From: Sulfurimonas sp.
GTDB lineage: Bacteria > Campylobacterota > Campylobacteria > Campylobacterales > Sulfurimonadaceae
Direction: 5' to 3'
Length of the DNA: 64,000 nucleotides
Assembly: GCA_011391635.1 (NCBI GenBank)
Contig: JAABQD010000003.1
Coordinates: 1-64,000, forward strand
In this document: positions 1-64,000 of the stretch, in pieces
Numbering within the stretch: the stretch's first letter is position 1
Layout: each line of letters begins with the position of its first letter
Notes under the pieces: generated by a model
Databases searched by the model: none
Told to the model about the DNA's origin: nothing
The model's input: only the letters and a program-made list of their open reading frames with translations
Made by a program: the position numbers and the translations under genes

Positions 1-80
1 AGACTACAAGCTTGATAGGCTGGGTGTGTACGCAGAGTAATCTGTTTAGCTGACCAGTACTAATAGTACGTTCGTCTTTT
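1..80 (+). rRNA. 23S ribosomal RNA, 3' end (partial)
   Basis: Window opens with the typical 23S 3' terminal sequence ...gctgaccagtactaatagtacgttcgtctttt. Confidence 0.85.
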
Positions 81-284
81 TTACAAAAGTTCTTTAAGTA
101 GAACAATAGCGTTCACTACCTTACTTAGTGTATATACAAGTAAGGGTAATTCTTGTAGAAGTTATTTAGTACTAAAATCTATATCGTTGACTTTAACAAT
201 TTTAATCTAATGCTTTATTTATTTACTCAACTCTAACTGACAACAGTCAAACTTAATTACATCTAGGTGTGCTTAAGTTTGATT

Positions 285-404
285 GTCTAGGTGGCTATAG
301 AGAGAGGGAAACGCCTGGCTCCATTCCGAACCCAGAAGCTAAGCCTCTCATCGCTGATAATACTGCACCTTTCAGGTGTGGAAATGTAGGTCGCTGCCTA
401 GTTC
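285..404 (+). rRNA. rrf: 5S ribosomal RNA
   Basis: Conserved 5S core ggtggctatagagagagggaaacgcctggctccattccgaacccagaagctaagcctctcatcgctgataatactgc...ggtcgctgcctag; boundaries approximate. Confidence 0.9.
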
Positions 405-800
405 CGTCAAAGTTATAATCTTCTTTACTTTTTTTAATCAATCAATTAATTTTAACAACTTACTCTCTCTTTTTTAGTTTTATTTTCTCTTTGTTTATAT
501 TTATCAACTTTCTCAAATGTTTCAAAACTACGCAAATGTGATTATTTTATCACAATATACTTATTTACATAAATTTTATGCTAGTTATCAATATTTCTAA
601 TATATTACATTTTAATTACCTTATTATCTACTTTATTTATATTCTGACGCACTATTTATTATATTAATAGATATATTTCTAATTATGAGGTGAAATCAAA
701 ATTTTTAATTTATTTATTTTAAGATGCTATTAAAATTAACTCTTCTATAATCAATCAAATACAAATAGTTTACTATTTGATAATTTACTTTATTTAAGGA

Positions 801-1988
801 ATGAGAATGAAAAAAACAATTAAGTTGGCAGTTGTAGCTGCATTGGCTTTAGGTGCAACATCTGCGTTTGCAACAAATGGATCTAACATGATAGCAACAG
901 GTGCTAAAGCAACTGGTATGGGTGGAACAGGCATAGGTCTTACTCATGGTGCAGAGTCAGCATTAGTGAATCCTGCTTTAATTACTTCTGTAAAAGATAA
1001 TGAAATATCTTTTGGAGGCACAATTTTTATGCCAAAAGTTAGTACAGATGGTGGTTCGGCTGGTATGATGTCTGATGATAGTGATGCAAATATGAATGTT
1101 ATCCCTGAAGTGTCTATTGCTAGTAAAGTTAATGATCATTTTTACATGGGCATTGGTATGTGGGGAACTGCTGGGATGGGTACAGATTACCGTGATTCTG
1201 TAAATCCTGGTGCAATGAATATGGTTACAAATTTACAATTAATGCAATTTGCTGTACCACTTGCTTATACTACTGGTGGATTTAGTGTAGCAGCTACTCC
1301 AATACTACAGTACGGCTCTTTAGATATGAATTTTAATACTGACATGAATGGAGATGGAACAGCAGAAGCATATGGTGCTGGTGTATCTCAAAGTTTGAAA
1401 TTTGGTTATAACTTGGGTGTTGCATACAAAATGTCTAATTTGACTTTAGGTGCTACATATGCATCAAAAATTGATATGAAATACAAGGGTCAATATGTAG
1501 AAGATCTTTCTACTCCAGCTACAATGGGCGTGGGAGCTTCATATGTTTTTGGTGCAAGCACAGTAGCTCTTGATTACAAACAAATTAAATGGGAAGATGC
1601 AAAAGGGTATAAAGATTTTGGTTGGAAAAATCAAAGTGTAATCGCTCTTGGTTATGAATATAATGCAAAAGCATGGGCTGCTCGTTTAGGTTATAACTAC
1701 TCTAAATCTCCAATTGAAGAGATGGCATTGGGAGCTACTCCTCAATCTATGATGCAAGGTACAATGACAAATATGTTTAATCTTGTTGGGTTTCCTGCAA
1801 TTGTGCAATCGCATATTACAGTGGGGGGAAGTTACAATATGAGCGAAAAAGTTTCTATAGACTTAGCATATGTTATATCTCCAGAAGTATCTGAAAAATA
1901 TGATGTTATGACATCAATGGGTGCATCAACAATAGAAACAAAACACTCTCAATCAGCTCTAAGTGCTCAACTTAACTATAAATTCTAA
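801..1988 (+). CDS. OmpP1/FadL family outer membrane protein
   Basis: Signal peptide, ATNGSNMIATGAKATGMGGTGIGLTHGAESALVNPA N-terminus typical of FadL/OMPP1, beta-barrel C-terminus ending LNYKF. Confidence 0.8.
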   Translation: MRMKKTIKLAVVAALALGATSAFATNGSNMIATGAKATGMGGTGIGLTHGAESALVNPALITSVKDNEISFGGTIFMPKVSTDGGSAGMMSDDSDANMNVIPEVSIASKVNDHFYMGIGMWGTAGMGTDYRDSVNPGAMNMVTNLQLMQFAVPLAYTTGGFSVAATPILQYGSLDMNFNTDMNGDGTAEAYGAGVSQSLKFGYNLGVAYKMSNLTLGATYASKIDMKYKGQYVEDLSTPATMGVGASYVFGASTVALDYKQIKWEDAKGYKDFGWKNQSVIALGYEYNAKAWAARLGYNYSKSPIEEMALGATPQSMMQGTMTNMFNLVGFPAIVQSHITVGGSYNMSEKVSIDLAYVISPEVSEKYDVMTSMGASTIETKHSQSALSAQLNYKF

Positions 1989-2078
1989 TCTCTCTGTAGA
2001 TTACGTTCCTCCTGTTTTGAATGTCGCTCGATTGGGCGACATTCTATTTTTATACACAAACAAGTAATATTAAATCTG

Positions 2079-2089
2079 GCATGTGGAAA
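2079..2089 (+). repeat. 11-mer motif, intergenic
   Basis: GGCATGTGGAA. Confidence 0.9.
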
Positions 2090-2155
2090 TATATATAAGT
2101 CGTAAGTATTTATGATACAATATCCGCCATTTTAGAAAAAAGTAAAGGAAAACAA

Positions 2156-3157
2156 ATGATAAGTAAAGTTATAAAAAGTGTAGCAGCATTGTCAATCACT
2201 GCGACTATGGCTTTTGGTGCACAAGGTGTTATGTTTAATGTTGCAGATGGAAATGCTGAAACTACATACAACACTATGGTCAATCAAAAAATTAAGAGTA
2301 TAGGATTTGTTCTTTCAGATCCACATGCCAGAATTAATGATGCGTATGAAAAAAAATATGGTTCGAAAACATTGGAAGATGGAAAACCAAATCCTGGATA
2401 TGACCCAGCATGGAAGAAAAACTTGGATAATCTTGGTTTTTTCACTGTTTCTAATGATGTAAAAATTCGTGAGTTACTTTTGAAAAATCCTGAACTTGGC
2501 GGTTTTTCTCCATTTAACCTTCATATTTTTAAAGGCTTGAATGAAAATAAAACATATGTTGGACATGTTATGCCTCAAACTATGTTGGATATCGTAGGTG
2601 TGAAGGATGAAGCGGTTAGAAAAGAGTTTGCTGCTTCATTTACTGAGTTAGATGCTATGGTGCAAAAAGAGATAGGTGGCAAAGTTCAGGTAAATGAGTA
2701 TAAATCACTTCCTGCTAAGCCTATGATGCAATTTGAAATTACATTCAATAGACCTGCTGATTTGAGCGAATACTTGGATGAGTTCCAAGAAAAATTTGAA
2801 GCTGCATTTGAAAAAAATAAATATATTATTGCAGGATTTAAAAACTATAAAGAAGCATATGTGGATTTAAATTTAGAGTTTAGTAAATATGATGCATACT
2901 TTACTTACTCACTATGCCATTTTACTTTCTCTTATAATGTTTTTAACAAAGGTCGTCCAGATGCTGGTGCATTTGCTCCATGTTCTATGTATATGTACAT
3001 TCCAAAAGATTCAAATAAATTAGTTATCGGTATGCCTCGTCTTGCAAACTGGGTTTCAGTGTTAAATATCGAAGATAAAGATATGCAAAAATCTGTTCAA
3101 GATCTTGATACTGAAATTACGCAAATCATGTTAAGTTTAGGAGCGAAAGAGCTATGA
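2156..3157 (+). CDS. Exported protein, DUF302-like
   Basis: Signal peptide; C-terminal PCSMYMYIPKDSNKLVIGMPRLANW resembles the DUF302 core; ATGA overlap with next ORF. Confidence 0.45.
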   Translation: MISKVIKSVAALSITATMAFGAQGVMFNVADGNAETTYNTMVNQKIKSIGFVLSDPHARINDAYEKKYGSKTLEDGKPNPGYDPAWKKNLDNLGFFTVSNDVKIRELLLKNPELGGFSPFNLHIFKGLNENKTYVGHVMPQTMLDIVGVKDEAVRKEFAASFTELDAMVQKEIGGKVQVNEYKSLPAKPMMQFEITFNRPADLSEYLDEFQEKFEAAFEKNKYIIAGFKNYKEAYVDLNLEFSKYDAYFTYSLCHFTFSYNVFNKGRPDAGAFAPCSMYMYIPKDSNKLVIGMPRLANWVSVLNIEDKDMQKSVQDLDTEITQIMLSLGAKEL

Positions 3158-3990
3158 GAAAATTGCTAAAATTTATCGCTTTCGTTAGTTTATTTGCTTT
3201 TGGTGCGACAGTAGTTTCTGGGGAAGATACAGGCTTAGAAGGTACAGAAGTAAGTGCGTATCTTCAAGGTGCGTATGTAGATGCAGCGACAGCAAAAACA
3301 AAACTTGCAGGTGCAGGTTTTGAAGTTATTGCAACTTATGGAAGTGTTGATAATGGAAGCACATTAGTGTTTACAAATGCAGCCCTCAAAGCAGAAGCTG
3401 CAAAACCAAAAAGAGCCCATGTTGCAGTGCTTCGTCTTTTTGTAGATGACCAAGCTAAAACTATGAGTGTGACAAACCCTGTGTACTTTGGAAAAGCATT
3501 TATGCAAGATGAATACAATCATAAAGTATTTAATGCACAACTTGAAGCAATCAATAAAGCTTTTGCAGGTCTTACGCCATCTGCTGATAAACTGAAATTT
3601 GATGACTTGGCAGGATACCATTTTATGATGGGAATGCCATATTATGCAGATGCAAATGAGCTTGGAAAAGGAACAAATGAAGAGCTTGTTACAAAAGCAA
3701 AAGCATTTAAAGATGGAAAACTTTTGATATTTGAACTTAAACTTTCAGACAAAAGTACACTTCTTGGATACCAATTGGGTGATAGAACAAATAAATTTGT
3801 TGAAAAAATCGGTCGTGCAAATGCTTCGGTCTTACCTTATTGTGTAGCAATCGAAGATGGTGTGGCAACAGCCTTAGAAGCTAAATACTATTTAGCACTC
3901 TCATACCCACTTCTTACTATGGGTGAGTTTACTACAATCTCAACTGTTCCAGGTGCGATTCAAAAAGATTTAGAAAAACCTTTTAACTAA
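3154..3990 (+). CDS. Exported protein, DUF302-like (tandem with previous gene)
   Basis: Signal peptide; LPYCVAIEDGVATALEAKYYLALSYPLLTMGEF resembles the DUF302 core. Confidence 0.45.
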   Translation: MRKLLKFIAFVSLFAFGATVVSGEDTGLEGTEVSAYLQGAYVDAATAKTKLAGAGFEVIATYGSVDNGSTLVFTNAALKAEAAKPKRAHVAVLRLFVDDQAKTMSVTNPVYFGKAFMQDEYNHKVFNAQLEAINKAFAGLTPSADKLKFDDLAGYHFMMGMPYYADANELGKGTNEELVTKAKAFKDGKLLIFELKLSDKSTLLGYQLGDRTNKFVEKIGRANASVLPYCVAIEDGVATALEAKYYLALSYPLLTMGEFTTISTVPGAIQKDLEKPFN

Positions 3991-4001
3991 GGTCTAGTTA
4001 T

Positions 4002-4028
4002 TTCCACATGCCACTTTGGCATGCGGAA
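4002..4028. terminator. Motif inverted pair at convergent junction
   Basis: TTCCACATGCC actttGGCATGCGGAA (right copy 1 mismatch). Confidence 0.85.
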
Positions 4029-4031
4029 AGT

Positions 4032-5039
4032 TTAAAGCATCACTGCTTCTCGTTTTCCCTCTTTAATCTCTCCGATAAGATAACCATCTGTTTTTGCTAG
4101 AACTGTTGCAACATTTGCTTCTTCTACAACTAAAATCATGCCTACACCCATATTGAACGCTCTATACATTTCGTCTATTTCTACATGTTGTGCTATAAGT
4201 TCAAAAATTGGAAGAACTTTAATTGCATCTTTTTGTATCTCTGCTCTTAAATTTTCTGGAAGCACGCGTGGCAAGTTCTCTACGATTCCGCCACCTGTAA
4301 TATGAGCCATCGCTACGATATTTTCTTTGAGCTCTTTAAACATTTTTACATAAATTTTTGTAGGTTCAAGAAGCGTTTCAATCAATGGTTTTCCGTTGAA
4401 TGTATCATGAAATTGCATACCCATTTTTTCAAATAAAACTTTCCGAGCAAGTGAAAAACCATTTGAATGAAGTCCTGAACTCGGAAGTGCTATGAGTTTG
4501 TGTCCTGCTCTGACAAGTGCTACTCTATCCATATCACTTTTTTCAGCGACACCTACTGCAAAACCAGCGAGATCATAATCATCACTTGAGTACATTCCTG
4601 GCATCTCAGCAGTCTCCCCACCAATCAATGCACATTCTGCTCGGATACAACCCTCAGCGATACCTGCGACAACGCTTGTTGCTGTTTTGACATCAAGTTT
4701 CCCAGTTGCATAATAATCTAAGAAAAAAGAGGGTGTTCCAAAGTTACAAAGAAGGTCATTCACACACATTGCAACTAAGTCAATTCCAACTGTATTGTGA
4801 ATACCGGAATCAATAGCAAGTTTGAGTTTTGTACCAACTCCATCTGTCGCGGCTAACATCACTGGCTCTCTAAAGCCTTTTGGCAACTCAAATGCTCCAG
4901 CAAAAGAGCCTATACCACCAAGTACACCAGGTATTCTTGTGGATTTCACTAAGGGTTTAATATTTTCTACAAAACTGTTACCAGCATCTATGTCAACGCC
5001 GGCATCTTTATAGCTGATTTGGCTCATAAAAGACTCCAT
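4032..5039 (-). CDS. purM: Phosphoribosylformylglycinamidine cyclo-ligase
   Basis: [13 protein letters not shown]...GVGTKLKLA...[11 protein letters not shown]...[16 protein letters not shown]; real start may be Met5 (about 5027). Confidence 0.95.
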
Positions 5040-5130
5040 TTTAAAAGTGTGGAATTATAACTTATGTGAGTTGAGAGGAGTGTTAAGAAGGAGAGAGACT
5101 CTAAAAAAAAGAATCTCTTTTTGACTGTTT

Positions 5131-5331
5131 TTACTTTGGCAAGTCACATTTTTTACTAATGATGCAAAGAGGACAAAAGTTGACTATTCCTGCAATGAGC
5201 GGAGCAAATCCTAGAAAAAACCATGCAGCTCCATTCATAGCACCAAGCTGTATAACTCCTGTCATAATCAATGCTAAACCAATGATAATACGAAAAACTC
5301 TACAAAACTTTCTTATTTTATTGAAATCCAT
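5131..5331 (-). CDS. YgaP-like / DUF2892 inner membrane protein
   Basis: Two TM segments, MDFNKIRKFCRVFRIIIGLALIMTG...FCPLCIISKKC; internal Met preferred over ORF start 5397. Confidence 0.6.
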   Translation of the reverse strand: MDFNKIRKFCRVFRIIIGLALIMTGVIQLGAMNGAAWFFLGFAPLIAGIVNFCPLCIISKKCDLPK

Positions 5332-5493
5332 TGTAATCCTTTGAGATAAATTTGTGTAAGTATAGCTTTTTTTTGTAAGTAAATATGCCAAGTACACATC
5401 TAAGCCCTAAATATATGGAACTTTTAAGCTTTTTAAAACTTTTTAATGCAAATATGCTAAAATCACTTTTAATTATATACAAGGAATTTTAGA

Positions 5494-6039
5494 ATGAAAT
5501 CTTTTATTTATCCAGAGATGATGGTACATGTAGTTTTATGTACAAATAAAAACCCGAAAAATGTTTTAATCATTAGTAATAATGCAGATTTTTTAAGTCA
5601 AGAGATGCAAAAACACAGTGCAGTTGCTTTTAAAGTTATAGGATCTACAACAGAGGAGCTTCGTGAAGAAACAGATGGAACTTATGATGTTGTGATAAGT
5701 GAAATGTATGGAGATAGTGTTGTTTTGGCTCACATCAATCGTATTTTAAAAGCAGATGGACAGCTTGTACTCAACAACAGACCTTTAGAGGAAGTTGATT
5801 CTAACAAAGTTCTTATGCAGGATTTAGCAAATTATTTTAAAATTATTATGCCTTATAATTTGGGGAATGATAATAGTGCGATACTTGCATCTAAAGAGTA
5901 TCATCCAACAGCAGATATTGTTTTGCAAAGAGCGGATATGCTTGATGGTTTGAGTTACTACAACAGTGATATACATCTTGCTGCATTTGCAATGCCCAAT
6001 TATATTCGTCAAGAGTATTTAGGAATCATTAAAAACTAA
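5494..6039 (+). CDS. Spermidine synthase-like methyltransferase-fold protein
   Basis: Fold-level resemblance to SpeE-like proteins; stop overlaps coaE start. Confidence 0.5.
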   Translation: MKSFIYPEMMVHVVLCTNKNPKNVLIISNNADFLSQEMQKHSAVAFKVIGSTTEELREETDGTYDVVISEMYGDSVVLAHINRILKADGQLVLNNRPLEEVDSNKVLMQDLANYFKIIMPYNLGNDNSAILASKEYHPTADIVLQRADMLDGLSYYNSDIHLAAFAMPNYIRQEYLGIIKN

Positions 6040-6638
6040 TGGCATTTGCTTATGCTATCGCTCTCACAGGAGGAATAGCTACTGGCAAAAGTACGGTAGC
6101 ATCACTTCTTGGACTTAATGGCATGCGTGTTATTGATGCAGATACAATTTCTCATGAAATACTGGATGCTTCATCATCATGGGTGGAAGAGACTTTTGGC
6201 AAAGAGTTTGTAGAAGGTGAAAAAGTAAATCGCACAAAGCTTGGCACTCTGATTTTTTCAGATGAGGATAAAAAGAAAATTTTAGAAAATTTTTTGCATC
6301 CAAAGATACGCGCAGAGATAGAACAAAGAAGTGCCAAACAAGATAGTTTTAAATTCCCCTATCTGATAGATATTCCACTCTTCTTTGAAAAATCAGGGTA
6401 TGACATCAAAGAGAGTGTCGTGGTCTATACGCCCAGCGAGATACAACTTGAGCGATTTATGAAACGCAATGGCTACTCCAAAGAGGAATCACTTAGAAGA
6501 ATCAACTCGCAAATGCCAATAGAAGAGAAGAAAAAAAGAGCCACTTGGGTAATTGATAACTCAAAAGATTTGAAACATCTTCAAAAAGAGTGTGAAGAGT
6601 TTGTAGAGAAAATAAAAGCGAAATATTTGGAGAAATAG
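6039..6638 (+). CDS. coaE: Dephospho-CoA kinase
   Basis: ALTGGIATGKSTVASLL...DADTISHEIL P-loop kinase signature. Confidence 0.95.
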   Translation: MAFAYAIALTGGIATGKSTVASLLGLNGMRVIDADTISHEILDASSSWVEETFGKEFVEGEKVNRTKLGTLIFSDEDKKKILENFLHPKIRAEIEQRSAKQDSFKFPYLIDIPLFFEKSGYDIKESVVVYTPSEIQLERFMKRNGYSKEESLRRINSQMPIEEKKKRATWVIDNSKDLKHLQKECEEFVEKIKAKYLEK

Positions 6639-6639
6639 A

Positions 6640-7383
6640 GTGAGAGTAGCTAAATACAGTGCCAATGGAAATGACTTTGTTGTTTTTCATACATTCATAA
6701 AAAAAGAGAGAAGTGAACTTGCAAAACAGCTCTGCCATAGACAAAATGGTGTTGGAGCGGATGGCTTAATAGTTTTGCTTCCACATGCCGAATATGACTT
6801 CGAGTGGGAGTTTTATAACTCTGATGGAAGTGTGGCGGAGATGTGTGGTAATGGAAGCCGTGCCTGTGCTCATTACGCCTTTAGCAATGCTCTTGCACCG
6901 AGTAAGATGCGATTTTTAACTCTTGCTGGTGTGATACATGCAGAGGTTGAAGAGAGTATGGTTTTGAGTGAACTCACTCCTCCAAAGATTTTAGATAAAA
7001 CTATTGTAGAAAATGGCAAATCGTGGTGGAAACTTGATACTGGAGTGCCTCACTTGGTCCATTTTACAGAGAATATAGATCTGTTTGACATAGAAGAAGC
7101 ACGGGAGCTACGATATAAATATAACGCTAATGTGAATATTGCTTTTGTGGATGGTAAAAATTTAAGAGTTCGAACCTATGAACGCGGTGTTGAAGATGAA
7201 ACTTTGGCATGTGGAACTGGAATGGCAGCTTGTTTTTATAGAGCGTATGAAGAGAGTCTTGTCGGAAATGCTATAGAAGTTTATCCTCGAAGTGGTGATA
7301 CTCTCTATCTTGGTGTCAATGAGAGAACTATTACTTTTCGTGGTGAAGTAAAAAAAGTGTTTGTTACTGAAATTGAATATTAA
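6640..7383 (+). CDS. dapF: Diaminopimelate epimerase
   Basis: YSANGNDFVVF, EMCGNGSRACAHYA, RTYERGVEDETLACGTGMAA; GTG start. Confidence 0.96.
   Translation: MRVAKYSANGNDFVVFHTFIKKERSELAKQLCHRQNGVGADGLIVLLPHAEYDFEWEFYNSDGSVAEMCGNGSRACAHYAFSNALAPSKMRFLTLAGVIHAEVEESMVLSELTPPKILDKTIVENGKSWWKLDTGVPHLVHFTENIDLFDIEEARELRYKYNANVNIAFVDGKNLRVRTYERGVEDETLACGTGMAACFYRAYEESLVGNAIEVYPRSGDTLYLGVNERTITFRGEVKKVFVTEIEY
6779..6789 (-). repeat. 11-mer motif in dapF
   Basis: TTCCACATGCC. Confidence 0.9.
7206..7216 (+). repeat. 11-mer motif in dapF (LACGTG active-site segment)
   Basis: GGCATGTGGAA. Confidence 0.9.
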
Positions 7384-7385
7384 GT

Positions 7386-7408
7386 GGCATGTGGAACTTC
7401 CACATGCC
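7386..7408. terminator. Motif inverted pair at dapF/prfA convergent junction
   Basis: GGCATGTGGAA c TTCCACATGCC. Confidence 0.88.
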
Positions 7409-7419
7409 AAAAAAAGTTA

Positions 7420-8487
7420 CTAAAGTCCCGCTTCTGCTACGATTTTAGCTTGATGATCAGCAATAAGTGGCTCGATAATCTCATCAAGAAGACCGCCTTG
7501 CATAATCTCCGCAAGTCTATAAAGCGTGAGTGTAATTCTATGGTCACTCATACGATTTTGCGGATAATTATAAGTACGAATGCGTCCACTTCTATCGCCT
7601 GTTCCAACTTGAGAGGCACGATTTGCACTATCTTTTGCAAGAGCTTCTTGCATCTCAAGGTCATAAAGTCTCGCTTTGAGAACTTTCATCGCTTTGTCTT
7701 TATTTTTGTGTTGTGACTTTTGGTCTTGGTTGGTTACAACAATTCCTGTCGGTAAGTGGGTAATACGAACAGCAGAGTCGGTTGTATTAACACTTTGTCC
7801 ACCACATCCGCTTGAACGCATAACATCAATTTTCAAATCATTTTCATTAATCTGAACTTCAACATCTTCAACTTCGGGCATAACCGCAACAGTAATTGCT
7901 GAGGTGTGAACACGCCCTTGGGACTCTGTAGCAGGAACTCTTTGCACACGGTGCGTTCCACCTTCGTACTTCAACCTGCTATAAACCTGATCACCTTTGA
8001 TGAGTGCAATAACCTCTTTGTATCCACCAGCATCAGATGGTGAAGTGCTCATAAGCTCAACGCTCCACCCTTTGAGGTCAGCATAACGGGTATATGCATC
8101 AAAAAGATTTCCAACAAAAATTGCAGCTTCATCTCCACCTGCACCAGCACGAAGCTCCACGATAATATTTCTATCATCATTTGGGTCTTTTGGTAAAAGG
8201 AGAAGTTTAATCTGCTCTTCTATCAAAGGAATTTTAGGCTCAAGCTCTTTTAACTCTTCTTTTGCCATGTCAATCATTTCTGGATCGCCAAGCATTGCTT
8301 TTGCATCTTTGATTTGATTGAGAGTATCTTTATACTGATGTGCCTTTTCAACGATGTTCATAAGAGAAGATTGTTCTTTGGAGAGAGCTGTCATCCGCTT
8401 GATGTCAGAGGTGATGTCAGGGGAACTTAGCAAGTCGCTAAGTTCGTTATAACGGTTGATAAACGGCGTAAGTTTATCGGCTAACAT
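7420..8487 (-). CDS. prfA: Peptide chain release factor 1
   Basis: GGQ motif ([24 protein letters not shown]), [14 protein letters not shown]. Confidence 0.97.
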
Positions 8488-8499
8488 TAATTGTTAACC

Positions 8500-8760
8500 T
8501 TAGAGAGCGTTAACAGATTTGTGAAGACGGCTAACTTTTCTTGCTGCTGTAGCTTTTTTTAAGATACCTTTGCTAACAAATTTGTGAATTTGTTGGTTCG
8601 CTAATTTAAATGCTGCTGTAGCTTCTTCTTTGTTTCCTGCTTCAACTGCAGAGTTAACACCTTTTACGATATTTTTAAGACGAGTTCTGTAGAAACGATT
8701 ACGCTCCGCACGAACAATTGTCTGGCGAATTCTCTTAATTGATGACTTGTGATTTGCCAT
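8500..8760 (-). CDS. rpsT: 30S ribosomal protein S20
   Basis: [29 protein letters not shown]. Confidence 0.97.
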
Positions 8761-8906
8761 GTATGAGTCCTTCTCATGAAATTTAGTGCGGAATAATAGC
8801 TTAAAAATAATTAAAATTAAGTTAAAGACAAGCTAAAATCTAAATATTTCCTCTTTCTTCTCTATATTATGTTAAAATACAACACTTTAAAAAATGGAAA
8901 TAAACT

Positions 8907-10247
8907 ATGAAATTATTTGGAACTGATGGTGTGAGAGGTGAAGCTGGTTCTTATCTCAATGCTGAACTTGCCATGAAAGTTGCTATGGCAGCTGGGATAT
9001 ACTTTAAAAAACACTCAACAACGAATAAAATTTTGATAGGTAAAGACACAAGAAGAAGTGGCTATATGATTGAAAATGCAATTGTAAGTGGCTTGACTGC
9101 GATAGGATACGATGTAATTGAAATCGGACCAATGCCAACTCCAGCTATCGCTTTTATCACTGAAAATATGCGTTGCGATGCAGGAATTATGATTAGTGCT
9201 TCACATAACTCCTATGAAGATAATGGTATTAAATTTTTTGATGGGCATGGCAATAAACTTTCAAGTGATGTAGAAGAGGAAATCGAGGCAATTTACAAAG
9301 ATACAGAGGCTCTTCAAGATGCTCAGGTTACGGGCAAAAATATTGGTAAAGCAAAAAGAATCGATGATGTCATTGGCAGATATATTGTTCAGCTCAAAAA
9401 TTCATTTCCTAGAGAGATATCACTCAAGGGAGTTCGTATAGTCTTGGACACGGCGAATGGAGCTGGATACAAGGTTGGACCAACAGTTTTGGAAGAGTTG
9501 GGTGCGGATATTATTGTACTGCATAATAAGCCAGATGGCTTTAATATCAATGAAGCATGTGGGGCATTGCATACAAAAGACCTTTGTGAGGCAGTTGTAA
9601 AATATCGGGCAGATTTGGGTATCGCTCTGGATGGTGATGCTGATAGACTTGTTGTAGTCGATGAAAACGGAGAAATTGTTGATGGAGATCAGCTTCTTGG
9701 TGCTTTAGGTGCATATATGCATAAAGAGGGGAGTTTAAAAGGAGGCGGTATTGTTGCAACAGTGATGAGCAATCAAGCACTGGAAGATTACATGCAAAGC
9801 CAAGGACTTCAGCTATTTCGCTCCGATGTAGGTGATAAAAATGTTTTAGAAATTATGAAAAAAGAGAAAATAAATTTTGGTGGAGAACAGAGTGGGCATG
9901 TTATCATCAGTGATTATGCAAAAACAGGAGATGGGCTTGTAAGTGCATTGCAAGTTTTGGCACTACTTATTCACACAAAACAAAAAGCATCGAAGGTGCT
10001 TCGTCCTTTCAAACTCTATCCGCAAAAATTGGTCAATATAAAAATTGCAGTAAAAAAACCACTTGATACGATAGAAGGTTTGGATGAAAAACTAAGAGAG
10101 CTAGAGAGTAAAAATATTCGCCATCTTATTCGTTACTCAGGCACAGAAAACAAATTAAGAATTTTGTTAGAGTGTCGCGATGCAAAGGCGATGAATTTCC
10201 ACATGCCACTTATGGTTGAATTTTTTCAAAAAGCTTTAAATGCATAG
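8907..10247 (+). CDS. glmM: Phosphoglucosamine mutase
   Basis: [14 protein letters not shown]...[16 protein letters not shown]...ALDGDADR. Confidence 0.97.
10197..10207 (-). repeat. 11-mer motif in glmM
   Basis: TTCCACATGCC. Confidence 0.9.
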
Positions 10248-10695
10248 CTCTTTATTTCGTCTAATTACAATATTGTTTGTGACCCTTGGTCTGATATTTG
10301 TAATTGATCAAAATATAAAAATGCTTTTTGTTGATGGGTTTCGTCTCTACACAGAGTGTATAGATTTGATTTTGGTTTACAACAAGGGCGTTGCATTTTC
10401 AATGTTCTCTTTTTTGGATGAATCTCTCAAATATATACAGTTGGTCATGGTAAGTGGAGTCTTCATTTATATTATTTCACTCAAAAAAGTTTGTTATGCA
10501 ATTCCTGCAGGATTGATGCTTGGTGGTGCATTTTCAAACATTTATGATCGATTTATTCATGGTGGTGTTGTTGATATGGTCTATTGGCATTGTGGATTTA
10601 ACTTCGCTGTATTTAATTTTGCTGATGTCATGATTGATGTGGCAGTCGCATGGATACTTCTGCTAAATTTTCGACCAAAGCTTTGTAAAAGCTAA
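10240..10695 (+). CDS. lspA: Lipoprotein signal peptidase
   Basis: [45 protein letters not shown]. Confidence 0.95.
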
Positions 10696-10773
10696 TTAAA
10701 AGCACATTTTTGGTAGTATTGCCAAAAATAATAGTTAAAAAACTAGAAACTTACTAAAAACTAAAGGAAATTG

Positions 10774-12075
10774 ATGGAAATCAAATCAAACAAAATCAAC
10801 ACTGCGAATGCCGAGATTAAAGCAACTATCTCAATGGATGAAGTAAATGCGAATGTAGAAAAAATCGCAAAAAGCTTAACAAAAACTGCTAAAATAGCTG
10901 GTTTTCGCAAGGGTAAAGTTCCAGTAGCTACTGTAAAAAAACAGTATGGCGAAAGACTTGTTCAAGATGCAGAAGCAGAAGCTCTCCGTGATGTATTAAG
11001 CAAAGGTTTAGAAGAGATGAATATCTCAAATGACGCTTTAATCGGTGAACCTACTATCTCTCAATTTGATAAAGGTGCAGATAAAATTGAAGTAACTGTA
11101 AAACTTGCAATGCGTCCAGTGATTGAATTGGGTGATTATGCTTCTTTAGTAAAAGAGTTTGATAAACCAGCTGTGAGTGATGCAGATATTGATGAGAGAA
11201 TCAAAGGTTTGGCAGAAGCACAAGCTCCGCTTGTAGAAGTTGAGAAAAACCGTAAAATGGTTGAAGGTGATACTGCTGTTATCGATTTTGAAGGTTCTGT
11301 AGATGGCGAGCTTTTCCAAGGTGGCACTGCAAAAGATTTCGCACTTCGTTTGGGTTCTGGTCAGTTTATTCCAGGTTTTGAAGACCAAGTAATTGGTATG
11401 AAAAGAGATGAAGAAAAAGTGATTAAAGTAACTTTCCCAGAAAACTACGGTGGTAAAGAGTTAGCAGGGAAAGATGCTGAGTTTAAAGTAAAAGTAAATG
11501 CTATCAAAACAAAAGAAGCTGTAACGATTGACGATGCGTTGGCTAAAAAAATGCTTCCAGGTGAAGAAGATGCAACTTTAGAGACACTAAAAGCTCTAGT
11601 AAAAACTCAAATAGAAAATGAAGAACTTTCAAAACTTTACAATGATGAGTTAAAACCAGCTCTCTTAGAGCTTTTTGTTGAGACTTTTACATTTGACCTT
11701 CCAGAATTTGTTGTTGAGCAAGAAATAGACATGGCACTCAATAAAAAAGCTGGTAGTATGAGCGAAGAGGAGATTCAAGAGCTTCGTACAAGTGAAGAGA
11801 AATTAAATGCTCTTCGTGAAACTTTCCGTGATGATGCAACAAGAAGTGTAAAAGCGACATTTATTATTGATGCTTTAGCACAAGACCAAAATGTAAAAGT
11901 ACATGAGCAAGAAGTTATGCAAACTATCTACTATGAAGCGATGCAAATGGGTCAAGACCCACAACAAGCATATGAGCATTACAAAAAAGCAGGATATATT
12001 CCAGCTATTCAGATGTCAATGGTAGAAGATAGAGTTTTATCAGCACTTCTTAATCCAAAGATGAAAGAAGCGTAA
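10774..12075 (+). CDS. tig: Trigger factor
   Basis: [20 protein letters not shown]-like domain, position upstream of clpP. Confidence 0.95.
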
Positions 12076-12079
12076 GACT

Positions 12080-12670
12080 ATGAGCTATATTCCTTATGTA
12101 GTAGAGAAAACTGGACGCGGTGAGCGTTCATACGATATCTACTCTCGTCTTTTAAAAGATAGAATTGTTATGCTGAGTGGAGAGGTAAATGATTCTGTTG
12201 CCTCTTCAATCGTGGCACAATTTTTGTTTCTTGAAGCTGAAGATCCACAAAAAGATATCTACTTCTATATCAACTCTCCAGGTGGGGTTGTGACAGCGGG
12301 AATGGCTATTTATGATACCATGAACTATATTCGTCCAAATGTAGCGACAATATGTATAGGTCAAGCAGCATCTATGGGAGCTTTTTTACTTTGTAGTGGA
12401 CATAAAGGTAAAAGATATGCACTTCCACATGCCAGAATAATGATACATCAACCATTGGGTGGTGCTCGTGGTCAGGCAACGGATATTGCAATCCAAGCAA
12501 AAGAGATTCTTCGTATGAAAGCAGAACTCAATGAGTTGATTGCAAAAAATACAGGGCAAAGCGTAGAAACAATAGAAAGAGATACGGATCGTGATAATTT
12601 TATGAGTGCTGCCGAGGCACTTGAGTATGGCATGATTGACGAAGTTCTGGTCAAAAACGATAAAGAGTAG
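12080..12670 (+). CDS. clpP: ATP-dependent Clp protease proteolytic subunit
   Basis: [49 protein letters not shown]. Confidence 0.98.
12423..12433 (-). repeat. 11-mer motif in clpP
   Basis: TTCCACATGCC. Confidence 0.9.
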
Positions 12671-12679
12671 GACAAAGTT

Positions 12680-13723
12680 ATGCCAGAAGCTCATCAGAAA
12701 TCAAGCAATATCCAATACGCTGAACTTATGATGGATGATCCTACAAGTGATATGGAGAATTACGCAAGAGAAGTTTTGCGTAAACTCATCGATGATAATC
12801 TCCCTCCAACACCCAATAATTTTTCACTCTATTTTGATAGACTTTTAGAAGAAAAAAGTGACAATGTTCGTAAGCAGATACTCTCTATTCTTGAGCTTGA
12901 AGAGAATAATGATGATGAAAAATCAATTTTACTTGAGCAGAATCTCAAACAAGGTTTTTCTTCAATAAAAAATATTTTAAGTATAACAGTGAATTTATAT
13001 AAAAATATGGTTTTAATGACGAAAATTCTTGAAAAAAGAAAAGAGGAATTAGGCAATAAAAGCGAAATACAAACAGTATTGCTTGTTGTGAAAACTTTAG
13101 AAAATGATATTGCAAAGCTCAATGAGATTCTCAAAAAGCAAAGCTCTCAGATGAAAATATACTATGATGAAACAGCAGAAGTTGTCAAAAGAGTTGATAA
13201 TGAAACTATCTTTGATAATCAATACGGAGTTTATAATAAACGATATCTTTTATCAAAAATTGCACATGAGATTGATTTAATTAAGCAGTTTAAACATAAA
13301 AGTTCTCTGATTATGATTGAATTAGATTACAACCTCAAATCGAGTATAAAAAATGAAAAAGCTGTTGTTCTTATGACACGAACAATAGCTAGACTTCTTC
13401 TTAAAACTTCAAGAAGAAGTGATACAGTTGCACATTATGGCAATGGTGTTTTTGCGATGCTTTTAAAGCATACAGATATAGAGAGTGCTAAAAAAGCGAG
13501 TGAGAGATTGTGCGAGTTAGTTGCTAACAGCAATTTCTTTTTAGCAGAGCAAGAGATAAAACTTAAAATATCTATAGGTATTACAGATATAGATGTTGAC
13601 TATACAGTCGAAGAGATTATTGTAAGTGCAATCAGTGGTATTGAAAAAGCATATACAAATTTGGAAGCGGATTTCGCGGTTGTGTTGCGAGAACATAAAG
13701 AAAAAGAAGAAGAAAAGAGTTAG
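12680..13723 (+). CDS. Degenerate GGDEF-domain protein
   Basis: YGVYNKRYLLSKIAHEIDLIKQ...LIMIELDY...HYGNGVFAMLL: GGDEF fold with signature replaced by HYGNG. Confidence 0.65.
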   Translation: MPEAHQKSSNIQYAELMMDDPTSDMENYAREVLRKLIDDNLPPTPNNFSLYFDRLLEEKSDNVRKQILSILELEENNDDEKSILLEQNLKQGFSSIKNILSITVNLYKNMVLMTKILEKRKEELGNKSEIQTVLLVVKTLENDIAKLNEILKKQSSQMKIYYDETAEVVKRVDNETIFDNQYGVYNKRYLLSKIAHEIDLIKQFKHKSSLIMIELDYNLKSSIKNEKAVVLMTRTIARLLLKTSRRSDTVAHYGNGVFAMLLKHTDIESAKKASERLCELVANSNFFLAEQEIKLKISIGITDIDVDYTVEEIIVSAISGIEKAYTNLEADFAVVLREHKEKEEEKS

Positions 13724-13728
13724 GTAGT

Positions 13729-14250
13729 ATGAATTTAAGTATAGTCGAATATCCCGATAGAAGATTGCGAGAAAAGTCTCTTAAGGTAGAGAGATTTGAT
13801 GCAGATTTGCATAAACTCTTAGATGCAATGTATCATATAATGATAGAGCACAATGGGATTGGGTTAGCAGCTATTCAAGTTGCACATGCCAAACAAGTTC
13901 TTATTTTGAATATTCCCCAAGAGGATGACGAACAGCCAAAAGATAACCTTATAGAGATGATTAATCCTGTTATTGTTTATCATGAGGGAGAAACAGTTTA
14001 TCAAGAGGGATGTTTGAGTGTTCCTAGCTTTTATGAAGATGTGATTCGTTATGAGAGTGTAACAGTAAACTTTCAAGATAGAGATGGAAATACAAAAACA
14101 CTTGAAGCCAATGGTCTTTTGAGTATTGCTATTCAGCATGAGATGGATCATCTTAAGGGTATTTTATTTATAGATAAACTCTCTTATGCAAGACGAAAAA
14201 AGTTTGAAAAAGAGTTCAAACGCGTTCAAAAAGAGAAAAAGAACTCATAA
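13729..14250 (+). CDS. def: Peptide deformylase
   Basis: GIGLAAIQV, EGCLSVP, IQHEMDHLKG. Confidence 0.96.
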   Translation: MNLSIVEYPDRRLREKSLKVERFDADLHKLLDAMYHIMIEHNGIGLAAIQVAHAKQVLILNIPQEDDEQPKDNLIEMINPVIVYHEGETVYQEGCLSVPSFYEDVIRYESVTVNFQDRDGNTKTLEANGLLSIAIQHEMDHLKGILFIDKLSYARRKKFEKEFKRVQKEKKNS

Positions 14251-14330
14251 ATCTGACAATTTGTCATATTATTTTATACTCTTGGATTCACATGCTACTA
14301 TTTGATTTATTTAAATAGAAGGTAGCTCCT

Positions 14331-15839
14331 ATGAAAGTAGTTTTTTGTGCCACTTATGAGGGCATAGATGCTAAAGTTGTTCAAGTTGAATCTACGCTGA
14401 CTAAAGGTTTGCCCTCCTTTTCTATCGTTGGCATGGCATCTGCATCTATCACAGAAGCAAAAGAGCGAGTAAAATCGGCACTTTTGAGTAATAATTTTTC
14501 CTTTCCACCTAAACGCATCACTATAAACTTAGCTCCAAGTGATGTAAAAAAAGAGGGTTCGCAATTTGACCTTAGTATCGCTCTTATGATTGCTCTTGAT
14601 TATTTGGAGAGTGATTTTAGTGAATGGTTTGTTTTTGGAGAACTTGGACTTGATGGCAGTATCAAAGAGAATCTACAGCTTTATCCACTTATCTTGTCTC
14701 TTGCAAATCAAAAAATTATTAAAAAAGTAGTAGTTCCATATGACGCTCTAGCTAAACTCTCCAAAATACCAAATGTAGAATTTTATGGTGTTCGTGATTT
14801 AAATGAAGCGATAGAACTTTTAAAAAATCATGAAAATGCACAGCCAAGCATAGAACAGAGTGAAATAGCCTATCCATTTTATGAAATAGATGGCGAAAAA
14901 TATTACTATACAAAAGAGTATGAGGAAGATTTCATAGATGTAAAAGGGCAGGAAGTTGCCAAAAGAGCAGCTCTCATCAGTGCAGCAGGATTTCATAACA
15001 TCCTCTTTGAAGGAAGTCCAGGATGTGGAAAAAGTATGATTGCAAAGAGAATCCGCTATATTCTCCCACCTATGAATATCAATGAAATTCTTGACATCGC
15101 AAAACTCGATGCACTTGAGTCTAAAGAGCCACTCTTCAAACCCCACAGAAACCTAAGACATCCGCATCATACTTCCACTTTGGCAAGTGTTTTTGGAGGT
15201 GGTTCACATCGCGCTATGATTGGCGAAGTGGGACTTGCGAATGGCGGGATTTTATTTTTTGACGAACTTCCACACTTCTCAAAAAATATCTTAGAAGCAC
15301 TCCGCGAACCAATGCAAGATAATAAAATACGCATCTCACGCGTGAACTCAAAAATAGAATATCCGAGTGATTTTTTATTTATAGGTGCTATGAATCCATG
15401 TCCATGCGGAAATCTTCTCAATGAAAAGTTAGAGTGCAGATGCAGTGATTTAGAGGTGCAAAGATACAAAAACAGACTCTCCGACCCATTTCTTGACAGA
15501 ATAGATTTAACCGTAGTGATGCAGAGTGCAAATGCAGATGACAGCCCGAGTTTCAGTTCAAAAGAGTTTCACAAAAAAGTGGTAGAAGTGCATATATTTT
15601 CTAAAAATCGAGGACAAAAGAGCTTCAATGCAAAACTAAGTGATAGTGAAATAGAGAAGTTTTGTATATTGAGCGAGGAAGCAAAAGCGACTTTAGATAT
15701 GGCAATAAGCAGATTTACTCTCTCTTTTAGAGCAATTAAAAAGATACAAAAAGTAAGTCGTACTATTGCTGATTTGGAGAGTTGTGAGATTATACAAAAA
15801 GCACATATTTTAGAGGCTTTGAGTTATAGAAGAAGATAA
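14331..15839 (+). CDS. comM: ComM / YifB family Mg-chelatase-like AAA ATPase
   Basis: SFSIVGMASASITEAKERVKSAL...NLAPSDVKKEGSQFDL...EGSPGCGKSMIAKR...GANPCPCG-type motif (GAMNPCPCGN). Confidence 0.92.
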   Translation: MKVVFCATYEGIDAKVVQVESTLTKGLPSFSIVGMASASITEAKERVKSALLSNNFSFPPKRITINLAPSDVKKEGSQFDLSIALMIALDYLESDFSEWFVFGELGLDGSIKENLQLYPLILSLANQKIIKKVVVPYDALAKLSKIPNVEFYGVRDLNEAIELLKNHENAQPSIEQSEIAYPFYEIDGEKYYYTKEYEEDFIDVKGQEVAKRAALISAAGFHNILFEGSPGCGKSMIAKRIRYILPPMNINEILDIAKLDALESKEPLFKPHRNLRHPHHTSTLASVFGGGSHRAMIGEVGLANGGILFFDELPHFSKNILEALREPMQDNKIRISRVNSKIEYPSDFLFIGAMNPCPCGNLLNEKLECRCSDLEVQRYKNRLSDPFLDRIDLTVVMQSANADDSPSFSSKEFHKKVVEVHIFSKNRGQKSFNAKLSDSEIEKFCILSEEAKATLDMAISRFTLSFRAIKKIQKVSRTIADLESCEIIQKAHILEALSYRRR

Positions 15840-15842
15840 GAT

Positions 15843-15877
15843 TTCCACATGCCAAGTTTGAATCTTGGCATGTGGAA
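15843..15877. terminator. Motif inverted pair at comM/metH convergent junction
   Basis: TTCCACATGCCAAG...CTTGGCATGTGGAA. Confidence 0.9.
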
Positions 15878-15882
15878 ACTAT

Positions 15883-18800
15883 TTACACATTATAATAAGT
15901 AGCATTTGGATGATAAACAACCAAAGCACTTGTGGACTGTTCAGGATGAATCTGGAAAGTTTCACTCAGCTCAATGCCGAACTCTTCGGGTTTGAGTAAA
16001 TCAAAAAGTGGACGGTTCAGCTCCAAATCTGGACAAGCTGCATACCCAAATGAGTATCTAGCACCTTGATATCTGTTCATCTGAACATCGCCGAGTTTGC
16101 TTCCTTCATTCTCTGAAATGTTCAAATCGAGTCGGATTTGTTTATGGACCATCTCTGCCAAAGCTTCGGCAAGTTCGACACCTAGACCGTGAAATTGATA
16201 ATACTCTGTGTAGTCTCCACGCTCATAAATCTCTCTCTCCGCTTCGCTAAGTTTTGCTCCTGCACTCACACAAGTAAGGGCAATCACATCGTGTCTTTCA
16301 GAGTGAAAAAAGTCACTCAAAGCACGGTGTGGAGCTTTGCTTTGGCGTGGAAAAGTAAATTTTGTTATAGCTCTTCCTATGGATTGTGCAAGCGGTTCGT
16401 GGTTGATTTCATCAGGTGCGTTGTACCCTTCGCTTTCATCAAAAATAAGCAGAGTATTATCATCACTGCGACACGGCCAGTAACCATAAATGATGGTCGG
16501 GTCAAAAAGATTTTCATCCAAAAATCTTTTTTTCAGTTTCTCATACGCAGGGTAAATTACTTCATTCATCTGTTTTTTATACGCCTCTTTTGTCATCCCT
16601 TTGGAGCTGTATCCCCAACGAGATTTGAAGAGAATTTTGTGATTCACCCATTCAAATGCCAACTCTTTTTGTGCACGGGTGAGTTTCATCTCTCTTCTTC
16701 CCCAAAACGGCGGAGTAGGAACTTTTACTTCACGACTTGGCATGTGGAGTTCGTGAAACGGCGGAATCACTATCTCTTTTTTCTCTTTTGTGATTTTTTC
16801 TTCATCATCTTTCCCATGCAAATCGGTATCGAAATTTCCTTTTTCAATTCTGCTCATAGCCGTCACACCATCAAAAGCATCTTTGCAGTAAAAGATAGGT
16901 CCATCATAAAAAGGTCGGCAAAAATCGTCTATAAATGCCCTTGTAAGTGCTGCTCCACCCAAAAGTACAGGTATAGCGATTCCCTCAGCTTTGAGCGCTT
17001 CAAGGTTTTCTTTCATCACTTGTGTTGATTTTACCAAAAGTCCGCTCATGCCGATTGCACTCGCATTGGACTCTTTGAGCGTTTTTACAAAGTTTTCCAA
17101 ATCTACTTTTATCCCAAGATTTATAACTTTGAAGCCATTGTTTGAGAGGATAATATCGACAAGATTTTTACCCACATCATGCACATCGCCCTTGACTGTT
17201 CCCAAAATCAGGGTCGTATCGACCGCTTTGTCTATTTTTGGCAGATAAGGGTTGAGATAATCAACAGTTTTTTTCATCGTCTCAGCACTTTGAAGTACGA
17301 ACGGCAACTGCATCTGTCCTGAGCCAAAAAGCTCGCCAACAACTTTCATCGCATCAATCAAAATCTCATTGACGATTTTCTCAGGTGCGATGGTTTTTCG
17401 TGCCTCTTCAACAAGGGGAATCATCCGCTCCTTATCGCCATCCATAAGAAGTTTTGCGATTTTCTCTTCATCGCTCATTGCCAAGTACGCCGCATCTTCC
17501 GCTACATTATCCACCGCTTCTTTGGTGCTGAAGTGTTCTATAAAAGTAAAAAGTGCCTCGCCATGTGGCTTGCGGTCAAAAATTAAATCATTACAAATCT
17601 CTTGGTCTTCTTTACTGATTTTATTTAAGGGAATGATATGTTGTACATTGATGATAACGCTTGTCAGTCCCGCTTCGATACAGTGATGCAAAAACATTGA
17701 GTTCAGGTAAGGTCGTGCATCTTTATCTAGTCCAAAAGAGATGTTTGAAAGTCCTAAAACTGCACCCACTTCTGGATGTCTTTTTCGTAGTTCACGGATG
17801 GCTTCGATAGTATTCATCCCCGCATCACGGTACTCTTCATCTCCACTTCCGAGTGTAAAGGTGAGTAGGTCAAAAACTAAATCTTGCGGATTGATACCGT
17901 GTTTTTGTGTCGCAAGGTCGTAAATACGCTCTGCGATTTCTATTTTTCTCTCTACTGTTTTTGCCATTCCGATTTCATCTATGGTCAGACAAACCAAAGC
18001 TGCACCATATTTTTTGGCGAGTTGACAAACCGCGTCAAACTTCTCTATCCCATCTTCAAGGTTCACAGAATTGATGATAGGTTTGCCACCGATGAGTTTT
18101 AAAGCCTCTTCCAGTGCGGGAGTCTGCGTCGAATCGGGCATAAGCGGAAGAGCCAATTTTTGAGAATAAAGGCTCATAACAGAGTTCATATCTTTTGTTT
18201 CATCGCGTCCTGCAAAACCGACACTCACATCTAAAACATGCGCACCCACACGAACTTGTTGCTGTCCAACACTCAAAGTCCCCTCATAATCTTCCGCCAA
18301 AAGAAGCTCGCGAAAGGCTTTTGAACCCGTTGCGTTACTTCGCTCTCCGATGAGAAGCGGGGCTGGTTCTTGCATAAGCGGTACGGTTGAAAAGAGTGAA
18401 GCAAGAGAGTTCGCCTGAGTTCCACATGCCGCCTTTGGCGTTTTGTTACTCACACGATTGACTAAAGCACGGATGTGTTGGGGTGTAGTTCCACAGCATC
18501 CACCCAAAAAGCTCACACCTCCAAAATCTAAAAATGCCTCTTGTTTATCTGCAAACTCTTCGGGTGCCATCGGATAGTAAGTGTGTCCCCCACGGTTTTG
18601 TGGAAGTCCTGCGTTGGCGTGAACGCTGATAGGTTTGCCCCAAAGTTCGCTGAGAGTTTTAACATGTTTGAGCACTTGTTCAGGTCCAGTTCCGCAGTTA
18701 AAACCAAGACTTAAAATGTCAAAAGGCTCCAAAATAGTCGCAATAGTTCCCGCATCAGTTCCGATAAGCATCGTTCCACTAAGCTCAATTGTGACGGAGA

Positions 18801-19374
18801 CCATGATAGGAATTTGTCTATTTCTCTGAGAATTTGCCTCTGTACACGCATGAAGTGCAGCTTTTATCTGCAAAGGGTCTTGGCAAGTTTCAAGTAAAAA
18901 AATATCCACGCCACCATCTATAAGTGCCAAACAAAATTCTGTATAACCCGCGAACATCTCATCATAGTGGATATGTCCAAGCGATGGAAGTTTTGTTCCT
19001 GGTCCAATTGAGCCTAAAACAAAACGGGGATGTTCAGGAGTGCTAAATTTTTCACATTCCTTTTTTACAAGTTCCGTTCCCGCTTTTGTCAGCTCATACG
19101 CACGATGCCCGATTTGGTACTCATCAAGCACCCAAGAGAAAGAACCAAAAGTATTGGTCGTGATAAAGTCCGCTCCAGCAGTCAAATAAGCATGAAAAAT
19201 CTCAGATAAAACCTCAGGGCAGGTAACATTGAGGAGTTCATTACACCCCTCATTCCCTTCCCATGCGGCATGTGGAATCTTTTCATCACGCTGTTGTAGT
19301 TGCGTTCCCATCGCACCATCAATGATTAGTGGGCGTGTTTTTATAGTGTTTAAAATATACTCTTTTGTTGTCAT
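15883..19374 (-). CDS. metH: Cobalamin-dependent methionine synthase
   Basis: Hcy domain (DGAMGTQLQ, GGCCGTTPQHIRAL), pterin domain, B12 motif GDVHDVGKNLV, SAM activation domain. Confidence 0.97.
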   Translation of the reverse strand: MTTKEYILNTIKTRPLIIDGAMGTQLQQRDEKIPHAAWEGNEGCNELLNVTCPEVLSEIFHAYLTAGADFITTNTFGSFSWVLDEYQIGHRAYELTKAGTELVKKECEKFSTPEHPRFVLGSIGPGTKLPSLGHIHYDEMFAGYTEFCLALIDGGVDIFLLETCQDPLQIKAALHACTEANSQRNRQIPIMVSVTIELSGTMLIGTDAGTIATILEPFDILSLGFNCGTGPEQVLKHVKTLSELWGKPISVHANAGLPQNRGGHTYYPMAPEEFADKQEAFLDFGGVSFLGGCCGTTPQHIRALVNRVSNKTPKAACGTQANSLASLFSTVPLMQEPAPLLIGERSNATGSKAFRELLLAEDYEGTLSVGQQQVRVGAHVLDVSVGFAGRDETKDMNSVMSLYSQKLALPLMPDSTQTPALEEALKLIGGKPIINSVNLEDGIEKFDAVCQLAKKYGAALVCLTIDEIGMAKTVERKIEIAERIYDLATQKHGINPQDLVFDLLTFTLGSGDEEYRDAGMNTIEAIRELRKRHPEVGAVLGLSNISFGLDKDARPYLNSMFLHHCIEAGLTSVIINVQHIIPLNKISKEDQEICNDLIFDRKPHGEALFTFIEHFSTKEAVDNVAEDAAYLAMSDEEKIAKLLMDGDKERMIPLVEEARKTIAPEKIVNEILIDAMKVVGELFGSGQMQLPFVLQSAETMKKTVDYLNPYLPKIDKAVDTTLILGTVKGDVHDVGKNLVDIILSNNGFKVINLGIKVDLENFVKTLKESNASAIGMSGLLVKSTQVMKENLEALKAEGIAIPVLLGGAALTRAFIDDFCRPFYDGPIFYCKDAFDGVTAMSRIEKGNFDTDLHGKDDEEKITKEKKEIVIPPFHELHMPSREVKVPTPPFWGRREMKLTRAQKELAFEWVNHKILFKSRWGYSSKGMTKEAYKKQMNEVIYPAYEKLKKRFLDENLFDPTIIYGYWPCRSDDNTLLIFDESEGYNAPDEINHEPLAQSIGRAITKFTFPRQSKAPHRALSDFFHSERHDVIALTCVSAGAKLSEAEREIYERGDYTEYYQFHGLGVELAEALAEMVHKQIRLDLNISENEGSKLGDVQMNRYQGARYSFGYAACPDLELNRPLFDLLKPEEFGIELSETFQIHPEQSTSALVVYHPNATYYNV
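18420..18430 (-). repeat. 11-mer motif in metH
   Basis: TTCCACATGCC. Confidence 0.9.
19267..19277 (+). repeat. 11-mer motif in metH
   Basis: GGCATGTGGAA. Confidence 0.9.
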
Positions 19375-19483
19375 GGTTAAAAATCTTTTGTTAATTTGTA
19401 GTCTCTTATTTTATCTCAAGAGAGCATAAAAAAGGCTTTGCAAAAAAATTGCAAAAAATATGACGAAATAAGTACGCTAACTA

Positions 19484-19528
19484 TTGACTTTAATCGTCAG
19501 AAAGTTATATAATGACGATGAAAGTCAA
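19484..19528 (+). promoter_or_regulatory. Sigma70-like promoter overlapped by a palindromic operator
   Basis: TTGACT (19484-19489) N18 TATAAT (19508-19513); inverted repeat TTGACTTTAATCGTCA (19484-19499) / TGACGATGAAAGTCAA (19513-19528), one mismatch; third half-site TTTAATCGTTA at 19541-19551. Confidence 0.75.
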
Positions 19529-19554
19529 AAGTATAGGGAGTTTAATCGTTAAAT

Positions 19555-20190
19555 ATGGTAGTAGCTTATATTCGTCCAGATAAAAACTTTGATGCGGCAG
19601 GTGAACAGTTACAGCTTATCAACTCGTATGCGAGTTCAAAAAATATTGTCATTGATGATGAGTTTATCGACCATACTTCTCAAAATAAACGCCTGAGTGA
19701 GCGTACGAATGTTACTGATTATTTTAAAAGTAACGAGGGTGTAACTCTTTTGATTTATGATGTGTGGGTACTTAGCTCAAATATCGAAGACCTTATACAG
19801 ATGTTTAGTTGTATGTTAAAAAAAGAGTTTACCATCCATTTTATCAAGCAGTCTGTTATAATATCGCAACAGAGCAATGTAGTTCTTGTTCTTGGGCTTA
19901 TCGACCAACTTCGCCAGAGATTGCAAAATGAATCCAAAAGAGTCATTGGGCGACCAAAGGGAAGCAAATCAAATTCTAAATTTGATAAACATATAAATGA
20001 GATTATTTCATTTATAAAAGAGAAAAAAAGTGTGAGTGAAATGGCACGCCTTATCGGTCAAAGCCGAAGCTCTCTCAAAGATTATATTGAGTCTCGAGAG
20101 CTTAAGCAGGTGGCATTGAGTTCGCTTTTGCCTCAATCGTCGGAAAATGCAGAAGAGCATCTAATCAACACGATTAGTTGTCCCAATTAA
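19555..20190 (+). CDS. Serine-recombinase-like DNA-binding protein with HTH, probably catalytically inactive
   Basis: Resolvase-like N-terminus (VVAYIRPDKNFDAAGEQLQLI) without the catalytic RVS serine; C-terminal GRPKGSK and HTH SVSEMARLIGQSRSSLKDYI. Confidence 0.7.
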   Translation: MVVAYIRPDKNFDAAGEQLQLINSYASSKNIVIDDEFIDHTSQNKRLSERTNVTDYFKSNEGVTLLIYDVWVLSSNIEDLIQMFSCMLKKEFTIHFIKQSVIISQQSNVVLVLGLIDQLRQRLQNESKRVIGRPKGSKSNSKFDKHINEIISFIKEKKSVSEMARLIGQSRSSLKDYIESRELKQVALSSLLPQSSENAEEHLINTISCPN

Positions 20191-20211
20191 TTTATTTTAG
20201 GAGAAAAAGAG

Positions 20212-21645
20212 ATGAGTGAAGAGAAAAAAGGTATTGAAATACCGACAGAGTGGAGAATCAAACGATACTTTCTGTACGCTTTAGTAACAGTGATTATTTT
20301 GGTTTTACCATGGATAACAATAGAAGGAAATCATTTTTTCCTGCTTAGCTTTGACAAATTGAAGTTGCATCTTGCATTTATTCAGTTTGATATGCAAGAG
20401 TTGTATTTGATGCCATTTTTACTTATGATTATGTTCCTTGGTATTTTTGGTATGACGGTTATGGGTGGACGCGTTTTTTGTGGTTGGGTTTGTCCGCAAA
20501 CTGTATTTCGTGTCATTTATCGTGATTTGATTGAGACAAAAATTTTGGGTCTTCGCAAACGCATAAAAAACAAACAACAAGAACCAGATATGAGTAAAGC
20601 TGAGAATAAAGTCAAAAAAGTAATTGCTATTTTACTTTGGACACTTCTCTCTTTTGTGGCAGCTGCAAACTTTTTATGGTATTTCGTTCCGCCAGAAGAT
20701 TTCTTTGCGTATTTAGCAGACCCAGCGGAGCATATGACGCTTTTTGGGGCAGTGATTGGGATAGCGTTGTTTTTGATTTATGACATTATCTTTTTGCAAG
20801 AAAACTTTTGTGTCTATGTTTGTCCTTACTCAAGAATCCAGTCAGTTTTATATGATGAGCATACAGTTATGGCTCTTTATGATATACACCGTGGTGGACA
20901 TATCTATGATGAAAACAAAGAGAAACTCTTTACAAAACAAAAAGATTTACAAGCGGTTGAACCTCACGCTGAGTGTACGGCATGTGAAAGTTGTGTGACT
21001 GTTTGTCCTACACATATCGATATCCGTAAAGGTCTTCAGTTAGAGTGTATCAACTGTTTAGAGTGTGTGGATGCATGTACAACTGTTATGGGCAAACTTG
21101 GCAAACCATCTTTGGTTACTTGGTCGAGTGATTATGAGATTATTGACCAAAAAGGAAAAACAAAATATTTTCGTACGAAAGTATTAGGATATATAGCATT
21201 ATTGGTGATTATCTCTATTATTCTTGGCATGATGGGAAGCAAAAAAGAGCATATGCTCCTCAATATCAATAAAGAAAATCGTCTCTATTCAGTAGAAAAA
21301 CAGGCTGATAATAAAGTAAGAGTTGATAATGCGTATGAGTTCTTGCTTCAAAATACAGAAAACCATGATTTGGACTATTTCTTTGAAGTTATCCCGCCAA
21401 AAGGTATGGAAGGCAAAATCGTTATCACAAAACCAAGTGAGAAATTTACAGCAAGTCCAAATGTGAAAAAGAAAAAAATTGTCGTCCTTAGTACAACAGA
21501 GATGTTAGTAGATGATGAGCGAAAAGATAGTGTTATCCCGATTACTATCCGTGCATACGCTGTGGGACATGAAGATAAAATCGTAGTGTTAAGAAACTCT
21601 ACATTTACTTTCCCAAGAGCAGATATCATTAAATCTGCAAAATAA
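20212..21645 (+). CDS. ccoG: Cytochrome c oxidase accessory protein CcoG (polyferredoxin)
   Basis: RVFCGWVCPQTVFR, ENFCVYVCPYSRIQSVLYD, CTACESCVTVCPTHIDIR, CINCLECVDAC. Confidence 0.94.
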   Translation: MSEEKKGIEIPTEWRIKRYFLYALVTVIILVLPWITIEGNHFFLLSFDKLKLHLAFIQFDMQELYLMPFLLMIMFLGIFGMTVMGGRVFCGWVCPQTVFRVIYRDLIETKILGLRKRIKNKQQEPDMSKAENKVKKVIAILLWTLLSFVAAANFLWYFVPPEDFFAYLADPAEHMTLFGAVIGIALFLIYDIIFLQENFCVYVCPYSRIQSVLYDEHTVMALYDIHRGGHIYDENKEKLFTKQKDLQAVEPHAECTACESCVTVCPTHIDIRKGLQLECINCLECVDACTTVMGKLGKPSLVTWSSDYEIIDQKGKTKYFRTKVLGYIALLVIISIILGMMGSKKEHMLLNINKENRLYSVEKQADNKVRVDNAYEFLLQNTENHDLDYFFEVIPPKGMEGKIVITKPSEKFTASPNVKKKKIVVLSTTEMLVDDERKDSVIPITIRAYAVGHEDKIVVLRNSTFTFPRADIIKSAK

Positions 21646-21667
21646 AAGGGAAGCGTTACATAATCTT

Positions 21668-21691
21668 GGCATGTGGAACTTTCCACATGCC
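21668..21691. terminator. Motif inverted pair at ccoG/diguanylate cyclase convergent junction
   Basis: GGCATGTGGAA ct TTCCACATGCC. Confidence 0.88.
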
Positions 21692-21708
21692 GGTATCAGC
21701 AATAAGGG

Positions 21709-23445
21709 TTAAAAACTAATTCTATTGCGACCACTATTTTTTGAAGCATATAATAAATTATCCACTCTTTTAAATATTTCATTCATATTTTCACTAGGCT
21801 CAATTTCAACAACACCCATACTTATCGTGAGATTACCAACTGTTTCAAAAGAGTACGCTTCTACTTCTTTTCTCAATCGCTCTGCATATTGCTTCGCATT
21901 TTCAAGTATCGTATTTGGCAAGATAATCAAAAACTCTTCTCCGCCGTATCGTCCAACTATATCCACATCGCGTAAATTTTTCATGACTAAACTCGAGAGT
22001 GAAGCTAGTACGCTGTCTCCAACATCATGCCCATAGGTATCATTCACATTTTTAAAAAAATCAACATCATACATTATGAGAGAAAGAGGTGTTTTATATC
22101 TGTTACAACGGCTCACTTCTGATGAGAGAATATTCATAATAGAGTAACGGTTATGCATAGATGTGAGTTCATCTGTTGTTGCTAACTTTTTAAAATTATC
22201 TTTTACTTTGCTCAGTTCAGCGGTTCTCTCTACTACTTTTTGTTCTAATGAAGAGTTTAGCTCTTCTAGTTGCGTAGTTTTATCATTAATTTTCTCGTTA
22301 TATTTTAAAAAACTATTTTTGACCATTTGAGAAACATAATAGGAGAAAATGAGAGCCAATACGATAATAAACATGGCGATATAAAATATATATTGAGATT
22401 CTGAACTGTATGTTTCATACATGCTCACTTCTTGTTTTGCTAATTTATCCTCAATCTCAGAGAAGAAAAATCCACTTCCTATAATCCAATCTGTATTAGG
22501 AATTTTCTGTATAAACGAATATTTTTTATCTATTTTGTTAGTTGCTCGATTATAAAAATTATATACATGACCAACTTTATCTTTATCTTTGAGAGCATCC
22601 ATGACATTACGAGCAGTGTCGGTTACTAGTGTATCTGTGATATTTTTATCTTCCCCGACAAATTGAGGAAAATATTTGTGAACGAGAAGATTACCCTTAG
22701 AATTGAGTAAAAATACATAGTTTTGCCCCATATTATCTACTGTATTTATGAGAGAATAGAGTTCTTTATCCATTTTCTTAGCTGCGGTGTTCAAATACTC
22801 TCCAGAACCAAAATACCAGTTATAGTGTCCAAAAGCTTTGATAAAGGCAACTTGTTCATATTGTTTCTTGCTATCTTCGTTTGGCTTTGTAAAAGTATCC
22901 CATAAAAATCCTTCACCGTTTTCTTTCGCTAGTGCAATCTCTTCTTGAATTATATATCTGCCATTTGCATCTTGAAAGTTGATGATAGAGCTTCCTTCTA
23001 GATGTCTTAAGTATTTGGGAGCAAGATGAAATATTCCATCATAATCTACAATCCATATAAAGCTCTCCCCATCATTCCAGACAAAAGTCTCGAGTGCGAT
23101 GTGAATCATTTTTTTTATCTCTGTTTCTGATTTGGTCTCTTTGTACTCATTATAAATATTTTCTGCAATGGCATGTGCAGTTTGAACTCTTCTTTGAACA
23201 GTCTCGGTAAGTTTCTCTTTTATTTCCGCTTTTTTATGAATAATGATATCTGTGAGATTCGCAACTTTATCCTCAACAGCTTTTTTTTCACTGTTTAATA
23301 TATCTTCTCTTAAGTTGCTTATACTTGATTCAAAATTTTGTAAATAAATTTGATAAGAGAGCAGGGTTACCACAAGAAAAAAGAGAGGGATGACAACCAA
23401 AGGAGCATAGGTAATGAAATTTAAAAAAGTTTTTTCTTTGAACAT
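21709..23445 (-). CDS. Cache-domain diguanylate cyclase
   Basis: Two TMs flanking Cache domain (DGESFIWIVDYDGIFHLAPKYLR); RYGGEEFLIILP GGDEF motif. Confidence 0.9.
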   Translation of the reverse strand: MFKEKTFLNFITYAPLVVIPLFFLVVTLLSYQIYLQNFESSISNLREDILNSEKKAVEDKVANLTDIIIHKKAEIKEKLTETVQRRVQTAHAIAENIYNEYKETKSETEIKKMIHIALETFVWNDGESFIWIVDYDGIFHLAPKYLRHLEGSSIINFQDANGRYIIQEEIALAKENGEGFLWDTFTKPNEDSKKQYEQVAFIKAFGHYNWYFGSGEYLNTAAKKMDKELYSLINTVDNMGQNYVFLLNSKGNLLVHKYFPQFVGEDKNITDTLVTDTARNVMDALKDKDKVGHVYNFYNRATNKIDKKYSFIQKIPNTDWIIGSGFFFSEIEDKLAKQEVSMYETYSSESQYIFYIAMFIIVLALIFSYYVSQMVKNSFLKYNEKINDKTTQLEELNSSLEQKVVERTAELSKVKDNFKKLATTDELTSMHNRYSIMNILSSEVSRCNRYKTPLSLIMYDVDFFKNVNDTYGHDVGDSVLASLSSLVMKNLRDVDIVGRYGGEEFLIILPNTILENAKQYAERLRKEVEAYSFETVGNLTISMGVVEIEPSENMNEIFKRVDNLLYASKNSGRNRISF

Positions 23446-23649
23446 GAATTCACTCTTTATAATATTTTAATAATTGACAATATTATACTCTGTTGATGTC
23501 TTATTTTTGTCACATAGATAAAAGTGAACTAAAAAAAGAGATTCAAAAAGCATTTGATTTTATCGATAATTGCAGTTTTGCAAGGGCTTTATTATTAAAA
23601 TTTAATAGAGAAAAAGATACACTTTAAAAACTACGCTTGGGAGTTTAAA

Positions 23650-26600
23650 ATGTTGCAAAAAATTCAGTTAAGTAAAATTCAAAAGCTTTTTCTTTCATTT
23701 TTCATTTTTTATACAATTTTTGGTTTTTTTGCTACTCCTTATCTCCTGAAATCACAAATCACACAAACTATTGAAGCCAAAACGAATGCAAAAATTACGA
23801 TAGAGGATATTTATTTTAACCCTTTTACTTTTACGCTTATTATCTCAAATTTTGATTTGAAGTCGCTAGAGAATCAACCGCTTGTAGCTTTCAAATCTAT
23901 GTATCTCAATTTAGAACCAAGCTCTATTTTTCGTCCAGCATTTCATATCAAAGAGTTTGTATTAGCAAAACCAGAAATTTTTGTGGCATACAACAAGGAT
24001 AAATCTTTTAATTTTATCTCTATTCTCAAACCAAATGAGACTCGAATTGAGGATGCAAATCAAAGTTCAAGCTTCCACATGCCAAGATTGATGTTTGAGA
24101 GAGTTTCTATAGAGGATGGAACACTCAAATATGATGATTTTTCCAAGCAAAATGAGTTTGATTTTATTTTCGAAGAGATAGGATTTACTCTTGCTGATAT
24201 TGATACAAATGATTTCAATGTGAGTGATGGGAAACTCAAATTTTATTCCAAATTGGGCGATGCAGGTTATGTTGATTTTAAGAGTCAAGTGAGTGGATTT
24301 GACCCTTTTAAACTGCATGGAACTCTGGATGTGCAAAATGTGGAACTCTATAGCGTTTGGAGATATTTTCAAGATTTGTTCCACTTAGAAGTAGCCGATG
24401 GTAAACTCTCTTTGCATAGTGAGTATGCTTTGAATCTTGATGATATCAATGCAACAACGCTGAGTAATATAAGCTTGTCACTTGAAAATCTGAGACTCAA
24501 ACCAAAAAAATCTTCCAAAGATATCCTCACACTTGACGCTTTGTATCTCAAAGATGGCTCACTCAAACCGCTCCTAAAAGATATTCATATTCAAAAAGTA
24601 GAGTTAAACAGTTTGAATGCACATGCCAAAAGAGATAAAAACGCTCAAATAGATTGGAGCGAGTATCTGCGGTTTAATCAGCACAACACACAAACAGCTA
24701 CAAATGAGGAGACAAACAGTTCCAATCAATGGAGCGGTGTTATCGAAACTATCGCTCTCACAAACATCCAAGGAGATTTTCGTGATGAGGGTGTCACACC
24801 AAATGTTACCTCCAAACTGAGTGATCTCAATATCTCTATGCAAAATGTGACACTTGCAGGAGATGTGCCACTCCAGTATCAATTAGTGATGCATCTCAAT
24901 AAAAATGTGCAGTGTAGTTCAGAGGGAAGCGTGAAATATGACTCGCTCGATATGAACTCTACTCTCAAATGTAGCGGTTTGGATGCACTCTGGTATCGCC
25001 CCTACCTTGATGCAATTACAAACGAGAAATTCAAAGTGTTTGACTTGAAGTTAGAGAGTTTGATGGCTGGTTTTGATGCCAATGTGAATCTCAAAGAGAG
25101 TGACTCGCAAACTATTTTCGCAATAAAAGATGCAAATGTAATGGTTGAAAAAGTGGCTCTTAGTAAAAAAAGCAGTGCAGAGAAGTTGCTTGATTTTGGT
25201 GCTTTGAATCTACAAGGCATCTCTTTGGATACAAAAACAAGAGAGATTCAAGCAAGAAAAATCGCACTGGGTAAATTAAATATTTATGCTAAGAGATATA
25301 AAAACAAAACATTCAGCGTTGAAGATTTAATCGTTCCACATGCCAAAGCTCAAGCAATTGCAGCTCCAAAGAGCCAAAATGAGGAGAAAGAGTATAGTTT
25401 CTTCGCTAAACATCTGCACCTTGATAATGCAAGTTTGAAATTTGATGATAAAGCACTTACTCCGAGTGTGCAAACTGCACTTGATAAAATAAATTTTGAT
25501 ATTTACGATGCAAACTCCAAAAAAGAGAGTTGGCTCAAATACAATCTCTCCGTGCGTGTGAATTATGGCGGATATGCAAAATCCAAAGGGAGTCTCAGAC
25601 ATACGCCACTCAAACAAAAAGGGACGATAGAGTTGCAAAATATCTCTCTCAAAGAGCTTACACCCTATTTGGGAGAGATTGCATATCTCACGATTGATGA
25701 TGGTTCTTTGAGCCTCAAAGCAAATATGAGTTATGCAAAATCCTCCGTAAAAGCGGATTTGAGAGCTGTTGGTACATCTCGACTTGAAGACTTTTTTGTG
25801 AGTGATACGCGAGATGACACACCGATTCTCTCGCTCAGTGAAGTGAAACTTGGCTCTTTTACCTATGAGATGGCACCAAATAGATTTTTCGTCGATGAGG
25901 TGGATGTAAACTCCTTTTATGTCAATGCCCTCATAGATGAAAATAAAAAGATGAATCTTGCCTCGCTTATGAAACAAAATGAGGATGCAAACAGTACAAA
26001 AACAGAGGATTCCAATCAAACGCAAGAGAAATTTCCGCTCAAAATTATGAAAGTGAATGTGGCATTGGGAAGTGCTAACTTTTCTGATTTATCTTTGCCA
26101 ATCAAATTTAAAACAAACATCCATGACTTGAATGGTTCTATTTATGGACTCTCAAATGCAGCGGATGAGACAAGTTATGTGGATATGGCAGGAGAGGTGG
26201 ATCGCTATGGTTCAACAAAACTCAGAGGAAGCATCAACTCAGGGGATTTGAAATCATTTACGGATTTGGATTTTAGTTTTAAAAATCTTGACCTTGAATC
26301 TATGAGCGGATATAGTGCCTCATTCTCAGGATATAAGATAGATAATGGAAAACTATTTCTTGATTTAGAGTATGACATTCTCAACTCCGAACTTTTGGGA
26401 AAAAACAACATACTTATCAAAAATATAGAGTTGGGTGAAGAGCTTAGAGATGAAAATCAAACTCTTTTACCGCTTGGATTTGTTATCGCTCTTCTTGAAG
26501 ACAGTGAGGGTGTGATTGATATCAACATGCCAGTCAATGGCAATGTAGATGATCCTGATTTCAAATATGGAGCTTTGGTCTGGAAAACTTTTGGAAAATT

Positions 26601-27231
26601 GGTTCTCAAAGCGGTTGCTTCGCCTTTTAGTATTTTAGGTTCAATTGTTGGAGGCGATGGCGATAAAATGGAGTATCTGGAGTTTGAGGGAGGGTCACTT
26701 ACTCTCTTACCACCAGAACAAGAGAAGCTTGATAATATTGCAAAACTTTTGACAAAAAGACCAAAAATATCTCTTGGAATCCATGGAGGATATGACACAG
26801 CTCTCGATAAAAGAGCACTCCAAAAAGAGAAACTCTCGCGTATGGTTATTCAAAAAAGCGGAGTCAAAAGTAGAGAGAATCAGCTCAATGTAACGAGCAT
26901 AGATTTAATGGAAGATTTGTATGAGGAGTTTGTACATGATAACAGACTCTACTCCATTGCAAAAGAGCTTAAAGGGCAGTTCAAAGGGGAAGAGTATAAC
27001 AGAGCCTATGCGAGTGCAGTTTTTGAAGAGTGTTTAAAATTTCAGAGTGTGAGCGAAGGGGAGATGCAAACTTTGGCACGAAAACGAGCCGATGTTGTTC
27101 GTGCCTATTTGATTGAAAAAAGAGGTGTTGAGGTCTCTAGGATAAAAATCTTGGAGATAGCCAAAGCACCAGAGAATACAGAAAAATTTGTGAAAACAAC
27201 ATTGCAAGTAGATGCAACTTCAATGAAATAG
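23650..27231 (+). CDS. AsmA-like DUF748 family protein
   Basis: N-terminal TM, long beta-rich body, LPLGFVIALLEDSEGVIDINMPVNGNVDDPDFKYG typical of DUF748. Confidence 0.85.
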   Translation: MLQKIQLSKIQKLFLSFFIFYTIFGFFATPYLLKSQITQTIEAKTNAKITIEDIYFNPFTFTLIISNFDLKSLENQPLVAFKSMYLNLEPSSIFRPAFHIKEFVLAKPEIFVAYNKDKSFNFISILKPNETRIEDANQSSSFHMPRLMFERVSIEDGTLKYDDFSKQNEFDFIFEEIGFTLADIDTNDFNVSDGKLKFYSKLGDAGYVDFKSQVSGFDPFKLHGTLDVQNVELYSVWRYFQDLFHLEVADGKLSLHSEYALNLDDINATTLSNISLSLENLRLKPKKSSKDILTLDALYLKDGSLKPLLKDIHIQKVELNSLNAHAKRDKNAQIDWSEYLRFNQHNTQTATNEETNSSNQWSGVIETIALTNIQGDFRDEGVTPNVTSKLSDLNISMQNVTLAGDVPLQYQLVMHLNKNVQCSSEGSVKYDSLDMNSTLKCSGLDALWYRPYLDAITNEKFKVFDLKLESLMAGFDANVNLKESDSQTIFAIKDANVMVEKVALSKKSSAEKLLDFGALNLQGISLDTKTREIQARKIALGKLNIYAKRYKNKTFSVEDLIVPHAKAQAIAAPKSQNEEKEYSFFAKHLHLDNASLKFDDKALTPSVQTALDKINFDIYDANSKKESWLKYNLSVRVNYGGYAKSKGSLRHTPLKQKGTIELQNISLKELTPYLGEIAYLTIDDGSLSLKANMSYAKSSVKADLRAVGTSRLEDFFVSDTRDDTPILSLSEVKLGSFTYEMAPNRFFVDEVDVNSFYVNALIDENKKMNLASLMKQNEDANSTKTEDSNQTQEKFPLKIMKVNVALGSANFSDLSLPIKFKTNIHDLNGSIYGLSNAADETSYVDMAGEVDRYGSTKLRGSINSGDLKSFTDLDFSFKNLDLESMSGYSASFSGYKIDNGKLFLDLEYDILNSELLGKNNILIKNIELGEELRDENQTLLPLGFVIALLEDSEGVIDINMPVNGNVDDPDFKYGALVWKTFGKLVLKAVASPFSILGSIVGGDGDKMEYLEFEGGSLTLLPPEQEKLDNIAKLLTKRPKISLGIHGGYDTALDKRALQKEKLSRMVIQKSGVKSRENQLNVTSIDLMEDLYEEFVHDNRLYSIAKELKGQFKGEEYNRAYASAVFEECLKFQSVSEGEMQTLARKRADVVRAYLIEKRGVEVSRIKILEIAKAPENTEKFVKTTLQVDATSMK
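24073..24083 (-). repeat. 11-mer motif in DUF748 gene
   Basis: TTCCACATGCC. Confidence 0.9.
25334..25344 (-). repeat. 11-mer motif in DUF748 gene
   Basis: TTCCACATGCC. Confidence 0.9.
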
Positions 27232-27237
27232 GAGTTT

Positions 27238-27271
27238 TTCCACATGCCACTTTTTAAGTTGGCATGTGGAA
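27238..27271. terminator. Motif inverted pair at DUF748/cobQ convergent junction
   Basis: TTCCACATGCCACTT...AAGTTGGCATGTGGAA, abutting cobQ stop. Confidence 0.9.
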
Positions 27272-28654
27272 CTAGAGTAACTGCTCGTGTATAAAATCTA
27301 TATCCACATGTGCTTGAATATGCTTGGCAAACTCCTCTATGCTTTTTACTTTGTAACTTTTGAAATCATAGCCAGAGTAGCGTTTGTCGATAGTGTGAAA
27401 AATTTTGTATCGAAAATCATCACTCTCAAAGAGACCATGCACAAAAGTAGCATAGAGATTTTTTTTCTCTTTGGCTCTTTTGTCTGTTACTCCATTGTGG
27501 ATTTCATACCCAGATACGGGAGTGCCAAAAAGGTTGTATGTTCCTTTTTTTACTATTTTTTCTTCTTGAAAAACAATTTCGCCTTTAATGCGACCTAAAC
27601 CTTTTGTCTCTTGGCATGTGGATTCGACGCAGAGTGGATCAAGTATTTTTTCAAACATCATCTCATATCCACCACAAATCGCAACTATTTTTTGCTCTTT
27701 AGAGAGGAGTATTTTTTCAAAACCACGCTCTTTGAGCCATGCTAAATCCTCAACAACTCTTTTACTTCCCGGAAGAATCAAAAGTTGGCATGTGGAAATC
27801 TCACTCACGGAGGAGATGAAGCTGAGTTCTATCTGAGCATCGGCTATGAGTGGCTCAAAATCTGTGAAGTTACTGATATGGGGAAGTTTGATAACCCCAA
27901 CTTTGATGATGGCATTTTTGGTATCTTGTGTGTAATTCATGAGAGATTGTGCATCTTCAAAGCCAAGATTAAAAGGTTTATAGGGGACAACACCAAGCAC
28001 TTTGATGCCAAACCGCTCCTCGATAATCTCTACACCTTCATCAAAAAGGGTTCTGTCTCCTCTGAATTTATTGATAATTACTCCGATGACATTGTGTTTG
28101 AGTTTTTTAGGAAGGAGTTTATATACACCATAAATCGAAGCAAAAACACCCCCTCGCTCGATATCAGCGACTAAAATAATTTTGGTGCCAAATGTATCTG
28201 CAATGTAAATATTGGATAAATCTTTGTTCATCAGATTGAGTTCTACAGGGCTTCCAGCCCCTTCGGCGACGATACAATCATAGGTTTTTAGAAGTTTTTT
28301 AAAACCTTTTTTGGCATGTGGTTTGAGAGAATCGATATCTCTGTAGTAGGAAATCACATCTTTTTCTCCAACACTTTTACCGTTAATGATGAGATGTGCA
28401 GAGTTGTTCGAGCCAGATTTGAGAAGGATAGGATTCATAAAATGTGAAGTTGGTATTCCAATGGCTTCGGCGGCAAAGTGTTGGGGTATGGCTATCTCTC
28501 CGCCATCATCACACACAGAGGAGTTGTTGGAAACATTTTGTGCTTTAAAGGGTGCTACACGAATACCTCGATGGTGTAAAAGATAGGTAAGGGCAAAAGA
28601 GAGCGTTGATTTTCCAGCATCACTGCTTGTGCCAAAGATACTCAGTGAGTTCAT
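27272..28654 (-). CDS. cobQ: Cobyric acid synthase
   Basis: IFGTSSDAGKSTLSFALTYLLHHRGIRVAPFKAQNVSNNS...LPGSKRVVEDL...ICGGYEMM. Confidence 0.95.
   Translation of the reverse strand: MNSLSIFGTSSDAGKSTLSFALTYLLHHRGIRVAPFKAQNVSNNSSVCDDGGEIAIPQHFAAEAIGIPTSHFMNPILLKSGSNNSAHLIINGKSVGEKDVISYYRDIDSLKPHAKKGFKKLLKTYDCIVAEGAGSPVELNLMNKDLSNIYIADTFGTKIILVADIERGGVFASIYGVYKLLPKKLKHNVIGVIINKFRGDRTLFDEGVEIIEERFGIKVLGVVPYKPFNLGFEDAQSLMNYTQDTKNAIIKVGVIKLPHISNFTDFEPLIADAQIELSFISSVSEISTCQLLILPGSKRVVEDLAWLKERGFEKILLSKEQKIVAICGGYEMMFEKILDPLCVESTCQETKGLGRIKGEIVFQEEKIVKKGTYNLFGTPVSGYEIHNGVTDKRAKEKKNLYATFVHGLFESDDFRYKIFHTIDKRYSGYDFKSYKVKSIEEFAKHIQAHVDIDFIHEQLL
27787..27797 (+). repeat. 11-mer motif in cobQ
   Basis: GGCATGTGGAA. 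Confidence 0.9.
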
Positions 28655-29913
28655 ATGTTCGCCCCTTTTGCACTTTCAAACTCTCTTTGGAATTGATTCA
28701 CTTGTTCCATGCTCTGCATAATTATTTGCTGAATAGCATGGGATGCGAGTTTGTGATGGGAAGCAAACTCTGTGATGGCACTTATGTTGAAGAGTTCAAT
28801 ATCACGAACAACTTTATAGAGTTCGCCAAGTGTGCCTCCATCATGCATAAGTGCAGATTGCGTAATCTCTGAGACATTCATTCGCTCTAAAATTTTTTCG
28901 AGTTTTACTCCAAAAACTGTTTCAATGAGCGATAAAACTCCAACAAAATAGGCTTCGCCCAAGGCATTGCTTTTTGCATCAGGTTGGATTGCTTTGAGGA
29001 GTTTTTCCATAAGTTCTGTACGGTTTTTGACCATGAGCATCAAAGGGGAGGCTTCATTGCCTGAGGCAACAGATTTGGAATAAATCATAAGCATAAGCCA
29101 CTGAGCAAGAGGTTGGCGTCCTACAAGGGAGAGAACATGGTGAATGGAAGAGATTTTGTTTCTAAAATGAAACGCACCAGAGTTGATAAACTGTAAAAGC
29201 TGAAGTGTGAGAGCGTGATTTTTTTCAAACTCTGTAACGATTTCATCTATGTTTGTATCCTCAAGAAGAAGGTTGTAGAGTTTGAGAATATTGAATTTAC
29301 TTGCATCATATTTGGCATTTTCTAAGATTTTTGGTTTGGCAAAGTAGTAGCCCTGAAACAGCTCACATCCAAGAGATTGTGCCAACTCATAATGTGCATG
29401 GTCTTCAATTTTTGTAGCGACAATCCTAATGCCGTAGGTTTTGAGTTCTTTGATGATATTTTTGGCATCGAGTGGCACACTCTCGTGAACATCGACTTTA
29501 AAAAATGACAACATTTTGAGAATAGGCAAATATTTTTCAAATGTATAGCTATCGAGTATCGTATCATTGATGGCGAGTGTATAGTTTTTTGTTTTAAGTA
29601 GCTCTATGCGTTCGATTACTTTTTCACTCATCTCGATGGTGTCAAAGAGGGCAAAAATAAAGAAATCGGTTGGAACCATAAAAATCAGATCATTCATCAA
29701 AAACTTTTCATCTATTTTGATGAATGCTTTGTTGCTGCTCAAAAATGCTTGTGTACCGAATTTGTTTAAGATGCTGCTCACTACCGAAGCACTTGCACTC
29801 AGGTCGTTATCTATATGATTTTGCATGTGAGAATCAAGGTAGAGGATGTCATAGCTATACTGTTTGCCATTGCCATCGATGATAGGTTGCCTTCCTAAAT
29901 AAACATTTTCCAC
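28651..29913 (-). CDS. EAL/HDOD (YuxH-like) signalling protein
   Basis: VYLGRQPIIDGNGKQYSYDILYLDS degenerate EAL then HDOD (QLLQFINSGAFHFRNKISSIHHVLSLVGRQPLAQW). Confidence 0.88.
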   Translation of the reverse strand: MENVYLGRQPIIDGNGKQYSYDILYLDSHMQNHIDNDLSASASVVSSILNKFGTQAFLSSNKAFIKIDEKFLMNDLIFMVPTDFFIFALFDTIEMSEKVIERIELLKTKNYTLAINDTILDSYTFEKYLPILKMLSFFKVDVHESVPLDAKNIIKELKTYGIRIVATKIEDHAHYELAQSLGCELFQGYYFAKPKILENAKYDASKFNILKLYNLLLEDTNIDEIVTEFEKNHALTLQLLQFINSGAFHFRNKISSIHHVLSLVGRQPLAQWLMLMIYSKSVASGNEASPLMLMVKNRTELMEKLLKAIQPDAKSNALGEAYFVGVLSLIETVFGVKLEKILERMNVSEITQSALMHDGGTLGELYKVVRDIELFNISAITEFASHHKLASHAIQQIIMQSMEQVNQFQREFESAKGANI

Positions 29914-30063
29914 GCTCGAATCCTATTATGAGAACATTAGGAGGGATTATACAAGATTCTAAGAAATTTAATGGCTCAAAGAGGGAGAAAATGCTTTTGT
30001 TTAACTACTTGCCAGGTTACACATGCCAACATTATAAAAAGCAATCATGCTATAAATTCCTAT

Positions 30064-30933
30064 CTATCTTACTTTAATGATAGGTGCAAATGCTTTTGTG
30101 CTGACATTTACTATGCTACCAACTTGTAACTCTTTTACTTCCATTTCGTCAACAACAACTTCGACAATTTGCTTATCAATACCAATAGTGACTACATAAA
30201 TAATATCTCTTTTTTCGATGTCGAGTATCTCCCCTTCAAAAGAGAATTTGCTTGAGCTTGTTTTTGATAAAAAAATCTCTTTTGGTTTACCCTTTTGAAA
30301 AACTTTTCCCTCTTTAAGCCATAACACTTGGTCGGATAATTTAAAAACTTCTGAGCGGTCATGTGAAACCATTAAACTCGCAAGTTTAAAAATTTCATGT
30401 GTCTTTTTGAGTTCATCTTGCAGTCTGCTTCGTGTCATGGCATCAAGTGCTGAGAGAGGTTCATCAAGCAGCAAAACTTTTGGCTCCTGAGCGATAGAAC
30501 GAGCCAAAGCTACTCTTTGTCTTTGACCACCTGAGAGAGTATTTGGTAATCTCTCTTTTAAAACCAATAATCCCATAACCTCTAAAATTTCTTCAGCTTT
30601 GGTGATGTTTTTGTTTGGTTGTGCAAAAAGAAGATTTTCTAATACACTCATATTTTCAAAAAGAGCATAGTTTTGAAAAACAAATCCTACTTTTCTTTTT
30701 TGAGGAGAGAGATTGATTCTCTTTTTGCTATCAAACCATATTTCGCCATCCATTGTAATGCTTCCATTATCTGGCGTCTCAAGCCCCGCTATCATTCTAA
30801 GGAGTGTTGTTTTACCGATTCCAGACTCTCCAAAAATAGTCCAAAACTCTCCCTTTTCAAAGTTGCATGTAACTTCAAAATCAATGATGCCAGTAGCCCC
30901 GAGTAGTTTTTTAGAAATAGAAATTTCAAGCAT
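30064..30933 (-). CDS. modC: Molybdate ABC transporter ATP-binding protein
   Basis: GESGIGKTTLLRMIAG, LSGGQRQRVALARSIA, LLLDEPLSALD, C-terminal TOBE. Confidence 0.92.
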   Translation of the reverse strand: MLEISISKKLLGATGIIDFEVTCNFEKGEFWTIFGESGIGKTTLLRMIAGLETPDNGSITMDGEIWFDSKKRINLSPQKRKVGFVFQNYALFENMSVLENLLFAQPNKNITKAEEILEVMGLLVLKERLPNTLSGGQRQRVALARSIAQEPKVLLLDEPLSALDAMTRSRLQDELKKTHEIFKLASLMVSHDRSEVFKLSDQVLWLKEGKVFQKGKPKEIFLSKTSSSKFSFEGEILDIEKRDIIYVVTIGIDKQIVEVVVDEMEVKELQVGSIVNVSTKAFAPIIKVR

Positions 30934-31621
30934 GGAAGCTCCCTTTTACATCGTTGCCTAGTTTGACATAAACCAGCCATAAAATTGCAAACGAAAAAGC
31001 GAACAGAATCAAAGAGTAGCTATGTGCCATACTGTAATTGAGTGCTTCAACCTCATTGTAAATAGCGATAGAAGCAACTTTTGTTTCACCGTCAATATTG
31101 CCACCAATCATTAAAACCACTCCAAATTCACCTACTGTATGGGCAAAAGAGATAACACCACCTGTTGCTAAAGAGGATTTTATAGAGGGTAATATAACCT
31201 TTAAAAGAGTTTGAAATTTACTTTTCCCCATGGTATGTGCTGCTTCAATTTGAAATTTGTCCATCGCTTTGAATCCGCTAAGAAGTGGATGCACCATAAA
31301 AGGTAAGCTAAAAATAATAGAGCCTATAACTAAACCATCAAAATGAAATGCCAATTGATGCCCAAATATATCTTTCCAAAAAGCACCCAAAAAGCCATTT
31401 TGACTAAACGCCAGTAAAAAATAAAATCCTAAAACAGACGGAGGAAGAACTAAAGGCATTGCAATAATTGCTTCCAAAACAGCACGAAAGCGGAACTTTG
31501 TAAAAGCAAGATAATAGGCAATTGGAATGCCTACGAGATACAAAAAAAGTGTTGTGATAAAAGCTAGTTTTATTGTTAAACCAAAAGGTTCCCAAAAAGC
31601 AGGGTTTAGCAATTCGCTCAT
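30926..31621 (-). CDS. modB: Molybdate ABC transporter permease
   Basis: MPLVLPPSVLGFYFL, AHTVGEFGVVLMIGGNIDGETKVASIAIY. Confidence 0.94.
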   Translation of the reverse strand: MSELLNPAFWEPFGLTIKLAFITTLFLYLVGIPIAYYLAFTKFRFRAVLEAIIAMPLVLPPSVLGFYFLLAFSQNGFLGAFWKDIFGHQLAFHFDGLVIGSIIFSLPFMVHPLLSGFKAMDKFQIEAAHTMGKSKFQTLLKVILPSIKSSLATGGVISFAHTVGEFGVVLMIGGNIDGETKVASIAIYNEVEALNYSMAHSYSLILFAFSFAILWLVYVKLGNDVKGSFHA

Positions 31622-32031
31622 AACACTTCCTCTAATGAAACTTCGGTTGCTTTAATAAAAACTTTTACTTCATCCCCTGACTCTAAAGATAATTGTTCTA
31701 CTGCATTTGTCGTGATAATAGAGCCAATATTTATGCCATCCACATTAATATTTACTTTAGAAAGGATTTTGCCTTTATTTACGAACGAAACGGTGCCTTG
31801 TAAGAGATTTGAAAAACTAATTTCTCCACTAAGATTTTTGGCAATTCCCACTTCAGTCTCTTTAAAAATGACATTTGCTTCACTCCCTATTTGAAAAAAG
31901 TCAGGAAGTTCTAGTGTAATCGCGGTAAGTTTTTTGTTACCGCTTGTGAGTAAAACTCGCGTGATACCATCGTGTGTTTCAATGGTATCAATTAAGGCTT
32001 TTATTTTATTCATTTGGTAAAACAAATCCAT
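31618..32031 (-). CDS. TOBE-domain molybdate-binding protein
   Basis: NLLQGTVSFVNKGKILSKVNINVDGINIGSIITTNAVEQLSLESGDEVKVFIKATEVSL TOBE domain; overlaps modA and modB. Confidence 0.82.
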   Translation of the reverse strand: MDLFYQMNKIKALIDTIETHDGITRVLLTSGNKKLTAITLELPDFFQIGSEANVIFKETEVGIAKNLSGEISFSNLLQGTVSFVNKGKILSKVNINVDGINIGSIITTNAVEQLSLESGDEVKVFIKATEVSLEEVL

Positions 32032-32761
32032 ATTTTTTAAAAATTTCTCGTGCTTTTGGAGTTTCTATGAAAGCTTCAAATTTTTTAGCGACAGGGTTTG
32101 TTTCTCCTTCTTTTAAGAGAGCATATCCTTGAACTATATCATTATGCCAAGCAGCTGGTAAGAGATAAAAGTTTCCTTCTTGTTTTAAAATCTCTGAATA
32201 TCCTAAAGAGATAGGTAAAATTCCAACTTCAGCTGCACCGGTTTGGACAAATTGTGCTGCTTGAGATACATTTTCACCTAGAGCAAATTTTTCTTTTACC
32301 TTGTCATAATACTTTTGACTTTGAAGTGCATTGACCGCTGCTACTCCATAAGGTGCATGAGCAGGGTCTGCAATGGCTAGGCGTTTCACTTTTGGGTCTA
32401 AAAGTACATCAAACCCTTTACTTACATCAATACCACTATTTTTAGGCGTCCAAAGTCCTATCCGTCCATATGCGTAAGGTTTTGGATTTGCATGGATGAA
32501 TCCAGCATCTTTTAGTTTTTGAACATATCCCATATCTGCTGCAAAGTACATATCATAGGGTGCTCCGTTTAGTATTTGAGTGTAAGCTTTACCAGTTGAT
32601 CCAAAAGCAATAGTTGCTTTGTCTTCAGGATTTTCCATCTCAAATACACTTTTCATCTCTTTAAACGCATATATTAAATCTGCCGCTGCGGTAATACGAA
32701 CTTCCCCTGCTTGCAAGTTGATAAAAGTAGCAAAAAGGAGAGCGATAACTGTTTTTTTCAT
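32006..32761 (-). CDS. modA: Molybdate ABC transporter substrate-binding protein
   Basis: VRITAAADLIYAFKEM...ATIAFGSTGKAYTQILNGAPYDMYFAADMGYV. Confidence 0.95.
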   Translation of the reverse strand: MKKTVIALLFATFINLQAGEVRITAAADLIYAFKEMKSVFEMENPEDKATIAFGSTGKAYTQILNGAPYDMYFAADMGYVQKLKDAGFIHANPKPYAYGRIGLWTPKNSGIDVSKGFDVLLDPKVKRLAIADPAHAPYGVAAVNALQSQKYYDKVKEKFALGENVSQAAQFVQTGAAEVGILPISLGYSEILKQEGNFYLLPAAWHNDIVQGYALLKEGETNPVAKKFEAFIETPKAREIFKKYGFVLPNE

Positions 32762-32776
32762 GTGTTACTCCTCTAC

Positions 32777-33196
32777 CTATTTTGCAATCATAACATCTGA
32801 TGATTTAATAACAACAATAACTTCTTTACCATCTTTTAAATCTAACTCTTTTGCAGATTCATTTGTGATGATAGCTACAACTTTGTCCCCGTTGAGAAGT
32901 GTAACATTTATCTCAGAGTTAACCGCTCCAGCTTCTATCTTTGCGATTACACCTTTTAGCTTGTTTCTTGCACTAATATTTAAAACTTCACCTGTTGCAA
33001 TCATTACATGAGAAGCTTTAAAAAAAGCGGTAACACTCTCTTGGACTTTTAATTGCATCTCATGAACACTATAATTTGAAATAACCGAAGATAACTCTGT
33101 ACCATGAGGGGCTTCAAGAGAAATCACGGTATTTACCATGCCTTTATTGATTGCTGTAATCGTTGCTAATATCTTATTTCTTGCACTTATCTGCAT
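32777..33196 (-). CDS. Molbindin with two TOBE/Mop domains
   Basis: Two repeats of ISARNK(I/L)...ITAINKGMVNTVISLE / IAKIEAGAVNSEINVTL...VIKSSDVMIAK. Confidence 0.9.
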   Translation of the reverse strand: MQISARNKILATITAINKGMVNTVISLEAPHGTELSSVISNYSVHEMQLKVQESVTAFFKASHVMIATGEVLNISARNKLKGVIAKIEAGAVNSEINVTLLNGDKVVAIITNESAKELDLKDGKEVIVVIKSSDVMIAK

Positions 33197-33227
33197 TTTT
33201 TATTCCTTTATTTGTATTTAAATTTCT

Positions 33228-33255
33228 ATCGTTATATTTTTTATTATATAACGAT
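33228..33255 (-). promoter_or_regulatory. ModE-type operator overlapping -10 of the mop-modA... promoter
   Basis: ATCGTTATAT-N8-ATATAACGAT perfect 10-bp inverted repeat; minus strand TTGCAT-N17-TATAAT promoter (33271..33243) overlaps it. Confidence 0.8.
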
Positions 33256-33396
33256 GTGACTCAAGATGCAACTTTTATACTAAATGTCTATTATTAGAGT
33301 TTTTAGCAAAAATTTAAGTTGCAATGCAAAATGAACAAACTCATCTTGCTATCTTTTTGAAGTCGGTAAGTTCTTGCAAAATTTGCAAGAAACTTA

Positions 33397-34884
33397 TTAG
33401 AACAAGTAGTTCAACTCAAAACGAGTATCTACATTGTCGGCATTGACTTTTTCTGTGTCTTGGTAGCCGATTCTAAAACGCCATTGTAACTCTGGCATCG
33501 AAGGTATATTTTGAGTAAATCCTGCATAGTAGTAGTTTTCATCAAATTGACCTTTTGTCTCATCCGCATCTGTATGAAGTGCTGAAATTTGCATCATCAC
33601 ATCTTTATACACTGCTGATTTGTTGTCGTTTATTACAATTTCTGCACGGTAGCTTTTTGTGTTTGCTATCCAGTTTGTTCGAGCCATTGAACGCGTGTAA
33701 CCATCAGTTGGGAAACCTCTCCATGGCATAACTAAATCCGCTTCATCAAAGAGTTGTGAGTACCCTAAGTTGAGTTTATAGTTGCTGTATGCACCTACAA
33801 CACGAGCTGCTAACATTTGCGAATCAAGAGAGTCAGCCTCTTTGTAGCCACCACTTACTCCTGATTTTCCAGCGAGTTTGCCATTGATAGCAGCTCCACC
33901 AATTGCACCTGCACCGTCATCAAATTGTTTGATATATCGCACACCTGGTGTGAGCGAGAAACTTCCCATCTTAACATTGTAATTTGCTTCTGCCATCATC
34001 TCTGAAACAAGTTCAGGAACTTTATAAAAAGATGCATCGAGAGAGAGATTTTCAATTGATTTGTTATTCAAATCACCGACAATAAGTGGTGCATCCGTGC
34101 TTACTCCAGCTGCTTTAAGTCTTGTATATGAGAGACCTTGGTGCATAGCTGTATCGTCATTTGCATTCCACATGCTACTATTTGCACTATCGCTATTGTC
34201 ATACATCAAAACAGAGTGAGCATCTGTGTGTGAGCGAAGCTTCTCTTGTGTTAAATAACCAAGTTTGATGGCTGTACTTGGAACAGCTTTTGTCTGTGCA
34301 ACAACACCATCAAAAGTGTTTGGAATCATTTTTGTATCGTTTGACTTTGTGTAAAAAGTCTCTACCAATTGACGACCAACTTTGATATCCGTTTTTGGGA
34401 TGCCTTTGTAGTTCAGATACGCCTGACCTAAAACAGCCATATCTTGAGATCCACCATTCACATAATTATATCTGCTAAGGACATCTGTTCCTGGCTTGAG
34501 ATTTCCTACATTGTCATCTGCAACCTTGAAAAATCCATGGCTATAGTAGAGTCCAGCTCCAAAATCAAATCCGCCATAAGAAGCACTTTGATAGACAGCT
34601 GAACCGCCAAGACCACTTGTTAGATGATTCTCTTGTGTTGCTGACTCTTTTTCCCAGTTATACATAAATGTGTTCGAGCGAAGTCTTCCGTAAAATGTTC
34701 CATCTTGAAACATTTTTGTAAAACTATCTACAGCTACTGGAGCTTTGCCGTAAATGAGTTGGTAGTTTCCTTGGAGTGCTTGTTTTGGAGCTTCTTCAGC
34801 TGCACATGCCAAGGTAGTTAAAAGCATCGTAGCCAATGCAACGGTACTTAATGTAATACTTTTTTTCATAAAATTTTCCTTCAT
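33397..34884 (-). CDS. OprD-like / Campylobacterota outer membrane porin
   Basis: Signal peptide; TFYGRLRSNTFMYNWE..., repeated beta strands, terminal FELNYLF. Confidence 0.75.
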   Translation of the reverse strand: MKENFMKKSITLSTVALATMLLTTLACAAEEAPKQALQGNYQLIYGKAPVAVDSFTKMFQDGTFYGRLRSNTFMYNWEKESATQENHLTSGLGGSAVYQSASYGGFDFGAGLYYSHGFFKVADDNVGNLKPGTDVLSRYNYVNGGSQDMAVLGQAYLNYKGIPKTDIKVGRQLVETFYTKSNDTKMIPNTFDGVVAQTKAVPSTAIKLGYLTQEKLRSHTDAHSVLMYDNSDSANSSMWNANDDTAMHQGLSYTRLKAAGVSTDAPLIVGDLNNKSIENLSLDASFYKVPELVSEMMAEANYNVKMGSFSLTPGVRYIKQFDDGAGAIGGAAINGKLAGKSGVSGGYKEADSLDSQMLAARVVGAYSNYKLNLGYSQLFDEADLVMPWRGFPTDGYTRSMARTNWIANTKSYRAEIVINDNKSAVYKDVMMQISALHTDADETKGQFDENYYYAGFTQNIPSMPELQWRFRIGYQDTEKVNADNVDTRFELNYLF

Positions 34885-34983
34885 TAGGGGTTTTGATTTA
34901 TGTATTATACTTTTGATTACTTGTTTTTTAAGTAATTTATTCTGTTTTTTTATCCCTGTTGCCTCCTAACTTAGATAAGTTTT

Positions 34984-35011
34984 ATCGTTGTATCCAAAAT
35001 TATATAACGAT
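34984..35011 (-). promoter_or_regulatory. Second ModE-type operator, upstream of the porin
   Basis: ATCGTTGTAT-N8-ATATAACGAT (one mismatch between arms); minus strand TTGCAT-N17-TATAAT (35027..34999), same layout as 33228-33255. Confidence 0.78.
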
Positions 35012-35083
35012 AAAACTTAAAATGCAATTTTGATTCTAAAATATTTTTACAATATTGTTTGAGTTTGTGGAGCTGAAATAATT

Positions 35084-35683
35084 TTAGTAGCTTGAATTAT
35101 CTACGCGAAACCACCCAGCGATGGAGTATCTTGTTCTATTTGCTATTAAAACTTCATGAGGGAATGTGTCGCTCAAAAAAACTACCATTGTGTTGGCATG
35201 TGGAATCACCGTTGTCAGATAGTTATTTTGTGTATCATAAACGACAAGTGCACCGCCATCGTCTTCGCTCCACTTTTCATTGAGATAATAAACAAGAGTA
35301 ACTACACGATTTTTAGAATCCTTAAAAGCATCCAAATGCGTTTCGTAAAAATCACCCGCTTCATAGATGGCAAAGTGGCTCTCAAAATAGCGAATACCCA
35401 TAAATAGTTCTTTATTAATGTATGTTTGAAGTCCCTCTGCAAAGTTTAAAAACTCACTTTGAACACCGTTGTCATGGTCAAGCCAAGAGATTTTATCGCG
35501 TCTTCTTTCATCGTTTATCTGTTTATTGAGCGTTCGGGATATGGAAGCTCTTTTGTAGTTGTTTACCTCTTTTGCCTTGTGAAGCAGTTTGGCTGAAAGT
35601 TCATTATTTATGGCATGTGGAATGATGATGTACCCATCTTCAACGAGTGCGTTTGTGATTTGTTCGTAGAGTTCTTTGTTCAT
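35084..35683 (-). CDS. 2OG-Fe(II) oxygenase (prolyl 4-hydroxylase-like)
   Basis: YETHLDAFKDSKNRVVTLVYYLNEKWSEDDGGALVVYD...FPHEVLIANRTRYSIAGWFR. Confidence 0.88.
   Translation of the reverse strand: MNKELYEQITNALVEDGYIIIPHAINNELSAKLLHKAKEVNNYKRASISRTLNKQINDERRRDKISWLDHDNGVQSEFLNFAEGLQTYINKELFMGIRYFESHFAIYEAGDFYETHLDAFKDSKNRVVTLVYYLNEKWSEDDGGALVVYDTQNNYLTTVIPHANTMVVFLSDTFPHEVLIANRTRYSIAGWFRVDNSSY
35195..35205 (+). repeat. 11-mer motif in 2OG oxygenase gene
   Basis: GGCATGTGGAA. Confidence 0.9.
35612..35622 (+). repeat. 11-mer motif in 2OG oxygenase gene
   Basis: GGCATGTGGAA. Confidence 0.9.
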
Positions 35684-35719
35684 ATTTTGCCTCTTTAAAG
35701 TTCACTCAATAAATTTATT

Positions 35720-37582
35720 TTATAAAGAGCAAACTACTTTGTTTCTTCCTGTCTCTTTTGCATTGTAGAGGGCTTTATCAGCTTTATTGACCCATTGAAA
35801 AACTGTATCTGAAGCTTCCATCTGTGCTACACCAATACTAATAGTAGCATGTAAAAATGTTTCAAATGGATATTGCTCTATCGCGTTTCGTAGTTTTTCT
35901 GCTAATTCTAATGCAGAGTTTTGCTCACACTCCGGAGCAATAATTATGAACTCTTCTCCTCCAAATCTTCCAACCACATCGGAGAGTCTGATATTTTCTT
36001 TCAAAATAGTTGCTACACGCACAAGTGCATCATCTCCAACTTGGTGTCCATAACTGTCGTTTATGTTTTTAAAATAATCAATATCAACCATAAGTAAACT
36101 AATCGGTCGCTCATAACGCTTAGCAGTCTGCACATGATGATCTAACAATTCATCTAATTTTCTTCTGTTGAAAATTCCTGTTAAGCGATCCATTGTTGAT
36201 AAAACTTCGAGCTCTTTTTTGGCACTTATATCAATACCTACTGACATATAGGATTCTACGATATTGTCTTGATTTTTTATTGGAATGATTGTCTCTTCAA
36301 GCCAATATTCTCCTTCATTTTTATTGATGTTTTTTAATTCCCCTTTCCACTCTTCTCCTTTTTCGATAGTTTCCCATAGATTTTTATGAACCTCATGCGG
36401 AGTATCAGGATGTCTTACAATATTCATTTTTTGTCCAACCAATTCTTCTTTTGAATAACCAGAAGTATTTGCAAATGCGGAACTGACAGCAGTAATAATA
36501 CTATTGGTTTTCGTATTTACACTGATAACATATTTATCTATGATATCTGCAAATCTTTTAAGATTACTATTGGATACAAAAAGCGATTTTTGTAGTCTCG
36601 AAGGAGCCAAAGAAGCATAAATAGCGAGTGGAATACTGAGCAAAATACTTAAAATAACAACAAAAATGGAAGTTGTTATATTTGTCTGAACAAGGGAGTC
36701 AATGTAATCTTTTTTAGGTTTAAGTACCAAGAGTGCGTCATCATCATTTTGTAAAATATCATCCAAAGGGTACGCATAAAACTCTTCCCCGTTTGGAATA
36801 CCTGCAAGAATTTTAGAAGCATCGAGAGGAAAAGCATCTATGAGTTTTACATTCAAATTTATATATTTTGACCATGACAATTTTGAATCAGTATGGGTAA
36901 TAAAATATCCATCTTTATCAACAATATAGTGATCAAACACAGTAGATTTACTGACCTTAGACAATATCTCATCCATCAAAATATTAACAATAACAATGCC
37001 CTGAAACTTATTCTCTTGATAAATAGGTGTTGCTAAACGAATGGTAGGTCTGTATGGAACTTCTATCTTCCCATTTTCAATATTTAAATCTATTTTGGAA
37101 CGCCAAATTGTGTTTGGTTGATTTTTACTCACTATTTGAAAATAGTCACGATCTTTTTTATCTTGAAGCTTTGATTTTTCTGTAGTAAATGGTAAATCTA
37201 AGCTATTATTGCGATTGATTCGTATCTTCTCTTTTCCATCATAATCAATAAAGCGTGTCTGCATAATATATTTATCAGAAAGTGTTAAAGCATAAAAAAC
37301 ATTTTCAACAGTAGCTCTATTGAACTCATTTGGAGATTTGATATATTCAAGCAGAGTTTTATTCGACGCAACTGCTTTTAAAATAGTATCTACTCTTTCA
37401 ATATCAGCAGCGAGAATATTGTTTTTGTTTATAAAAGCAATCTCTTCTGCATTTTTGTTAATTCTTTTTTCGATATCAATCATTTGCAATTTATATCCAA
37501 TACCAGTACCAAAAAGGGCAATAACAATACCAAATAAGACGAAATAGACAGTAAAAACGAACTTAAAATTTTTTTGATTCAT
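35720..37582 (-). CDS. Cache-PAS-GGDEF diguanylate cyclase
   Basis: Extracytoplasmic Cache region between TMs, PAS (TNTIITAVSSAF-type), RFGGEEFIIIAPE; start assigned to MNQKNFKF rather than ORF start 37675. Confidence 0.88.
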   Translation of the reverse strand: MNQKNFKFVFTVYFVLFGIVIALFGTGIGYKLQMIDIEKRINKNAEEIAFINKNNILAADIERVDTILKAVASNKTLLEYIKSPNEFNRATVENVFYALTLSDKYIMQTRFIDYDGKEKIRINRNNSLDLPFTTEKSKLQDKKDRDYFQIVSKNQPNTIWRSKIDLNIENGKIEVPYRPTIRLATPIYQENKFQGIVIVNILMDEILSKVSKSTVFDHYIVDKDGYFITHTDSKLSWSKYINLNVKLIDAFPLDASKILAGIPNGEEFYAYPLDDILQNDDDALLVLKPKKDYIDSLVQTNITTSIFVVILSILLSIPLAIYASLAPSRLQKSLFVSNSNLKRFADIIDKYVISVNTKTNSIITAVSSAFANTSGYSKEELVGQKMNIVRHPDTPHEVHKNLWETIEKGEEWKGELKNINKNEGEYWLEETIIPIKNQDNIVESYMSVGIDISAKKELEVLSTMDRLTGIFNRRKLDELLDHHVQTAKRYERPISLLMVDIDYFKNINDSYGHQVGDDALVRVATILKENIRLSDVVGRFGGEEFIIIAPECEQNSALELAEKLRNAIEQYPFETFLHATISIGVAQMEASDTVFQWVNKADKALYNAKETGRNKVVCSL

Positions 37583-37667
37583 TAATAGCAACCTCAATAT
37601 GTATGAGTTAGATTCTACACTATTTGATATTAATTTTTTATATATGGGCTGGAGCCTTCTTTGAAGG

Positions 37668-37678
37668 TTCCACATGCC
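37668..37678 (-). repeat. 11-mer motif, intergenic
   Basis: TTCCACATGCC. Confidence 0.9.
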
Positions 37679-37724
37679 AAGAGATAAAAGTGTGTGCGAT
37701 ACTTAGAGTTTAGAATTGGCGAAT

Positions 37725-38900
37725 CTATTTTTTGGTGGCAAAAGAGTAATAGTATATAACTCTAAAATCAGTTCTGTCTTCATAACCCAATGCGTTTGCT
37801 TCGTCTGTTTCATCTTTTATGGAGTAGCGAACTCTCAGTTTATGTTGCGTGTTCAAAGCATAATTACAATCTAAATTACTCTCAGTAAAATCATCTTTAA
37901 GACTCTTTTCTTTCGCAGTTACTTTTACAGACCCAAGTTTTATTGTTGCATTTGTAAATGGCTTCAACTTTATATATCCACCAATCGCTTGACTAGGTTC
38001 ATAGTTCCCATAGCCTTGCTGCCAATCTGAATACATTGGTCCTGCTTCGAGAGCCTGAAATTTATTGTCCATTATCTGATTATACAGAAGTGCAGTGTCA
38101 ATATAAGTGGTATTGAATTGCGTACGAACTCCTAGCATTTGAGAATTGTCTCCACTCTTATAATCATTCCCGCCATACTGTGTTTCAAGAGAGATATTGG
38201 GCATAAAGTTGTATTTAATATCTGCATAACGATAATCAGACAAAAATATTACTTGGTTGTCTATCGCTTTTATGTATTGTGCATGAATTTGTGTATTTGC
38301 TAATGTAGTATTTTCAATGTAAATATAGCCTAAACCACGCTCTCCCCATTTTGTATTCTCGGTGCTAAAAGAGTTGTATTTAGAACCAAAACCTGTGTAG
38401 CTCTCTATCCATCCTGCTTCGATAAGTGTTTTTTCTATCTCACGAGTTTTAAATATAATGCCTGAATATGTTGAAGGTAAAGCTCTCAGGTCATGGTCGT
38501 TGGCTAAGGGGGTAGAGAGTCTTTGTCTGCCTATGTATAGGCTTGATTTATCAAGAGCATAGTGGGCGTATGCTTCACCAAGAAATGTGAGATTTTTATT
38601 CTCTTTTTGCTCAAGCATAGAAGAACCTGTTGCTTCATCTCTTTTTGTGAAACCAGTCAAGAAGTTGCCATATGGAGCAACTCCGACTTGCAGACCATGC
38701 CAAGGGGCTGTTACTATTTTAGCAATACCTCCCAAGGTGAGGGCTTTTGCATTCGGGGTAGAGGGTTTGTCAAAATCTCTATCAAAATAAAAAAGAGTGC
38801 TGTCCAAAGTGATATGGCTCTCTTTTACTGATTCTTCAAGTGTGTCATATCCGCAGACTATTACACTCATTAAGAGAGTGCTAACAATAATTTTTTTCAT
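37725..38900 (-). CDS. OprD-like outer membrane porin
   Basis: Signal peptide, YAHYALDKSSLYIGRQRLSTPLANDHDLRALPSTYSGI typical of OprD-like porins. Confidence 0.75.
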   Translation of the reverse strand: MKKIIVSTLLMSVIVCGYDTLEESVKESHITLDSTLFYFDRDFDKPSTPNAKALTLGGIAKIVTAPWHGLQVGVAPYGNFLTGFTKRDEATGSSMLEQKENKNLTFLGEAYAHYALDKSSLYIGRQRLSTPLANDHDLRALPSTYSGIIFKTREIEKTLIEAGWIESYTGFGSKYNSFSTENTKWGERGLGYIYIENTTLANTQIHAQYIKAIDNQVIFLSDYRYADIKYNFMPNISLETQYGGNDYKSGDNSQMLGVRTQFNTTYIDTALLYNQIMDNKFQALEAGPMYSDWQQGYGNYEPSQAIGGYIKLKPFTNATIKLGSVKVTAKEKSLKDDFTESNLDCNYALNTQHKLRVRYSIKDETDEANALGYEDRTDFRVIYYYSFATKK

Positions 38901-38902
38901 TT

Positions 38903-41900
38903 TTATATTTCCAATCCAATAACAGTCATGTCATCATTTCTATCATTATTTTTTATCATACTTTCGTAATTGTACATCTCATCAACAAATATCAATTTTT
39001 GTTCCTCTAAAGATTTGTGATGATTTTCTACGACAATGCTTTGAAACCTGTTTTTGCCAAAAGGAAACCCTTTTTCTCCACCATTTTGGTCTAAATAACC
39101 ATCAGTTGTGCAGTAAAATTTCATTCCCTTTTCTACGGGTATCGTAACTTCTTTATATTCGTAATCCATGGCACATTTTTTGTATCCAACAGAGTATCTA
39201 TTCCCTTTGGCTGTATGAAATAAGCCATCTATGTCAAGATAAAATAACGATGTTTCAGCACCAGCAAATTTGAGTATCTTCTCTTGTTTATTGTAATAAA
39301 TAATTCCCCCATCCCATCCAGCATTTGATTTACTTTCTGGAGATACTTGCTTTAATAAAACTTTCATTGTTCGATTAAAATAGGACATAATCCACGCAGG
39401 GCTTACATCCATATTTTCATCTTCTTTAATAATTGCTACAATTTCTCTCTCTATTGCTTTTACAATCATAGTTACAAAAGCTCCTGGCACACCATGTCCA
39501 GTACAATCAATGAACAAAAGTAAACATTCATCACTATGTCTTAACTCATTAAAAAGCCAAATATCTCCACCCACGGTATCTTTTGGCATCCAATGAACAA
39601 AATAATCTTCAAAATATTTATTGAGTAGATTTTTATCAGGAAGTAAGGCCCCTTGAATTAATGAAGCATATTCGATACTTGCTCTTGTGTGCTTATGAAT
39701 CTCTTCTATCTCTTGTTTAGCAATATCAAGTTCATTGATTTTATCTTGAAGAGCATCTTGCTGTTCATCAATTATCGCTTTCATGCTAAAGAATTCTTTA
39801 TTCATAATTCCAATTTCATCATTATAAAATTGTCTTTGTTGCACATCTCTTATCTTGTTTTGAAACTTTTTAATAACATCCGTCAAATAATCAACAGGAG
39901 CATTTATCTTTTTACGAAGCAACACATAGATGAGTAGATTTCCTAAAATAAAAAATATACCCACAAAAAGAATATAGCTAAATTGACTTTTGATTGTAGT
40001 ATTTAAGATGGTAATTTCACTGCTTGTACGATTTTCAAACATCATAATCATGTCATCAATTGGAAGCATTATCTTTTGTTTGGCACGATAATAAGAGCTG
40101 CTATGCAAGAGCATGATTGCTTTTTCTTGTTGATTCTCCTCCATAGCTTTAAATGCTTGTACTTCTAAATTCACTAAATCGTTTGAATTATCTTCTGCTT
40201 GTTTTAACTTCGCTAATTCAGTGTCAGAAAAAGGAAGCTTTTTGATCATATTTGCAAATGCTACTTTCTCTCTAAGAGGATGTTTTGATTCTCGTAAAGC
40301 TTCGTCTAAATCCCAATAAATACCATTATTATACCCTTGGGGTCTTTCTAGTTTACCATTTCTAATATCTAATGTATCAAAATATTGCTGTTTGAATTTT
40401 CTCTCCCCAGTAACAGTGTAAGTTCTTGCAAAATGTGTTAAATCCTCTGAACTTTGTCGTAATTCAGAAACCACTTGCAAAATATTTAACTTCTCTTGAT
40501 ACGCCTTGGCAAGATTGTTTTCTGTTCTATCTAAAACAATGATTTCATAAATTAAAAATAAAACCATTATCAATTCAAATGAGACCAATGCAATATTAAA
40601 AACACTTAATTTAATATTGAGAATATTGCTTTTAGTATAATATTTATAGCCTATATATCCAAATAATACCAAAACAATAAATGCAAATGCGAGTTGTTCT
40701 TTTGTTAAAAGCCCTATAAATGAGACTTCAGTAGGTGCAGTTATTTCATTTATTCTTGTTTTTTCATAAGTTTTATCTCTCACTTTTGCAAGTTCCACTT
40801 TGGGAATTATTTCAAAAGCTTTGTTGATTATAGAAGCTAATTCTGGATATTTATGAGGCACACCAATTGCAACTTCGCCGTATCTGTCATAAAGTGTTTC
40901 AACAATTTTCAAATTATATTGTTTTAAATCTTTTTCATTCACATAATAAGCAACCAGTGCATCTGCCTCATCTGTTGATTTCATTTTATTGTAAATATCT
41001 TCTAATGAGGGTAAGTGAATAATTTTTGATGTTGGGGATTTTTCTTGCATCATCAAATCGACAATCGTGTTTTCTTTAAGATAAACAGTTTGGTCTTTAA
41101 TATCTGCAAAAGATTTAATCGAACTACTCTCACGCACCACTAAATAACAAGGAGCAAAATTATATGCAGGCGAATAAGAAAAATATTTTTCTTCTCTCTC
41201 TTTTGTATAACTTAGTCCCATGATGGCACTTACATCATTCCCTTCACTCGCTTTTGTAAAACCATCTGACCAAACATTAAATTTTACAGGAATAATATTC
41301 GTCCCGACATATTGATTGATTAGTTTTAAAACTTCAGTGTGTAAACTATCACCATTGTCATCGCTTGGCCAATAATTCATAACGGCAATACGAATCATAG
41401 GATTTTTTTGCAACCACAATTTTTCTTCTGCTGTTAAAAAATCTTGTTCCTCATTCATGTAGTATCTTTGTGCTTCATTGATGACCCAATTACTTTCAAA
41501 TTTTTTTAAAATTTCTTTATCTATTTTTTTGAACCCTTCATTAAAGATGTCGATTTTTTTATTATCGTTAGAGATAGCACATATATCGTTTTTGCGGGTA
41601 AAAAAATCTAATCTTTTAATAAGATGATTTTTATTATTTTTACGAATAAAGTCATCTAGAGCTACTGAATCATCATAAATAGCATTGACTTTATGTGTAA
41701 GAAGGGAGTGTATGAGTTCTTCATAAGTATCAAATGAGATAATCGCTACATTTTTAAACTCAGTTTGCAACTGTGTCTTAAAATCTTCTCCAATGATTCC
41801 AATTGCTTTCATGGCTCTGTTAGATACATCTAAAGCATAAAGTGCATTTTTTGTTTTGTAATATGGAGCAGATGACTTCATCCATTGTTCGTAAGGTGTC

Positions 41901-42154
41901 GTTCCTAAAAAATAGTCAACTTCCCCTTTTTTAGCTAATTTTATAGCATTGTCCCAACTCTTTGCGTTTACAAATTCTATTTTATAATGATTTTCTTCCG
42001 CCCAAGCAGTATAAACATCTATAAAAAGCCCATAAGGTTTGCCATCAACATTATATGAATAAGGTGCGTAGTCAGGGTCATATGCAACTTTAAAATGTTG
42101 TATGGCATGTACATGAACAATAGATAACATAAATAACAATAATAATCTAATCAT
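38903..42154 (-). CDS. Sensor with two periplasmic SBP_bac_3 domains and SpoIIE/PP2C-type phosphatase output
   Basis: YDPDYAPYSYNVDGKPYGLFIDVYTAWAEEN and IRIAVMNYWPSDDNGDS...; TM, coiled coil, C-terminal ASLIQGALLP...GGDIWLFNEL...DCTGHGVPGAFVTMIV. Confidence 0.85.
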   Translation of the reverse strand: MIRLLLLFMLSIVHVHAIQHFKVAYDPDYAPYSYNVDGKPYGLFIDVYTAWAEENHYKIEFVNAKSWDNAIKLAKKGEVDYFLGTTPYEQWMKSSAPYYKTKNALYALDVSNRAMKAIGIIGEDFKTQLQTEFKNVAIISFDTYEELIHSLLTHKVNAIYDDSVALDDFIRKNNKNHLIKRLDFFTRKNDICAISNDNKKIDIFNEGFKKIDKEILKKFESNWVINEAQRYYMNEEQDFLTAEEKLWLQKNPMIRIAVMNYWPSDDNGDSLHTEVLKLINQYVGTNIIPVKFNVWSDGFTKASEGNDVSAIMGLSYTKEREEKYFSYSPAYNFAPCYLVVRESSSIKSFADIKDQTVYLKENTIVDLMMQEKSPTSKIIHLPSLEDIYNKMKSTDEADALVAYYVNEKDLKQYNLKIVETLYDRYGEVAIGVPHKYPELASIINKAFEIIPKVELAKVRDKTYEKTRINEITAPTEVSFIGLLTKEQLAFAFIVLVLFGYIGYKYYTKSNILNIKLSVFNIALVSFELIMVLFLIYEIIVLDRTENNLAKAYQEKLNILQVVSELRQSSEDLTHFARTYTVTGERKFKQQYFDTLDIRNGKLERPQGYNNGIYWDLDEALRESKHPLREKVAFANMIKKLPFSDTELAKLKQAEDNSNDLVNLEVQAFKAMEENQQEKAIMLLHSSSYYRAKQKIMLPIDDMIMMFENRTSSEITILNTTIKSQFSYILFVGIFFILGNLLIYVLLRKKINAPVDYLTDVIKKFQNKIRDVQQRQFYNDEIGIMNKEFFSMKAIIDEQQDALQDKINELDIAKQEIEEIHKHTRASIEYASLIQGALLPDKNLLNKYFEDYFVHWMPKDTVGGDIWLFNELRHSDECLLLFIDCTGHGVPGAFVTMIVKAIEREIVAIIKEDENMDVSPAWIMSYFNRTMKVLLKQVSPESKSNAGWDGGIIYYNKQEKILKFAGAETSLFYLDIDGLFHTAKGNRYSVGYKKCAMDYEYKEVTIPVEKGMKFYCTTDGYLDQNGGEKGFPFGKNRFQSIVVENHHKSLEEQKLIFVDEMYNYESMIKNNDRNDDMTVIGLEI

Positions 42155-42265
42155 AGATATCCTTCATATATCACATGCAATAATTATGGCATATTCCCAT
42201 AGCTAAAGCAAGAAAATTAATTATTACCAATAATTTATAACAATATAGAGAAATTTTGGCTGAAT

Positions 42266-42931
42266 TTAAAATATTTTAGTAGGCTTTAAAATCCCATCAC
42301 CAAAGGGTATATTGGATATAAATTTTATTTTATTTGTAACTGAAGCACTTATCATGTCAGTAAACATATTTTCAAAAAGTTCATCTGATAGTTTATCAAT
42401 ATCCATGAATCCGTCAATTATAAGGGATGAGAGACCATGCAGAGATGACCAAATCAAGATGGTTCTTATAAAGCTGTCCTCTTTTTTAAGAATACCGCTT
42501 TTTTGTCCCTCTTCAATAGCCTGTTTGAGTGATGCAAATCCACTGCAATCATCATCTTTTATACTTAGCGTGGCTTCTCTTATTTTGGCATATTTGTTTC
42601 CAAAAAGAAGTCTGTAAATATTTGGGTTTTGTTTTGCAAATTCTAAATACGCTTTTGCACTCTGATAAAATCTATCTATTAAGGGTTTTTCTTTATCTTT
42701 AAGTGGGGGAGAGACAAAAGCATCAAAGTCATCAAAACCTTTTTGAATCATAGTTTCAATCAGTTCCTCTTTTGAACTAAAATGTCTATAAATAGCAGAC
42801 CTTGAAGTGCCAGTTGCATCCGAGAGGATTTTTAGAGTTAATTTTTCAATATCTTCTTTTGCTATAAAATCAAAAGCTATTTTCAAAAAATCATCTTTTA
42901 AATTTCCATGGTGGTAATCATTTTTTATCAT
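42266..42931 (-). CDS. TetR family transcriptional regulator
   Basis: LTLKILSDATGTSRSAIYRHFSSKEELIETMI TetR HTH. Confidence 0.93.
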   Translation of the reverse strand: MIKNDYHHGNLKDDFLKIAFDFIAKEDIEKLTLKILSDATGTSRSAIYRHFSSKEELIETMIQKGFDDFDAFVSPPLKDKEKPLIDRFYQSAKAYLEFAKQNPNIYRLLFGNKYAKIREATLSIKDDDCSGFASLKQAIEEGQKSGILKKEDSFIRTILIWSSLHGLSSLIIDGFMDIDKLSDELFENMFTDMISASVTNKIKFISNIPFGDGILKPTKIF

Positions 42932-42952
42932 AAGTGTATTTTATCATAAAAG

Positions 42953-43006
42953 TTATGTGAACAATGTTTACATTTGCTAAATTTTATGTTAACATTGTTC
43001 ACATAA
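42953..43006. promoter_or_regulatory. TetR double operator in divergent promoter region
   Basis: TTATGTGAACAATGTT (42953-42968) and AACATTGTTCACATAA (42991-43006), perfect 16-bp inverted arms; each arm sits in a near-palindrome TGTGAACAATGTTwACA. Confidence 0.8.
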
Positions 43007-43024
43007 AACTCAAGGAGTGAAAAA

Positions 43025-43771
43025 ATGAAAAAATTACTACTGTTTACTGCTCTTACAATAGCGGTATTTGGAGAGAATTCGGTGGAAATCGCCAAAAAAT
43101 CGTACGAGAATATGTCTGGTTATAAAGATAGTGTCTCTGTAAATACGATGATTTTAAAAAATGCACAAGGTGTAGAAAATATTAGAAAACTAGAGATAAA
43201 AAAATTGGAATCAAGTAATGGAGATAAAACTTTGATAGGATTCTTGTATCCCATAGATATTAAAGATACAAAACTCCTTAGTTATGAAGAACTAGGAGAG
43301 GATGATAAACAGTGGCTCTACTTACCAGCTTTGAAGAGAGTAAAAAGAATAAGTTCTAGCGATAAATCTGGCTCTTTTATGGCGAGTGAATTTAGCTATG
43401 AGGATATTTCATCACAAAATTATGAAAAATACTCCTATTTAGAAGAAGTACAGAAAGTTGTAAAAAATGAAGCGGAGTGTTTTGCAATTACAAGAATCCC
43501 AAAAGATAGCAACAGCGGGTATTCTAAGCAAATTTTGTACATTGATACGCAAACATATTTAGCAAAATTTGGCGCATATTTTGATAAGCAAAATAGATTA
43601 CTTAAAGAAGTCTCCTTTTTGGAATATATCAAACTTGAAGGGGTTTATAGAATTAAAAAGATGGAGATGTTTAATGTTCAAACAAAAAAAAGCAGTATCT
43701 TAACTTGGGATGAGGAGAGAGTCAAAGTAGGACTGAGTGAAGATGATTTTTCAAAAAGGGTATTGCAATGA
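43025..43771 (+). CDS. Outer membrane lipoprotein-sorting (LolA-like) protein
   Basis: DTKLLSYEELGEDDKQWLYLPALKRVKRISSSDKSGSFMASEFSYEDI. Confidence 0.88.
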   Translation: MKKLLLFTALTIAVFGENSVEIAKKSYENMSGYKDSVSVNTMILKNAQGVENIRKLEIKKLESSNGDKTLIGFLYPIDIKDTKLLSYEELGEDDKQWLYLPALKRVKRISSSDKSGSFMASEFSYEDISSQNYEKYSYLEEVQKVVKNEAECFAITRIPKDSNSGYSKQILYIDTQTYLAKFGAYFDKQNRLLKEVSFLEYIKLEGVYRIKKMEMFNVQTKKSSILTWDEERVKVGLSEDDFSKRVLQ

Positions 43772-44931
43772 TTCAATTTATACTCCTTTTTGTCTTAGTT
43801 ACATTTGCACATGCCATGGAAGAAAAATCGAATATCTCAGCGAAATATATTGGTTACAGTAACTTTGCAAACGAAAAGATGGTTGAAGGAGATACAAAAC
43901 TAAAATTTGAAAATGACTTTTTTGCAACAAATATAGCATTGGAATATTTGTATAGCTCCGAGTATGATGAAAAAAGATATATCAATGTGAATGAATTATA
44001 TCTGATGCAACGGCATGTGGATTATAGTTTTACACTTGGCAAAGTACTCAAATACTGGGGTGAGCTGGAGGGTTACAATGTAACGGATGTGTTTAACCAA
44101 AAAAATATTTTGTTAAATCCATTCGATAAGAGTGCAAAACTTGGGGCTTGGAGCTTCTTAATTTCAAAATATTTTGATGAAAATAGTCTTGAGTTTGGAA
44201 TCAAGTTGTATGAAGAGAATCAAAAATATCCAAAAAAAGGCACACCATTTTCTCCCTTTGATATAAAGTACAATGAAGATTTAAAACTAAGTGATGCACG
44301 ATATACCCCAACAGTTTTTCTTGCGTACAATTTTGTAAATGACACATTTATTGACAGCGAAACAAAACTGATACTGCTTCACGGTTACGATAACAAGCGA
44401 TATTTTATCCAAACAGCTTCATCTGAACTCTCACAGTATGCGTACAGAGTAAACAAATTTATGCTCCTCTCAAATATTGTTTATAAAGGGACAATTTTGA
44501 AGTGTGAAACAAGCTATACGGATGTGATAAGCGATAAGGCGATGAGCGATTACACACAACTCACTTTTGGCATGGAAAACAGTTTAGAGGAAATTTTTGG
44601 TGCTAGTCTCAATCTATATACTGAATATTATAGGTACATTTATATAGACGATAAAATAAAAAATGTAGATATCTCTGAAATCTATGATAACGATATTTTC
44701 TTGGCACTCAAATTGAATTTTAACGATGTAAAAAATAGCGAAATAAAAAGCGGTATTTTATACGACACGCTACATGGAGAAAAAGTTTTTAAAGTTGAGG
44801 CACAATCAAGAGTTATTGATAACTTAGTTTTGAGTGGCGAATATCTTCGGCTCTTGCCAGAAAATAAAACTGTTTTATCACAAATCAAAGAGTCCAACAA
44901 AGTTATGATTGGGCTTACATATTCATTCTAA
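43768..44931 (+). CDS. Outer membrane barrel protein partner of MMPL exporter
   Basis: Signal peptide, beta-rich, terminal MIGLTYSF; translationally coupled. Confidence 0.6.
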   Translation: MIQFILLFVLVTFAHAMEEKSNISAKYIGYSNFANEKMVEGDTKLKFENDFFATNIALEYLYSSEYDEKRYINVNELYLMQRHVDYSFTLGKVLKYWGELEGYNVTDVFNQKNILLNPFDKSAKLGAWSFLISKYFDENSLEFGIKLYEENQKYPKKGTPFSPFDIKYNEDLKLSDARYTPTVFLAYNFVNDTFIDSETKLILLHGYDNKRYFIQTASSELSQYAYRVNKFMLLSNIVYKGTILKCETSYTDVISDKAMSDYTQLTFGMENSLEEIFGASLNLYTEYYRYIYIDDKIKNVDISEIYDNDIFLALKLNFNDVKNSEIKSGILYDTLHGEKVFKVEAQSRVIDNLVLSGEYLRLLPENKTVLSQIKESNKVMIGLTYSF

Positions 44932-44936
44932 AGGTT

Positions 44937-44947
44937 GGCATGTGGAA
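44937..44947 (+). repeat. 11-mer motif at MMPL start
   Basis: GGCATGTGGAA. Confidence 0.9.
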
Positions 44948-47191
44948 AGATATATAGATTTTTTGGACAGATATAAATACATAATTTTAGTTTTGACAAC
45001 ACTTATGGTTGCCATATTTTCAATAGCCTTAAAAGATTTGGCGTATGAGGGAAGTTACAAAATATGGTTTGATAAAGAGTCTAAAATCTTAAAAGAGTAT
45101 GAGCATTTCAGAACTACTTTTAGCGGTGATGATACTTTTATAGTGGCTTTTAAAGATGAAAATGGGATGTTTAATCAAAAAGCAGTGCAAACGATTTTAG
45201 CTTTGAGTGAGGCGTTTAAAAAAATTGACGGTGTAAGAAAGGTGGATAGCCTTACAAATTATCAATATATAAGTTCGCAAGATGATGAAATCATTGTAGA
45301 AGATTTTATAAAAGATTTTGAAAATTTAGAAGAAAAAAGAGTACATGCCATAAACGACAAACTTATACTCAATCAGCTCATAGATAAAGATGCACAAACC
45401 ACCGCCATAGCAGTTCGACTCTCAAATGAGAGCGGTGCGAATGAAGAGGTAAATATTTTTGTGATGAAGGCACTCAAAGATGTAACCGATACTTTTAGTA
45501 AAGAGAGTGGGTACAAGTTTTATATTACAGGTGCACCCGCTATTACAGCATCCTTGGTCACAATCTCACAAAGTGATGCGATGGTGCTTATGCCACTTGC
45601 TGTAATCGTAGTTGTTACCTTGTTATTTATGCTTTTTAGAACTTTTTTAGGTGTGTTAGTTCCTTCGATTGTAATTGTTTTTACTTTTTTACTGGTGCTG
45701 AGTATGCAAGTTCTGCTTGGATATAAACTCAATAACTTTACGGTAAATATTCCCTCTTTTATCACAGCTATTGCCATCGCCGATGCAATGCACCTCTACC
45801 TAGCATGGATGCATTATAAAATAAAAAACCTCAATAATCATGAAGCGTTAAGTGTCGCACTCAAAACAAATATTGTGCCAATCGCACTCACTTCTTTTAC
45901 AACGGCTGTTGGATTTGCATCACTTGGATTCAGTGAAATTGAACCCATAGCAACTTTAGGCATCGCAATAACAACTGGAGCTATATTGGCATTTATCTTT
46001 AGCATAACTATTGTCCCTGTCCTTTTATTGCTCTTTGGAGAGAAGTATCAAGCAAGACCGCTTAAGTTTTTAAATCTTTCAAACACAAAAGGGTATGGGA
46101 CATTCATTGTTAAAAATGATAAAAAAATAGTGTATGGATTTACTGTTTTATTGATATTTTTTTCTTATGGTCTTAGTAGCATAAAAGTAGATAGCAATAA
46201 CATAAAATATTTCTCTGCCGACACAGTTGTGAGAAGTGGAAGTGAGTTTATAGAAAAAAATTTAACAGGCTCCATGGTGTATGAGATTATTTTAGACTCA
46301 AAACAAAAGGAGGGTGTAAAAAATCCTGAGTTTTTACAGACAATAGAAATATTTGAAAATGAATTCAAGCAAGAGTATAAAAATGTGCGATTTACCACCT
46401 CTTTAAAAGATATAGTTGTTCGTATGCAAGAGGTGCTAAATAAAGATTCCACATGCCAGATGCCAAGCGATACAAATCTTATTGCACAGTATCTTTTACT
46501 TTATTCTATGAGTCTTCCGCAGGGGATGGAGATAAATGACAAGATAGATACGAATGAACAGTTTTTAAGACTCTCAATCAATACAAATCTGGTAAATACT
46601 TCAAAAGATTTACAAATGATAGAGTGGATAAAACATTGGTGGCAAGAAAAGAGCAAGTATAGTGCAGATATTCAAGGACAAGCGGCTATTTTTGCTTATA
46701 TGCAGTCAAGTATAACAAATACCCTGTTACTCTCCATTGCAAGTACCTTATTGATAGTCGCTCTTTGTATGTACATGATATATAAAAATTTAACAATGTT
46801 ATCTCTTTTTATGCTTCCAAATATTGCTCCGATTATTTTTGTCGCAGGTGTTATGGGGTATTTAGGGATTGATATAGATTTGGGGATTGCCATCTCTGCC
46901 GCAGTTATTTTAGGAATAGCTGTGGATGATACTATTCACTTTTTTAGTAAATATTTTGAAGTCATAAAAGTAAAAACTTTTGAAGAGAGTATAGATTATA
47001 TTATGAGCCACAGCGGTAATGCGATGATACTTACAACTTTCATTTTGTCAGTTACTTTTGCACTTTTTGGAGTGAGTAGTTTTATACCAAATGTTAATTT
47101 TGCTATTGTCACTGTCAGTGCTTTAAATATAGCATTACTTTTGGATTTACTGCTCTTACCAGCACTACTGAGTCTATTTTTTAGGAAGTAA
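44942..47191 (+). CDS. MMPL/RND superfamily exporter
   Basis: 12-TM RND layout, AIADAMHLYLAWMHY, AVDDTIHFFSKYFE; GTG at 44942 proposed as start (track starts at 44909). Confidence 0.88.
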   Translation: MERYIDFLDRYKYIILVLTTLMVAIFSIALKDLAYEGSYKIWFDKESKILKEYEHFRTTFSGDDTFIVAFKDENGMFNQKAVQTILALSEAFKKIDGVRKVDSLTNYQYISSQDDEIIVEDFIKDFENLEEKRVHAINDKLILNQLIDKDAQTTAIAVRLSNESGANEEVNIFVMKALKDVTDTFSKESGYKFYITGAPAITASLVTISQSDAMVLMPLAVIVVVTLLFMLFRTFLGVLVPSIVIVFTFLLVLSMQVLLGYKLNNFTVNIPSFITAIAIADAMHLYLAWMHYKIKNLNNHEALSVALKTNIVPIALTSFTTAVGFASLGFSEIEPIATLGIAITTGAILAFIFSITIVPVLLLLFGEKYQARPLKFLNLSNTKGYGTFIVKNDKKIVYGFTVLLIFFSYGLSSIKVDSNNIKYFSADTVVRSGSEFIEKNLTGSMVYEIILDSKQKEGVKNPEFLQTIEIFENEFKQEYKNVRFTTSLKDIVVRMQEVLNKDSTCQMPSDTNLIAQYLLLYSMSLPQGMEINDKIDTNEQFLRLSINTNLVNTSKDLQMIEWIKHWWQEKSKYSADIQGQAAIFAYMQSSITNTLLLSIASTLLIVALCMYMIYKNLTMLSLFMLPNIAPIIFVAGVMGYLGIDIDLGIAISAAVILGIAVDDTIHFFSKYFEVIKVKTFEESIDYIMSHSGNAMILTTFILSVTFALFGVSSFIPNVNFAIVTVSALNIALLLDLLLLPALLSLFFRK
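46447..46457 (-). repeat. 11-mer motif in MMPL gene
   Basis: TTCCACATGCC. Confidence 0.9.
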
Positions 47192-47224
47192 AATCTAGTA
47201 GCAGAAAAACTCTGCTATTAGATT
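47192..47224. terminator. Bidirectional hairpin between convergent MMPL and nifU genes
   Basis: AATCTAGTAGCAGA-aaaac-TCTGCTATTAGATT; lacks the 11-mer motif. Confidence 0.75.
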
Positions 47225-48192
47225 GGGAGAACGCGGATTCTTTTTGATAATTTTTCTTTTAAAGTTGCTTCTATCGCGTAAAGTGTACCAGTTGAAGAGG
47301 AAGCACAGCCGTTACATGCACCTAAATAGCGGATGTAAATATCAATGTACTCATCCCCTTTTTTGATGTCGATAACTTCCATATTTCCGCCGTCCATTAC
47401 CAAAAATTGGCGAACATTTTCATCTACGACTGCATCCACTGCTTTGATTTGTTGCACCAAAGTCATGTTCTCAAAATCGCCATTTGCACCTGCGTCTGCC
47501 GCAGCTTTCATTTTCTCTTCGTCCATTTCACGACGCGTGTCCGCTAAAATATCGACAAGGTAGTATTCTCTTGCTTCATGACCGCCAGGTTTGATACAAG
47601 ATTTACAAAAACCACCTGCTTTTGTGTAGTCTGTAATTTGCTCAATCGTTTTTAAATCGTTGAGTTTGATAACTTCTTTGAGTGTGCCTAAGCTTACTCT
47701 CGCACATTCACACACGATAATTTCTGTCTCAAAAGTTGAAGCATCGACACCTTTGTAAAGTCCTGCCGCTTTTTTGATAACATCATACGCCATAACTGAA
47801 CAGTGCATTTTTTGAGGTGGAACAGCTGGAACATCTGGAGTGTCACGAAGAGCAAACTCCACATCGATATTTGTGATTTTTACCGCTTCATCAACTGTTT
47901 TACCAATACAAAGATCTGTCATAACATCAGACGATGCTATCGCAGTGCCACAGCCAAAACTTTTAAATTTTGAGTTTACGATTGTGTCCGTTTTTTGGTC
48001 AATTTCCCAGTACAAACGAACTGCATCCCCACAACTCTCCGCACCAAAATCTGCAACGATAAGTTTATTTCCGCGAGCCTCAGCATCTGCTTCAAAAATC
48101 TCCCCTTGGTGTTGCGGGTTATTCATCAGCGTTGTTACTTTGTTAGAGTACGCATCCCATAATGACGCCCCTAATAAATCATTTTTTGCCAT
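47218..48192 (-). CDS. nifU: Fe-S cluster assembly scaffold NifU
   Basis: FGCGTAIASSDVMTDLCIGKT, CECARVS, FCKSCIKPGGHEA, C-terminal LGACNGCASSTGTL-type (LGACNGCASSSTGTLYAIE). Confidence 0.94.
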   Translation of the reverse strand: MAKNDLLGASLWDAYSNKVTTLMNNPQHQGEIFEADAEARGNKLIVADFGAESCGDAVRLYWEIDQKTDTIVNSKFKSFGCGTAIASSDVMTDLCIGKTVDEAVKITNIDVEFALRDTPDVPAVPPQKMHCSVMAYDVIKKAAGLYKGVDASTFETEIIVCECARVSLGTLKEVIKLNDLKTIEQITDYTKAGGFCKSCIKPGGHEAREYYLVDILADTRREMDEEKMKAAADAGANGDFENMTLVQQIKAVDAVVDENVRQFLVMDGGNMEVIDIKKGDEYIDIYIRYLGACNGCASSSTGTLYAIEATLKEKLSKRIRVLPI

Positions 48193-48362
48193 AATTTTTA
48201 TCCTTAATTTTATTTCATAAAATGAAGGAAACCTTCATCTTAATTTAAAACGCTAAAGGAAGTAATTCCTTTAGCTACGCTAACGCTGAGTTCTCTTCGG
48301 CAGAGAGCCCACGCAACTTGTTGCTTTTTTTATTGTAGAGGTGCCACTCATTGCCTTAGCAA

Positions 48363-49577
<1,215 letters not shown>

Positions 49578-49743
49578 TTACCTTTTTTTTAAATAGGATA
49601 GATTTTGTCTTGTTTTAATTCTGATATAATAATGGCTTTGTTATTTGATAAAGCTTAAATTAAACTGACTCACTATTTGATTTAAGAAATTAAGAAGCAT
49701 TCAAGATAATGGCAGTGAATCTACGCCAAAGGAAAAATAAAAT

Positions 49744-50247
49744 ATGTGTAATTTTAACAAACAAAGCGAAGATGCAAAAGCTCTTATACATCTCTTTATG
49801 ACTAAGAGTGCTCAAACGGTTGGTGGAGTAAATTTCTTACTTGCCCTTATAGAAGCGATGAAGAGTAAAAAGCCAAACCCTTTGATGCTCTCAGCAAAAC
49901 AAGTAGCTTCGGAAAATACAATTATTCGATGGAATAAAGTTGTTTTCAAAGATAAATTTATGGTTTTGGAGGAGATACTTTTTGCTTATAGAACTTCTGA
50001 AGACCCTGACTTTAACATTCTTGCAAACCAAAATGAAAAAAAGAAAAAAGCAATTATCAATATGGTAAAAACTTTAGCACCTATAGAGTTCGTTGTAACC
50101 CCTCAAAATCATAAAGATGGTGGTGGATTTAGTTTTAAAGTTTTTGAAACTATAGAAGAGAATTTCGTCAAAATAAATCCTATATTTGTTGCGATGTTCT
50201 TTTGTTCTGCCGAGTTCACTAAAAAAGCATTAAATTACGAAATATAG
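49744..50247 (+). CDS. Conserved hypothetical protein
   Basis: Good ORF with upstream promoter-like region; no family recognised. Confidence 0.55.
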   Translation: MCNFNKQSEDAKALIHLFMTKSAQTVGGVNFLLALIEAMKSKKPNPLMLSAKQVASENTIIRWNKVVFKDKFMVLEEILFAYRTSEDPDFNILANQNEKKKKAIINMVKTLAPIEFVVTPQNHKDGGGFSFKVFETIEENFVKINPIFVAMFFCSAEFTKKALNYEI

Positions 50248-50335
50248 TATTTTTTTATACAATGGGACTAAAATGAGACCTCTTTTGTGTTACTATTAAG
50301 CTCATTTTATTTTATTTTTAATTAGGGGATTTCGC

Positions 50336-52975
50336 ATGAAATTTTTGTCTGTTAGTACTAAGCTGAATATTGCCATTATTGGGATATCTTTATTGTCATT
50401 GGCAGCTTCTTTTGTTGTTCTTTCAATGTATGCTGAAAAGATTAAGTTGGATGTGTATCAAACTACCAGCAAAGAGCTTATAATCAGTGCGAATGATAAG
50501 ATAGAGTCCAAGAATAGGGTTGGAATTACAAATGCCATTTCGATTGCGAATGATGAAAGAATAAAAGTTGCTCTTGATAGAAATGAAAGAAAATTTGCAA
50601 TTGATTCTCTCGCAAATATCTCATCGAAAATGAAAGAACATACAGAATTTAAAAATATTAAAGTACACATTCACACGAAAGAAAATAAAGCATTTTTGCG
50701 AAATTGGGAACCTGATAAATATGGAGATGATTTAAGCTCATTTCGAGCAGCTGTTGTTTCTGTCAATAGCACTTTAAAACCTGTAGTCACTTTTGAGCCA
50801 GGAAGATCTGGTCTGAACCTAAGAGCGATTATTCCGATTATGAGTAGTACAGGAGAACATTTGGGTTCTTTGGAGTTTATCCAAGGTATCGATTCAGTTG
50901 CCAAAGATTTTGATAAAAATGCAACAGGTTTTTTGCTCTTGATGGATAGTAAAATCAATGAAATCATAAAAACGGGAGAGAACTTTTTATTTGCAGAGAG
51001 TGATAAATTTCAAAATTATATTATTTCGCAAAAGTTTGTAAATCAAGATTTTTTAAATGATGCGAAAAATATTGATATGCAAAAACTTTTCAAACAAAAA
51101 TATTGGATGACTTCAAAATATTTTTATACTTATACAAAAGTGAAAGATTTTCAAGATAAAGAGTTGGGAGTTGTTCTTTTAGCGAAGCCACTAAGCATTG
51201 TAAACAGTGTTATTGATAAATCTCAAAATTTGATTTATCTCTCTCTTTTTGGTATTTTAATTATGGCAATTGTGATTACTTTTGTCATTATGTTGGCTGT
51301 AAAAAAATTAGTTACTAATCCACTCAAAATATTTGAAGAGGGGCTGTCGAGTTTCTTTTTATTTTTACAAGGCAAAAAAGATTACACAAATAATATTGAA
51401 ATACAAACAAATGATGAATTTGGAAAAATGGCAAATTCACTCAAAGAAAATATCGAGGTGAGTGCAAAACTTCACGAAGAGATAGGGCAACTCAATACAA
51501 ATTTAGAATATAAAGTGGAAGAGAAAACTAAAAAAATAAGCACTCTCTTGGATAATGCTGGACAAGGATTTTTATCTTTTGGTTGTGATTTTCTTATAGA
51601 TAATGAATACTCCGCAGAGTGTGAAAAGTTTTTTGGCTCTCATATAGCTGGAAAAGACATTGCAGAGATTCTTTTTAGTGATGATGGAAAAAAAGAGTTT
51701 TTCAAAAGTACAATTTTAGATATTAAAGAGATTGATAATGAGACAATAAAATATTCACTTCTCTCTCTCTTACCACAAGAGATAATCTTAAACAAAAGAG
51801 CATTAAAGTTGGAGTACAAACTTGTAGGGGATGCTACATTAATGCTTATCATCACAAATGTTTCTGCACAGAAAAAACTTGAAAATAAAGTTAAAAAAGA
51901 GCAAGAAACTTTAAAAATGATAGTAGAAATTGTAACACAAAGCGATATCTATTTTGATACACGAAGAGATTATGAAAAATTTATCAGTACATACGAAAGC
52001 CATCTGAAAAATGGAAAAACATCTCTTTACAATATACATGAAATATATAGAACAATCCATACATTTAAAGGTGCTTTTGCACAATTATATATGGGCAATA
52101 TAGTTACTTTCTTACACTCTATAGAGAGTGAACTCTCAACTATGCTGAAAGAAAATGATCATACAAATGAGAAGTTACTCGCAGTGCTACAAAACTCTGA
52201 TTTTCAATCAAATTTGCAGACGGAATTAGATGTAATTAAAAATATTTTAGGCGATGATTTTTTTAACTCGCATAGTTTTGTAAAAATCGATTTATCGTTG
52301 ATTAAATCTTTAGAAGATAAAATTTATACATTCTTTGAAAAAGCAAATTTGACAACTATGGAAGCTAAAGAGATTATTACGCAAGTATCGAGCCTCTCAA
52401 ACCAAAGTTTACTGCAACTACTTAAACAATACGCAACACTTGTGGAGCAATTGGCAGTTAAATTGGAAAAAGATGTCTATGGACTTGAAATTATTGGTGA
52501 TGGAAATGTCCTTATTTCAGATGAAATCCGACCTTTTATCAAATCATTGATTCATGTTTTTAGAAACGCGGTAGATCATGGGATTGAAGACCCAGAAACA
52601 AGAGAAGAGGGTGCTAAAGATACAAATGGAACAATTTCTTGTAGTTTTAAAGAAATTGGTAATGTTATAGAAATCATTATTTCAGATGATGGTTCAGGAA
52701 TTGATAAAGAAAAAGTTTTACAAAAAGCATATAGTGAAGGTTTAATTACGACACAACAGATTGATACGCTTAGTGATGATGATATATATAACTTTATTTT
52801 CAGTGAGCAGTTTTCAACAAAAAGTGAAGTTACCGATATATCAGGTCGAGGTGTCGGTATGAGTTCGGTAAAAGCTGAACTTGAAAAAATTGGCGGAACG
52901 ATTAAAATCAAAAGTCAAAAAGACCTTGGAACTACATTTATATTTACAATACCAACAAACAAAGGAGAGTTATAA
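50336..52975 (+). CDS. Membrane sensor CheA-like histidine kinase (Cache, HAMP-like, Hpt, HATPase)
   Basis: Periplasmic sensor between TMs; Hpt IYRTIHTFKGAFAQ; FIKSLIHVFRNAVDHGIEDPETRE...DISGRGVGMSSVKAELEKIGG. Confidence 0.88.
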   Translation: MKFLSVSTKLNIAIIGISLLSLAASFVVLSMYAEKIKLDVYQTTSKELIISANDKIESKNRVGITNAISIANDERIKVALDRNERKFAIDSLANISSKMKEHTEFKNIKVHIHTKENKAFLRNWEPDKYGDDLSSFRAAVVSVNSTLKPVVTFEPGRSGLNLRAIIPIMSSTGEHLGSLEFIQGIDSVAKDFDKNATGFLLLMDSKINEIIKTGENFLFAESDKFQNYIISQKFVNQDFLNDAKNIDMQKLFKQKYWMTSKYFYTYTKVKDFQDKELGVVLLAKPLSIVNSVIDKSQNLIYLSLFGILIMAIVITFVIMLAVKKLVTNPLKIFEEGLSSFFLFLQGKKDYTNNIEIQTNDEFGKMANSLKENIEVSAKLHEEIGQLNTNLEYKVEEKTKKISTLLDNAGQGFLSFGCDFLIDNEYSAECEKFFGSHIAGKDIAEILFSDDGKKEFFKSTILDIKEIDNETIKYSLLSLLPQEIILNKRALKLEYKLVGDATLMLIITNVSAQKKLENKVKKEQETLKMIVEIVTQSDIYFDTRRDYEKFISTYESHLKNGKTSLYNIHEIYRTIHTFKGAFAQLYMGNIVTFLHSIESELSTMLKENDHTNEKLLAVLQNSDFQSNLQTELDVIKNILGDDFFNSHSFVKIDLSLIKSLEDKIYTFFEKANLTTMEAKEIITQVSSLSNQSLLQLLKQYATLVEQLAVKLEKDVYGLEIIGDGNVLISDEIRPFIKSLIHVFRNAVDHGIEDPETREEGAKDTNGTISCSFKEIGNVIEIIISDDGSGIDKEKVLQKAYSEGLITTQQIDTLSDDDIYNFIFSEQFSTKSEVTDISGRGVGMSSVKAELEKIGGTIKIKSQKDLGTTFIFTIPTNKGEL

Positions 52976-53502
52976 TGGCAACAAAAACAGCAGGAGAGAT
53001 AGAACAAGAAATCTTGTCCCCTATGCTAGAAAGGACAGTGAGTTTTTTAACGGAGGATATGCAGATTAGTGTAACATCGAATAATATTGAGATAGTTTCT
53101 CCAAACCAAGTTGAATTAAAAAAGAATACAGCTATGATAGGAACAGGTGGAAGTATCCAAGTTATTATTACTATGAGTTATGATGATAAGTTGCTTGAAA
53201 AATTGGTAGAAGTTTTTTTAGAAGGGGAAGAAGCTCCAGAAGATGAAATAGATGAAATCAGAGAGAGTGTTTCTTCAGAAATAGTAAATACAATTGTAGG
53301 AAATGCTTTGACAAATCCACTTGATGGAACAACACTGAGTATAACGCCTCCTATTTTAATTTATGAAGCGAAATCTCTTTTTAAACATAAAAGCTCTAAA
53401 ATTGCGACCGCAATTGTAAACACGGAATTTGGCGATATGCTTTTGACTGTCATTGGACCTAAAGAGTCTTTTGCAGATACATTAAACTTTAAGGAATTAT
53501 AG
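52975..53502 (+). CDS. CheX/CheC-like chemotaxis phosphatase
   Basis: CheX-like fold: DEIDEIRESVSSEIVNTIVGNALTNPL...TPPILIYEAKSLF. Confidence 0.75.
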   Translation: MATKTAGEIEQEILSPMLERTVSFLTEDMQISVTSNNIEIVSPNQVELKKNTAMIGTGGSIQVIITMSYDDKLLEKLVEVFLEGEEAPEDEIDEIRESVSSEIVNTIVGNALTNPLDGTTLSITPPILIYEAKSLFKHKSSKIATAIVNTEFGDMLLTVIGPKESFADTLNFKEL

Positions 53503-53503
53503 A

Positions 53504-53911
53504 ATGCTAAATGTTTTGATTGTTGATGATTCTTTAATTATAAGAAAGAATGTGAGAAAGTATGTTACGACTCTTGGTCATAATGTTGCTGGAGAGGCTC
53601 AAAATGGTGCTCAAGCCATAGAAGCTTGTAGAAAATTGAAGCCAGAGTTGATTACGATGGATATTACTATGCCAGATATGGATGGCATAACAGCTGTGAA
53701 AAGTATAAGAGAGTTTGACAAAGATGTCAATATTATTATGGTAACTTCTCATGGTCAAGAAGAGATGATTGTGTCATCTCTCAAAGCAGGAGCAAAAGGG
53801 TATATCCTCAAGCCAGTGAGTGAAGAAAAGTTGGCAAAATCAATAGCTACTATTTATAAAAATGAGAATTTAGATGTAAATAGTGTTGATGATGAATTGA
53901 TGGATGACTAA
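53504..53911 (+). CDS. Response regulator, CheY-like receiver
   Basis: MLNVLIVDDSLIIRKNVRKY...ELITMDITMPDMDG...AGAKGYILKP. Confidence 0.94.
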   Translation: MLNVLIVDDSLIIRKNVRKYVTTLGHNVAGEAQNGAQAIEACRKLKPELITMDITMPDMDGITAVKSIREFDKDVNIIMVTSHGQEEMIVSSLKAGAKGYILKPVSEEKLAKSIATIYKNENLDVNSVDDELMDD

Positions 53912-53929
53912 ATAGGTGTTACTGTCGTA

Positions 53930-54889
53930 ATGATACAACTAGACAATATTGAGATTAAAAACTACATAGCGATAGAGGCTTTTAGTGATAATTCACTGTT
54001 GGCTGTGAGTGCAATTAATTTGGACACTTACGAAGTAATATATGCGAATAAAGTGATGAAAGCCATTATGGCTGATACAAGTGCCAAAAAATGCTGGGAA
54101 TCTATCTATGGGCAAGAATCACAATGTGCGTGGTGTAAGGTTCATTCGCTTTTAGTAGAAGACCCATCGCAAGAGTATCTGATTTATGAAAATTTTAATG
54201 AAGTTGCAAATCGTTGGTATCAACTTCAAGATAAAATTATCAAACTACAAAATGGCACAAATATTCTTATCTCTTTCGCCCTTGATATTAGCATACAAAA
54301 AGAGTCACAAAGTCAGCTTATAGAGACACATGTGAAACTTGCACAACAGACACAAACACTACTTGAAGTACAAAAAAGATTAAGAGAACAAGCCAACCGT
54401 GATCCACTAACGAATATGTACAATAGAAGATATTTCAGTGATATGGCCCAAAAGATAATAGCTTTGGCAAAAAGAGATAAAGAGCCATTGAGTCTCTTGA
54501 TGATTGATATTGACAATTTTAAAAAAATCAATGATACATATGGGCATAGTGCAGGGGATGAAGTTATCAAATTATTAGCAAATAAGTTGATAGGGTTAAG
54601 TAGAGAGAGTGATATTAGTGCAAGATTTGGCGGGGAAGAGTTCGCTGTTATTCTTCCAGAAACTGATATAGAACACGCTTTAATTTTTGCAGAAAAAATA
54701 AGAATTGATATTGAACAAAATCGTTTTGTTTATGAGGCGGGAGAAATTTGTTTTACTATCAGTATAGGGGTGGATGAATTTAACCCTGCAACTGACAGAG
54801 TGATTGATTCTTCTCTCAATAGAGCGGATGAAGCTCTGTATGAAGCTAAAAAAAGTGGAAAGAACAGAGTTTGCAGGTTTACGAAATAA
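53930..54889 (+). CDS. PAS-GGDEF diguanylate cyclase
   Basis: RDPLTNMYNRRYF...RFGGEEFAVILPET; PAS with CWESIYGQESQCAWCK cysteines. Confidence 0.9.
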   Translation: MIQLDNIEIKNYIAIEAFSDNSLLAVSAINLDTYEVIYANKVMKAIMADTSAKKCWESIYGQESQCAWCKVHSLLVEDPSQEYLIYENFNEVANRWYQLQDKIIKLQNGTNILISFALDISIQKESQSQLIETHVKLAQQTQTLLEVQKRLREQANRDPLTNMYNRRYFSDMAQKIIALAKRDKEPLSLLMIDIDNFKKINDTYGHSAGDEVIKLLANKLIGLSRESDISARFGGEEFAVILPETDIEHALIFAEKIRIDIEQNRFVYEAGEICFTISIGVDEFNPATDRVIDSSLNRADEALYEAKKSGKNRVCRFTK

Positions 54890-55588
54890 TTAAATTTTTG
54901 TATTCATATTAATAACTTTATACTCTGATAGTTCCATATTCTGGACACTGAAATCCCCAAAACTAAGCCGATGAAGTTTGATAACTTTATTCCCAATCGC
55001 ACCAAACATTCTTTTGACTTGATGATATTTTCCTTCATAAATTTCTAATTCAACACAGATTGGAGATATAATCTTCATTTTAGCTGGAAGAAGCGGTTTC
55101 TTTTCGCCATTGAGAAGGAGTGTGCCACTTGAAAAGATCTCTGATTCATCTCCTTTGAGCGGTTGTGCGAGAGTAACTTCATATATTTTAGAAACTTTAC
55201 TTTTTGGGCTAGTGAGTTTATGATTGAGTGTGCCGTCGTCAGTAAGTAAAATAGCACCTGTGGTATCCATGTCAAGTCTGCCAATAGTTGCAATTTTTGG
55301 ATTTCTTCGCTGGAACCTTTGTGGCAAAAGAGAGTAGATAAGAACTCCCGCATCGTCGTGTGAACAGATAAAGCCACTTGGTTTATTCATAAGCAGGAGG
55401 AGAGATTCTGGATCAAGTGGCTCGTCTTCTACTGTTATATCGTTGTGATATGCTTTTTGTGTTGTGTCAAAAATCCTTGTACCATGTATAGAGACTCGAA
55501 ATTTATTTAAAAATTTTTTAGCTTCACTTCTAGTACAGTATCCAAGGCTAGAGAGGTGAGCATCCACTCTTTTGTAACTATTTTGCAT
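54890..55588 (-). CDS. RsuA/RluB family 16S/23S rRNA pseudouridine synthase
   Basis: S4-like N-terminus, IGRLDMDTTGAILLTDDGTLNHKLTSPKSKVSKIYEV; start uncertain (track 55654). Confidence 0.9.
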   Translation of the reverse strand: MQNSYKRVDAHLSSLGYCTRSEAKKFLNKFRVSIHGTRIFDTTQKAYHNDITVEDEPLDPESLLLLMNKPSGFICSHDDAGVLIYSLLPQRFQRRNPKIATIGRLDMDTTGAILLTDDGTLNHKLTSPKSKVSKIYEVTLAQPLKGDESEIFSSGTLLLNGEKKPLLPAKMKIISPICVELEIYEGKYHQVKRMFGAIGNKVIKLHRLSFGDFSVQNMELSEYKVINMNTKI

Positions 55589-55634
55589 ATTTGCTACTTT
55601 TTGAAAAATAGTATCATCTTTTTTGTTAACTCTT

Positions 55635-55645
55635 GGCATGTGGAA
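55635..55645 (+). repeat. 11-mer motif, leuC/rluB-like 5' region
   Basis: GGCATGTGGAA. Confidence 0.9.
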
Positions 55646-55718
55646 TATTTGCAAATTATTTATCTCTCAACTCTTGAATGGTATAATCGCACCATTATTT
55701 TAAATATCAAGGTTTACT

Positions 55719-56978
55719 ATGGGACAAACTATTACTGAAAAAATTTTCTCAGAACATGTTGGAAAAAAAGTTTTTGCTGGAGAGATTATCCGCTCTAACA
55801 TTGATATGGTTATCGGCAATGATATTACAACACCTATATCTATTCATGCATTTGAGGAGAGCGGTGCAACTAAACTTGCGAATCCAGATGGTTTTTCTAT
55901 CGTTCTTGACCACTTTATCCCTGCTAAAGATATAGCTTCTGCAAATCAAGCAAGAATTTCTCGTGATTTTGCTAAAAAACATAGTCTTAAAAACTTTTTT
56001 GATGAAAAAGACATGGGCATTGAACATGCTCTTTTACCTGAAAAGGGTCTTGTCGTTCCAGGGGATGTCATTATTGGTGCAGATAGTCATACTTGTACAC
56101 ACGGTGCACTTGGTGCTTTTTCAACTGGAATGGGTTCAACTGACTTAGCGTTTGCTATGGTTACTGGTGGAAATTGGTTCAAAGTACCTGAATCTATCAA
56201 AGTAAATTTAAGTGGAAAACCTGGTAAATATACCACTGGAAAAGATATCATCTTAGAAATTATTCGTATGATTGGCGTAGATGGTGCATTGTATAAAACA
56301 CTCGAATTCACTGGAAGTACGATTGAATATTTAACAATGGATGATAGATTTAGCATGTGCAACATGGCGATTGAAGCGGGTGCAAAGAGTGGAATTGTTG
56401 CATATGACGAAACAACAAAAGAGTTTTTAAGTGATAAAAACTTAGCGAGAGAACCTAAAATCCATTTCTCAGATGCAGATGCAAAGTATGACACTATCTT
56501 AGAAATAGATGTTGCAAAACTTGACCCTGTTATCGCATACCCATTTTTGCCATCTAATGGCCATAGCGTTATTCAAGCACAAAAAGAGCAAATTAAAATA
56601 GATCAAGCGTTTATTGGAAGTTGTACAAATGGAAGATTAAGTGATTTGAAGGTTGCTTCTGAAATTCTAAAAGGTAAAAAAGTGCATCCAGATGTGCGTC
56701 TTATCGTAACTCCTGGGACACAAATGATTCTTCGTGAGGCAAATAAACTTGGTTACATTGATATCATTGTTGATGCTGGTGGAGTTGTTAGTAATCCTAC
56801 TTGTGGTGCTTGTTTAGGCGGATACATGGGAATTTTAGGCGATAATGAAGTAGCCGTTTCAACAACAAATCGTAACTTCGTAGGTCGCATGGGAAGTAGA
56901 AGCTCAAAAGTCTATTTGGCGAACTCAGCTGTTGCTGCAGTTTCTGCCATAACGGGTTACATTACAGACCCAAGATAA
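55719..56978 (+). CDS. leuC: 3-isopropylmalate dehydratase large subunit
   Basis: GADSHTCTHGALGAFSTGMGSTD, FIGSCTNGRLSDL, PTCGACLGGYMGIL. Confidence 0.93.
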   Translation: MGQTITEKIFSEHVGKKVFAGEIIRSNIDMVIGNDITTPISIHAFEESGATKLANPDGFSIVLDHFIPAKDIASANQARISRDFAKKHSLKNFFDEKDMGIEHALLPEKGLVVPGDVIIGADSHTCTHGALGAFSTGMGSTDLAFAMVTGGNWFKVPESIKVNLSGKPGKYTTGKDIILEIIRMIGVDGALYKTLEFTGSTIEYLTMDDRFSMCNMAIEAGAKSGIVAYDETTKEFLSDKNLAREPKIHFSDADAKYDTILEIDVAKLDPVIAYPFLPSNGHSVIQAQKEQIKIDQAFIGSCTNGRLSDLKVASEILKGKKVHPDVRLIVTPGTQMILREANKLGYIDIIVDAGGVVSNPTCGACLGGYMGILGDNEVAVSTTNRNFVGRMGSRSSKVYLANSAVAAVSAITGYITDPR

Positions 56979-57058
56979 ATATTAAGTATAAACATTAAAT
57001 AGTATTATAGGTTTTTTTTGCTATAATGCCGAAAATTTAAAAACGAAAAGGAAATAAG

Positions 57059-58015
57059 ATGAAAAAATTAATCTTAATACCAGCACTGTTACTAGGAACT
57101 TTAGCTTCTGCTAAAACTTACGATTTCGAGTTTACTCCAGTTATTGGGTACAACTACACAGAAGGAAATCTTGATATTAAAAATCACTCAATGTTTGGAG
57201 CAGAATTCCAATACAATGCAGTTGATTTTTTCTTAAAGCCTGAGCTTTCAGTTCTTTATTCAAGAGCAGATAGTGAAAATTTAACTCCAGAAGTTTCAAA
57301 AAATCCAATGTACCGTGTAGCTTTAAATGGTGTGTATGAGTATGATTCATTAGGTATGATTACTCCTCTTGCAAAAGTAGGTATTGGGTATGAAGCAATG
57401 GGTGAACACTACTCAGGAAATGAAGATAGCAGATTTTTAGATGCTGGTATCGGTGCAAAAATTCCTTTTACAGATAGTTTAGCTCTTAAGCTTGAAGCTG
57501 TATATATGATGAAATGTAATGATCACAGATTTGATAACAATGCAGCGGTACTTGCTGGTCTAAATTTTGCATTCGGTGCAAAAGAAGAGCCTAAGCCAGT
57601 TGTTGCTCCAGCTCCAGTTGTAAAAGCTCCAGCTCCAGCTCCGGCACCAGCTAAAAAAGTTGAAGTAAAAGCTGAGAAAGTAAATTTACACATCAACTTT
57701 GAAACAGATTCAGCTAAAATTGACAATACTTCAGTTCCTCGTGTAGAGAAATTTTCAACATTCATGAAAAATGCACCAGAGTACAAAGCAGAAATCATTG
57801 GTCATACTGATAGCACTGCTTCAGATGCTCACAATGATAAACTTTCAAACAACCGTGCAAACAGTGTTAGAGATTTGATCATTAAAAATGGTGTTGCTGC
57901 TGATAGAGTAAGTGCTGTTGGTAAAGGTGAAAAAGAGCCTGTTGCAAACAACAAAACTAAAGAAGGTCGTGCAGAAAATAGAAGAATCGAAGCACAACTT
58001 ATCGAAACTAAATAA
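57059..58015 (+). CDS. OmpA family outer membrane protein
   Basis: Beta-barrel, Pro/Ala linker, OmpA C-terminus HTDSTASDAHNDKLSNNRANSVRDLII...RAENRRIEAQ. Confidence 0.92.
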   Translation: MKKLILIPALLLGTLASAKTYDFEFTPVIGYNYTEGNLDIKNHSMFGAEFQYNAVDFFLKPELSVLYSRADSENLTPEVSKNPMYRVALNGVYEYDSLGMITPLAKVGIGYEAMGEHYSGNEDSRFLDAGIGAKIPFTDSLALKLEAVYMMKCNDHRFDNNAAVLAGLNFAFGAKEEPKPVVAPAPVVKAPAPAPAPAKKVEVKAEKVNLHINFETDSAKIDNTSVPRVEKFSTFMKNAPEYKAEIIGHTDSTASDAHNDKLSNNRANSVRDLIIKNGVAADRVSAVGKGEKEPVANNKTKEGRAENRRIEAQLIETK

Positions 58016-58022
58016 TTAGCAA

Positions 58023-58601
58023 ATGTTCGACACTCCTTGTGTCATCTTTGCAGGTGGCAAAAGTAGTAGAATGGGAGAAGATAAATCTCTTCTTCCATTT
58101 GGAAACTCCAAAACTCTCACACAATTTCAACTCTCCCGTCTAAGTAAAATTTTCAAAACTGTCTATATCTCATGTAAAACAAAAGAGAAGTTTGATTTTG
58201 ATGCAAACTTTATAGAAGATATTCCAACAGAAGATATATTTGCTCCAACTGTAGGATTTGTTGCAGTTTTTAAAGTATTGCCAGAAGAGAGTTTTTTTGC
58301 TTTGAGTGTAGATGCTCCATTTGTGAGTGAAGCAATCATCGCAAAACTAATCGCAGAGGATACAAAAAATCCACATGCTGATGCAACAATAGCACTTTCG
58401 GCATGTGGAATGGAACCGATGTGTGGTATTTACCATCGTTCAATGGAGAAACATTTTTTTGAGATGCTCCAAACAAACAATCATAAATTAGGATTTTTAC
58501 TCAAAAATGCAAATACTATTTTTGTTCCTTTTGATGGTGCAGAGTCATTCTTAAATCTCAATAACCCCCAAGAATATCAAGAGGCGTTAAAGCTTATTTA
58601 G
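58023..58601 (+). CDS. mobA: Molybdenum cofactor guanylyltransferase
   Basis: [22 protein letters not shown]. Confidence 0.92.
58400..58410 (+). repeat. 11-mer motif in mobA
   Basis: GGCATGTGGAA. Confidence 0.9.
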
Positions 58602-58650
58602 TAAGCCTTGGTTATAATCTCTCAGTAATAAATAAATGCAAAGAGGAATC

Positions 58651-59121
58651 ATGAACTTAACGCATCTTGATGAAAAAGATAGACCTAAAATGGTTGATGT
58701 CTCAGATAAAAATCAAACAACACGCATGGCCGTTGCGAGTGGTATTATAGAGATGAGCAGAGATGCTTACGATGCGATAGTTATGCAAAAAACGAAGAAA
58801 GGTCCTGTGCTACAGACCGCAGTAATTGCAGCTATTATGGGAGCTAAAAAAACAAGTGATATTATTCCGATGTGCCATCCTCTGAATCTCAGTGGAATTA
58901 ACTGCGATGTTGAAGAACTTCCTGAACTTCCTGGGTTTAAATTGAGTGTTACGGCGAAACTTACAGGACAGACAGGTGTAGAGATGGAAGCACTTACCGG
59001 AACAAGCATTGGCCTCTTAACTATTTATGATATGGTAAAAGCGATAGATAAAGGGATGGTAATACGCAATGTACAACTCGAAACAAAATCAGGAGGCAAA
59101 AGTGGAGATTATCAACGATAG
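58651..59121 (+). CDS. moaC: Cyclic pyranopterin monophosphate synthase
   Basis: [18 protein letters not shown]...[11 protein letters not shown]...[25 protein letters not shown]. Confidence 0.95.
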
Positions 59122-59371
59122 TTCGCAAAAGCTAGAGCTTACATACCCATGTTCTTGGTCTTATAAACTAATAGGGCATGAAAAAGAGGCAATACAAAAA
59201 GCGATTCATGAAGTAATTTTAGAGCGTGAACATAAGCTTAATCATTCAAATGTCAGTAAAACAAGTAAATATATTAGTATGAATCTTGATTTACTTGTAC
59301 ATAATGAAGATGATAGAAATTTTATATATGAAGCACTAAAAAATCACCAAAATATTAAAATGGTACTTTAG
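59102..59371 (+). CDS. DUF493 (YbeD-like) protein
   Basis: [24 protein letters not shown] start at 59102 with AGGAGG upstream, overlapping moaC end. Confidence 0.8.
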
Positions 59372-59380
59372 GAGAAAAAG

Positions 59381-60442
59381 ATGGATTTGGAAAAATTACA
59401 CAGAGATTTAAAAAACTCTTACAACAGAACCCTTCCAACTGTAAATGAGCGAGTAGAAGATATTGTTAATCATCTTGTGGCTGAGTGGAGTGTAGATGCG
59501 AATGATTTAAACCTGCATGAAATTAAAACTTTGGCAACTGCTATTTTAGATATTGAAACAAAAACACTTCAAGATGAAGTAGAGACTCTATTGGCACAAA
59601 AAGAGCAAATAGAGCGACAGCTAGAGAGAAAATCTGAAGCACTTCAAGAGTTGAAATATAAAGTTTTTAATGCAATGGAGATGCAAGTAAATCCAGAAGA
59701 TGCTCTTACTCTAGCAAAACTTCATCAAGTAAAACTACAGTCAATAGATTTGTTTGATTTACTTGGCGAAATGGTTGAATCTGCGATAATCACGGCTTTA
59801 GAAAAAGATACTGATGGTGATATCAAAGATTCTACAGAAGAGATAATCAAAGAGCTCACGTATGAAGCTGTCAAAGAGGGTTCGCTCAATACAATACGCG
59901 TGAGAAAAATTCTCTCGACAATTTTGCAATCGGCTATTGATGTTGCAGAAGCAACTCCTACAAGAGCTGAAGAAATTTTGCGTGCAACACTTCATGGGAT
60001 GCGAAGTGGCTTAGTTCGCTCAATAGATAGATTTAAAAAACGCCTTGCTTTTATGCCTATTGAGGCGAAACATATTCTCATTGAAGATTATGATACGATT
60101 ATCGAAGATTTGAACCAGACTGATATTCTCTTTTCTCAAGTTGTTCAAACACAGGCAACTCAAAGTTTAATAACTACAGAAAAAATTCTTTTAGAGATTA
60201 ACAAAGAGATGCATAATGACCTTGAAGAGTTGGTGCATATTTCAAAAGAGGCAGCGGAAATTATGCGAGAGAGATTTTCATCTCTTGCAAAATCAGCTGT
60301 GAAAAAAGCTGACAATGCTCTGAAATCTCAAACAGCACAAGAAGCAAAAAGAATGGGAAAACAAGCGTGGGGTATAGCAAAAACTGCACTTGAGAGTGCT
60401 ATAAAAACAGCAAAAAATGTCAAAGAAACAAAAGAAAAATAA
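59381..60442 (+). CDS. Conserved hypothetical helical protein
   Basis: Helical/coiled-coil composition; follows DUF493 in same operon. Confidence 0.6.
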   Translation: MDLEKLHRDLKNSYNRTLPTVNERVEDIVNHLVAEWSVDANDLNLHEIKTLATAILDIETKTLQDEVETLLAQKEQIERQLERKSEALQELKYKVFNAMEMQVNPEDALTLAKLHQVKLQSIDLFDLLGEMVESAIITALEKDTDGDIKDSTEEIIKELTYEAVKEGSLNTIRVRKILSTILQSAIDVAEATPTRAEEILRATLHGMRSGLVRSIDRFKKRLAFMPIEAKHILIEDYDTIIEDLNQTDILFSQVVQTQATQSLITTEKILLEINKEMHNDLEELVHISKEAAEIMRERFSSLAKSAVKKADNALKSQTAQEAKRMGKQAWGIAKTALESAIKTAKNVKETKEK

Positions 60443-60453
60443 ATCTTTTATTT

Positions 60454-60487
60454 TTCCACATGCCAAGAGTTATCTTGGCATGTGGAA
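60454..60487. terminator. Motif inverted pair at convergent junction
   Basis: TTCCACATGCCAAGA...TCTTGGCATGTGGAA. Confidence 0.9.
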
Positions 60488-61621
60488 TTAAAAATCTTTT
60501 GCAAGAGTGAAGATTTTGCTGAAATCTTCGTGATACTCTTTGCATCTATCACAAATTGGGTCACCGCCACGATAAGGATAAGGACATCGACATTCGTGGC
60601 ACATTACCATCTCATAGTGAACGAGTTCTCTTCCTCTATCATAAGCAAAATCAACTAAATCAATGCCTTCAACTGTCTCAATTGCATCTGTTTTACAAAT
60701 ATGGTCACAAATTCCACATGCGATACAGTTCCCTAGATTGAAATTAATACCTTGTTTGTCTTGTGTTTTGAGAAGTGCCTCTGTTGGACAAAATTGGACA
60801 CAATCTCCACAGTTTGTACACGCACTAAATTGAATCTCTTTTTTTGCAAAAATGCCAAAATTTGTCGTGTGTGATGTGGTAGAAAATTTAGTTAAATTTT
60901 CTTTGATAGCTTGTTTTAAGTGTAAAAATTTAAGAGGCAAACCATTTTTATTCGGATTCTTTTGATATTCAAGTGTCATAGAGAGGGATGATTTTTTTTC
61001 ATCTTCCTCGAGGGATGCAGCCTCTTTTACTTTTGAAAATGCTGCTTTAAAGAGGGCTCTTTTACTATTTTCTTCTTGAACTTTCTTTTCTTCTATTATG
61101 ATGCTATTTTGGATTCCACATGCCAAAAGAAAACTATTTGATTTGTTGATTTCAAAGCGAATGAACCTTTCTACTTTTTTATCTTTATTTAATACACAAT
61201 CATTACAATGTGATAAATCACAAAGAGGCATAGCATCACTTTGGAGTGCCATTGTAATATAGTGATGGGAATCAAATGCCCCCAAACAGCTTGTGGTACT
61301 TTTACAAGAGAGTTCTTTATTGCTGTTCTCTTTAAAATCTATGCTATATGCATTTGGATCAAAAGAGACGATGCTGAGAGCCTCCGTTGGGCATGAGCCA
61401 ATACATGCGGCACATGCGATACATTTACTAGAGAAAAGTGTAAGTTTGCTTCGCACGATATTAAATGCATCTTCTGGACATATTTCAACACATAGTAGGC
61501 ACTCATTGTGAAAGTAATCATTTCGAATGCAGTTGGTACCACTGTATGAAAAAAGTTCTGTTTTTTGTATGAAGCTAAAATCACTCATTGGCACTCTCAA
61601 CAAAAGAAGAACAGTATTCAA
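60488..61621 (-). CDS. Multi-cluster 4Fe-4S ferredoxin
   Basis: CIACAACIGSCP, CTNCGDCVQFCP, CIACGICDHICK, plus CLLCVEICP and CHECRCPYPYRGGDPICDRC. Confidence 0.9.
   Translation of the reverse strand: MNTVLLLLRVPMSDFSFIQKTELFSYSGTNCIRNDYFHNECLLCVEICPEDAFNIVRSKLTLFSSKCIACAACIGSCPTEALSIVSFDPNAYSIDFKENSNKELSCKSTTSCLGAFDSHHYITMALQSDAMPLCDLSHCNDCVLNKDKKVERFIRFEINKSNSFLLACGIQNSIIIEEKKVQEENSKRALFKAAFSKVKEAASLEEDEKKSSLSMTLEYQKNPNKNGLPLKFLHLKQAIKENLTKFSTTSHTTNFGIFAKKEIQFSACTNCGDCVQFCPTEALLKTQDKQGINFNLGNCIACGICDHICKTDAIETVEGIDLVDFAYDRGRELVHYEMVMCHECRCPYPYRGGDPICDRCKEYHEDFSKIFTLAKDF
61114..61124 (-). repeat. 11-mer motif in ferredoxin gene
   Basis: TTCCACATGCC. Confidence 0.9.
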
Positions 61622-62156
61622 AATCAGCGACTAAAAACTCAACGATAAAATCACATAAATCTTGATAGTAGGGTGTTGAAGCCATGCTTTTCATTCCAAT
61701 CATATAGGGAACGACCCAATTAAAGAGGTGTTCTTGAAGAAAATCATACTGAGGTCTTTTTTCATCTCTAAAAATGAGTGTTTGCATAAAAGCAAATTCT
61801 ATGGATAAATGGTCTGGTGCCATTAACTCTGTTTGATCCATATTGAGTTCAAAACCATGTCTGAAGTAAAAATTCATTACAGGATTTTGGAGTCCAACAA
61901 GCGTCTCATTTTTTGCATCCAGAACGAAGGACTCAACCGCTTGTGTATTGATAACAAACATAGATGAGAAGTCTTCATTGAGTTCATCTAAAATTGTGGT
62001 ATCCTCTTTTTCTTTGAAATATTGCACTGTATTTTCGCCTAAAAGCTCCAATAGTTCACTATTTTGTCTTAAGTCACTTATAAATCTTTTATCAGCGTTA
62101 TTTGTCATAGTTCTTGAGAGAAACGCATAAATATATACTCTATACTCTTTATTCAT
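61581..62156 (-). CDS. TorD/DmsD-family redox enzyme maturation chaperone
   Basis: Size and helical layout; DHLSIEFAFMQTLI and position within a redox cluster. Confidence 0.8.
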   Translation of the reverse strand: MNKEYRVYIYAFLSRTMTNNADKRFISDLRQNSELLELLGENTVQYFKEKEDTTILDELNEDFSSMFVINTQAVESFVLDAKNETLVGLQNPVMNFYFRHGFELNMDQTELMAPDHLSIEFAFMQTLIFRDEKRPQYDFLQEHLFNWVVPYMIGMKSMASTPYYQDLCDFIVEFLVADFEYCSSFVESANE

Positions 62157-62259
62157 AATTTTCCAATGTTGATTCTATTTGTTGTGAGAGATTTTTATCA
62201 TAATTTCGCTTATTAAAAAGCATAGTTGTAAAAGAAGGGAGAATTTATAAGAAAAACCT

Positions 62260-62281
62260 CTTAAAGCCAAAAGGCTTTAAG
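62260..62281 (-). terminator. Rho-independent terminator after the 153-aa gene
   Basis: CTTAAAGCC-4-GGCTTTAAG followed (minus strand) by aggtttttctt, directly after stop at 62283. Confidence 0.8.
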
Positions 62282-62282
62282 A

Positions 62283-62744
62283 TTATAAACAACCTTTGAA
62301 GAAAGATTTCTTCGGTGGTGGTGGACCTTTTACTTCGGTAGCCACAATCGTATTGGTTTGTTCATTATATTTACCAATAACTGTATCATCATTACGATTT
62401 ATAGCTTTATCTAATTGTACTGGATTAATATTTGTCACATCAACATTATATGTTTTTCCATCTATATGTGAGAAAAGAACAATATTCACTTTGCTTGAAA
62501 CACCAGCATCAACTTTTTTGAAGCAATCGTCGCTTCCACATGAGTAGTTTTCTAGATAACAATCTGTAAATTGTCCAGCTGCTGCACATTTATCTGTTGT
62601 TAAAAAACCCATTTTTTCCATAACATCTGATTTTTCAGCTGTAGCACTTGCATCAGCTGCTTTTTCTTCTGCAAAACTTGCAGTAGTAAATACAAACATA
62701 AGACTAAGTGCTAAAGTCGAAGAGAGTAAAGTAATTTTTTTCAT
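62283..62744 (-). CDS. Small exported Cys-containing protein of unknown function
   Basis: Signal peptide; CAAAGQFTDCYLENYSCGSDDCFKK; terminal GPPPPKKSFFKGCL. Confidence 0.65.
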   Translation of the reverse strand: MKKITLLSSTLALSLMFVFTTASFAEEKAADASATAEKSDVMEKMGFLTTDKCAAAGQFTDCYLENYSCGSDDCFKKVDAGVSSKVNIVLFSHIDGKTYNVDVTNINPVQLDKAINRNDDTVIGKYNEQTNTIVATEVKGPPPPKKSFFKGCL

Positions 62745-63940
62745 TATTTAGCCCCTACTTTTAAAGTTTTTAAGTACGCAACAGCACTATCTAAATCACC
62801 TTTTTCTAAGAAGCTATAATCTGTCATAGCTGAAATTCTTTTGCCATTATCAAGATTATACCAAGGTGTATTACTATGAGCATTTCTGTTATATCCTCCA
62901 ACAATCGCTGCATTTGGAGCTACTAACGATTCTCTTATATAATCAGCTGACGCATAACCACCGATGTTAACAAGTGATGGAGCCATAAGACTTGGAGCAT
63001 CTGTTGGTGCTACTTGGTGACAACCTGCACATCCATTTGCTGCTACAATCTCTTTACCTTTTTCTACATCTCCCTCAATTTTTCCATGGAGAGCATTTAC
63101 TAAAGTATCATCACCTTTTTTAAGAATTACAGCTGTCCATGGTGCAAGATATTTGAGACCATCTCTTCCCATTTTTGCTCCATCCCATATCGCAAATGCA
63201 ACTGGAATAGTAGCAGCATCAAGATTTAGATTGCTATCTTTGAGTGAGCGAGAAAGTGTACCACTCCATGCTTTAGAATCATAATTCATATTCATTGTCG
63301 CTTGATCACTGCCATCTTTGATTTGAGTCATTGAACGGAAACCTTCACTAATAAAACTTCTTTGATAATCAGCATTTCCAACCGTTTTTACACGCTCTTT
63401 GTAATTTGCTAAATCTTTCTCAAAGAAAATAGTTTGATTAGGATTGATTTGATGTTCAATATCTCCATTTCCGTTTGGCTCAAATGTGATGCCTGTCGCT
63501 TTTTGAAGATGTATAACAACTGGACGACCATCAGAACCCATACCTATATATGGTAACTCTTTTGGATTTGAATAGTTTTGTGCAAATTGAACTGCAAAGC
63601 CATCACCATATACATCTGTTTTGCCCTCTTGTTGTACACTTTTTGTTCCATCTGGCCATTTAATCATAAACGCAATTTTTGAATCATTGTAAACTGCTGC
63701 AATTTTTGCTTTGATAGCTTTTGCTTGTTGGTTTAATTCATTTGCTTTTTTATCATTAAGAACAATGGCAGTCTGTGGATAAAGAGTTACATCTGAAAAC
63801 TTAGCACCACTCCATACAGAAGATTTATTATCTACTTTATCTAAATCAGCTTTTACTTTTACTGCATTTATCGCTGAATCCGCTGTAGCTACAGAAGTTA
63901 TAACTCCTGCAACTAATAACATACTAGCTAATTTTTTCAT
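62744..63940 (-). CDS. Ethylbenzene dehydrogenase-like heme subunit fused to a c-type cytochrome domain
   Basis: IAFMIKWPDGTKS...DGFAVQFA...WDGAKMGRDGLKYLAPWTAVIL, then CAGCHQ heme motif. Confidence 0.82.
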   Translation of the reverse strand: MKKLASMLLVAGVITSVATADSAINAVKVKADLDKVDNKSSVWSGAKFSDVTLYPQTAIVLNDKKANELNQQAKAIKAKIAAVYNDSKIAFMIKWPDGTKSVQQEGKTDVYGDGFAVQFAQNYSNPKELPYIGMGSDGRPVVIHLQKATGITFEPNGNGDIEHQINPNQTIFFEKDLANYKERVKTVGNADYQRSFISEGFRSMTQIKDGSDQATMNMNYDSKAWSGTLSRSLKDSNLNLDAATIPVAFAIWDGAKMGRDGLKYLAPWTAVILKKGDDTLVNALHGKIEGDVEKGKEIVAANGCAGCHQVAPTDAPSLMAPSLVNIGGYASADYIRESLVAPNAAIVGGYNRNAHSNTPWYNLDNGKRISAMTDYSFLEKGDLDSAVAYLKTLKVGAK

Positions 63941-64000
63941 TAGTGGTGTCCTCCTGATGTATTGTCATGACCACCATGAAAGAAATTCATTTCATGACCA
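63940..64000 (-). CDS. 3' end of another CDS running off the window, His-rich C-terminus (partial)
   Basis: Minus-strand frame ...GHEMNFFHGGHDNTSGGHH* with TAATG overlap to the next gene. Confidence 0.6.
   Translation of the reverse strand, partial: GHEMNFFHGGHDNTSGGHH

Follow-up and report, generated by a model that had tools for sequence, protein, structure and literature searches.

A serine-resolvase-fold protein without catalytic residues as a probable autorepressing regulator of ccoG and unlinked respiratory genes in Campylobacterota

The regulator-ccoG locus

The window considered here is the whole stretch of DNA that was analysed, 64,000 nucleotides from Sulfurimonas sp. Within it, a gene for a small protein of resolvase-like fold, referred to below as the regulator, is followed after a gap of 21 bp by ccoG. 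The features of the locus are as follows.

19555 to 20190, plus strand: regulator gene, encoding a 211 amino acid serine-resolvase-fold protein, predicted to be catalytically dead, with a C-terminal helix-turn-helix (HTH) and Cys86/Cys209
20212 to 21645, plus strand: ccoG (cbb3 oxidase accessory protein CcoG, cupric reductase family; TIGR02745)
19484 to 19489, plus strand: -35 box TTGACT, inside half-site B
19508 to 19513, plus strand: -10 box TATAAT, its last base common to half-site C
19461 to 19499, plus strand: putative operator pair A-B, 39-bp inverted half-sites TGACGAAATAA...TTTAATCGTCA, overlapping the -35 box
19513 to 19551, plus strand: putative operator pair C-D, 39-bp inverted half-sites TGACGATGAAA...TTTAATCGTTA, from the -10 end to the ribosome binding site (RBS)

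An earlier note on this DNA had placed an open reading frame (ORF) at the regulator coordinates with ccoG directly after it, and the coordinates, the start and the 21-bp gap all proved correct. The downstream gene scores 459 bits against TIGR02745, above the cutoff of 316.7. No terminator was found on the plus strand between the two genes, which are likely to lie on one transcript. Divergently upstream (15883-19374) lies what we take, judging from its sequence, to be a metH-type methionine synthase gene. Convergent to ccoG, an ORF at 21709-23445 reads by eye as a cache-type sensor with a GGDEF diguanylate cyclase domain. The CcoG family has cupric reductase activity and is required for full activity of the cbb3 oxidase (PMC8267372).

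A resolvase fold that has lost its catalytic residues

Residues 3-123 of the regulator match the Pfam Resolvase model (PF00239) at 25.4 bits, above the cutoff of 23.3. The earlier note had proposed a comparison of predicted structure with serine resolvases. An AlphaFold2 model, built from 18 sequences and of modest confidence (mean pLDDT 75.5, falling below 50 at residues 126-138), has the Tn3 and gamma-delta resolvases as its best Foldseek matches in the PDB, with a probability of 1.00; a sequence search of the PDB returned no useful relative. The nearest NCBIfam model is that of the Mpi DNA invertase (NF009949), which the regulator matches at 38.7 bits against a curated cutoff of 272, and it is likewise the nearest curated model for all 11 diverse family members scanned. 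A phage or plasmid origin was considered and rejected: plasmid matches are weak (25-28% identity), and the one PHROG match, to a DNA invertase, scores 27 bits.

Catalytic positions were compared in an alignment of 46 family members with active recombinases from sister genomes (L048-L050), which keep the RVS and RLGR motifs and do not adjoin ccoG. The column of the catalytic serine (Ser10 equivalent) holds Asp9 in the regulator and is never Ser in the 46 relatives, whereas it is Ser in L048-L050. The two Arg columns of RLGR (Arg68 and Arg71 equivalents) read V and S here, within VLSS, and contain no Arg in any of the 46. The loss of catalysis that the earlier note had read from RPD in place of RVS, and from VLSS in place of an RLSR-like segment, thus survives proper alignment and extends to the family. 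The equivalents of two phosphate-binding arginines are retained: that of Arg8 (Arg7) is present in 44 of the 46 relatives, and that of Arg45 (Arg50) in all 46, the latter match requiring a one-column shift against the active rows. Helix E is not full-length, about 13 residues before GRPKG being absent relative to L048-L050, and is followed by a near-invariant DNA-binding segment, GRPKGSxSxSKFD...SRSSLKDYIxSR. The HTH, at about residues 132-178, leads into a tail ending in a conserved Cys, which the first reading had missed. As judged from these alignments, the regulator is conserved but cannot use known serine-recombinase chemistry.

Promoter and operator of the regulator gene

The sequence TTGACT-18 bp-TATAAT, named as the promoter in the earlier note, is indeed the best promoter-like match of the region, at 11 of 12 positions. 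Around it lie four half-sites: TGACGAAATAA at 19461-19471, TTTAATCGTCA ending at 19499, TGACGATGAAA starting at 19513 and TTTAATCGTTA at 19541-19551. They form two inverted pairs of the form TGACGA-N27-TCGTCA, each exactly 39 bp long; from the start of one to that of the next is 52 bp, or five helical turns. When the window was scanned for the 39-bp pair, both sites were matched on each strand, a count of four where 0.32 would be expected; no shuffle out of 100 gave as many. In the whole genome, the exact pair TGACGA-N27-TCGTCA occurs once, at A-B; seven one-mismatch matches elsewhere were set aside as chance, a reversed-pattern control also giving seven.

The earlier note had described a 16-bp inverted repeat over the promoter and a third half-site near the RBS. 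Both are present, the arms at 19484-19499 and 19513-19528 being complementary at 15 of 16 positions, but the geometry was incomplete: the repeat consists of half-sites B and C facing away from each other, the inner half of each pair, and a fourth half-site, TGACGAAATAA, completes two 39-bp pairs. The 16-bp palindrome was rejected as the binding unit because C-D is absent outside genus-type members, while the spacing of 38-40 bp that is conserved across families lies within A-B and within C-D.

One further stretch of this genome (L135:3037-3072; contig C50:29036-29071; 19 bits, E=0.006) looks like an orphan copy of the C-D operator and start region from the regulator's promoter; it sits upstream of a gatA-like gene and may be left over from a second copy that was lost.

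Conservation of the operator among relatives

A pair of 38-40 bp, with no more than a single mismatch to TGACG...CGTCA, is present in 83 of 91 regions upstream of regulator genes (65 distinct sequences), a result reached in 1 of 2500 shuffles; the spacing is 39 bp in 54. Almost every Sulfurimonas-type relative keeps the 52-bp offset between pairs. Members beyond this group show the first pair alone, which in nearly all cases covers or adjoins the -35 box. In some lineages both arms have changed together (TGGCGA/TCGCCA, AGACGA/TCGTCT, TGACGT/ACGTCA and TGACGG/CCGTCA), a pattern that reading of the two arms by identical subunits would produce. Within the genus, the operator model matched at E<=0.012 in 30 of 30 genomes with the regulator, and in none of 30 without it did a match fall below 0.08, a split that is partly circular, the model having been trained on the regulator's own promoter. 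Co-occurrence of gene and promoter is for that reason partly trivial, and only the unlinked sites described below are independent. Weak matches to the model inside coding regions of three relatives (L139, L140 and L142) were dismissed.

Family distribution, linkage to ccoG and selection

A family profile search of 298 sampled Campylobacterota genomes found 73 with a match at E<=1e-20, of which 65 have a full-length one at E<1e-50. The weakest (about 1e-21 to 1e-23) comprise a split copy in one genome (G269) and recombinases of family f9, which holds active copies as well. The regulator forms an order-wide, single-copy family, with an intact ORF over about 20 or more genera and a near-invariant HTH. 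In two overlapping sets of loci, ccoG lies directly 3' of the regulator in 45 of 46 and 45 of 45, and the order metH-regulator-ccoG is stable, with no inversions and no mobile context. The closest named relatives, at up to 86% identity, come mostly from Sulfurimonas metagenome genomes. A dN/dS of about 0.10, measured against two relatives at 85% identity, points to purifying selection.

Within the genus, ccoG is nearly universal and the regulator is present in about half of the genomes; since ccoG persists without it, regulation is dispensable. In regulator-less genomes ccoG usually still adjoins metH (L121-L123 and L125), with another gene in that place in L124. On the ccoG tree of the genus, five to six changes of regulator presence are needed. 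Three loci are unusual. In G269 (C20:88933-89554) the gene is split by stop codons, an apparent recent pseudogene. In L033 (G097:C1) the regulator adjoins an apparently broken ccoG copy, and that genome has an intact ccoG at another position. L046 (G075:C144) is the sole family member not beside ccoG and also the sole one without both conserved cysteines; in its genome, G075, cydAB carries the operator.

Unlinked targets

In relatives, the operator recurs upstream of an unlinked gene for a single-helix membrane protein of roughly 70 amino acids. Among genomes of the genus, a clear site is present at this promoter in 13 of 18 that carry the regulator and is degraded in the other five, whereas in the nine without the regulator (0/9) all scores are at shuffle level (Fisher p=0.0016 for the 26 genomes in the tree). 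Phylogenetically independent pairs provide three to four contrasts, all in the expected direction and not significant alone. The genome of the window, counted among the 13, has this site in a 40-bp version, flanked by the small gene and a cytochrome c-like gene. At the small-protein promoter, a -10-like TACTAT can be made out by eye about 45 bp downstream of the site.

Rearrangement of these genes between lineages is informative. In other families, two loci (L162 and L163) have an operon of regulator, ccoG, a NifX-like gene, the small gene and a type III sulfide:quinone reductase-like gene. The small gene of G075 lies behind cydAB in an operon with a separate 39-bp site, placed over TTGACT...TATAAT. 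In L041 a SLAC1/TDT transporter gene comes after regulator-ccoG; in G016 and G035 this gene has an operator to itself, which in G016 overlaps the -35 box. Nothing else argues as strongly for a functional site that belongs to the regulator as the fact that genes sharing the operon in one lineage carry the operator when elsewhere in another. The earlier note had suggested a genome scan for its palindrome near respiratory genes. In relatives this was productive, the predicted operator standing at unlinked, functionally related genes for the small protein, cydAB and SLAC1/TDT; in the genome of the window the exact pair is confined to A-B.

The small proteins (for example L143:1847-2041 and L106:4336-4548) share the motif LExxxDYxxLxGEKKRxVWxV and travel with ccoG, cydAB and the regulator. 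No Pfam or NCBIfam model matched them above cutoff. A role as an accessory subunit of a terminal oxidase is possible.

Conserved cysteines

Cys86 and the C-terminal cysteine (Cys209) are both present in 45 of the 46 aligned members, the single exception lacking both. Their joint conservation is a hint that the protein may sense redox state or metal. Together with the targets (ccoG, cytochrome bd and sulfide:quinone reductase), the two residues make a redox, copper or sulfur cue plausible, although the nature of the signal is speculative.

A model for the regulator, and its alternatives

We consider it highly probable that a small serine resolvase or invertase lost catalysis and became a dedicated transcription factor, which represses its own gene, has ccoG under the same control and acts at a few unlinked promoters. 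Family-wide loss of catalytic residues, order-wide linkage to ccoG, conservation of the operator with the gene, and unlinked respiratory sites that vanish without the regulator together argue for this reading, and give strong support to the earlier proposal of a repurposed recombinase fold controlling itself and ccoG. Weighing the other way are the five degraded unlinked sites among the 18 carriers, the small number of independent tree contrasts, the persistence of ccoG without the regulator in about half of the genus, and the modest confidence of the structural model. From the sequences we infer dimer binding, repression and co-transcription of ccoG as follows. Each dimer would use the C-terminal GRPKGS arm and the HTH to bind an inverted pair of TGACGAWWNAA half-sites that together span 39 bp. 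The regulator's own promoter would accommodate two such dimers, offset by 52 bp on a shared face of the helix: the first would cover the -35 box, the second the stretch between the -10 end and the RBS, and they would most likely block RNA polymerase; autorepression is suggested because the two pairs cover these elements on one helical face, and it would also set the level of ccoG through co-transcription. The same protein would control a few unlinked promoters, those of the small membrane protein and, in some relatives, of cydAB and the SLAC1/TDT transporter. Relief would probably come through a redox, metal or sulfur cue sensed by Cys86 and Cys209. A more elaborate version, which we offer tentatively and hold to be rather unlikely in full, would make the family order-wide one-component sensors derived from a dead serine recombinase. 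The former dimer/active-site domain with its Cys86, together with Cys209 at the C-terminus, would respond to copper, heme, reactive sulfur or the redox state; pairs of dimers, bound to 39-bp sites 52 bp apart, would couple as a synapse-like tetramer across the promoter, switching genes for ccoG, cytochrome bd and sulfide oxidation.

The choice between repression and activation is judged from site geometry. That the regulator is mainly an activator, or a dual regulator, is the most serious alternative, with perhaps a minority chance of being right: the site some 45 bp upstream of the -10 at the small-protein promoter suits activation better than steric repression, whereas at the regulator's own promoter, at cydAB of G075 and at SLAC1 of G016 the site overlaps the -35 box, and in the genus the second site at the regulator's own promoter covers the -10 to the RBS. 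It is improbable that the 39-bp site is owned by another transcription factor gained and lost together with the regulator gene. The assignment of the operator to the regulator is made from sequence, which leaves room for such a factor; yet the site tracks the regulator gene over many families and through five to six changes of presence, a resolvase-type HTH suits half-sites with an outer major-groove element and an inner AT tract, and no other gene is a constant neighbour on the 5' side.

The two remaining alternatives deny the protein a regulatory role and are less probable again. A still-active site-specific recombinase with a non-canonical nucleophile, for which the paired 39-bp sites would be res-like recombination sites, would explain the resolvase fold, the retention of R7 and R50, and the resemblance of inverted half-site pairs at the gene's own promoter to res; it is very unlikely given that the serine and the RLGR arginines are lost in all 46 members along with about 13 residues of helix E, that most relatives outside the genus have a single pair at the gene and hence no partner site, and that synteny shows neither inversions nor mobile context. 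Least probable of all is that the gene is what remains of a recombinase in decay, its neighbourhood and promoter motif being preserved through linkage. Catalytic loss, repeated losses within the genus and the split copy in G269 could be read in that way, but an ORF intact in about 20 or more genera, the near-invariant HTH, the low dN/dS, cysteines kept in 45 of 46 members and an operator kept also at unlinked genes all speak against it. The domesticated regulator remains the preferred reading.

Relation to known systems

The TnpR and res pairing of Tn3 and gamma-delta shares with the regulator its fold, domain order and inverted half-sites at its own promoter. The res subsites of these transposons span 25, 28 and 34 bp. 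The regulator differs from TnpR in lacking the catalytic Ser and the RLGR arginines, in its shorter helix E, in its 39-bp pair, and in being chromosomal, fixed beside ccoG and directed to unlinked respiratory targets. Mpi-type DNA invertases (NF009949/PRK13413; L048-L050) have the same G-R-x-KG hinge, but the active ones retain RVS and RLGR and lie away from ccoG. Repression by recombinases of their own genes is already known, TnpR repressing tnpR and tnpA by binding res (PMC7157771), as is one tyrosine-recombinase fold that serves as a repressor: MrpR (YopR), the master repressor of prophage SPbeta, has a recombinase fold without catalysis and now acts as a DNA-binding repressor (PMC10516654). 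MrpR, however, belongs to a prophage, whereas here a serine-recombinase fold would act in core respiratory control across a bacterial order. Known respiratory regulators of Campylobacterota resemble the regulator in controlling genes related to terminal oxidases; a 2019 review of them mentions no recombinase, resolvase or invertase (PMC6682613). A literature search, with most subscription papers outside its reach, found no report of this family, nor of a catalytically dead serine recombinase as a transcription factor.

Conclusions

The regulator genes, currently matched to recombinase models only, should not be annotated as DNA invertases, and the family now becomes testable. Our results provide a specific operator and a small list of candidate targets for the regulation of terminal oxidases and copper in Campylobacterota. 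If the proposed reading is true, many genera share a core respiratory regulator built on a serine-recombinase fold, which would represent a clear case of the domestication of an enzyme into a transcription factor.
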